Source of the DNA: Sphingobacteriaceae bacterium
Lineage (GTDB): Bacteria; Bacteroidota; Bacteroidia; Sphingobacteriales; Sphingobacteriaceae
DNA length: 34,136 bases
Assembly (NCBI GenBank): GCA_947460875.1
Contig: CANHGR010000017.1
Span: 1-34,136, forward strand
Direction: 5' to 3'
Shown here: positions 1-34,136 of the stretch, piece by piece
How the letters are laid out: each line of letters starts with the position of its first letter
How positions within the stretch are numbered: position 1 is the first letter of the stretch
The notes under the pieces: generated by a model
Databases searched by the model: none
Told to the model about the DNA's origin: nothing
What the model saw: the letters and a program-made list of their open reading frames with translations, nothing else
Position numbers and translations under genes: made by a program

Positions 1-702
1 GATGTAGCATTGGTTGGTGGCGGAGTAAATCCACAGCCCGGCGAAATTTCGCTTGCACATAACGGAGTCTTATTTTTAGATGAATTGCCGGAGTTCAAGC
101 GAACCGTACTTGAAGTGATGCGCCAGCCTTTAGAAGAACGTCGGGTTACGATTTCTAGAGCCAGGTTTACCGTAGATTATCCCGCGAGCTTTATGCTGGT
201 TGCATCCATGAACCCATGTCCTTGCGGATTTTACAATCACCCTGAAAAGGAATGTATTTGCGGCCCCGGCGTTGTACAAAAATACCTCAGTAAAATTTCG
301 GGACCGCTTCTCGATCGTATAGATCTTCATGTAGAAGTTACACCAGTGAATTTTAATGAGTTAGCCTCAGAACTACTTGCCGAAAAAAGTGAATCAATTC
401 GTGAGCGCGTTATTAAAGCGCGCGATTTACAAACCAACCGTTTTGCGGAAAAACCGGATGTTTATTCAAATGCTCAAATGAGTCCAAAAATGGTTCGGAC
501 AATTTGTACAATTGATGAAACCGGTCAATTACTCCTCAAAAAAGCCATGGAAAAGTTGGGGCTGTCCGCAAGGGCATATGACAGAATATTAAAGGTCGCG
601 AGAACTATTGCTGACCTTGATAATAGTGCCGAAATAAAGATCGAACATCTGGCCGAGGCCATTCATTATCGTAGTTTAGACAGGGAAGGATGGGCAGGAT
701 AA
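1..702 (+). CDS. YifB/ComM family Mg-chelatase-like AAA+ ATPase, C-terminal part
   Basis: The reading frame is already open at base 1, so the N-terminus, including the Walker A region, lies outside the window. About 233 residues are visible. They carry the Walker B stretch [11 protein letters not shown] (nt 64-96), a sensor-like SMNPCPCGF segment, and [14 protein letters not shown], which holds the arginine of the Mg-chelatase AAA+ fold. The C-terminal helical domain follows ([20 protein letters not shown]). Close relatives are bacterial YifB/ComM proteins; ComM is a branch-migration helicase used in natural transformation in some species. Whether this organism uses it so cannot be told from the sequence. 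The MsrA gene follows after about 90 nt on the same strand. The family call is secure; the role is inferred from homologues. Confidence 0.93.
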
Positions 703-771
703 GCGAGGTGTTATTATTGTTCGTTCGCACTTGATAAGCAATCGAGAAAAACTTAAATATGATGTTATTCG

Positions 772-779
772 TATGTTTG
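772..779 (+). promoter_or_regulatory. TAnnTTTG-type -7 box before msrA
   Basis: TATGTTTG matches the Bacteroidota -7 consensus TAnnTTTG exactly and lies 12 nt before the ATG at 792. No good TTG is seen 17-23 nt upstream. The box would fall inside the gene if the ATG at 759 were used, which favours the start at 792. Confidence 0.4.
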
Positions 780-791
780 AAAAACAAAAAT

Positions 792-1442
792 ATGAAACGT
801 TTCGGTACTATTCCAGTTATAGCTTTAGCATTTGTATTCTTCTCCTGTAATTTATCAGGTCAGTCAAAAAATGGTGGAGTTAGAAAAGTATCCCTTACTG
901 CTCCGAAAGGTAAAGCAATTGCTTCTTTTGCAGAGGGTTGTTTTTGGTGTTCAGAACATATCTATGAGGCCTTGGCTGGTGTTGATTCGGCCGTATCAGG
1001 ATATTCAGGTGGAAAAACAATAAATCCAACGTATGAGCAGGTTTGCTCAGAAACCACTGGCCATGCCGAAAGCATTTTAGTTTACTATAACCCGAAAGTA
1101 ATAAGCTACTCGCAATTGCTAGACGCTTTCTTTTCATCACATGACCCTACAACCCTAAACAGGCAAGGACCGGATGTAGGAAGCTCCTACCGTTCTGCTG
1201 TTTTTTATTTGACACCTGCAGAAGGAGAACTTGTAAAGCAGGCGATTGCTAAATGGAAGCCTGCCTTTAAAAGTCCGATTGTTACCGAAGTTAAGCGGCT
1301 TACGGCGTTTTATCGGGCCGAAGAATACCACCAGAATTATGTAGTCTATAACCCAAGTTCTGGCTACGTACAGGGTGTTTCAATGCCAAGGTTTGAGCAG
1401 TTCAAGAGAACGTGCAAGTTAACAATGAAACCCAAGCCTTAA
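792..1442 (+). CDS. msrA: Peptide-methionine (S)-S-oxide reductase MsrA, exported
   Basis: The enzyme reduces methionine-S-sulfoxide in proteins, repairing oxidative damage. The hallmark GCFWC motif is at residues 49-53, with Cys50 as the predicted catalytic cysteine. The conserved EYHQNY motif lies in the C-terminal half, and a single cysteine near the C-terminus (RTCKLT) could be the resolving cysteine. I place the start at the ATG at 792 rather than the in-frame ATG at 759. It gives a clean signal sequence (MKRFGTIPVIALAFVFFSC) with a cysteine at residue 19. This suggests a lipoprotein, though the FFSC lipobox is only moderately good. An exported MsrA would repair envelope proteins. It stands alone between yifB and the M16 protease gene. 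Confidence 0.95.
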   Translation: MKRFGTIPVIALAFVFFSCNLSGQSKNGGVRKVSLTAPKGKAIASFAEGCFWCSEHIYEALAGVDSAVSGYSGGKTINPTYEQVCSETTGHAESILVYYNPKVISYSQLLDAFFSSHDPTTLNRQGPDVGSSYRSAVFYLTPAEGELVKQAIAKWKPAFKSPIVTEVKRLTAFYRAEEYHQNYVVYNPSSGYVQGVSMPRFEQFKRTCKLTMKPKP

Positions 1443-1525
1443 TTTCTAACGCGTTTTAAGAAACGATAAGCCGAATAAGATGGACTTATAGCGGCCTCTC
1501 GGGTAAATTTTCTATATTGGCTTCG

Positions 1526-2755
1526 ATGGAATACCAGGTCTTTACCTTACACAATGGTATCAGAATTCTACACAAACAAGTGATATCTAATATATCTCAT
1601 GCTTGCATTATAGTAAATGCAGGTTCCAGAGATGAAGATGTTGAAAAATCCGGCCTTGCCCATTTCATCGAACACTTGTTATTTAAACGCACAGAAAAGC
1701 GAAGCACAACTCAAATAATTAATTGCCTTGAATCAGTTGGTGCAGACTTAAATGCTTTTACCACCAAAGAGTACACCTGCGTTCATGCCTCATTTTTAAA
1801 CCCCTTTCTAAGCAAAGCGATAGATCTTTTCGAGGACATAGTATTTCATTCTGTTTTTCCAGATGATGAATTACTAAAAGAGAAAGGTATCATTCTAGAT
1901 GAAATTGCTTCTTATCATGATCAGCCCGAAGATGCCGTGAACGATGATTTCGAAGATTTAATTTTTCAGGGGCATCCATTGGGCAGGAACATCTTAGGGA
2001 CTGCCAACAGCGTAAAAACATTAAACCGGAACGATATTTTAAGTTTCGTCGAGTGCAACTATAATACCCGCGAAATTGTCATTGGAATTTCCGGAAATTA
2101 TGAGTTTAAAAAAATTATGAGACTTGTAGGTAAGTTTTTCGAACAGATCCCTGAAAATAATCAGTCCAGGAATCGAAATGTGGCTTTCTCATACCTTCCC
2201 AAAAATGAAAACTTAAAAAAGCCAATTGCTCAGACCCACTGCGTTATGGGAAATCTAGCTTATGATCTCTACCATCCGAACAAGACCGGTCTATTACTTT
2301 TAAATAATATCCTTGGCGGAATTGGGATGAGCTCAAGGCTAAACTTGGAACTAAGAGAAAAACATGGTATTGCGTATAGCATAGAATCAAATTATACCCC
2401 TTTAACGGATACCGGTATATTTTCAATTTACTTTGGAACCGATCCCGAAAAAATGGAAAGAGCATTGAACATTGTATACCGGGAGCTTGGAAAGCTACGT
2501 CAGAAACCTTTGGGCACTTTACAATTATCACAGGCAAAACAGAAGTTTATTGGTCAGATCGCGTTAGCAGAAGAAAACAACCTGAGCTTAATCATCTCCA
2601 TGTGTAAAAGCTTAGTCGACTTCAACAAGGCGGACTCACTGGAAGAGGTCTACCGGAAAATAGATGCCTTAAGCTCCAGTCAACTATTTGAAATTGCCCA
2701 AGAAATTCTAGATCCAAAGATGATCAGTACGTTAGTTTTTGAGCCAGAAGAATAA
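1526..2755 (+). CDS. M16 family zinc metallopeptidase (pitrilysin/processing-peptidase type)
   Basis: The protein has 409 residues and the two-domain size of a short M16B protease. The inverted zinc motif HxxEH is present as HFIEH at residues 46-50. The downstream acidic segment KGIILDEIASYHDQPEDAV supplies the third zinc-ligand glutamate. The C-terminal M16_C domain follows (RLNLELREKHGIAYSIES). No signal peptide is seen, so it is predicted to be cytoplasmic. A TTG at 1517 is also in frame, but the ATG at 1526 gives the usual N-terminus of the family (a YQVFTLHNGIR-like opening). All zinc ligands are present, so this looks like the active rather than the non-catalytic subunit. It lies 18 nt before def; def has its own promoter. 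The substrate is unknown. Confidence 0.9.
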   Translation: MEYQVFTLHNGIRILHKQVISNISHACIIVNAGSRDEDVEKSGLAHFIEHLLFKRTEKRSTTQIINCLESVGADLNAFTTKEYTCVHASFLNPFLSKAIDLFEDIVFHSVFPDDELLKEKGIILDEIASYHDQPEDAVNDDFEDLIFQGHPLGRNILGTANSVKTLNRNDILSFVECNYNTREIVIGISGNYEFKKIMRLVGKFFEQIPENNQSRNRNVAFSYLPKNENLKKPIAQTHCVMGNLAYDLYHPNKTGLLLLNNILGGIGMSSRLNLELREKHGIAYSIESNYTPLTDTGIFSIYFGTDPEKMERALNIVYRELGKLRQKPLGTLQLSQAKQKFIGQIALAEENNLSLIISMCKSLVDFNKADSLEEVYRKIDALSSSQLFEIAQEILDPKMISTLVFEPEE

Positions 2756-2769
2756 TTTGTCTAATTTTG
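2736..2769 (+). promoter_or_regulatory. def promoter with -33 and -7 elements
   Basis: TTTTTG (2736-2741) and TAATTTTG (2762-2769) are separated by 20 bp, a good fit to the Bacteroidota TTG/TAnnTTTG promoter. Only four bases separate the -7 box from the def ATG, so the transcript should be leaderless or nearly so. The -33 element lies inside the end of the M16 gene. Confidence 0.6.
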
Positions 2770-2773
2770 CCCC

Positions 2774-3343
2774 ATGAGATTACCTATTGTTGCATATGGC
2801 GACCCGGTCTTAAGAAAGAAAGCTTTAGATATACCTCAAGATTATCCCGACCTAGGCAAGCTTATTGAAAACATGTTTGATACGATGTACGGCGCAAACG
2901 GAATAGGGTTGGCTGCACCGCAAATAGGTCTATCCATAAGGCTGTTTGTAATCGATGCTTCTGCTTATGATGAAGAAAACGAGGAATTAAAAGGCTTTAA
3001 ACAGGTTTTTATTAATGCGAAAATTTTAGATGAATCTGGTGAAAACTGGGTTTTTAACGAAGGATGCCTGAGCATCCCAGACATCCGCGAAGACGTGTCG
3101 AGACATCAAAAATTAGTTGTTTCTTATTATGATGAAAACTGGAAACACCATAAAGAAACTTATACAGGAATGGCTGGAAGAATAATTCAACATGAATATG
3201 ACCACATTGAAGGCAAGCTATTTATCGATAAATTAACACCCCTCCGTAAAGCATTGCTGAAAAGAAGATTAGATGCAATAACCAAGGGTGCTATAAAAGT
3301 GGACTATAAAATGAAATTTCCGCTAATTAAGAAAAAACGCTAG
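2774..3343 (+). CDS. def: Peptide deformylase
   Basis: Peptide deformylase removes the N-formyl group from nascent proteins, using a metal ion. All three signature motifs are present: GIGLAAPQIG at residues 43-52, EGCLS at 96-100, and QHEYDH at 139-144. The metal ligands are therefore Cys98, His140 and His144, with a catalytic Glu141. The length (189 residues) is normal. Unlike in many bacteria, fmt is not next to it. Its stop codon shares the palindrome CTAG with the stop of the convergent gene downstream, so the two genes overlap by 4 nt. The promoter sits directly against the start codon. Confidence 0.98.
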   Translation: MRLPIVAYGDPVLRKKALDIPQDYPDLGKLIENMFDTMYGANGIGLAAPQIGLSIRLFVIDASAYDEENEELKGFKQVFINAKILDESGENWVFNEGCLSIPDIREDVSRHQKLVVSYYDENWKHHKETYTGMAGRIIQHEYDHIEGKLFIDKLTPLRKALLKRRLDAITKGAIKVDYKMKFPLIKKKR

Positions 3344-3975
3344 TCAGACCGACTTTTATCCCCATCAAAAATCTGTTTCATTAAAGCTCCCCAAACAAAA
3401 GGGTTAAGCAAAGGATTAGCTCCTCGCATATTGATGTTTTGATTGCTTAGCTTATAATGGTTTCCCTGAAAAGTATATGCCTGCATTTCGCCGGCGTCAC
3501 GCGGTAAATTCTTCATCAACGCAAGCATTGCAGATCTTGAAACATTCTTTTTCGCGATCTCCAGGTCATCATCTGCAAATTTCATCGTCATAAAATCGCG
3601 ATTAAATTCATCGATATTGGCCCAGGGAAGTATAGTAACAACAGGTAAATTAATTACTTCGGGCTTCATCTTTAAATAGATTGTATATTTCTTCTCCGAC
3701 AGATTCAAAGGAATCGCCACTACTTCATTTCGGTAGCCTATGGATTTAAAAAGAACTGTATCACCTTCACGTAGAACGAATGAAAAATATCCTCTATAAT
3801 CTGCCTGATAGGCTCGGTTTCCGTTTGAAAGATTAATAATAGTTACGTAAGGAACATTACTATTATTAGACTCATTATAGATTAGACCGGAAAACTGCGA
3901 AAGAGCTTTGTCAGTGTTCTGTGAAAAACTTAGTGTGGCAGTAAGAAGTAAAAAGATGAGAAGAACATACTTCAT
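3340..3975 (-). CDS. Exported carboxypeptidase-regulatory-like domain protein
   Basis: The protein has 211 residues and begins with a clear signal peptide (MKYVLLIFLLLTATLSFSQ). Residues from about 28 to 100 form a small beta-sandwich like that at the N-terminus of TonB-dependent receptors (CarboxypepD_reg-like): GLIYNESNNSNVPYVTI, YRGYFSFVLREGDTVLFKSI. The rest is charged and helical, with no recognised domain. Bacteroidota carry many such stand-alone proteins of unknown function, probably periplasmic. A near-match to the -7 box (TAGCTTTA) lies a few bases before the start. The gene converges on def with overlapping stops. The domain call is good; the function is unknown. Confidence 0.75.
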   Translation of the reverse strand: MKYVLLIFLLLTATLSFSQNTDKALSQFSGLIYNESNNSNVPYVTIINLSNGNRAYQADYRGYFSFVLREGDTVLFKSIGYRNEVVAIPLNLSEKKYTIYLKMKPEVINLPVVTILPWANIDEFNRDFMTMKFADDDLEIAKKNVSRSAMLALMKNLPRDAGEMQAYTFQGNHYKLSNQNINMRGANPLLNPFVWGALMKQIFDGDKSRSD

Positions 3976-4055
3976 AGTATAAAGCTATCAAAAATCGTGC
4001 TATACCTTCTGTTAAATAGTGTTAAATTGATATTCGTGTTTAATACAAAATATAA

Positions 4056-4334
4056 CTAATGCCGCTGACCCGGCATTACTGAATTAAGATCATTCACGTC
4101 AGTTATATTTATAGCTTCAACCCCTTCGATCTCTGGAACTGCTTTTCTAATCGCTTCTTCAATTCCTGCTTTTAGAGTCATAATACTCATTGGGCATGAT
4201 CCACATGCACCCAATAACCTAAGACGAACTACATTATCTGCTGTAATTTCTTCAATAGACACGTTTCCGCCATCTGCCTCTAAATACGGTCGGATAGAAT
4301 CTAATGCTATTTCAACTTTTTGCAACAAATCCAT
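4056..4334 (-). CDS. NifU C-terminal-domain Fe-S scaffold protein
   Basis: This 92-residue protein is a stand-alone NifU C-terminal (Nfu) domain. The CxxC cluster-binding motif is at residues 44-47 within LGACGSCPMSIMTLKAGIE. Nfu proteins hold or carry 4Fe-4S clusters to target enzymes in the cytoplasm. The gene begins 31 nt downstream of mrp on the same strand, so the two are probably co-transcribed. That fits a shared role in Fe-S cluster delivery. The start is a clear ATG, with a weak -7-like TATCTTTA upstream that might give some independent expression. Confidence 0.93.
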   Translation of the reverse strand: MDLLQKVEIALDSIRPYLEADGGNVSIEEITADNVVRLRLLGACGSCPMSIMTLKAGIEEAIRKAVPEIEGVEAINITDVNDLNSVMPGQRH

Positions 4335-4365
4335 ATGACTGTTTTATTAAAGATAGTAAATCATT

Positions 4366-5448
4366 CTAATTAACCGCGGCCGTTTGGCGTTCAACGGCAT
4401 TGGATATCGCAACCTGCTGGGCTACCTTTTTAGCTATCTCTAAAAATGCTGCTGCCATCGGACTGGTATCGTCCATGACAACCGGAATGCCGGCGTCCCC
4501 GGCATCACTTATTCCTTGTATCAAAGGAATTTCTCCTAAAAATGGTGCATCATATTGATCTGCAAGCCTCTTTCCGCCATCTTTACCAAAAATATAATAC
4601 TTGTTTTCCGGAAGCTCTGCAGGCGTGAAATAGGCCATATTTTCAATAACGCCTAGTAATGGGACGTTTATCGCATTCATCATAAACATTCCAATGCCTT
4701 TTTTTGCATCGGATAGAGCCACGTTCTGTGGAGTTGTCACGATGACAGCGCCCGCTAAAGGATAAGCTTGAGTTAGGGTGATGTGAATATCGCCAGTTCC
4801 CGGAGGAAGATCAACAATCATATAATCTAATTCGCCCCAATCTGCATCATTAAATAATTGCTTTACCGCTGTTGAAACCATTGGACCACGCCAAGGCACT
4901 GGTTGGTTAGGGTCTGTAAAAAAGCCAATAGACAATAACTTTATTCCGTATTTTTCGATAGGATATATTCTTGTTCTTCCATCAGGAAGTTGAACGGCTT
5001 GCGGACGGGACCCTTCTAAACCAAACATAATCGGTATTGAAGGGCCATAGATATCGGCATCAATAAGGCCAACTTGAGCACCGGTCTTAGCCAGTGCAAG
5101 AGCAAGATTAACTGCCACTGTAGATTTTCCTACTCCGCCCTTTCCGGATGCTACAACAATTATGTTTTTGATATTGGCCAGAGGCTGATTTCTTTGCTTG
5201 GTAACTCTTGAAGTCATGTTAATTGTTACATGAAGCTCTTTACTAACAAAATGACCTATTGCATTTCGGCAGGCGTTCTCAATTAAGGCTTTGAGAGGAC
5301 ATGCAGGCGTAGTTAGTATAACAGAAAAACTAACCTTTTTATCATTAATGACAATATCTTCAATCATGTTTAAGGTAACCAAATCTTTCTTTAGATCGGG
5401 CTCTTCCACATTGCTTAGAGCACTTAATATTTGTTCTTTGGTAATCAT
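4366..5448 (-). CDS. Mrp/ApbC family Fe-S cluster carrier ATPase
   Basis: Residues 1-80 form an MIP18/DUF59-like domain (TTPACPLKALIENAC). The P-loop ATPase domain follows, with a deviant Walker A SGKGGVGKST at 101-110, the switch segment DADIYGPS, and DYMIVDLPPGTGD. Mrp/ApbC proteins bind and transfer 4Fe-4S clusters. In many relatives a C-terminal CPxC motif follows ENMxxF. Here that position reads ENMAYFTPAELPENKYYIFG with no cysteine pair. From memory, Bacteroidota Mrp proteins commonly look like this. The protein may therefore depend on a partner for cluster binding, and the adjacent CxxC-bearing NifU domain is the obvious candidate; this last step is inference. Length 360 residues. Confidence 0.95.
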   Translation of the reverse strand: MITKEQILSALSNVEEPDLKKDLVTLNMIEDIVINDKKVSFSVILTTPACPLKALIENACRNAIGHFVSKELHVTINMTSRVTKQRNQPLANIKNIIVVASGKGGVGKSTVAVNLALALAKTGAQVGLIDADIYGPSIPIMFGLEGSRPQAVQLPDGRTRIYPIEKYGIKLLSIGFFTDPNQPVPWRGPMVSTAVKQLFNDADWGELDYMIVDLPPGTGDIHITLTQAYPLAGAVIVTTPQNVALSDAKKGIGMFMMNAINVPLLGVIENMAYFTPAELPENKYYIFGKDGGKRLADQYDAPFLGEIPLIQGISDAGDAGIPVVMDDTSPMAAAFLEIAKKVAQQVAISNAVERQTAAVN

Positions 5449-5463
5449 CGCTTAGAATATATA

Positions 5464-5471
5464 CAAAGCTA
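5464..5471 (-). promoter_or_regulatory. -7 box of mrp-nifU
   Basis: On the minus strand the sequence reads TAGCTTTG, an exact TAnnTTTG match, 15 nt before the mrp ATG. No clear -33 TTG is seen at the usual distance. Confidence 0.4.
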
Positions 5472-5569
5472 CAAAATCGAGCCTGTATTGCCGGATTACA
5501 ATTCGTTTTATCATATTTACAAGCTGAAAAATATCGGAGCTACTAAAACGCTTTTGCTAAGAATCGGTT

Positions 5570-7711
5570 ATGAATAAAGTCTATGGATACATCATGCGTA
5601 TACCTCCTAAATACCGGAAAAAAGCAGCTATAACGCTCCTGGCTATTATTTTATTGGTTTTTTTGACCGGTGTTGTGGCCCTTGCGATGCGAGATGCTAT
5701 TTTAAAATCTGTTGTTGAAAGGGGAATTAGTAAAGCCAAACGTGAATATAATTTAAATGTAAAAATTAAGGAAGCGAAGTTTTCAGGATTAACGACCCTT
5801 GTATTTGACGAAGTTTCGGTTGTCCCTCAAGAAAGAGATAGCCTTGCCTATGTTAAGAGTCTCAGAGTAGGGATACGATTTATCCCTCTTATTTTCGGGA
5901 ATATTAAGCTTTCGGAACTTAAAATCAGTGACGCTAGTATCAACCTTATCAAAAAAGACAGCATAAGTAATTATGATTTTCTTTTCAAAAAAACAAGCAC
6001 CGACACCTTAAAAGCCAAATCAAGCTTAGACCTCGCAGAATTTGTCAATGGATTACTAAATAATCTACTTAACAAGATTCCGGAGGATTTGGATATCCAG
6101 AATTTTCACTTATCATATATTGAGGATGGCAACTGTGTAACGTTCAATGCTAGTTCTGCTATTATTGAGGATGGCGATGTAAGGTCGACGATTTTTGTTA
6201 ACGATAAAGAATCAATCTGGCATGTGCAAGGCAGCGTGAACCAGGATGAACGACAGTTTGACCTGACTTTATCGGCAGATGGAAAGAAAGTAGAAATCCC
6301 CTTTATAGACAAAAGATATAATCTTAAGATCAATTTCGATAAAGTTCGCGCCCAAATGAACAGCGTTAACATGGGCAGAGGTGAACTTTCTATAATAGGG
6401 AATTGTTCTATCGAGAATTTGTTGTTCAATCACACGGATGTGGCAGCAAACGATATTTTCTTACCTAAAGGATCGCTGAATGCAAAGTTGATAATTGGCG
6501 AAAATTTTATTGCACTTGACAGCTCTTCTGTCATTCATCTAAAAAATATTGAAGCCAATCCTTATCTAAAATATACCGTTTCCCCCTCTAAAACTTATGC
6601 CTTAAAACTTCGTACTAATGAAGTAGATGCTCAAGAGCTTTTTGACTCTTTTCCGCAGGGAATGTTTGAATCATTAGAAGGAATTAAAGTGTCTGGCAAA
6701 TTAAAATACGCCATGAACTTTTTCCTCGATAGCGAAAAGCCAAACGAAGTCGTATTTGATTCCGGGTTTGAGAGAAAGGACTTCAAGATTGTAAGCTTCG
6801 GAAAAACGAATCTGCAAAAAATCAACGGCACGTTTATACATACCCCGTTTGAATACGGAAGACCCACTAGAAGCATCGTCATCGGTCCAGAAAACCCAAA
6901 TTACGTTTCTTTAGAAAACATCTCTCCCGACCTTATAAATGCAGTTATGACTGCAGAAGACCCCTCATTTTTTGGGCACCGCGGGTTTGTAATGCAGGCG
7001 TTTAGCAACTCCATAACGGCAAATTTTAAAGCCAAATCATTCAAGAGAGGAGGTAGTACAATCTCGATGCAACTTGTGAAAAATGTTTATCTAAATCGCC
7101 AGAAAACGTTAGTCAGAAAACTTGAGGAAATTTTGATCGTTTGGTTAATTGAAAATAACCGTCTTTCGTCCAAATCTAGAATGCTCGAAGTTTACCTTAA
7201 TCTCATCGAATGGGGAAGGAGCGTTTATGGAATAAACGAAGCGTCACATTATTACTTTGATAAACATCCTTCACAACTGTCGCTGGGCGAAAGTATTTTC
7301 CTAGCTAATATTGTTCCACGGCCCAAATCATCGCTCTATTTCTTTGAAAGCGATGGGAGTTTACGTGCTTCGCTTAGAGATTATTTCAATTTCGTTGGCG
7401 GAGTAATGGCTAGACGGGGTTATGCTGTTGCAGACACTGCAAATTCTTATGGCTTTTATAGTGTAAGATTAAAAGAAAGTCTACGATCTCAAATAGTACC
7501 TCTTGACTTTTTGATTAATGACCCTTTAATGATGGATGATGAGATGGAAGAAGATCGCAAGATTTTGGAGGATATATTGAAGAAAACTTCTGATACGATT
7601 AAAATACAGGATATTCCTAACTTAAAAGTGAAGCCCCAAGACACCCTTAGAACATCAGCAGACATACGAAGAGAGCGCAGAGAAAGTAGACGACAGGAAA
7701 GGATCAAATAG
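5570..7711 (+). CDS. Membrane-anchored GT51 peptidoglycan glycosyltransferase with AsmA-like N-terminal region
   Basis: The protein has 713 residues. A transmembrane anchor lies at about 21-40. Residues 50-430 are rich in beta strands and resemble AsmA/TamB-type repeats (for example LKISDASINLIKKDS); this comparison is by eye. From about 445 to 610 there is a complete GT51 glycosyltransferase domain: the catalytic glutamate in AEDPSFFGHRGF (Glu463), GGSTISMQLVKNVYL (494 onward), RKLEEI, EVYLNLIEWG, and the final LANIVPRPKSSLY. It should polymerise lipid II at the outer face of the inner membrane. No penicillin-binding transpeptidase domain follows, only a charged tail rich in Arg and Glu. The domain order is unlike a normal bifunctional PBP or a short MtgA. 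hpt follows 42 nt later. Confidence 0.88.
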   Translation: MNKVYGYIMRIPPKYRKKAAITLLAIILLVFLTGVVALAMRDAILKSVVERGISKAKREYNLNVKIKEAKFSGLTTLVFDEVSVVPQERDSLAYVKSLRVGIRFIPLIFGNIKLSELKISDASINLIKKDSISNYDFLFKKTSTDTLKAKSSLDLAEFVNGLLNNLLNKIPEDLDIQNFHLSYIEDGNCVTFNASSAIIEDGDVRSTIFVNDKESIWHVQGSVNQDERQFDLTLSADGKKVEIPFIDKRYNLKINFDKVRAQMNSVNMGRGELSIIGNCSIENLLFNHTDVAANDIFLPKGSLNAKLIIGENFIALDSSSVIHLKNIEANPYLKYTVSPSKTYALKLRTNEVDAQELFDSFPQGMFESLEGIKVSGKLKYAMNFFLDSEKPNEVVFDSGFERKDFKIVSFGKTNLQKINGTFIHTPFEYGRPTRSIVIGPENPNYVSLENISPDLINAVMTAEDPSFFGHRGFVMQAFSNSITANFKAKSFKRGGSTISMQLVKNVYLNRQKTLVRKLEEILIVWLIENNRLSSKSRMLEVYLNLIEWGRSVYGINEASHYYFDKHPSQLSLGESIFLANIVPRPKSSLYFFESDGSLRASLRDYFNFVGGVMARRGYAVADTANSYGFYSVRLKESLRSQIVPLDFLINDPLMMDDEMEEDRKILEDILKKTSDTIKIQDIPNLKVKPQDTLRTSADIRRERRESRRQERIK

Positions 7712-7753
7712 GATTCAAAAATTATTCTTACTTTACCTGAAACATAAATTTCC

Positions 7754-8293
7754 ATGAAAATTCAAATTGACGGTAAGGAGTTTGAAATGCTTCTTGGTTA
7801 TGAGCAAATTAAAAAGCGCATCAGGCTTCTTGGAATTCAATTGAATGTTGATTATGAAAATCGGGTACCTGTTTTTCTAGGTGTACTTAATGGCAGTTTT
7901 ATGTTCATCGCCGACCTAATAAAAGAAATTGACATCGCTTCAGAAATTACATTCGTCAAGATATCTTCATATGAAGGTTCTAAAAACACCGGCAAAATTA
8001 TAGAAGAAATCGGATTAACGATGAATTTAAAAGACCGCGACGTGATCATCGTTGAAGATATTGTTGATTCTGGAAACACCCTGAAATACCTAATTGAAAA
8101 AGTAAAGGCTCAATCTCCGGCATCTGTGAATGTCTGTACGCTATTGATAAAACCCAATTCGATAAAACACGCTATCGATGAAATTACTTATTTAGGTTTT
8201 GAAATTCCGAATGATTTTGTCGTGGGGTATGGTCTGGATTATAAAGGATTAGGCCGAAATTTAAAGGATATCTATAGAGCGATCCATATTTGA
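7754..8293 (+). CDS. hpt: Hypoxanthine phosphoribosyltransferase
   Basis: The enzyme salvages hypoxanthine (and guanine) to the nucleotide using PRPP. Its PRPP-binding signature VIIVEDIVDSGNTL is at residues 97-110. The N-terminal PVFLGVLNGSFMFIADL segment and the SSYEGSKNTG flexible-loop region are also typical. The length of 179 residues is normal. The start is an ATG with TAAATTTC directly before it, one mismatch from the -7 consensus. It lies between the GT51 gene and psd on the same strand, possibly as one transcription unit, although the gaps (42 and 45 nt) leave room for separate promoters. Confidence 0.95.
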   Translation: MKIQIDGKEFEMLLGYEQIKKRIRLLGIQLNVDYENRVPVFLGVLNGSFMFIADLIKEIDIASEITFVKISSYEGSKNTGKIIEEIGLTMNLKDRDVIIVEDIVDSGNTLKYLIEKVKAQSPASVNVCTLLIKPNSIKHAIDEITYLGFEIPNDFVVGYGLDYKGLGRNLKDIYRAIHI

Positions 8294-8338
8294 AACCTAA
8301 TTGGGATATTAGCATCTTTACGCTTTAATATTTAAACT

Positions 8339-8998
8339 ATGACTATTCACAAAGAAGGTTATACTTCAATTGCCTTATGCTTACTATTTGTTTTTGTTGT
8401 AGACGCATTAGTGCATTACTATTTGCCAGATTATGCTATAATTCAATGGATTATATATTTTCTTTCCTTTTTACTATTTGTTATCGTCCTGCAATTTTTT
8501 AGAAGTCCGGCGATTTCGATAAAATTAGATGAAAAACACGTGCTTTGCCCGGCCGATGGAAAAGTTGTTGTCATTGAAGAAGTGGCAGAGACAGAATTCT
8601 TAAAAGACAGACGTATCCAAGTTTCCATTTTTATGTCGCCAATTAATGTACATATTAACAGGAATCCCATTAGTGGTGTGGTAAAATTTTTTAAATACCA
8701 TCCCGGAAAGTACTTATTTGCTTGGGATCCAAAATCCTCTACAGATAATGAACGTACCACCATCGTTGTGGAAAACAAAAAAGGTGTGCCGATTCTATTT
8801 AGGCAAATAGCAGGAGCGCTTGCTCGTCGGATAGTCTGGTATATAAGAGAAGGGGGGGAAGTAAAACAGGGAGACGAGTTCGGCTTTATAAAGTTCGGTT
8901 CAAGAGTTGATGTGTTTCTACCTTTAGGAACAAAGGTAAATGTACAATTGAACGACGTAGTCAAAGGCGGAATTACCGTTCTAGCCGAATTAGGATAA
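8339..8998 (+). CDS. psd: Phosphatidylserine decarboxylase proenzyme (short, PSD-A type)
   Basis: The enzyme makes phosphatidylethanolamine, the main Bacteroidota phospholipid, from phosphatidylserine. It is a pyruvoyl enzyme: the chain self-cleaves between Gly187 and Ser188 in FIKFGSRVDVF, and the serine becomes the pyruvoyl group. Two membrane segments at about 9-28 and 33-53 anchor it in the inner membrane. The conserved core is clear (FMSPINVHINRNPISG, HPGKYLFAWDPKSS). The length of 219 residues matches the short family. A run of seven G at 8852-8858 lies within the gene, encoding Gly-Gly; the frame is intact. cdsA, which acts earlier in the same pathway, is 10 kb away. Confidence 0.95.
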   Translation: MTIHKEGYTSIALCLLFVFVVDALVHYYLPDYAIIQWIIYFLSFLLFVIVLQFFRSPAISIKLDEKHVLCPADGKVVVIEEVAETEFLKDRRIQVSIFMSPINVHINRNPISGVVKFFKYHPGKYLFAWDPKSSTDNERTTIVVENKKGVPILFRQIAGALARRIVWYIREGGEVKQGDEFGFIKFGSRVDVFLPLGTKVNVQLNDVVKGGITVLAELG

Positions 8999-9024
8999 AA
9001 AAAGCCTTCCAGAAGGAAGGCTTT
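8997..9024 (-). terminator. Rho-independent terminator of rplS
   Basis: A perfect 10-bp inverted repeat (AAAGCCTTCC / GGAAGGCTTT, loop AGAA, 9001-9024) starts 5 nt past the rplS stop. On the minus strand it runs into a tract of seven T. On the plus strand the U-tract is short, so it should serve rplS much better than psd. Confidence 0.88.
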
Positions 9025-9028
9025 GGAA

Positions 9029-9376
9029 CTAAATTCTTTTAGTTTTTATACGGGAAGCCTTACCTGTTAATTCACGAAGGTAAAACAACTTAGCGCGACG
9101 AACTTTTCCGAAGCTATTAATTTCTACCTTTTCAATATTTGGTGAGTTAAACGGAAAAATACGTTCGACACCAATCCCATTTGACATTTTACGTACAGTA
9201 AAAGTCTCAGTAGTACCAACTCCATTGCGCTGAATAACTACACCTTGATAGATTTGGATACGTTCTTTCGCGCCTTCACGAATTTTATAGTGTACACTAA
9301 TAGTATCTCCGGCTTTAAACGCAGAAGCAGGCTTCTTTTCGACCGCTTGATCTTCAACAAATTTTACTAAATCCAT
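9029..9376 (-). CDS. rplS: 50S ribosomal protein L19
   Basis: L19 sits at the 30S-50S interface of the ribosome. The 115-residue sequence has the family hallmarks: [53 protein letters not shown], and a C-terminal [15 protein letters not shown] at 9388 is in frame, but the ATG at 9376, giving [10 protein letters not shown], is the usual Bacteroidota start. It is the last gene of the conserved rpsP-rimM-trmD-rplS cluster. It is separated from trmD by 147 nt, which contains a near -7 box (TTTATTTG), and is closed by a strong terminator. Confidence 0.97.
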
Positions 9377-9523
9377 GATTTTAGGCAAATAAACAGATTT
9401 TTAACTTCTAAAAATCGGATTGCAATATTAGGCAATAATTCTCAATTTAAAAAGTGATTTATGTTTTTTAAACAAAATCAACAAATATCGACTGATCGCA
9501 TAACGCGCTATAATAGTTTTAAA

Positions 9524-10198
9524 CTACTTAAGCAGATCAGGTCTGCGCTTCTTTGTTCGTTCAAAGGCCTGTTCATCTCGCCATTGCTCAATCGCCGAGT
9601 GGCTGCCGCCTAAAAGCACTTCAGGAACTTTATATCCCATCCAATCTGCCGGCCGGGTGTAAACCGGGGCATCCAGAAGATCTCCCTGAAATGAATCAGA
9701 TAATGCCGAGGTTTCGTCGGATAATACTCCTGGAATTAATCGGACCACTGCATCTACCAATACTGCCGCGGGAAGCTCTCCGCCAGAAAGTACATAATCG
9801 CCGATCGAAATCTCGCGGGTGACAAAAATGTCTCGTATCCGTTGATCTATTCCTTTATAATGACCACAGAGGATAATAATATTTTCTTTGCTGGATAAAT
9901 TATTTGCAATTGTTTGAGTGAGCATTTCGCCATCGGGTGTCATAAATATTATTTCATCATATTCACGTTCCGACTTCAATTTATTGATACAAGCCGCAAA
10001 GGGTTCAATACTCATAACCATGCCGCTTCCGCCACCATAGGGATAGTCATCTACGTTTTTATGCTTATTGTCTGCATAATCACGCAGATTATGTACAATA
10101 ATCTTTGTAATCCCCTTTTTTTGAGCTCTTTGTAAGATAGAATGCGCAAAAGGGCTTTCAAGAAGGCCGGGCAAAACGGTAATTAGATCAAATTGCAT
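9524..10198 (-). CDS. trmD: tRNA (guanine37-N1)-methyltransferase
   Basis: TrmD methylates G37 of tRNAs next to the anticodon and prevents +1 frameshifting. The SPOUT trefoil-knot elements are plain: [23 protein letters not shown], and [14 protein letters not shown], where S-adenosylmethionine binds. The C-terminal domain follows ([30 protein letters not shown]). The length of 224 residues is normal. It lies 72 nt downstream of rimM in the classic cluster. An exact -7 box begins only four bases upstream of its ATG, so a separate, almost leaderless transcript is possible. Confidence 0.98.
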
Positions 10199-10202
10199 GA
10201 TA

Positions 10203-10210
10203 CAAAGATA
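10203..10210 (-). promoter_or_regulatory. -7 box of trmD
   Basis: TATCTTTG on the minus strand is an exact TAnnTTTG match, four bases before the trmD ATG. No good -33 element is visible. Confidence 0.45.
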
Positions 10211-10270
10211 GAGTCAAGTTATTTGATTAAAGAAATTCAATGATCGCCGCTTATTTTTCGTTTTCTCACC

Positions 10271-10807
10271 TTATTCTGAACCGCTGCCGACATAGATATC
10301 TATCAGTCCATCGGGCAATAATACATTGATAATTCCTTTTTGCTCGTCGATTACTTTAATGATTTCATCGTTCAGTGGGAACATAACTTCATTAAATTTA
10401 TAGGGTACTACCGCGATAAACTGCTGCGGAAACTCCAGTACTTCTATAATTTCTCCTATTTCTCCAAAATACTCATCATGAACGATATATCCTTTCAAGT
10501 CAAGATAAGAGAATTCTCCGACCGTTTTTTCAGGCTTACCGCTTAGCGGGAGATATACTTTTTTTCTAATAATTTTCTCAGCCGCTTCTATCGTTGTGAT
10601 ATCATCAAAATAAAAATTGCCGGTCTGGTTCTCGTGTAGCTTAAAGCTCGATATGAAGAAGGGAACAAGTTTTCCGTTTAGGTCGATAAAGACTGCCTTT
10701 AGATCAAGCGCAGTCGGTTCATCAAATTCAAAGAAAAGCTGAACCTCACCTTTAAGGCCTTTTGTTTTCGTAATGTAGCCGATGTAAAAGCAATCTTCAA
10801 TTTTCAT
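10271..10807 (-). CDS. rimM: 16S rRNA processing protein RimM
   Basis: RimM assists late maturation of the 30S head and binds S19. The 178 residues show the N-terminal RimM domain (YIGYITKTKGLKGEVQLFF) and the C-terminal PRC barrel (FSYLDLKGYIVHDEYFGEIG, VMFPLNDEIIKVID, GLIDIY). The gene lies between rpsP and trmD as in most bacteria. A hairpin terminator and a promoter-like box both lie in the 69 nt between rpsP and rimM. RimM is therefore probably made at a lower level than S16 and is partly under its own control. Confidence 0.96.
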   Translation of the reverse strand: MKIEDCFYIGYITKTKGLKGEVQLFFEFDEPTALDLKAVFIDLNGKLVPFFISSFKLHENQTGNFYFDDITTIEAAEKIIRKKVYLPLSGKPEKTVGEFSYLDLKGYIVHDEYFGEIGEIIEVLEFPQQFIAVVPYKFNEVMFPLNDEIIKVIDEQKGIINVLLPDGLIDIYVGSGSE

Positions 10808-10821
10808 ATGTTGTTCTTAAA

Positions 10822-10858
10822 CAAAAATAGCGAAGACCTGGAAAAGGCTTCGCTATTT
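10822..10858 (-). terminator. rpsP terminator/attenuator overlapping the rimM -7 box
   Basis: An 11-bp perfect inverted repeat (left arm 10825-10835, right arm 10848-10858) is followed on the minus strand by five T. It would end or attenuate rpsP transcripts. The tail TATTTTTG (10829 down to 10822) is also an exact TAnnTTTG match, 14 nt before the rimM ATG. One short segment may thus both end rpsP transcripts and start rimM ones. Confidence 0.72.
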
Positions 10859-10876
10859 ATTAGAATATTATTGACT

Positions 10877-11539
10877 TTATTCCGGTTTATCTTCTGCTGC
10901 CGGAGCTTCTTCAACAGCTGGCGCTTCTTCCAAAACCGGCGCTTCTTCTGCAACTGGTTCTTCCATGGCCGGTGCTTCTGCTGCCACTTCTTCAGATACT
11001 TCAGCTATTGGAGCATCTTCAACAGCCGCTTCAACTTCTTGCTCTTCCGTAGCTACTTCTTCTTCCGGCTCTTCAGCTGGAGGAGTATTTTTAGCAATCA
11101 CAGCCGCCGCTCTTTCTTCTTTCTTTTTAGCTTCTGCAGCAAAAGCAGCTTTACGTAATTCATCTTTAGAGCTATTTAACCCTTCTTTCTTTCCTTCAAT
11201 TCTTGCTTCCTTACCTTTCAGCCATTCAGCAAACTTAACATCTGCTTGTTCTTGGGTTAAAGCACCTTTTTTGATACCACCTTCAAGGTGTTTCTTGTAT
11301 AAAACGCCTTTGTAAGAAAGTATAGCTCTGCAAGTATCGGTAGGTTGTGCACCTTTATTTACCCAGTCTAATGTTTTATCAAAATTGATGTCAACTGTTG
11401 CAGGGTTGGTATTAGGATCATATGAACCTAATCGCTCAATAAACTTGCCGTCTCTAGGTGAACGAGCATCTGCTACTACCACATGATAAAAAGGCTTGCC
11501 CTTTTTACCGAATCTTTGCAATCTGATTTTAGTTGCCAT
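10877..11539 (-). CDS. rpsP: 30S ribosomal protein S16 with long acidic C-terminal extension
   Basis: Residues 1-85 are a standard S16 protein ([34 protein letters not shown]). S16 is normally 80-90 residues long; this one has 220. Residues 86-150 are charged and helical with many Lys and Ala. Residues 151-220 are made almost only of Glu, Ala, Pro and Val, with about 26 acidic residues and a single lysine. Long S16 tails are, from memory, common in Bacteroidota, so this is probably a lineage trait and not an assembly error. The tail should be disordered and its role is unknown. It is the first gene of the cluster, with a promoter box 55 nt upstream. Confidence 0.96.
10882..11085 (-). repeat. 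Imperfect low-complexity repeat encoding the S16 acidic tail
   Basis: The DNA encoding the S16 tail repeats units such as GAAGAAGCGCC and GAAGAAGCTCC (minus strand) with variable spacing. It gives Glu-Glu-Ala-Pro steps. Such tracts can gain or lose units by slippage in multiples of three. The same composition creates long open frames on the other strand that I do not consider genes. Confidence 0.6.
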
Positions 11540-11568
11540 TTCTTTTCTTAATTATGTATTCAACATAT

Positions 11569-11602
11569 CCCCGGAGCTCCTTGCTGCGGGGTTGCAAAGA
11601 TA
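11569..11602 (-). promoter_or_regulatory. rpsP -7 box and GC-rich leader hairpin
   Basis: TATCTTTG (11602 down to 11595) is an exact -7 match, with TTG 24 nt further upstream, a little too far for a standard promoter. The 55-nt leader contains a short GC hairpin (CCCCG 11569-11573 with CGGGG 11587-11591) enclosing the palindrome GGAGCTCC. Ribosomal-protein leaders often bind their own product, but nothing here proves that. Confidence 0.45.
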
Positions 11603-11673
11603 TAAATAAATAATATTTCTTTATAACAATTTGATATTTAAGGTTTCGTATATAAATAGACCCCTTTTACTGG

Positions 11674-11681
11674 TAAATTTG
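11674..11681 (+). promoter_or_regulatory. -7 box before the YbjQ-family gene
   Basis: TAAATTTG matches TAnnTTTG exactly, 47 nt before the ATG at 11729. A second near match (TAACTTTC) follows a few bases later. Confidence 0.35.
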
Positions 11682-11728
11682 TAACTTTCGGTACACCAAT
11701 TAATCTAACACCTACTAAACCCTACACC

Positions 11729-12049
11729 ATGATTATTACAACAACTCCCAACATTGAAGGAAAGAAAGTAACCAAATATCTTGGCCTTGTTTCCGGCGAA
11801 GCTATCATCGGAGCAAATATTGTTAAGGATTTTTTTGCAGGCATCCGCGATATCGTTGGCGGCCGCTCTGGCGCTTACGAAGAAGGTCTACGTGAGGCTA
11901 AAGAAATCGCTTTACGCGAAATGCAGGAACAAGCTCATAGACTCGGCGCTAACGCTATCTTAAGTATAGATCTGGATTATGAAACACTTGGCACCGGCGG
12001 CAGTATGCTGATGGTTACTGCTTGCGGTACTGCCGTAGTGGTTGAGTAA
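11729..12049 (+). CDS. YbjQ family (UPF0145) protein
   Basis: This 106-residue protein matches the YbjQ/UPF0145 family along its whole length: a start close to [11 protein letters not shown], then [40 protein letters not shown], and [15 protein letters not shown]. The family forms pentamers and is sometimes labelled heavy-metal-binding, but its biochemical role is not known. It has no signal peptide or membrane segment. It stands alone, 75 nt before thiL on the same strand and divergent from rpsP. Confidence 0.93.
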
Positions 12050-12124
12050 TCTTTATCAAGGATAAAAAATAAAGCGCTTTTATCTCGCAAATTTTGCAGC
12101 TTTGTAAGCTAATGCACAGAGCAC

Positions 12125-13168
12125 ATGTTCGATAACAGCGAAAGGACGGAATTACAAGAACTTGGAGAATTTGGTCTTATTTCTCACCTGACTAAGCATC
12201 TCAAACTAACAAACCAAAGTAGCTCGAAAGGCGTTGGTGATGATGCTGCTGTTCTAGATTTTTCGAGCAAAAAAACTCTGATATCTACCGACCTACTTTT
12301 AGAAGGAATTCACTTCGACCTGGCTTACACTCCGCTCAAGCATTTAGGTTATAAAGCAATCCAGGTAAATCTTAGCGATATCTATGCAATGAATGGTACC
12401 GCATCGCAGGTTACTGTATCAATCGGTTTATCCAGTAAGTTTCCATTAGAAGCGGTAGAAGAATTGTACTCGGGGATGATTTTGGCATGCGAAAAATATA
12501 ATGTAGACATCGTTGGCGGGGATACTTCTTCTTCCAAGCAGGGATTGGTTATCAGCGTAACCAGTATTGGCTATGCCGATGAAAAAGACATCTGCTATAG
12601 AAGTGGTGCGCAAGAAAACGACTTAATCTGTGTTTCTGGTGATCTTGGCGCAGCATATATTGGCCTGCAGTTGTTAGAGCGCGAAAAGCAGGTCTATTTA
12701 GAAAATCCTGAAATTCAACCTGATCTAGAAGGCAAGGATTATATTGTTGAACGCCAGCTTAAACCGGAAGCAAGAAAAGATGTGATCAAATTATTACACG
12801 AGCTTAAAGTAAAACCTACAGCCATGATCGATATCTCGGATGGCTTAGCTTCTGATATTTTACACATCTGCGCTCAGTCTGAAAAGGGCTGTACCATTTA
12901 CGAAGAAAAAATTCCGATTGATCCAATGACCTATGATACCGCTCGTGAGTTTCATTTAGATCCTACGGTTTGCGCCCTTAGTGGGGGCGAAGACTACGAA
13001 CTTCTGTTTACGGTCAAGCAAGCGGATTACGAAAAGATTAAAAACCATCCGGATATTTCAGTCATCGGGCACATCACTGAGCAATCTTCCGGTAAAAATA
13101 TGGTGTCCAAATCAGGAGTAGTGCACGAACTAAAAGCTCAGGGTTGGAATGCCTTTAAAAAGGATTAA
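12125..13168 (+). CDS. thiL: Thiamine-monophosphate kinase
   Basis: ThiL phosphorylates thiamine monophosphate to the active cofactor thiamine diphosphate, the last step of thiamine synthesis. The 347 residues carry GVGDDAAVLDF, STDLLLEGIHFDL and AIQVNLSDIYAMNG near the N-terminus, where Mg-ATP and substrate bind. VDIVGGDTS, AMIDISDGLASDI and LSGGEDYELLFT come later; these are typical of the PurM/ThiL fold. No other thi gene and no recognisable TPP riboswitch is near. The gene converges on rmuC, with 106 AT-rich bases between them and no clear terminator hairpin. Confidence 0.97.
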   Translation: MFDNSERTELQELGEFGLISHLTKHLKLTNQSSSKGVGDDAAVLDFSSKKTLISTDLLLEGIHFDLAYTPLKHLGYKAIQVNLSDIYAMNGTASQVTVSIGLSSKFPLEAVEELYSGMILACEKYNVDIVGGDTSSSKQGLVISVTSIGYADEKDICYRSGAQENDLICVSGDLGAAYIGLQLLEREKQVYLENPEIQPDLEGKDYIVERQLKPEARKDVIKLLHELKVKPTAMIDISDGLASDILHICAQSEKGCTIYEEKIPIDPMTYDTAREFHLDPTVCALSGGEDYELLFTVKQADYEKIKNHPDISVIGHITEQSSGKNMVSKSGVVHELKAQGWNAFKKD

Positions 13169-13274
13169 TTCTAACAAAAATCCCTGTTTTCTTAGAAAAT
13201 TAAATTTTAGTAAAACGATTGATTAATTTCTGGTTTTTCCCAAAAATTGTGCATAATGCATGTTAATTACGATT

Positions 13275-14618
13275 CTAAGGTTGATTTTCAACCAATTTAC
13301 GGTCCAATTCCTTGCTCGTCCTTGCACCAAGTTTTCTGATGTTTTCCACTCTGCCAATCAAGTTGCCATTTCCGGACGAAAGTTTGCCAAATGCATCATT
13401 ATAGGTTTCTTTGGCCTTATCCAGCCCATCCCCAACACGCTTCAAATCGGCAATAAACCCAACAAACTTATCGTACAATGCGCCAGCTTTCGTTGCAATT
13501 TCAATTGCATTTCTTGTCTGTTGTTCTTGCTTCCAGATTGAAGAAACCGTTCTCAAAGTTGCAAGTAATGTAGAGGGTGTAACTAAGACCACGCGTCTGC
13601 TCCAGGCAAATTCAAAAAGCTCAAGGTCGTTTTGTATCGCGATTGCAAATGAAGACTCTATTGGTACAAATAGTAATACAAAATCAGGGGAATTAACTCC
13701 ATAAAGATCATGGTAATTCTTATTTCCTAGAATGCTTATGTGACTTCTAACAGAACCCAAATGATTTTTTAAATGCTGCTTACGCTCTTCATCGGTTTCG
13801 CAATTAACCATTCTTTCATAGGCAATAAGCGATACTTTTGAATCGATTATCACATGCTTGTTATCCGGAAGGGTGACGATTACATCCGGTTGCAACCGGC
13901 TTCCATCTTCTTGAGTAAAACTGCTCTGCTTAGTATAACTTTCTCCTTCGATCAATCCGGAGGCTTCTAAAATCCGATCCAATATTACTTCGCCCCAATT
14001 ACCTTGTTTCTTGGTGTCCGATTTGAGTGCTTTTGTAAGATTGCTCGCCTCTTCGCTGATTTGCTTATTCAGCTCCATTAACTTTGATATTTCCCCCTTT
14101 AACACATTTCTCTCATCCGACTCTGCTTTGTAAACCTTTTCGACTTTTTCTTCAAAGGATTTAATATTTTCTTTCAGGGGATTCAGCAGAATATCGATGC
14201 TAGTACGATTACTCTCTGTAAACTTCATTGTCTTTTCTTCCAAGATTTTATTCGCGATTAGCTCAAAGTCTTTGCTAAACTTTTCGCGGACTAGTTCCAT
14301 TTCTTGCTTCTGTTCAACAATTTTCTCCTGTTGTGCTTTGTAGTATGATCTTGAACTCTCCAATGCCTGATTCGCCTGTTCTGCTTTCTGCCTTTCTAAT
14401 GTCAACTCCATCAGAACTCTTTGATATTCATTCGCTAATCCATTTTTTCGATCTTCTGAAACCGCTAAAGCAATTTTACATTGCTCATACTCTTGTTGAA
14501 ATTTGCTGAAATCTGACAAAGAAACACCCGCGTCTGCAAATCGACGGAAAAGCAAAAAACCAAAACCGAAAGCTACAACTGCTCCGGCGACTAAATAATA
14601 TACTTCCATTGCTAACAT
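13275..14618 (-). CDS. rmuC: DNA recombination protein RmuC
   Basis: The protein has about 447 residues: an N-terminal membrane anchor (VYYLVAGAVVAFGFGFLLF), a long coiled coil over about residues 30-180, then the nuclease-like RmuC domain. The domain contains KKQGNWGEVILDRILEASGL, LQPDVIVTLPDNKHVIIDSK and the lysine/aspartate residues of a PD-(D/E)xK-like core. RmuC limits inversions at short repeats in E. coli. In-frame starts are TTG 14627, ATG 14618 and ATG 14609. The promoter box at 14629-14636 makes the TTG unlikely; the choice between the two ATGs is open. It is a single gene, divergent from the zinc peptidase gene. Confidence 0.94.
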   Translation of the reverse strand: MLAMEVYYLVAGAVVAFGFGFLLFRRFADAGVSLSDFSKFQQEYEQCKIALAVSEDRKNGLANEYQRVLMELTLERQKAEQANQALESSRSYYKAQQEKIVEQKQEMELVREKFSKDFELIANKILEEKTMKFTESNRTSIDILLNPLKENIKSFEEKVEKVYKAESDERNVLKGEISKLMELNKQISEEASNLTKALKSDTKKQGNWGEVILDRILEASGLIEGESYTKQSSFTQEDGSRLQPDVIVTLPDNKHVIIDSKVSLIAYERMVNCETDEERKQHLKNHLGSVRSHISILGNKNYHDLYGVNSPDFVLLFVPIESSFAIAIQNDLELFEFAWSRRVVLVTPSTLLATLRTVSSIWKQEQQTRNAIEIATKAGALYDKFVGFIADLKRVGDGLDKAKETYNDAFGKLSSGNGNLIGRVENIRKLGARTSKELDRKLVENQP

Positions 14619-14628
14619 TTTTATCAAC

Positions 14629-14636
14629 CAAAACTA
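14629..14636 (-). promoter_or_regulatory. -7 box of rmuC
   Basis: TAGTTTTG on the minus strand is an exact match to TAnnTTTG, 10 nt before the ATG at 14618. Confidence 0.4.
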
Positions 14637-14731
14637 CAAAATTTACTATAAATATTAGTATTTTAACAATTGATTCATGAAGAATTGTCATGTTTTATAT
14701 ATGGCAAAAAACCTTAATTTACATGTTTAAG

Positions 14732-14739
14732 TAATTTTG
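14732..14739 (+). promoter_or_regulatory. -7 box before the zinc peptidase gene
   Basis: TAATTTTG matches TAnnTTTG exactly, 59 nt before the ATG at 14799. No TTG is found at the expected distance upstream. Confidence 0.35.
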
Positions 14740-14798
14740 TTGTTAGTATTTGAGAAGGGAATAGTTTTTGAATAGCTTTAATCAAATTAAAAAATATC

Positions 14799-15488
14799 AT
14801 GGGAATAATCTTATTTATTGTAATCGCGATAGTGAGCTTCGCTGTTCAAGCTCGCTTTAAAAGTAAATTTAAGCGGTACTCAGAAATGCCACTTGCCTCT
14901 GGCTTAAGTGGAAAAGACATCGCTGAGAAAATGTTAAGAGATAATGGAATAAACAATGTAAAAGTACAATCAGCTGAAGGTCAACTATCCGACCACTATA
15001 ACCCGGCAGACTATACGGTCAACTTAAGTCCGGAGGTATATCACGGTCGTAGCGTTGCAGCTGCTGCGGTAGCATCCCACGAATGTGGTCACGCTTTACA
15101 GCATGCACAAGCCTATTCTTGGCTTCGTCTTCGTTCTGCAATGGTGCCGGTAGTTAGTATCGCTTCTAATCTTTTGCAGTGGGTGTTCATGCTGGGAATC
15201 ATTATGGCGGCGTCTTCAATGGGCTATATGCTATTGCTAATCGCCTTTGGGGCAATGATTTTTGTAACCACATTTAGCGTTGTAACCCTACCTGTAGAAT
15301 TTGATGCAAGTAAAAGGGCATTAGCCTGGCTTAACAACAATCCGGGGATCATGGAAACTCAAGAGGAGCACACCCAGGCAAAGGATGCACTATGGTGGGC
15401 TGCGATGACCTATGTAGTTGCTGCGTTAGGTGCAGTTGCACAGCTATTATACTTAGCAATGATGCTTTTTGGTGGCAGAAGAGACTAA
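14799..15488 (+). CDS. Membrane zinc metallopeptidase (YugP-like, Zn_peptidase_2)
   Basis: The 229-residue protein has a transmembrane helix at residues 1-17, an HExxH zinc site as VASHECGHALQHAQ (HECGH at 94-98), and further membrane segments at about 120-170 and 203-222. This is the layout of the YugP/Zn_peptidase_2 family. A third zinc ligand should lie after the membrane hairpin; VTLPVEFDASKRAL supplies a conserved glutamate. Substrates are not known. The gene is monocistronic, ending at a strong bidirectional terminator. Confidence 0.9.
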   Translation: MGIILFIVIAIVSFAVQARFKSKFKRYSEMPLASGLSGKDIAEKMLRDNGINNVKVQSAEGQLSDHYNPADYTVNLSPEVYHGRSVAAAAVASHECGHALQHAQAYSWLRLRSAMVPVVSIASNLLQWVFMLGIIMAASSMGYMLLLIAFGAMIFVTTFSVVTLPVEFDASKRALAWLNNNPGIMETQEEHTQAKDALWWAAMTYVVAALGAVAQLLYLAMMLFGGRRD

Positions 15489-15508
15489 TTATTAAAACAA
15501 ATTATAAC

Positions 15509-15543
15509 AAAAAACCCTCCCGTATTTACTTGGAGGGTTTTTT
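15509..15543. terminator. Bidirectional rho-independent terminator
   Basis: The 10-bp inverted repeat AAAACCCTCC / GGAGGGTTTT (15511-15520 and 15532-15541) has an 11-nt loop and T-tracts on both sides. It lies between the convergent zinc peptidase and apaG genes and should stop transcription from both. Confidence 0.9.
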
Positions 15544-15558
15544 GTTTAGCTTCTTAGA

Positions 15559-15945
15559 CTAATTCAATTTATAGGGTGCAATTAAATAAAACTCCGGAAT
15601 ATTGGCTTCAAATTCTTCGGCATCCACTACGCGGCGCATCTGGTAATTTCCTTTCATGCTGCCCATGGGGGTTTTCAAATTGCATCCAGATACATATTGG
15701 TGTATATTTCCCGGTTCTAATACCGGTTGCAAACCTACAACACCATCGCCTTCAACTTCTCTACGTGTGCCATTTGAGTCAAAAATAAACCAATGCCTAC
15801 GCATTAGCTGAACGCTGTACTCGCTAAGATTCTCGATGGAGATCTTATAAGCGAACATAAAATGTTCATTTCCGGGATTAGAATATTCAGATTGGTAGAT
15901 TGTCTCTACTGATATTTTTACGCCTTCAGTAATTTGGGTTACCAT
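15559..15945 (-). CDS. apaG: ApaG family protein
   Basis: The 128 residues fit the single fibronectin-type/immunoglobulin-like ApaG domain: a VTQITEGVKISVETIYQ start, ENLSEYSVQLMRRHWFIFDS, and the conserved loop PMGSMKGNYQM. ApaG has been linked to Co/Mg homeostasis, but its biochemical role is not settled. In E. coli it is next to ksgA-apaH; here it follows dusB by 45 nt on the same strand and is probably co-transcribed with it. A weak -7-like TATCTTTA lies between the two genes. Confidence 0.94.
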   Translation of the reverse strand: MVTQITEGVKISVETIYQSEYSNPGNEHFMFAYKISIENLSEYSVQLMRRHWFIFDSNGTRREVEGDGVVGLQPVLEPGNIHQYVSGCNLKTPMGSMKGNYQMRRVVDAEEFEANIPEFYLIAPYKLN

Positions 15946-15990
15946 TGCAAAATTTTTTTAAGTTAAAGATAACGATGGGATTTCCAAGTG

Positions 15991-16983
15991 TCAAACTAGT
16001 TCAGTCTCAAACTTTTGACTTATTTCTTGCAAAACAGAATGGATATCGTCGAGATTATCTAGAGAAACGAGTTTCATTCGATATTCTTTAAAATCTGGTA
16101 TGCCTTTGAAGTAGTTTGAATAGTGCCTTCGCATTTCAAAAATTCCGGTTCTAAGTCCTTTCCATTCTACCGATTTATCAAGGTGTGTTCGGCAAACTTC
16201 TATACGTTCTGCAAGACTTGGACCAGGTAATACTTCACCGGTTCTAAAAAAGTGTTTTATCTCTCTGAAAATCCAAGGATAACCGATCGAGGCCCGGCCG
16301 ATCATAATTCCATCAACTTCATACTCCAAACGCCAATTTGCTGCTTTAGCGGCGCTATCGATATCACCGTTTCCAAAAATTGGAATTTTGATTCTGGGAT
16401 TTCGCTTGATTTCGCGGATCAATGTCCAGTCCGCATCACCTTTATACATTTGTGCACGGGTGCGGCCATGAATTGTAAGTGCCTGAATTCCAATATCCTG
16501 AAGACGTTCAGCTGCCTCATATACATTTTTGGTATTGTCATCCCAACCCAATCGTGTTTTAACAGTTACCGGAAGATCGGTGGCATCTACAACGGCTTTA
16601 GTCATGGCCACCATTTTGTCGAGATCTTGCAAAAGACTTGCACCCGCACCACGGCAGGCCACTTGTTTGACCGGACAGCCGTAATTAATGTCAATCAGAT
16701 CCGGGTGAACTTTGGTAGCAATCTCTGTAGCTTCACGCATAGATCCGATATCGCTGCCAAATATCTGAATCCCGATAGGACGTTCGTACTCAAAAATATC
16801 AAGCTTTTGTACACTTTTTGCTGCATCACGAATCAACCCTTCGGAAGAAATGAACTCGGTATACATCAGATCTACACCATTCTGCTTGCAAACATATCGG
16901 AAAGGCGGATCACTCACATCCTCCATCGGCGCAAGCAACAGAGGGAATTCACCCAAATCTATATTTCCGATCTTAACCGACAT
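15991..16983 (-). CDS. dusB: tRNA-dihydrouridine synthase B
   Basis: The enzyme is an FMN- and NADPH-dependent reductase that makes dihydrouridine in the D-loop of tRNA. The 330-residue TIM-barrel protein has LLLAPMEDVSDPPFRYVCK, DINYGCPVKQVACRGAGASL (Cys of GCPVKQV region is the usual proton donor), TVKTRLGWD, ALTIHGRTRAQMYKG, FGNGDIDS and GIMIGRASIGYPWIF, all standard for DusB. The C-terminal helical domain binds tRNA. The DusB rather than DusA/C assignment rests on overall resemblance. It is followed by apaG. An exact -7 box lies 37 nt upstream. Confidence 0.95.
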   Translation of the reverse strand: MSVKIGNIDLGEFPLLLAPMEDVSDPPFRYVCKQNGVDLMYTEFISSEGLIRDAAKSVQKLDIFEYERPIGIQIFGSDIGSMREATEIATKVHPDLIDINYGCPVKQVACRGAGASLLQDLDKMVAMTKAVVDATDLPVTVKTRLGWDDNTKNVYEAAERLQDIGIQALTIHGRTRAQMYKGDADWTLIREIKRNPRIKIPIFGNGDIDSAAKAANWRLEYEVDGIMIGRASIGYPWIFREIKHFFRTGEVLPGPSLAERIEVCRTHLDKSVEWKGLRTGIFEMRRHYSNYFKGIPDFKEYRMKLVSLDNLDDIHSVLQEISQKFETELV

Positions 16984-17020
16984 TAGTTATCTTTCAACAC
17001 TATTTTTATGCACTTATTTA

Positions 17021-17028
17021 CAAAAATA
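17021..17028 (-). promoter_or_regulatory. -7 box of dusB-apaG
   Basis: TATTTTTG on the minus strand is an exact TAnnTTTG match, 37 nt before the dusB ATG. Confidence 0.35.
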
Positions 17029-17045
17029 CGAAAATATTAAAGACC

Positions 17046-18002
17046 ATGTCGGCTTACCAATCAGCAGAGCGTCATCCAGTTATCCCATTTCTTCAGTTAT
17101 TGATGCTGATCCTGGGCGGTACATTGCTTTTCACATGTTTAGCGATCGTTGCTGGTTTTCTATTTTATGGCGCTGGTGATGTGACTCATTTCCAGGAACT
17201 TTTAAGGTCAGTGGGGGATAATCAGTCGGGACTGTTGAAGTTTATACAAATGGCATCCAGTATCGGGACGTTCATTGTTCCAGCCTTGCTTTTTGCAAAA
17301 ATACAATCGCAGAACACTGCTGAGTACCTACAAGCCGACAGGCCTCCTTCTGCCCCTCTCATGTTGATTTCTATCGCCCTTATGTTCAGCATTGTACCTT
17401 TAATAGAGTGGACAATTACCATAAATCAACACATGCACCTGCCTGAATTTTTAGACGGTGTTGAAACATGGATGCGTAATAAGGAAGATGAGCTTGAGAT
17501 ACTTACAAAGCAATTGTTAATGATGACCAGCTTCTCCGATCTGTTAATTAACTTATTGATGATCGCTGTATTGCCGGCAATTGGCGAGGAGTTAATTTTT
17601 CGGGGCTGTTTTCAAAAGATATTCTCTCGGTGGGCTAATAGCTACCATTGGGGAATTTGGCTTGCTGCAATACTTTTCAGTGCCATACATGTACAGTTTT
17701 ATGGTTTTCTGCCCCGAATGCTTTTAGGTGCTCTTTTTGGTTATCTTTTCGTTTGGGGCAGAAGCATCTGGTTACCGATCGTGGCACATTTTGTTAATAA
17801 TGCTACCACTGTAATTGCTGCGTTTATTTATCAACTAAAAGGAAAATCGCTCGATACGCTTGATGAACCAAGTCCGTATGCCTGGTCGGTGTACGTTCTC
17901 AGTGCGGCGCTAACAGGATATTTATTATGGTTTATCTATACCAAACAATATATGGTTTCTAATGAAGACGGGAGCGTAGACGATGGAAGAGGATTGGATT
18001 AA
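17046..18002 (+). CDS. CPBP family intramembrane glutamic metalloprotease
   Basis: The 318-residue protein is hydrophobic with about eight membrane segments. The CPBP (Abi, Rce1-like) motifs are present: GEELIFRGCFQ with the glutamate pair at 181-182, AAILFSAIHVQFYGF with the histidine, and PIVAHFVNNATTV with the second histidine. Rce1 cleaves prenylated proteins in eukaryotes; bacterial members have varied or unknown roles. The last 20 nt overlap the next gene, so the two should be translated together. It is the first gene of a set with DUF2007, cdsA and a TonB-like protein, which suggests envelope work. Confidence 0.92.
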   Translation: MSAYQSAERHPVIPFLQLLMLILGGTLLFTCLAIVAGFLFYGAGDVTHFQELLRSVGDNQSGLLKFIQMASSIGTFIVPALLFAKIQSQNTAEYLQADRPPSAPLMLISIALMFSIVPLIEWTITINQHMHLPEFLDGVETWMRNKEDELEILTKQLLMMTSFSDLLINLLMIAVLPAIGEELIFRGCFQKIFSRWANSYHWGIWLAAILFSAIHVQFYGFLPRMLLGALFGYLFVWGRSIWLPIVAHFVNNATTVIAAFIYQLKGKSLDTLDEPSPYAWSVYVLSAALTGYLLWFIYTKQYMVSNEDGSVDDGRGLD

Positions 18003-18186
18003 AATATATACCTCTCATGATTTCTTTAAATCTGAACTAGTCAAACAGGTTTTAGTCGATCATGAAATTGAGGCTGTGATCATGGATAAACAAGGCTTCC
18101 CATACAGAATCGGCGACGTAGAGGTGTATATTAGTAATTCAAATTTACAAAAAGCATTGGACATTATTATCAAAAACGAGCTTTAA
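17983..18186 (+). CDS. DUF2007 family small protein
   Basis: This 67-residue protein (MEEDWIKIYTSHDFFKSELV, then a VEVYISNSNLQKALDIIIK ending) fits DUF2007, a small ferredoxin-like alpha-beta fold sometimes called a putative signal-transducing protein. Its function is unknown. It starts inside the 3' end of the CPBP gene and ends exactly one base before the cdsA ATG, so it is firmly part of this operon. Confidence 0.87.
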   Translation: MEEDWIKIYTSHDFFKSELVKQVLVDHEIEAVIMDKQGFPYRIGDVEVYISNSNLQKALDIIIKNEL

Positions 18187-18993
18187 ATGAAGACAAGAGC
18201 TATTACAGGATTTTTCTTTGTTATCGTAATGCTTGCTTCAATGCTGACTGGCGAGTATACGTTCACACTTTTTTTTTCAGTTCTAAGCCTTTTTTGCCTT
18301 AATGAATTTTACGGTCTGGTTAATAATGAAAATCTAAAACCTCAGCGTTTAAGCGGTACGCTATTGGCACTTTCGTTACTTCTCTGGCAAGGCTTTTACT
18401 TTTTAAAAGGAACAGAGTTTGGATATATTCTGATAACCGTTCCGGTAGGAATTTTCGTATTCTTCGTTGAGTTGTACCGTTCTAACAAAAACCCATTTCA
18501 AAATATTTCTTACACCTTTTTAGGTATCATTTTTGCGGTTTTGCCCTTTAGTTTTTTTCACGCAATTGCTTTTATTGATGGTAACTACAATTTTCATTAC
18601 CCTTTAGGATTTTTTCTGATGCTTTGGGCTAATGATACCGGAGCCTACCTTGTAGGTATAAAATTTGGGAAAATTCGCCTATTTGAGCGGCATTCGCCGA
18701 AAAAATCTTGGGAAGGTTTTGCAGGAGGCGTGGTAACCAGTTTACTTGTTGGATTAATTCTGGCAAATTATTTTACAGAACTTGCGCTGGTACATTGGGC
18801 TGTTATTTCTCTAATCATATCTGTTGTAGGAACTTACGGTGATCTCACAGAATCGATGCTCAAGCGTAGTCTTGATAAAAAAGATTCCGGCTCACTTCTG
18901 CCCGGTCACGGTGGTTTGCTCGATCGTTTCGATGGACTTTTGTTAAGCGCGCCCTTGGTTCTCGTATATTTATACTTCATTTTTTCTTATTAA
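18187..18993 (+). CDS. cdsA: Phosphatidate cytidylyltransferase
   Basis: CdsA makes CDP-diacylglycerol from phosphatidate and CTP, the precursor of phosphatidylserine and phosphatidylglycerol. The 268 residues form about seven membrane spans. The signature is intact near the C-terminus: MLKRSLDKKDSGSLLPGHGG, then LLDRFDGLL, preceded by SPKKSWEGFAGG. The start follows the DUF2007 stop without a gap. psd, which acts later in the same pathway, is at 8339-8998. The presence of both marks this strain as making phosphatidylethanolamine by the PS route. Confidence 0.97.
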   Translation: MKTRAITGFFFVIVMLASMLTGEYTFTLFFSVLSLFCLNEFYGLVNNENLKPQRLSGTLLALSLLLWQGFYFLKGTEFGYILITVPVGIFVFFVELYRSNKNPFQNISYTFLGIIFAVLPFSFFHAIAFIDGNYNFHYPLGFFLMLWANDTGAYLVGIKFGKIRLFERHSPKKSWEGFAGGVVTSLLVGLILANYFTELALVHWAVISLIISVVGTYGDLTESMLKRSLDKKDSGSLLPGHGGLLDRFDGLLLSAPLVLVYLYFIFSY

Positions 18994-19002
18994 GTTCAAT
19001 AG

Positions 19003-20025
19003 ATGCTGAATCAGCCCGAAAATTCTTTCAGGGAAGTAAAAAGCGGTGACGAAGATTTAAAAAAAGATCGCTCTCTATACTACATGGGATTAATTCTCGG
19101 TTTTATTATTCTGGCTATGACTTACATGACTTTATTTACGGACGATCCCTGGCTATTTTTTAGGTCGAAAGAAAAAACCGAACTTTTTGCAAAAGATAAA
19201 TCAGCAGCGTTGGATGAACTAAATTCAATGACTGACCAAGAAGTGCGACAGTCGCTAGTTGAATTTATACAAGCGTTTTATTACGATCAACAGAAAGGAT
19301 ATTTTGATCCGCCAAGTTATTTTGCACCAATCACGAAGACTTTTTACAATTTTCATAACCTAACCTATAATAGACTTAGAGATATTTACTGGAATAGAAT
19401 GGAAAGCATCAAAAACCTTGACCGGAACTGGTTAGTTTCTTCACTTGAGTTTAGCCGAACCGATTCCGGAATTGTCGCCACTTATTGGGCCATCGAAAAA
19501 TATTTTAACCCATCTGTCAACCAGCAGCAATCTATTGACAGAAAGTATGAAATGATCATCGATGAGGGTGGAAAAATTTATTCTTTAAAAGATATTGAGT
19601 CCAGAAATTTCGAAAGCTATACAGTAGCGCTGGATAGCGCATTAATTTTTAGAGCGAATCCTGTTGCCACGGAACCAGTTGATAATCCTCTGCCAAAGGA
19701 TCATAAAATATATGACGTCAGTATGGTTGAAACTGCACCGGAGTATAAAGGTGGGCAACTTGAATTTTCTAAATATCTACTGGCTAATATGAGATATCCG
19801 CCTGCGGCAAGAGAAAATAAAGTGCAGGGAAAGGTTTATGTTGCTTTTATTGTCGATAAAGAAGGATTTGTTAAAAATGTTGCTGTGAGGCAGGGCTTGG
19901 GAAGCGGTTGCGATGAAGAAGCTATTCGTCTGGTAAGGTCATCTCCACCATGGAGTGTCGGTAAAGTAGCGGGAAATTCGGTCGATACGTACTTCGTAAT
20001 TCCTGTTACTTTTCAATTGGACTAA
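19003..20025 (+). CDS. TonB-family energy-transducer-like protein
   Basis: The 340-residue protein has one membrane helix at about 27-46 (YMGLILGFIILAMTYMTLF), so most of it is periplasmic. A middle region (about 60-220) matches nothing I recognise. The last 95 residues are a TonB C-terminal domain: EYKGGQLEFSKYLLANMRYP with the usual YPxxA step, GKVYVAFIVDKEGFV, and DEEAIRLVRSSPPWSVGK. Classical TonB has a Pro-rich linker, which is absent here, so a link to ExbBD is not certain; similar domains also occur in unrelated envelope proteins. The gene follows cdsA by 9 nt and closes the CPBP-DUF2007-cdsA set. Confidence 0.85.
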   Translation: MLNQPENSFREVKSGDEDLKKDRSLYYMGLILGFIILAMTYMTLFTDDPWLFFRSKEKTELFAKDKSAALDELNSMTDQEVRQSLVEFIQAFYYDQQKGYFDPPSYFAPITKTFYNFHNLTYNRLRDIYWNRMESIKNLDRNWLVSSLEFSRTDSGIVATYWAIEKYFNPSVNQQQSIDRKYEMIIDEGGKIYSLKDIESRNFESYTVALDSALIFRANPVATEPVDNPLPKDHKIYDVSMVETAPEYKGGQLEFSKYLLANMRYPPAARENKVQGKVYVAFIVDKEGFVKNVAVRQGLGSGCDEEAIRLVRSSPPWSVGKVAGNSVDTYFVIPVTFQLD

Positions 20026-20026
20026 T

Positions 20027-20449
20027 ATGGATCCGAACAAACATTTAGTCTACACTTTCTATAGTTCTTGTACAAATAAAGATTTTGAAAGCATAAACGA
20101 TTGCTACAGTGAAAATCCAGCTTTAGTGATGATCTCTTTGAAAACTTAAACGCTGCTCAGGTTAAAGCGATGTGAGAAATGCTTTTAACGCGAGGCAAAG
20201 ATCTGCATCTTGAATTTATACATATTGAGGCAGTTGAAAAGATAGGAAAAGCGGAATGGGTTGCAACGTATGCGTTCTCGAAAACGAACAGAAAAGTGAT
20301 TAATCGCGTAAAGGAAAATTTGTTTTTTATACCTGGGCAAGGCAGGCATTTGGAGTAACCGGCTTATTGCTTGCCTGGACAGGCTTTTTACGGCCAACGT
20401 TCAAAAAACGGCGATGAGGAATCTTGAGGACTTTATAAATCGAACTTAG
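20027..20449 (+). pseudogene. Decayed NTF2/SnoaL-like protein gene
   Basis: Pieces of one protein can be read across three frames. They are: from ATG 20027, MDPNKHLVYTFYSSCTNKDF; after a one-base loss near 20122, FSDDLFENLNAAQVKAM; a TGA at 20173-20175 where the family has Trp; then EMLLTRGKDLHLEFIHIEAV; another shift near 20328 to YTWARQAFGVTGLLLAWTGF; and a last shift to AMRNLEDFINRT and a TAG. The order and wording match the small NTF2-like/SnoaL fold proteins of Sphingobacteriaceae (recalled, not searched). At least three frameshifts and one nonsense change are needed. A stretch before YTWARQAFG also seems shorter than in relatives, which suggests an internal deletion. No product is expected. 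Its end overlaps the mfd stop. Confidence 0.82.
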
Positions 20450-23400
20450 GTAAATTCCTCTTGCTGTGTAATTTCTGTTAATATTTTGATTGCCTGATCG
20501 ATAGAACGAATATTTTCAAAAGCTATTCGAAGCGTGTTTTTTACCTCTTTCAAATTGCCCAACCGGGGGTGCGTTTGTACAAATTGTAAAACTTTTTTAA
20601 ACTGATCGCTTTCAAAATAATTTGATTGCTGGTTAGAGATAAAATAGCCTTTCAACGTATTTTTCTTCAGTGAGATTTTTTCAAATCCGATCTGCTTCCC
20701 CAACCATTGTAGGCGCAACGTATTTAACATCTCCCTAACCTGAGGAGGCAATGCGCCAAAGCGATCTAAGAGTTGATTAGCAAACCGCTCCAACTGTCCT
20801 TCATTCTCAAGTTTTGAAAGATCGGTGTACAAGTTATACCGTTCCGTGATATTGGTCACATAATCATCTGGGATAAGCACTTCTAAATCTGTGTCCACAT
20901 GCGTGTATGACACATAGGGGCGTGGCTTATCATCGGTAAAGAGATCCTTAAATTCTTCATCTTTTAGCTCTTGTATCGTTTCATCGAGGATTTTGTGATA
21001 CATCTCAAAGCCAATTTCGGCGATAAAGCCGCTCTGTTCCGCACCGAGCAGGTTTCCGCTTCCACGGATATCCAGATCGCGCATAGCGACGTTAAATCCG
21101 CTGCCAAGATCTGAAAACTCTTCAATAGCACTTAGGCGTTTCCTTGCTTCTGAAGTTAGCGTTGAAAGTGGCGGACTTAGCAAATAGCAAAACGCTTTTT
21201 TGTTAGACCTTCCTACTCTACCACGCATTTGGTGAAGATCGCTAAGGCCAAACATATGAGCATGATTGATAATAATTGTGTTCGCATTAGGGATATCTAG
21301 TCCGGCTTCAATAATGGTTGTTGCAACTAGAACATCCTTTTCACCATTTACAAAAGCAAGCATCACATCTTCGAGCGCGTCTCCTTCAAGCTGTCCGTGT
21401 GCAATTCCGATACTGGCTTTTGGAACCAATTTATGGATCATGTCTCCTAACTGTGGCAGATCCATTACCCGGTTATGTATAAAAAAAATCTGACCCCCCC
21501 GAGTAATTTCAAACTCTATGGCTTCCTGTATCAGCTTTTCATTAAAAACATGAAGCTCTGTCTGCACAGGTTGCCTATTGGGCGGCGGGGTGCTAATGAT
21601 ACTCAAATCTCGAGCGCCCATGAGCGAAAAATGCAGGGTTCGTGGTATTGGAGTAGCCGTCAGCGTGAGTGTATCAACATTAACCCGAAGATGCTTTAGT
21701 TTTTCTTTTACGCCAACACCAAACTTTTGCTCTTCATCGATAATAAGCAGACCCAAATCCTTAAATTTCACATCCTTACTAACTATCCGGTGGGTTCCAA
21801 TTATAATATCAACTTTACCTTCAGCTAGTTTTTCGAGTGTTTCTTTGATCTGCTTAGCTGTTTTAAAACGGTTAATATAATCGATATTACAGGGGAAACC
21901 GTTTAGACGCGATGAAAAAGTCTTATAATGCTGTAAGGCTAATATGGTGGTTGGCACTAAGATAGCAACCTGCTTACTGTCCGCCACAGCTTTAAAAGCA
22001 GCTCTAATGGCAATCTCTGTCTTTCCAAATCCTACATCGCCGCAAATAAGTCTATCCATGGGATGCGGTGCTTCCATGTCTTTTTTAAAGTCAGCCGTTG
22101 CTTTTACCTGATCGGGCGTATCTTCATAAATGAAAGAAGCCTCCAGCTCTGTCTGCAAGTAGGTATCAGGATAGAATGCTGTTCCTTGCTTTAATTTACG
22201 CTGTGCATAAAGTTTGATCAGATCGCGGGCAATATCCTTAACCTTTTTTTTTGTTGTCTTCTTAAGTCTGTCCCAGGTGTCAGTACCCAATTTATTCATC
22301 TTAGGTACTGATCCTTCCTTTCCGGAATATTTTGAAATCCGATTAAGCGAGTTAATATTTACGTAAAGCAAATCATTATCGGCATATACCAGTCTGATCA
22401 TTTCCTGCGACTTACCATTAACCTCTACTTTTTCCAAGCCTGCATATTTACCAATACCATGGTCAATATGCGTTATGTAATCCCCAGGCTTAAGTTCTCT
22501 GAGTTCTTTTAGTGTAATAGCTTGAGAGCGTACATAGCCTTTTTTTAACTTATACTTGTAATAGCGGTCAAAAATCTGATGATCCGTATAACAGGCTATT
22601 TTTTGATCAGGGTCGATAAATCCTTGCCGAAGAGAACTATGAATTGGTGTGAATTGAACGGTTTTATCGATGTCTTCAAATATGCTGTACAGCCGTTCAA
22701 CTTGCTTCGCTGAATCTGTAAAAATATAATTGCTAATCTGGTCGGCTTCGTTCTTTTTAATATTATGAATCAACAGCGTAAAATCCTTGTTGAAAGATGG
22801 CTGAGGTTTAATATCAAACCTAATTGTGTCTGTTGCAGTGTAAAAAAACTGCTTTCCGAATTCGATGACCGCAACATCTCCAAGCTGATCTGCCAGTAAA
22901 TTATGGTCGGTGAAGCTAAATTTTGGATCAATTAACAACTGATTTTGTTGCTTTTCTTCGTTTGATAATGCCTTCCACAACGCATTGGCCCTTTTATACC
23001 CGTCTTTAATAATATCCAGCGTAAACTGTACATCACTCATCCAAATCATAGTATGCGGATCAATATATTCCATGATCGAAATATTATGCTCTGTTAGATA
23101 TTTAGACTGGACATTGGGAACAATGGTGATGCTCTTAACATGATCCACTGATAGTTGATCTTCTATCTCGAAAGTTCTAATGGTTTCAATTACATCAGAA
23201 AAAAATTCTACCCTATAAGGTAGGTCATGCGAGAACGAGAAAATATCTACGATGCCGCCTCGTATAGAAAATTGACCGGGCTCATAGACAAAATCTACGC
23301 GGTCAAAATCATATTCAACAAGAAATTCATTGATAAAATCAATACTTAGTTTATTGCCAGTAGATATTTCGAGGGTGTTTTTTTCTAAGGACTTTCGATC

Positions 23401-23802
23401 AATAACGCGTTCAGAAATTGCTTCAGGATAGGTTACAATCAATTTACCGAGTTCAGAAGAATGTATGAGTTCATTCAGAACCTCTGCCCTTTGCAAGACC
23501 TTGCTATTATCAATTTGGGTAAAATCATACGCTTTTCTGAAAGAAGATGGGAATAACAAAACCTCTTTATCCATGAGACCTTCTAGATCACTTTGAAAAT
23601 AAGCTGCCTCATCGCGATCGGGCAAGACGAACATCATGTGCCTATGCTGCAGAAAATACAAAGCTATCGCCACCATTGCATCGCTAGACCCAACAAGGCC
23701 TTTGAGATGAATGCGAGGATTTTTACTAATACTCAGCGCCTTAGCGAGGCCAATTATTCGCTGGTCGGCTTTATAGGCCTCTAAAATATTTCTAACGTTC
23801 AC
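20446..23802 (-). CDS. mfd: Transcription-repair coupling factor Mfd
   Basis: Mfd removes RNA polymerase stalled at DNA damage and recruits UvrA. The 1118-residue protein is complete. It has an N-terminal UvrB-like module, the RNA-polymerase-interaction domain (GDYITHIDHGIGKYAGLEKV), and SF2 translocase motifs with Walker A GDVGFGKTEIA near residue 590 and the DEEQ box (IIDEEQKFGVG) near 686. TATPIPRTLHFSLMGARDLS, QMRGRVGRS and a C-terminal TRCF domain complete it. The start is a GTG at 23802, since no ATG lies close in frame and the family N-terminus aligns there. A run of seven C (21494-21500) is in frame. Both neighbours of the gene are pseudogenes. Confidence 0.98.
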   Translation of the reverse strand: MNVRNILEAYKADQRIIGLAKALSISKNPRIHLKGLVGSSDAMVAIALYFLQHRHMMFVLPDRDEAAYFQSDLEGLMDKEVLLFPSSFRKAYDFTQIDNSKVLQRAEVLNELIHSSELGKLIVTYPEAISERVIDRKSLEKNTLEISTGNKLSIDFINEFLVEYDFDRVDFVYEPGQFSIRGGIVDIFSFSHDLPYRVEFFSDVIETIRTFEIEDQLSVDHVKSITIVPNVQSKYLTEHNISIMEYIDPHTMIWMSDVQFTLDIIKDGYKRANALWKALSNEEKQQNQLLIDPKFSFTDHNLLADQLGDVAVIEFGKQFFYTATDTIRFDIKPQPSFNKDFTLLIHNIKKNEADQISNYIFTDSAKQVERLYSIFEDIDKTVQFTPIHSSLRQGFIDPDQKIACYTDHQIFDRYYKYKLKKGYVRSQAITLKELRELKPGDYITHIDHGIGKYAGLEKVEVNGKSQEMIRLVYADNDLLYVNINSLNRISKYSGKEGSVPKMNKLGTDTWDRLKKTTKKKVKDIARDLIKLYAQRKLKQGTAFYPDTYLQTELEASFIYEDTPDQVKATADFKKDMEAPHPMDRLICGDVGFGKTEIAIRAAFKAVADSKQVAILVPTTILALQHYKTFSSRLNGFPCNIDYINRFKTAKQIKETLEKLAEGKVDIIIGTHRIVSKDVKFKDLGLLIIDEEQKFGVGVKEKLKHLRVNVDTLTLTATPIPRTLHFSLMGARDLSIISTPPPNRQPVQTELHVFNEKLIQEAIEFEITRGGQIFFIHNRVMDLPQLGDMIHKLVPKASIGIAHGQLEGDALEDVMLAFVNGEKDVLVATTIIEAGLDIPNANTIIINHAHMFGLSDLHQMRGRVGRSNKKAFCYLLSPPLSTLTSEARKRLSAIEEFSDLGSGFNVAMRDLDIRGSGNLLGAEQSGFIAEIGFEMYHKILDETIQELKDEEFKDLFTDDKPRPYVSYTHVDTDLEVLIPDDYVTNITERYNLYTDLSKLENEGQLERFANQLLDRFGALPPQVREMLNTLRLQWLGKQIGFEKISLKKNTLKGYFISNQQSNYFESDQFKKVLQFVQTHPRLGNLKEVKNTLRIAFENIRSIDQAIKILTEITQQEEFT

Positions 23803-23819
23803 ACCAAAACTTCCTTCAG

Positions 23820-23827
23820 CAAATATA
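23820..23827 (-). promoter_or_regulatory. -7 box of mfd
   Basis: TATATTTG on the minus strand matches TAnnTTTG exactly, 17 nt before the GTG start. A TTG lies 14 nt further upstream, closer than the usual spacing. Confidence 0.45.
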
Positions 23828-23979
23828 CGGCCTTGTGTCTACAAGCTAAGAAACATTTGATAATTAACGGCTCTGTTAAATACTATGAAAGAGAACGGTT
23901 AAGCTTAGTACTTTAAGGGGACCCATTAACTGATTTACTTGTTGATCTTTTAGCATTTTTTGGTTTTAAATTATAGATT

Positions 23980-24382
23980 ATGAAAAACGCTAGTCAATAT
24001 GGAACACTTATTGGTGTAATCACTAGGGTTTGGATTTCACTGATGCACCTTATGGGTGTTTACGAACAATATGAGATTTCAGCTGGCCAAATTTCTTGGA
24101 TGGAATATCGTTCCGTACTCATTACCTGTTGCCGGATTGCCTTAAGGCAATAAAAGCTTTCGAGATGAATTAAGTATGGAATTGTTTGACGGATTATTTG
24201 AAGGTTTTAAGAGTATAATAGTAGAGGGTCTAATTACTTTTTTTGCAGAAATTCACGTTTAATATGCCGCTAATTTCCCACAGCGCGATTACATTGAAAA
24301 AATTGCTTACGCCGGAGTGCTAGGCGTCTTGGCTAACTTAGCTATTTCTCTTTCGTCGCTAAATGAGCAAAATTTCTTCTAA
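23980..24382 (+). pseudogene. Decayed DUF4199 family membrane protein gene
   Basis: From ATG 23980 one reads MKNASQYGTLIGVITRVWIS and on to AGQISWMEYRSVLI. The frame then shifts (+1) near 24120 to LPVAGLP, meets a TAA where Leu is expected, and continues GNKSFRDELSMELFDGLFEG. A second TAA interrupts EIHV-YAANF where Gln would fit. The last part, YIEKIAYAGVLGVLANLAIS, ends at a TAA at 24380-24382. The composite matches DUF4199 proteins (four membrane spans, common in Bacteroidota) as I remember them. Two nonsense changes and one frameshift make it inactive. The stretch 23828-23979 before it holds nothing I recognise. Confidence 0.8.
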
Positions 24383-24411
24383 TAACCCTTGATATTTTAG
24401 ATATTTACCAG

Positions 24412-24636
24412 ATGAATAGCGATACCGGAAAATATATCATTCTTGCGGGAGCTGCAATATTAGTCGTTGGAGTACTTGTTTACTTTTTTCATAATAAATT
24501 ACATTGGATAGGCCACCTTCCAGGCGATATTTCGATCAAGAAAGATAGTTTTAGTTTTTATCTCCCGATAACTACAATGATTCTAGTCAGTGTTTTGATC
24601 AATATTATGACACGAATTTTCAGGTGGCTTAACTAA
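24412..24636 (+). CDS. DUF2905 family small membrane protein
   Basis: The 74 residues form two membrane helices (YIILAGAAILVVGVLVYFF and YLPITTMILVSVLINIMTRI) joined by the conserved loop WIGHLPGDISIKKDSFSFY, which identifies DUF2905. The function is unknown. It begins 29 nt after the end of the DUF4199 pseudogene, so the two may once have been co-transcribed. Confidence 0.88.
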   Translation: MNSDTGKYIILAGAAILVVGVLVYFFHNKLHWIGHLPGDISIKKDSFSFYLPITTMILVSVLINIMTRIFRWLN

Positions 24637-24640
24637 TCTT

Positions 24641-24648
24641 TACATTTG
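24641..24648 (+). promoter_or_regulatory. -7 box before the unknown membrane protein gene
   Basis: TACATTTG matches TAnnTTTG exactly and lies four bases before the ATG at 24653, immediately after the DUF2905 stop. Transcripts from here would be leaderless or nearly so. Confidence 0.45.
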
Positions 24649-24652
24649 TTGT

Positions 24653-25102
24653 ATGCCTACTATTAGTTCGGAAGTACTTACCCTAGCCTTTTTAATACAA
24701 GCACTGATAATAGCCATGTTCTGCCGAACGCTTTATCAGACCATATTGCTGGTTCGGGAACCCAGCAGAACTATCGGTCCCGGCTTTGTATGGCTATTAT
24801 TAATTCCATTTTTTGAAAAGTTCTGGAGTTTCAGGGTCATAACTTCGATTTCCTCCTCCCTAAATAAAGAATTTACTGATAGAAACTTCGAAATCGAGGA
24901 TCGTCCCGGCTATTTGTATGGAATGATGTATGCCGTTTTATCACTTTTCTCCACAATAATTGTGATGATAGATCCATCTCTAATACTCGTTGCTGGTGTC
25001 TTAAACCTAACGGGTCTGGTTTTTTTTGTGCTCTATTGGACAAAAATAAACTGGTACAAAAAAGTTCTTGAAGATGATCATGCCGAAACCAATAGCCAAT
25101 AA
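24653..25102 (+). CDS. Unknown four-helix membrane protein
   Basis: I do not recognise the family. The 149 residues contain membrane helices at about 6-26, 44-58, 89-107 and 109-129, with a polar segment between the second and third (SSLNKEFTDRNFEIEDRPGY). There is a loose likeness to DUF4328-type proteins. Its stop and the ATG of the Nif3-like gene share TAATG, so it is translationally coupled to that gene. It may be needed only as the upstream gene of this operon, or have an unrelated envelope role. Confidence 0.8.
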   Translation: MPTISSEVLTLAFLIQALIIAMFCRTLYQTILLVREPSRTIGPGFVWLLLIPFFEKFWSFRVITSISSSLNKEFTDRNFEIEDRPGYLYGMMYAVLSLFSTIIVMIDPSLILVAGVLNLTGLVFFVLYWTKINWYKKVLEDDHAETNSQ

Positions 25103-26199
25103 TGAAAATTAAGGAGCTAACTGCGTACCTTGAAACTCTTGCTCCTTTAAGCTACCAGGAGGATTATGACAATTCGGGATTAATAATTGGCAGCCCGGAA
25201 GCAGAAATCAATTCAGCACTTATATCACTTGATTGCACCGAAGCTGTAGTTGCTGAGGCAATCAGAAAAAATTGTGATATCATCATCTCACACCATCCAA
25301 TTATTTTCAAAGGAATAAAGAAGCTAAACGGAAAAACTTATGTAGAACGCGTTGTTATAAAGGCAATTCAACATAATATCGCGATTTACGCTATCCACAC
25401 AAACTTAGATCACGTATTAAAAGGCGTCAATTCTAAAATTTGCGATAAACTAGGCGTAAAAGATTATAATATACTAGCTCCTGGGGGAAGTTTATTAAGA
25501 AAGTTGGTTACTTTTTGTCCGAATTCTCATGCTGACACTGTACGTGATGCACTCTTTATTGCAGGAGCTGGAGATATAGGAAAATACTCTGACTGTAGCT
25601 TTAACGTCGCAGGCACTGGGACGTTTAAACCCGGCGATGGAACCAATGCATTTGTAGGAGAAACAGGGAGACGCCATTCTGAAGAAGAAACAAGGATTGA
25701 AGTGATGTTTTCTGCTCCCTTAGAAGGCCAATTGATTTTTGCTCTACATGAAGTACATCCCTACGAGGAGGTTGCTTACGACGTCTATCAGCTAAACAAT
25801 AGTCATCCACAAGTTGGCGCTGGTATGATTGGATGCCTGGATGAAGCGCTAGACGAACGAGATTTCTTACAATTACTAAAAGACAAGCTAAATTGTAAAG
25901 TTGTTCGGTATACTGCTTTACGCGGAAAAAAAATAAAGCGCGTTGCCGTTTGTGGCGGTACTGGTGGTTTTTTATTACCTCAGGCAATCAGCGCGGGTGC
26001 CGACGTGTTTGTTACAGCAGATTATAAATATCATGAGTTTTTCGATGCAGATGAAAAAATTGTAATTGCAGACGTTGGACACTATGAGAGTGAGCAATTT
26101 ACGGTGGAATTATTACATGAAACTATTACAGAAAAATTTCCTAACTTTGCACTCCGTTTAACAGAACTTAACACAAACCCCATAAATTATTTGATTTAA
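25102..26199 (+). CDS. Nif3-like dinuclear metal center protein (YqfO type)
   Basis: The 365 residues form a Nif3 domain split by a PII-like insert of about 120 residues, as in B. subtilis YqfO. Metal-binding elements are visible: IIISHHPIIFKG (HH at 64-65), HTNLDHVLKGVN (100-111), and a C-terminal DVGHYESEQF with His and Glu. Older annotation calls this family GTP cyclohydrolase 1 type 2, which is doubtful. The start overlaps the upstream stop by one base, and the stop overlaps the zinc-ribbon gene in the same way. The pairing of nif3 with a C4 zinc-ribbon gene recurs in many bacteria. Confidence 0.93.
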   Translation: MKIKELTAYLETLAPLSYQEDYDNSGLIIGSPEAEINSALISLDCTEAVVAEAIRKNCDIIISHHPIIFKGIKKLNGKTYVERVVIKAIQHNIAIYAIHTNLDHVLKGVNSKICDKLGVKDYNILAPGGSLLRKLVTFCPNSHADTVRDALFIAGAGDIGKYSDCSFNVAGTGTFKPGDGTNAFVGETGRRHSEEETRIEVMFSAPLEGQLIFALHEVHPYEEVAYDVYQLNNSHPQVGAGMIGCLDEALDERDFLQLLKDKLNCKVVRYTALRGKKIKRVAVCGGTGGFLLPQAISAGADVFVTADYKYHEFFDADEKIVIADVGHYESEQFTVELLHETITEKFPNFALRLTELNTNPINYLI

Positions 26200-26942
26200 T
26201 GGAACAAAGCGTAGAACAAAAACTAAAAGCTTTATACGAGCTACAGACCATACATACACAGGTTGATAAGTTGCGTCAGGTTCGAGGTGAGCTGCCAATG
26301 GAAGTTGCTGATCTGGAAGATGAAGTAGCCGGTTTGGATACCCGTATTCAAAAAATAAAAAATGATCTTGATGATCTTGAAGATTCGATTGTGAATCGCA
26401 AAAACATGATCAAAGAGTCTTTAGCTGCAATTAAAAAGTATGAAACACAGCTAAATGATGTGAAGAACAATCGTGAGTACGATGCAATTTCTAAAGAAAT
26501 CGAAATCCAAGGCCTCGAAATTCAGGTTTGTGAGAAAAAAATCAAAGAAATTGGTTTTGATATTACAGCAAAAACTGAGCTATACGAGAAGTCTCTAGCT
26601 AATCAGCAAGAAAGAAAGAAGGATTTAGAAGTTAAAAAGACAGAACTTGAGAACATCACTGCCGAAACTCAAAAAGAAGAAGAAGAACTTGTTCTAAAGG
26701 GAGAAAAAGCAGAAAAAGTTATCGAAGAGCGTCTTCTTACAGCATATAGCCGCTTAAGAAATAACTCAAAAAACGGACTTGCTGTCGTATCTATTCAGCG
26801 CGATTCATGTTCCGGTTGTTTTAACCAGATCCCACCACAAAGGCAGTTAGACATCAGACAGCGTAAAAAAATCATCGTTTGTGAGCATTGCGGACGAATA
26901 CTTGTCGATGAAGGCTTTATTGCCGAGCCGGTTGAAGCTTAG
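26199..26942 (+). CDS. C4-type zinc-ribbon coiled-coil protein (zf-RING_7/DUF164)
   Basis: The 247-residue protein is a long coiled coil (about residues 5-190) followed by a zinc ribbon with Cys204, Cys207, Cys228 and Cys231 (SCSGCFNQIPPQRQL ... IIVCEHCGRILVD). The family, typified by H. pylori HP0958 (FlgZ) and chlamydial CT398, acts as a hub for RNA polymerase sigma-54 or flagellar partners in those species. Its role in Bacteroidota is not known. It is the last gene of the 24653-26942 operon and is closed by a strong terminator. Confidence 0.93.
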   Translation: MEQSVEQKLKALYELQTIHTQVDKLRQVRGELPMEVADLEDEVAGLDTRIQKIKNDLDDLEDSIVNRKNMIKESLAAIKKYETQLNDVKNNREYDAISKEIEIQGLEIQVCEKKIKEIGFDITAKTELYEKSLANQQERKKDLEVKKTELENITAETQKEEEELVLKGEKAEKVIEERLLTAYSRLRNNSKNGLAVVSIQRDSCSGCFNQIPPQRQLDIRQRKKIIVCEHCGRILVDEGFIAEPVEA

Positions 26943-26965
26943 ACAAGAAATTATTTAATTAATTT

Positions 26966-26996
26966 GGCGATCCAAAACATGGATCGCCTTTTTTTT
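26966..26996 (+). terminator. Rho-independent terminator after the zinc-ribbon gene
   Basis: An 8-bp perfect stem GGCGATCC / GGATCGCC with a 7-nt loop is followed by eight T. Confidence 0.92.
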
Positions 26997-27003
26997 GCCG
27001 TGA

Positions 27004-27011
27004 TACTTTTG
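27004..27011 (+). promoter_or_regulatory. -7 box before the exported repeat protein
   Basis: TACTTTTG matches TAnnTTTG exactly, 19 nt before the ATG at 27031 and just after the upstream terminator. Confidence 0.45.
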
Positions 27012-27030
27012 TCAATCAATTTATAGGATT

Positions 27031-28506
27031 ATGCTTCGTCGGTTATTTTTACTTTTTATCTTTTTAAGCAGCTTTACCGCCAAAGCAAATTTCGACTTTA
27101 ACGCAAATTGCATTGCGGCATACAACAATATAATGGATTTGAAGCTGAATACTGCACGGCTTCTCATTGCCGCAGAAAAAAAGCAGAATCCACAAAATTC
27201 GATCACCGTACTGCTTGATAATTACGTCGACTATTATTATTTGTTTACTTCAGAAGACAAATCTGATTTTGATCGACTAAAGGGAAATAAGGCAATCCGA
27301 CTTGCACGGTTAGAAAAGGAAGATATAAAGTCGCCTTACTATTTATATTCGATGGCTGAAATAAATATGCAATGGGCATACTTAAGAGGTAATTTTCGGG
27401 AGTATTATACCGCAGGCTGGGAAATCAAAAAAGCTTCATCATTGCTACAACAAAACGCTGAAAAATTTCCTGATTTCCTTCCAAATCAAAAATGTATTGC
27501 TGTAGTAAACGTCTTCATTGGATCACTACCCGATGGCCTGAAAGGCCTGTTAGGAATCCTTGGTCTAAGAGGCAACACTCAGGCGGGGGTAAGAAATTTA
27601 GAATCTTTGGTCGCGAAGCTTCCCCGATCAGCCTATTCACATTTTTATGATGAAACAGTTTATAGCCTCGCTATTATTCAAACCGACATTTTAAAAGATA
27701 CGTTGGCTTTTGAACATACGATTAAAAACACTAATATCATTCGAAATTCCAGCTTATTAAAAACGTCAATTAGAGCTTATGTTGCCGTAAAAACTGCTCA
27801 TAATTCTGAAGCGATTAATGTTCTTGAAAATAGGCCCACTGGGAATATCTATCAAAGCTACCCATATCTAGACTATCTGTACGGAACCGCAAATATGCAC
27901 CGGCTCAATCGATCGGCTGGGATATATTTTCAGGCTTATTTAAAAGAGTACAATGGAATCAACTACATCAAAGAAGCTTATCTTAATTTAGCCTGGCTTG
28001 CGCTATTATCCAACGATACCGCAAGCTATAACTCCTATATTTCCTTAGTCAAAACAAAAGGCTATAGCAATCACTACAAAGATGAGCAAGCCCTAAAAGA
28101 AGCCAATGACCCTATTCCCAACACGGACCTTCTTAAGGCACGCTTACTTTTCGATGGAGGTTTTTTTGACAAAGCATTAAACTTGCTTGAAGGAAAGAAA
28201 ATAGAAAATTTTCGAATATTACGAGATAAACTAGAGTTCCATTATCGTCTCGGCCGTGTATACGAAGCACTGGGCAAAACTGAGCTTTGCATTCGCTACT
28301 ATCAATCGACATTAGCGATGGGGAAAAATGAACGCTATTACTTTGCCGCAAATTCTGCAATAAGCTTGGGCTTGATCTATGAAAAAAGAAAAGATTATGC
28401 AAAGGCAAAAAGCATGTATAACACCGCGATCGGATTAAAAAATCACGATTACGAAGTGGGCACAGAACAAAAAGCCAAAGACGGCTTGAAGCGTATCGCG
28501 AGTTAA
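27031..28506 (+). CDS. Exported tetratricopeptide-like repeat protein
   Basis: The 491 residues start with a signal peptide (MLRRLFLLFIFLSSFTAKA). The rest is helical, with degenerate TPR-like pairs most obvious near the C-terminus (FHYRLGRVYEALGKTELCI, AISLGLIYEKRKDYAKAKSM). The middle has a segment around SLPDGLKGLLGILGLRGNTQ. TPR arrays bind other proteins; no partner is indicated. The protein is probably periplasmic or surface-attached. It is monocistronic, between a terminator and the convergent ketosynthase gene, with which it shares a TTAA double stop. Confidence 0.82.
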   Translation: MLRRLFLLFIFLSSFTAKANFDFNANCIAAYNNIMDLKLNTARLLIAAEKKQNPQNSITVLLDNYVDYYYLFTSEDKSDFDRLKGNKAIRLARLEKEDIKSPYYLYSMAEINMQWAYLRGNFREYYTAGWEIKKASSLLQQNAEKFPDFLPNQKCIAVVNVFIGSLPDGLKGLLGILGLRGNTQAGVRNLESLVAKLPRSAYSHFYDETVYSLAIIQTDILKDTLAFEHTIKNTNIIRNSSLLKTSIRAYVAVKTAHNSEAINVLENRPTGNIYQSYPYLDYLYGTANMHRLNRSAGIYFQAYLKEYNGINYIKEAYLNLAWLALLSNDTASYNSYISLVKTKGYSNHYKDEQALKEANDPIPNTDLLKARLLFDGGFFDKALNLLEGKKIENFRILRDKLEFHYRLGRVYEALGKTELCIRYYQSTLAMGKNERYYFAANSAISLGLIYEKRKDYAKAKSMYNTAIGLKNHDYEVGTEQKAKDGLKRIAS

Positions 28507-29573
28507 AAACGATACACCATTGCATTAATATTCATACCCGCGCCGACCGAAGCAAAGACCACAACATCACCTTTCTTTAATTCCTGCCCGGACATCTCCT
28601 TCTTTAGCATTAAATCAAGCAAGGTGGGTATAGTTGCAACCGAGCTGTTACCAAGTTTAGAAATAGTCATCGGCATAATCCCTTCCGGAATCTCAGCTAT
28701 CTGATAGAGTTTGAACAGTCGTCTTAAAATAGCCTCATCCATTTTCGCATTCGCCTGATGGATGATTATTTTGTTAATATCTAATAACGTTAGTCCGGCC
28801 TTCTCAATTGTATTCTTAATGGCTATCGGAACATGGGTCAGCGCATATTCATAAATCTTCCGGCCTTCCATTTTAATGAAAATATCATCTTCAGCATACG
28901 TCGGATTGCTTGAATGTCCTGAATAAAGATAATAAGCTTCTTCGACGGAGTGCGTTTGCGCTTTATGCGCGATAATTCCCTGATCTGTTCCGGATTTTCC
29001 TTCCAAAATTATCGCTCCTGCTCCATCAGCGAAAATCATGCTATCACGATCATGAGGATCAGATACTCTCGAAAGTGTTTCTGAGCCAATGACCATTATT
29101 CTTTTTACATCCCCCGAACGGATAAAATAATCAGCCTGAATCACGCCTTGAAGCCAACCAGGGCAGCCAAACGGCAGATCATATGCCACGCAGTCCGGGT
29201 TCGATATTTTAAGTGAATATTTAACCCTTGATGCTATAGATGGCACCAAGTCTACACGTGTACTGCCCGATTTAACGTCGCCGAAGTTATGAGCCACAAT
29301 AATATAATCGAGTGACTCTCTGTCTATTCCGGATGAGCGTATCGCTTCTTCAGCGGCTATTGCCGCAAGATCTGAAGATACTTGTCCTGCTTCGGCGTAT
29401 CGGCGCTCTTCAATCTCAGTTATGTCCTTGAACTTACTGATGATATCCTCATTGGTACGGCTAATAAAATCACCATTCTTTTCATGAAATTGGTGGTTTA
29501 AAAAATCCGCATTCTTCACTACCACAGATGGAATGCATTTTCCTGTTCCTACAATAACAGCTTTCAGAGACAT
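28503..29573 (-). CDS. Beta-ketoacyl-ACP synthase III (FabH-like)
   Basis: The 356-residue thiolase-fold enzyme condenses an acyl starter with malonyl-ACP. The Cys-His-Asn triad is intact: Cys137 in LPFGCPGWLQG, His272 in IIIHQANAKMDE, and Asn309 in KLGNSSVATIP. GFFxxG-type oxyanion features are replaced by FADGAGAIIL and ASVGAGMNINA, as usual. It might be the main FabH or a paralogue for a special lipid; no fab or acpP gene is nearby to decide, so I give no symbol. Stop codons overlap the convergent gene by 4 nt. Confidence 0.9.
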   Translation of the reverse strand: MSLKAVIVGTGKCIPSVVVKNADFLNHQFHEKNGDFISRTNEDIISKFKDITEIEERRYAEAGQVSSDLAAIAAEEAIRSSGIDRESLDYIIVAHNFGDVKSGSTRVDLVPSIASRVKYSLKISNPDCVAYDLPFGCPGWLQGVIQADYFIRSGDVKRIMVIGSETLSRVSDPHDRDSMIFADGAGAIILEGKSGTDQGIIAHKAQTHSVEEAYYLYSGHSSNPTYAEDDIFIKMEGRKIYEYALTHVPIAIKNTIEKAGLTLLDINKIIIHQANAKMDEAILRRLFKLYQIAEIPEGIMPMTISKLGNSSVATIPTLLDLMLKKEMSGQELKKGDVVVFASVGAGMNINAMVYRF

Positions 29574-29705
29574 ATCAGTCGGTTTATAAGCAGGGCTAAA
29601 TTTAAGGTTTTATTTTACACAAAAAACAAGCGACCACTTGAATTAAATATTGAAATACGAATTTTGACTAGACGAGAGGCCCTTTTAAGAAGTAAAATCT
29701 AGCTT

Positions 29706-29950
29706 TTAAAAAAAGTTCAGCAAATCAAGCCTGTCTGAAATGCTGACAATCTTTTTCGGATGATCATCAATTATTTGCGTCTCTATATCTTCAAGCAGCT
29801 ATGTATCTAGCCCCTACAGATGATCAAGTACATATTTGTTTACTGACACCGTTATCGTTGATTACCTGTGATCCACGCTCTTTCAAATACTCCTATTTCT
29901 CAGCTAACGCCACAATCAAACTTTGCCAATATTTTTAGTATTTTGAGGCC
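29706..29950 (-). pseudogene. Probable remnant of an unidentified gene
   Basis: The 433 nt between the ketosynthase and patatin genes have no intact gene. On the minus strand protein-like pieces can be joined: YWQSLIVALAEK, TAG, EYLKERGSQVIND, a frameshift near 29850, VSVNKYVLDHL, TAG, GLDT, TAG, LLEDIETQIIDDHPKKIVSI, SDRLDLLNFF and a TAA at 29706-29708. The internal stops are all TAG, as expected if CAG (Gln) codons had mutated. I cannot name the family. Chance is possible because only the amino-acid texture supports the reading. The remainder of the gap (29574-29700 and 29950-30006) holds only the ketosynthase and patatin upstream regions. Confidence 0.4.
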
Positions 29951-30006
29951 TTCGAAATAATATTGCTTAAAAAATTTAGTTCATAATAAGTATCTTGTGG
30001 CATCGC

Positions 30007-32322
30007 ATGGCAACAGAATTAAAATATCCTTTCTTCGAAAAACTGCAGGATATCAGCTTTATTCTTCGGGGAATATGGTTCCTTATTTTATTTGATTTGC
30101 TAGCGCTCTATGCCTTCTTTATCGCTTCCCAAGGAACAGATGTTCTTTTAACAATTTCAGAAGACCTGGGTGGATCCGAAATTTTTACTCAAGCCTGGAC
30201 TGGCACATTTCTAATTATTGCTCTCTTTTTCTGGTGTGTCGTCTCTGAATTTTGTACCCGTTTTCTGATTTATATCACAGATAATTCCGGTAAGTCATTG
30301 GCGCCACATCGAGTTCATGCCAGAAAGTCCTTCCAATTGTTTGCTGCGAAGGTTTCACTGTTTTTTCCGTTAGCACTAATGTTTTTCGCTTTTATAAAAG
30401 CGTTGTGGATCAACTATTCAGATCTCAACCAAACAAAGAATCTAACAGATCTCAACCAGATCATAGGTGGTACCCTGATCATTATTTCTCTGATTGTACT
30501 TGAAACAGTATTAGTTTATAAACTATATCCGGGGGGGTGGATCAGATTAGTATCCGAAAAATATAAAAGTCTTTATTGGCTTTGCCTTACCGTGATAGAA
30601 AAGCAATGGCTGATCAAGCTTTACGGAATCCTTGATGACGTACGGGTAGACATCCCAGTTACTAATAAAAATTTTACGGGAGCTGATCTTCCCAGAGATG
30701 TAGAACTGCCTAACGGGATGAGACTTCCCGAGTCAACGTATTTTCAGCCTTATAGCAGTAATCCAAAAAAAGAGGGAGGCATCAATATCTGGATGTTTAA
30801 GGTTCATATTCGCTTTTTTCATTCACTTTTCAGGCAGCTGATTGTTTTTGGGATTCTTTCTGTTTGCCTTATTTTCATTTTTGGTTCCTTATTACCTGTT
30901 GAAGCATATCTGAACATAGGTGCCGCTGCACTCGTATGTCTCGCTTTTGCCTGCTGGCAGATCATCTATGTTTTACTTCACGTTCTTGATAAAACACAAT
31001 CTGTTTTTCCGGTACGCTTATTCGTGATAGGATTATTGCTGTTTAGCTCAATCACAAATAGTGATCACCCCGTTAGAGAATTAAGCGGCATTAATACAAA
31101 ACGACAAACGCTGGATGAACATTTCAACAATTGGTACGAAAACCTTCGGAATGATACATTAGCCTCTACCTATTACAGAATTGGATTAAAAGATAGCATT
31201 CCTGTTATCTTTATCGCAGCAGAGGGTGGAGCACTACGTACCGGAGCTTTTACAGCGATGACATTAGCAAAGCTTCAGGACACCTTCCCTGAATTTTACA
31301 AATATGTATACTGTTACAGCGGTGTTTCGGGTGGTGCTCTGGGCAGCAACTTCTTCAACGCAGAGCTCTTACGGCACGTCAATAAGGAAGATACGACCAC
31401 TTACACCTACGCCACTCAAAGGTTTTTTAAAAACGATTTTCTTGCTCCCGTTACCGGGAAATTGGTTTTTGGGGAAGTGATTAATTATTTCATTCCATGG
31501 CATATTGAAAGTATGGATAGGGCGATTGCTCTTGAACAAATCTGGGAATATGCGTGGAAACAGATTTATCCGGCCGAAAAACATAATATTCTCGAAGAAT
31601 CATTTAACGGTACAATAAAAAGTAACCTTCCTGCGGTTTTCATCAATACTACCGAAGTTGAGACAGGTCTTCAGTGCGTATGGAGCAGCGTAGAACTCAG
31701 CTCTATCCCGCTATACCAACAGCGTGATCTATACAGACGAGTTAATAAAGAATTGGCATATAGCACAGCTATTAACTTGAGCACCAGGTTTCCCTTAATT
31801 TCTCCGGGCGCAAGCTTCTCGTACAAGATAAAAGAAGGGAGAGATACTGTAAATGCAAGAAGGCATTTTGTTGATGGAGGGTATTACGAAAACAAAGGCG
31901 CAGAAACCCTAATTCAAATAATGCAAGCCTTAAAGTTGAAACGCTTACCTATCAAGCCTTATGTGCTCCAGTTCAATTTTGGTGAAACAGACTCTTCTTT
32001 TATCAGCGTAAATAGCTTTAACGAAATCAAGGAAGTTGTAAGCGGTATTTACAACACGCGTGAAGGAAGGGGTGCTATCTCGCAATATCAGCTTCAGCAA
32101 TTTGTAAGAGATAGCCTTAAGGGAGAATTTATAAATCTAAACCTAACCTTAAACACCAAGAGTATTCCGATGAACTGGATACTTAGCAACACGGCCGTAA
32201 ATAGGTTAAGCGCACTGATTGGTCAATCAGTGAATATGACTAGCGACAATGGCAGTAACGATAAACAGGAATTATCTAAACTATTCTTATATAATAAAGA
32301 TTATACGCGGAAGCGAGATTAG
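30007..32322 (+). CDS. Multi-spanning membrane protein with patatin-like phospholipase domain
   Basis: The 771-residue protein has a membrane part and a hydrolase part. Membrane helices lie at about 22-41, 66-84, 113-133, 152-171, 276-296, 302-325 and perhaps 336-350. From about 398 the patatin fold begins: the oxyanion loop AAEGGALRTG, nucleophile Ser441 in YSGVSGGALGSN, and the partner Asp623 in FVDGGYYENKGAE. So it is a predicted Ser-Asp lipid acyl hydrolase. I use the ATG at 30007; a TTG at 29995 is also in frame. Seven G (30531-30537) lie in the membrane part, in frame. Its neighbours give no hint of substrate. Patatins with so large a membrane region are less common than soluble or autotransported ones. 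Confidence 0.88.
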   Translation: MATELKYPFFEKLQDISFILRGIWFLILFDLLALYAFFIASQGTDVLLTISEDLGGSEIFTQAWTGTFLIIALFFWCVVSEFCTRFLIYITDNSGKSLAPHRVHARKSFQLFAAKVSLFFPLALMFFAFIKALWINYSDLNQTKNLTDLNQIIGGTLIIISLIVLETVLVYKLYPGGWIRLVSEKYKSLYWLCLTVIEKQWLIKLYGILDDVRVDIPVTNKNFTGADLPRDVELPNGMRLPESTYFQPYSSNPKKEGGINIWMFKVHIRFFHSLFRQLIVFGILSVCLIFIFGSLLPVEAYLNIGAAALVCLAFACWQIIYVLLHVLDKTQSVFPVRLFVIGLLLFSSITNSDHPVRELSGINTKRQTLDEHFNNWYENLRNDTLASTYYRIGLKDSIPVIFIAAEGGALRTGAFTAMTLAKLQDTFPEFYKYVYCYSGVSGGALGSNFFNAELLRHVNKEDTTTYTYATQRFFKNDFLAPVTGKLVFGEVINYFIPWHIESMDRAIALEQIWEYAWKQIYPAEKHNILEESFNGTIKSNLPAVFINTTEVETGLQCVWSSVELSSIPLYQQRDLYRRVNKELAYSTAINLSTRFPLISPGASFSYKIKEGRDTVNARRHFVDGGYYENKGAETLIQIMQALKLKRLPIKPYVLQFNFGETDSSFISVNSFNEIKEVVSGIYNTREGRGAISQYQLQQFVRDSLKGEFINLNLTLNTKSIPMNWILSNTAVNRLSALIGQSVNMTSDNGSNDKQELSKLFLYNKDYTRKRD

Positions 32323-32331
32323 ACTCGGGAA

Positions 32332-32967
32332 TTAATCCTCTATTAAAAACACAATAAGCTCCTTAGGACCGTGAGCGCCAAGAACCAAAGTCTTTTCGAT
32401 ATCAGCCGTACGACTTGGTCCAGTCACATTACAAATCATAGTTGGTAGCAGTGTTCCGTATTTGTCTTTCAAAATTTTGAATCCATCTTTTATATCCAAT
32501 ACTAATTGCGAGGTATACGCTACAACCAAATGATTATGGGGATAAATACTCAACCTCCTTCCGGCTCCACTTCCATTAGTCAAAAGAACACTGCCATTAC
32601 GTGCAATAAGCGAGTCACACAATGTGATGCCCACTTCTGCCTTCATAAAATCTGTATCGGTACTATAAAAAGGAAACTCAAACTTCGAAAGGACCTCTTG
32701 TAACTTTGGTTCCCAGCAATAAATCTTCCTCCAGTTTTTCTCTTCCGTAAAATCCATCAGATTTTCGATGAACTGCATCTCATCTTCGCAAAAAACGAAA
32801 TGTCCGGACACTGCAGTTAATTGCTCAGCGAAGAGTACTTCAAGCAAGTCTTCATGTTTTTCGTAGAGCGGAGTTTCTTCCAAATTTAAATACGGATTGT
32901 CACGCTTTTCAAGCAGTGCTCTTCGTATTTTTTTTAGCATCTTTTCTTTAGAAGTTGTCTCTTTCAC
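32332..32967 (-). CDS. LUD-domain protein (LutC/YkgG family)
   Basis: The 211 residues end in the LUD signature TGPSRTADIEKTLVLGAHGP. Earlier comes SLIARNGSVLLTNGSGAGRR. LutC is part of the lactate-oxidising LutABC complex, but no lutA or lutB gene is near, so a lactate role is not shown. The start is probably the GTG at 32967, which gives the (M)KETTSKEKMLKKIR opening I recall from relatives; the ATG at 32940 is the alternative. TAAATTTC lies directly before the GTG, one base from the -7 consensus. It follows ftsH by 32 nt on the same strand and is probably co-transcribed with it. Confidence 0.9.
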   Translation of the reverse strand: MKETTSKEKMLKKIRRALLEKRDNPYLNLEETPLYEKHEDLLEVLFAEQLTAVSGHFVFCEDEMQFIENLMDFTEEKNWRKIYCWEPKLQEVLSKFEFPFYSTDTDFMKAEVGITLCDSLIARNGSVLLTNGSGAGRRLSIYPHNHLVVAYTSQLVLDIKDGFKILKDKYGTLLPTMICNVTGPSRTADIEKTLVLGAHGPKELIVFLIED

Positions 32968-32999
32968 GAAATTTAGGCTATCTTTTTTGATCGAGAATA

Positions 33000-34136
33000 T
33001 TACTCCTTAACGGAAGCATTGTTAACCGTACCTGAATTATCTCCCACGCCGTCATGCACAACTGCTTCAGCAGCCTTTTCCTGATCAGCAGTATCGCCGT
33101 TTACAAACTCATCATAGGTTGTACGATTATCGAACGGACGTTTACCCAATATTTCTTCCAGATCGCTTTGAAACAGTATCTCCTTTTCTAATAGCTTATT
33201 TGCTAATTTTTCAAGGCCGTCGCGTTTATCTGTCAGAAGCTTCATAGTGCGCACATAAACTTCATTAATAAGCTTTCGTACCTCATCATCGATGATTTCT
33301 GAAGTCTTTTCTGAGTAAGGTTTATTAAATTGGTACTCGCCCTGGGTATCGTTGAAGGATACATTCCCAACCTTATCGTTCATCCCGTAAATAGTCACCA
33401 TCGCATAAGCAAGTTTGGTAATACGCTCTAAATCGTTCTGGGCTCCTGTAGAAATCCTCCCAAAAACCAGATCCTCGGCGACACGACCACCCATCGTCAT
33501 ACACATGCCATCTGTCAGCTGTTCTGTTGTATACAAGAATTGTTCTTTCGGCAAGTATTGGGCATATCCAAGTGCTGCAACACCGCGTGGAACTATAGAT
33601 ACCTTAACAAGTGGATCAGCATGTTCCAAATACCATCCGGCAATAGCATGGCCCGCCTCATGATAGGCTACGATACGCTTCTCTTCGGGAGAAATAATTT
33701 TGTTTTTCTTTTCTAAACCTCCGATAACTCTGTCTACGGCATCTTGGAAATCCTGCATATCAACTGCTTCCTTATTCTTACGGGCAGCAATTAAAGCCGC
33801 TTCGTTACAAACATTAGCAATCTCAGCGCCGGCAAATCCCGGCGTTTGGGCAGACAATTTTTTAGCATCTACGCCCGGAGCTTGCTTGATGGGCTTTAAG
33901 TGAACTTTGAAGATTTGCTCGCGACCAACCAAATCTGGCTTGTCAATTGACACCTGGCGGTCAAAACGGCCCGGACGAAGCAAAGCCGTATCCAATACAT
34001 CCGGACGGTTAGTAGCTGCTAATATGATGATACCAGAATCGGTACCAAATCCATCCATTTCAACCAAAAGTTGATTGAGCGTATTTTCGCGCTCATCATT
34101 ACCGCCAACAATATTATTTTTTCCACGAGCTCGACC
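33000..34136 (-). CDS. ftsH: ATP-dependent zinc metalloprotease FtsH, C-terminal part
   Basis: The frame is open to the right edge of the window, so the N-terminal membrane region and Walker A are outside. About 378 residues are visible. They hold the end of the AAA+ domain ([37 protein letters not shown]) and the M41 protease domain with the zinc motif HEAGH in [15 protein letters not shown], and [20 protein letters not shown]. FtsH degrades membrane and short-lived cytosolic proteins and is anchored in the inner membrane. The last 40 residues are an acidic, low-complexity tail. The LUD gene follows closely. Confidence 0.97.

Follow-up and report, generated by a model that had tools for sequence, protein, structure and literature searches.

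Peptidoglycan synthesis and outer-membrane lipid transport are mostly separate research subjects, and the locus described here raises the question of what one protein does when it combines a glycan polymerase domain with a region that resembles lipid-carrying grooves. The window, meaning the whole stretch of DNA that was analysed, comprises 34,136 nucleotides from a Sphingobacteriaceae bacterium (assembly GCA_947460875.1, contig CANHGR010000017.1). A sequence-only reading of this DNA had proposed that one of its genes encodes a GT51 glycosyltransferase fused to a long AsmA-like region with no transpeptidase. A glycan polymerase and a putative lipid-groove domain in one conserved protein would make a physical link between the two processes testable, for example in Flavobacterium or Pedobacter.

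Gene and protein layout

The gene is a single open reading frame on the forward strand, and the following features were assigned to it.

5570-7711, + strand: AsmA-GT51 gene, single open reading frame of 713 amino acids, stop codon included in the coordinates
5606-5686, + strand: N-terminal membrane helix, residues 13-39, from a predicted helix and hydrophobic sequence
5690-5998, + strand: AsmA/Chorein-N-like N-terminal motif, residues 41-143, from a sub-threshold Pfam AsmA match at 14-143
5753-6796, + strand: beta groove predicted by the AlphaFold2 model for residues 62-409, with 19 strands of at least 3 residues
6887-7330, + strand: GT51 peptidoglycan glycosyltransferase domain, residues 440-587, from PF00912 and Foldseek to 3nb6
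6956-6958, + strand: E463, the first of the two catalytic Glu residues, equivalent to E100 of S. aureus MGT, Glu in 96 of 96 family sequences
6989-6991, + strand: V474, in place of motif I Asp111, Asp in none of 96 family sequences
7067-7069, + strand: M500, where motif II normally has Gln136; 95 of 96 family sequences have Met
7127-7129, + strand: E520, second catalytic Glu, Glu in 96 of 96 family sequences
7502-7708, + strand: basic, variable C-terminal tail, residues 645-713, partly of low confidence by pLDDT

A second ATG lies at 5594 (residue 9), and because it matches the start position of several homologues the true start of the gene may be there rather than at 5570. Between the membrane helix and the GT51 domain the protein has an arm of about 370 residues that is mostly beta, and 126 residues follow the GT51 domain, ending in a tail that is variable or short in many homologues. 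When the protein was scanned with Pfam at E values up to 10, only Transgly (PF00912, 151.2 bits) and the sub-threshold AsmA match were returned and no transpeptidase domain was found, which upholds the domain arrangement proposed earlier. A transpeptidase concealed in the tail was likewise ruled out, as Pfam gives no match there. The source genome (2.21 Mb in 26 contigs, 99% complete) contains four GT51 matches: two class A-length frames of 816 and 835 aa, an MtgA-like frame of 276 aa and the window protein.

Sequence and predicted structure of the N-terminal arm

The Pfam AsmA profile matched residues 14-143 of the window protein with 18.4 bits, under its cut-off of 29.8, so we call the protein AsmA-like and not a Pfam AsmA member. 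The NCBIfam LIC_11026 family gave a weak match at residues 17-253 (29.6 bits, cut-off 325), and residues 32-434 searched alone gave no Pfam match. Across the family, 26 of 77 N-terminal regions matched Pfam DUF748 and 20 of 77 matched AsmA at E <= 0.01. An N-terminal profile (A2) matched the TamB of the source genome, a 1490-aa frame identified by PF04357 (122 bits), with an E value of 3.4e-7 over positions 3-135. In that genome the AsmA profile at E <= 0.01 matched only TamB and the window protein; two more weak DUF748 matches were seen there, at the C-terminal end of the profile. The A2 profile, built from 11 N-terminal regions, matched 91 of the 395 Bacteroidota genomes searched. Matches ranked under the full-length family fell mostly in the N-terminal 140 or so residues of open reading frames of 1490-1790 aa and about 1030 aa, and the same rank range also held other frames of about 820-1090 aa. 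Two of the frames of about 1030 aa, when scanned with Pfam, were of the AsmA/YhdP/DUF748 type. Against PDB sequences, the N-terminal profile matched just 4psj, over a short segment at positions 356-373 (E 1.6e-4) with no stretch passing by itself, besides two matches with E above 0.1.

Relatives that share as little as 26% identity with the window protein still have the AsmA-type N-terminus. Leu107 lies 359.6 +/- 7.4 residues ahead of the first catalytic Glu in 96 family sequences, while the C-terminal length is 239.5 +/- 33.3; an arm length so nearly fixed points to a structural constraint on this region. The 96-sequence set joined A6 with the A4 rows other than L003; its members are distinct strings, many are close relatives, and two of them (L073 and L136), found on equally long contigs, are probably from one genome. 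A6 and A7 hold 76 of 80 loci plus the window, with L138 excluded as broken and L104, L105 and L110 excluded only to shorten the set. A5 holds 16 of the 21 A4 rows, with L072, L056, L059, L062 and the MtgA row L003 excluded, and L010 was excluded from A1 for an internal stop.

Structure was predicted with AlphaFold2 using 77 sequences, and the resulting model had a mean pLDDT of 87.3. It contains the membrane helix at 13-39, a second helix at 41-60 and 19 strands between 62 and 409, followed by a mainly helical GT51 domain, and the pLDDT drops below 50 at residues 647-659 and 673-693. The N-terminal half had been described as beta-rich from its sequence, and the model agrees. Modelled alone, the N-terminal part reached a pLDDT of 87.4. 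This structure prediction, suggested earlier as a check on the AsmA likeness, gave a divided result. On one side, TamB was the top Foldseek match of the N-terminal model in the PDB (E 8e-4) and the sole match below 0.001, and the full model matched the bridge-like lipid transfer protein LPD-3 (E 1e-4) and TamB (E 4e-3). VIA-align of the N-terminal model also recovered Vps13 (Z 8.2), LPD-3 (Z 8.1) and Atg2 (Z 7.8). On the other side, porins equalled or outscored these groove matches in VIA-align (OccD2, Z 9.7), and the groove scores of both programs were weak. The fold comparison thus agrees with AsmA, short of proof.

The predicted strands alternate between hydrophobic and polar faces more than expected from within-strand shuffles (2.31 against 1.41, equalled in 0 of 2000 shuffles, 17 of 19 strands), with little difference between faces in strands 114-129, 173-185, 188-200 and 395-409. 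A soluble beta sheet could give the same two-faced strands; from the model we infer a groove that would hold lipid. The AsmA/TamB likeness claimed earlier for the whole region divides accordingly: for the first ~140 residues, homology to AsmA/TamB is well founded on profile matches, and the remaining ~270 residues of the arm would be AsmA-like by predicted fold.

The GT51 domain and its active site

PF00912 matched residues 440-587 with 151.2 bits against a cut-off of 27, and the full model matched the Aquifex (A. aeolicus) GT51 domain 3nb6 (Foldseek E 2.7e-9, TMt 0.81). The best NCBIfam match was the monofunctional family TIGR02070, at 147.7 bits and under its cut-off of 182.65. For S. aureus MGT, PMC6053601 names E100 as catalytic and lists as motif residues D101, H107, G109, D111, Q129, G130, G131, S132, T133, Q136 and K153. 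These residues were mapped onto the window protein by eye. Besides the equivalent of E100, the window protein keeps 8 of the 11 motif residues (D464, H470, G472, G494, G495, S496, T497 and K517) and is changed at 3 of 11 (D111 is V474, Q129 is R493 and Q136 is M500). The second catalytic residue, E520, we take to be E156 of the S. aureus enzyme.

Both catalytic Glu residues, E463 and E520, are conserved in all 96 family sequences, as are D464, G472, S496, Q501, N505, K512, R516, K517, Y542, N544, G549, Y553 and G554. K504 and T497 are each kept in 94 of 96 (Lys504 is Arg in 2), and 10 of 96 have Asn where motif I has His470. Counts were made from the eight commonest residues at each position, and at position 474 these sum to all 96. 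At position 111, Asp occurs in 0 of 96 AsmA-GT51 sequences compared to 31 of 31 MtgA-size and class A rows; position 136 is Met in 95 of 96 AsmA-GT51 sequences and Gln in 30 of 31 of the other rows. At position 129, 95 of 96 have Arg, but ordinary GT51s vary there too. As judged from this alignment, loss of Asp111 and Gln136 marks the AsmA-GT51 family, because these two residues are near-invariant in MtgA-size and class A rows and position 129 varies there. The earlier statement that all GT51 motifs are present therefore holds for the GT51 domain and both catalytic Glu residues and needs qualifying at Asp111 and Gln136, which are changed family-wide; these pocket changes are new relative to that reading.

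One class A-size GT51 protein of 739 aa (L179, genome G037) carries the motif II variant STISMQ, which was otherwise seen in AsmA-GT51 proteins. Met500 as a strict family hallmark is weakened, since this protein also has Met at 136.

In PMC6053601, Asp111 and Gln136 are placed around a pocket beneath the catalytic site. The altered pocket of the AsmA-GT51 family, as read from its residues, would fit either a different kind of contact with the lipid or a change of substrate.

Distribution and phylogeny

Sixty genomes were searched for relatives extending beyond the GT51 region. All 36 of the 36 other members of the source organism's family had one, as did 3 of 23 genomes from other families of the class. 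Among these relatives, one (G032) covers the protein only to residue 513, in a 518-aa frame, and two (G006 and G027) each have one internal stop. A broader full-length profile was then run against 395 Bacteroidota genomes. In 46 of them, the source genome included, it matched along almost its entire length with 458-913 bits; the next matches listed reached at most 198 bits and covered about the GT51 domain only. Both regions lie in one open reading frame in each of the 46, which rules out a chance neighbour or frame fusion and bears out the expectation, voiced in the sequence-only reading, that similar proteins occur in other Bacteroidota. Distribution was patchy outside the source organism's family, and in the class of the genome G063 3 of 98 genomes had a match. 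Carriers among the matches listed (80 of 571 confirmed loci) include Pedobacter, Mucilaginibacter, Sphingobacterium, Arcticibacter, Olivibacter, Parapedobacter, Spirosoma, Larkinella and Flavobacterium. The Sphingobacterium alimentarium copy (L138, from 4974 onward) is disrupted: its frame ends after 178 codons, and another piece comes behind it. Among plasmid records, 369 had any match, of which one, a Parabacteroides distasonis record, covered at least 80%. A Parabacteroides distasonis copy is annotated "biosynthetic peptidoglycan transglycosylase", a label that leaves over half of its length unmentioned.

In a maximum-likelihood tree built from 75 GT51 domains, a branch with SH-aLRT support of 99 sets apart the 44 AsmA-GT51 rows, whose frames all measure 643-787 aa. 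The branch leading to this clade is long (1.41). The 6 MtgA-size rows grouped together (SH-aLRT 94), as did the 25 class A rows (98). The tree came from a quick search over 167 columns and is unrooted with SH-aLRT support only; its groups were labelled by the motif ST[ILV][ST]MQ, with L084 added and L179, whose place is unsure, removed by hand. This topology fits, without proving, a single origin of the AsmA and GT51 pairing. These monofunctional GT51 proteins with their AsmA-type arm are an old family, conserved in part of the Bacteroidota.

A search of open-licence PMC papers found no account of an AsmA-GT51 protein, in keeping with the earlier impression of a family without a described role. 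Seven AsmA-like proteins were counted in F. johnsoniae in PMC12045153, and the words "transglycosylase" and "GT51" do not appear in its main text.

Gene context

Ten labelled genes of the window were sought in 100 loci, some of which end at contig ends; mrp was found in 60, hpt in 51 and psd in 28. Read from the listing by eye, hpt was the next labelled gene in 42 of the 100. The Spirosoma, Larkinella and Flavobacterium loci were without mrp, hpt and psd. Other neighbours vary and include an esterase, ribosome recycling factor, Cas6, an amidohydrolase, MlaE, OEP and what we take to be a RadA-like ATPase. Gene context was rejected as a functional guide, as no steady theme, lipid included, was seen among the neighbours. 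In one lineage (G063, L061:4500-9301) a phospholipid transport set, made up of mlaE, an ABC ATPase gene and mlaD, lies directly behind the orthologue in the same orientation.

Within the window, an hpt-like phosphoribosyltransferase gene and then psd (phosphatidylserine decarboxylase) lie downstream of the AsmA-GT51 gene at 7754-8998, and a CTP_transf_1 (CdsA-type) gene lies at 18187-18993. The window also holds a 775-aa open reading frame at 29995-32322 with no Pfam match at E <= 1e-5, and at 10877-11539 a ribosomal protein S16 with a tail, in which the S16 profile matches only residues 9-67 of 220.

Proposed function and alternatives

Our preferred explanation, held tentatively and with somewhat less than even confidence, is that the protein is a catalytically competent, inner-membrane monofunctional lipid II polymerase with a lipid-binding groove that serves it. 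Residues 13-39 would anchor it in the inner membrane, and residues ~41-410 would form an AsmA/TamB-type beta groove on the periplasmic face that binds the acyl or prenyl chains of lipids. At the far end of the chain the GT51 domain would polymerise lipid II into glycan, with crosslinking done by class A PBPs or other transpeptidases. The groove would hold the lipid part of the substrate, of the product or of a nearby phospholipid beside the altered lipid II pocket. Lipid II polymerisation by this protein is likely; the groove, its binding of lipid and the enzymatic activity we infer; which lipid is bound and how groove and polymerase are coupled are guesses.

This explanation is supported by the GT51 fold and motifs, the TamB/AsmA profile matches, the amphipathic strands, the fixed spacing, the presence of both regions on one open reading frame in 46 genomes and the mla set beside one orthologue. 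The family-wide pocket changes would suit an enzyme that contacts its lipid differently, and could also mean altered or lost activity. It is weakened by the sub-threshold AsmA match, the weak groove matches that porins equal, the four strands that are barely two-faced, the basic jaw described below, the want of steady lipid neighbours and the Asn at His470 in 10 of 96 sequences.

In a bolder form, which we consider improbable, the polymerase would work off the membrane: the groove would lift a polyprenyl tail, that of lipid II or of the nascent glycan strand, from the inner membrane and pass it to a GT51 domain with a rebuilt membrane-facing lipid II pocket, and glycan would be made at the height of the sacculus. 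If true, a cell-wall enzyme would here contain a lipid bridge of its own.

Nearly as likely as a lipid groove is that the arm is a mere spacer or scaffold that sets height or partners, with the GT51 domain folding back to take lipid II in the normal way and no lipid carried; we regard this as a real possibility. According to PMC6053601, the GT51 jaw dips into the membrane and lipid II is taken there. The mean net charge of the jaw segment was +3.3 in AsmA-GT51 (43 rows), +3.5 in MtgA (6) and +1.5 in class A (25), and a basic jaw like that of MtgA suggests that ordinary membrane binding is possible without need of a lipid arm. The near-constant arm length in 96 sequences also suits a spacer. 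Ten genomes of the same family, the window's included, had an MtgA-size GT51 frame in 9 and a class A-length frame in all 10, so the AsmA-GT51 protein may be an extra monofunctional polymerase in a particular place. However, a spacer accounts poorly for an AsmA-type N-terminus kept over large distances and for strands that are amphipathic beyond shuffles, and plain lipid II use does not explain two family-wide pocket changes.

It is unlikely that the GT51 domain is degenerate or repurposed, e.g. inactive or using another polyprenyl-linked sugar. The family-wide counts at Asp111 and Gln136, set against the other GT51 rows, raised the weight of this explanation slightly, and the long branch to the AsmA-GT51 clade also suits it. 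Retention of both catalytic Glu residues and most other motif residues speaks against it, as does Met at 136 in the class A-size protein L179.

We give little credence to a groove that moves glycerophospholipid from the inner to the outer membrane, as is thought for YhdP, TamB and YdbH, while GT51 builds or mends peptidoglycan where the bridge meets the sacculus: the AsmA matches of the source genome being only TamB and the window protein, the Mla genes beside one orthologue and psd, which is the second gene after it in the window and occurs in 28 of 100 loci, favour it, but the Mla link is in a single lineage, hpt stands between the gene and psd, and 17-19 strands would reach only an estimated 8 nm, too short to span the periplasm alone (the TamB rod is 16 nm in PMC6791001).

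Comparison with known systems

MtgA (TIGR02070) gave the best NCBIfam match and likewise has GT51 without a transpeptidase. MtgA is about 240 aa long (242 aa in E. coli) with a helix right before GT51, whereas the window protein has about 400 AsmA-like residues before this domain. The window protein falls under the TIGR02070 cut-off, and the two form separate groups in a tree that is unrooted, so that sister status cannot be read from it. All 6 MtgA-size rows keep Asp111 and Gln136, while the AsmA-GT51 family is changed at both. Class A PBPs (PBP1a/1b/1c) have the GT51 domain in common with the window protein; unlike them, the window protein has no transpeptidase and carries GT51 on its C-terminal side, and class A rows stand apart in the tree (98%). 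The claim that the arrangement differs from both class A PBPs and MtgA is thus borne out by domain content, family cut-off and tree. With TamB and other AsmA-type proteins the window protein shares a membrane helix followed by an AsmA/Chorein-N-like motif and predicted extended beta structure, but it is shorter and has an enzyme domain in place of the remaining beta rod.
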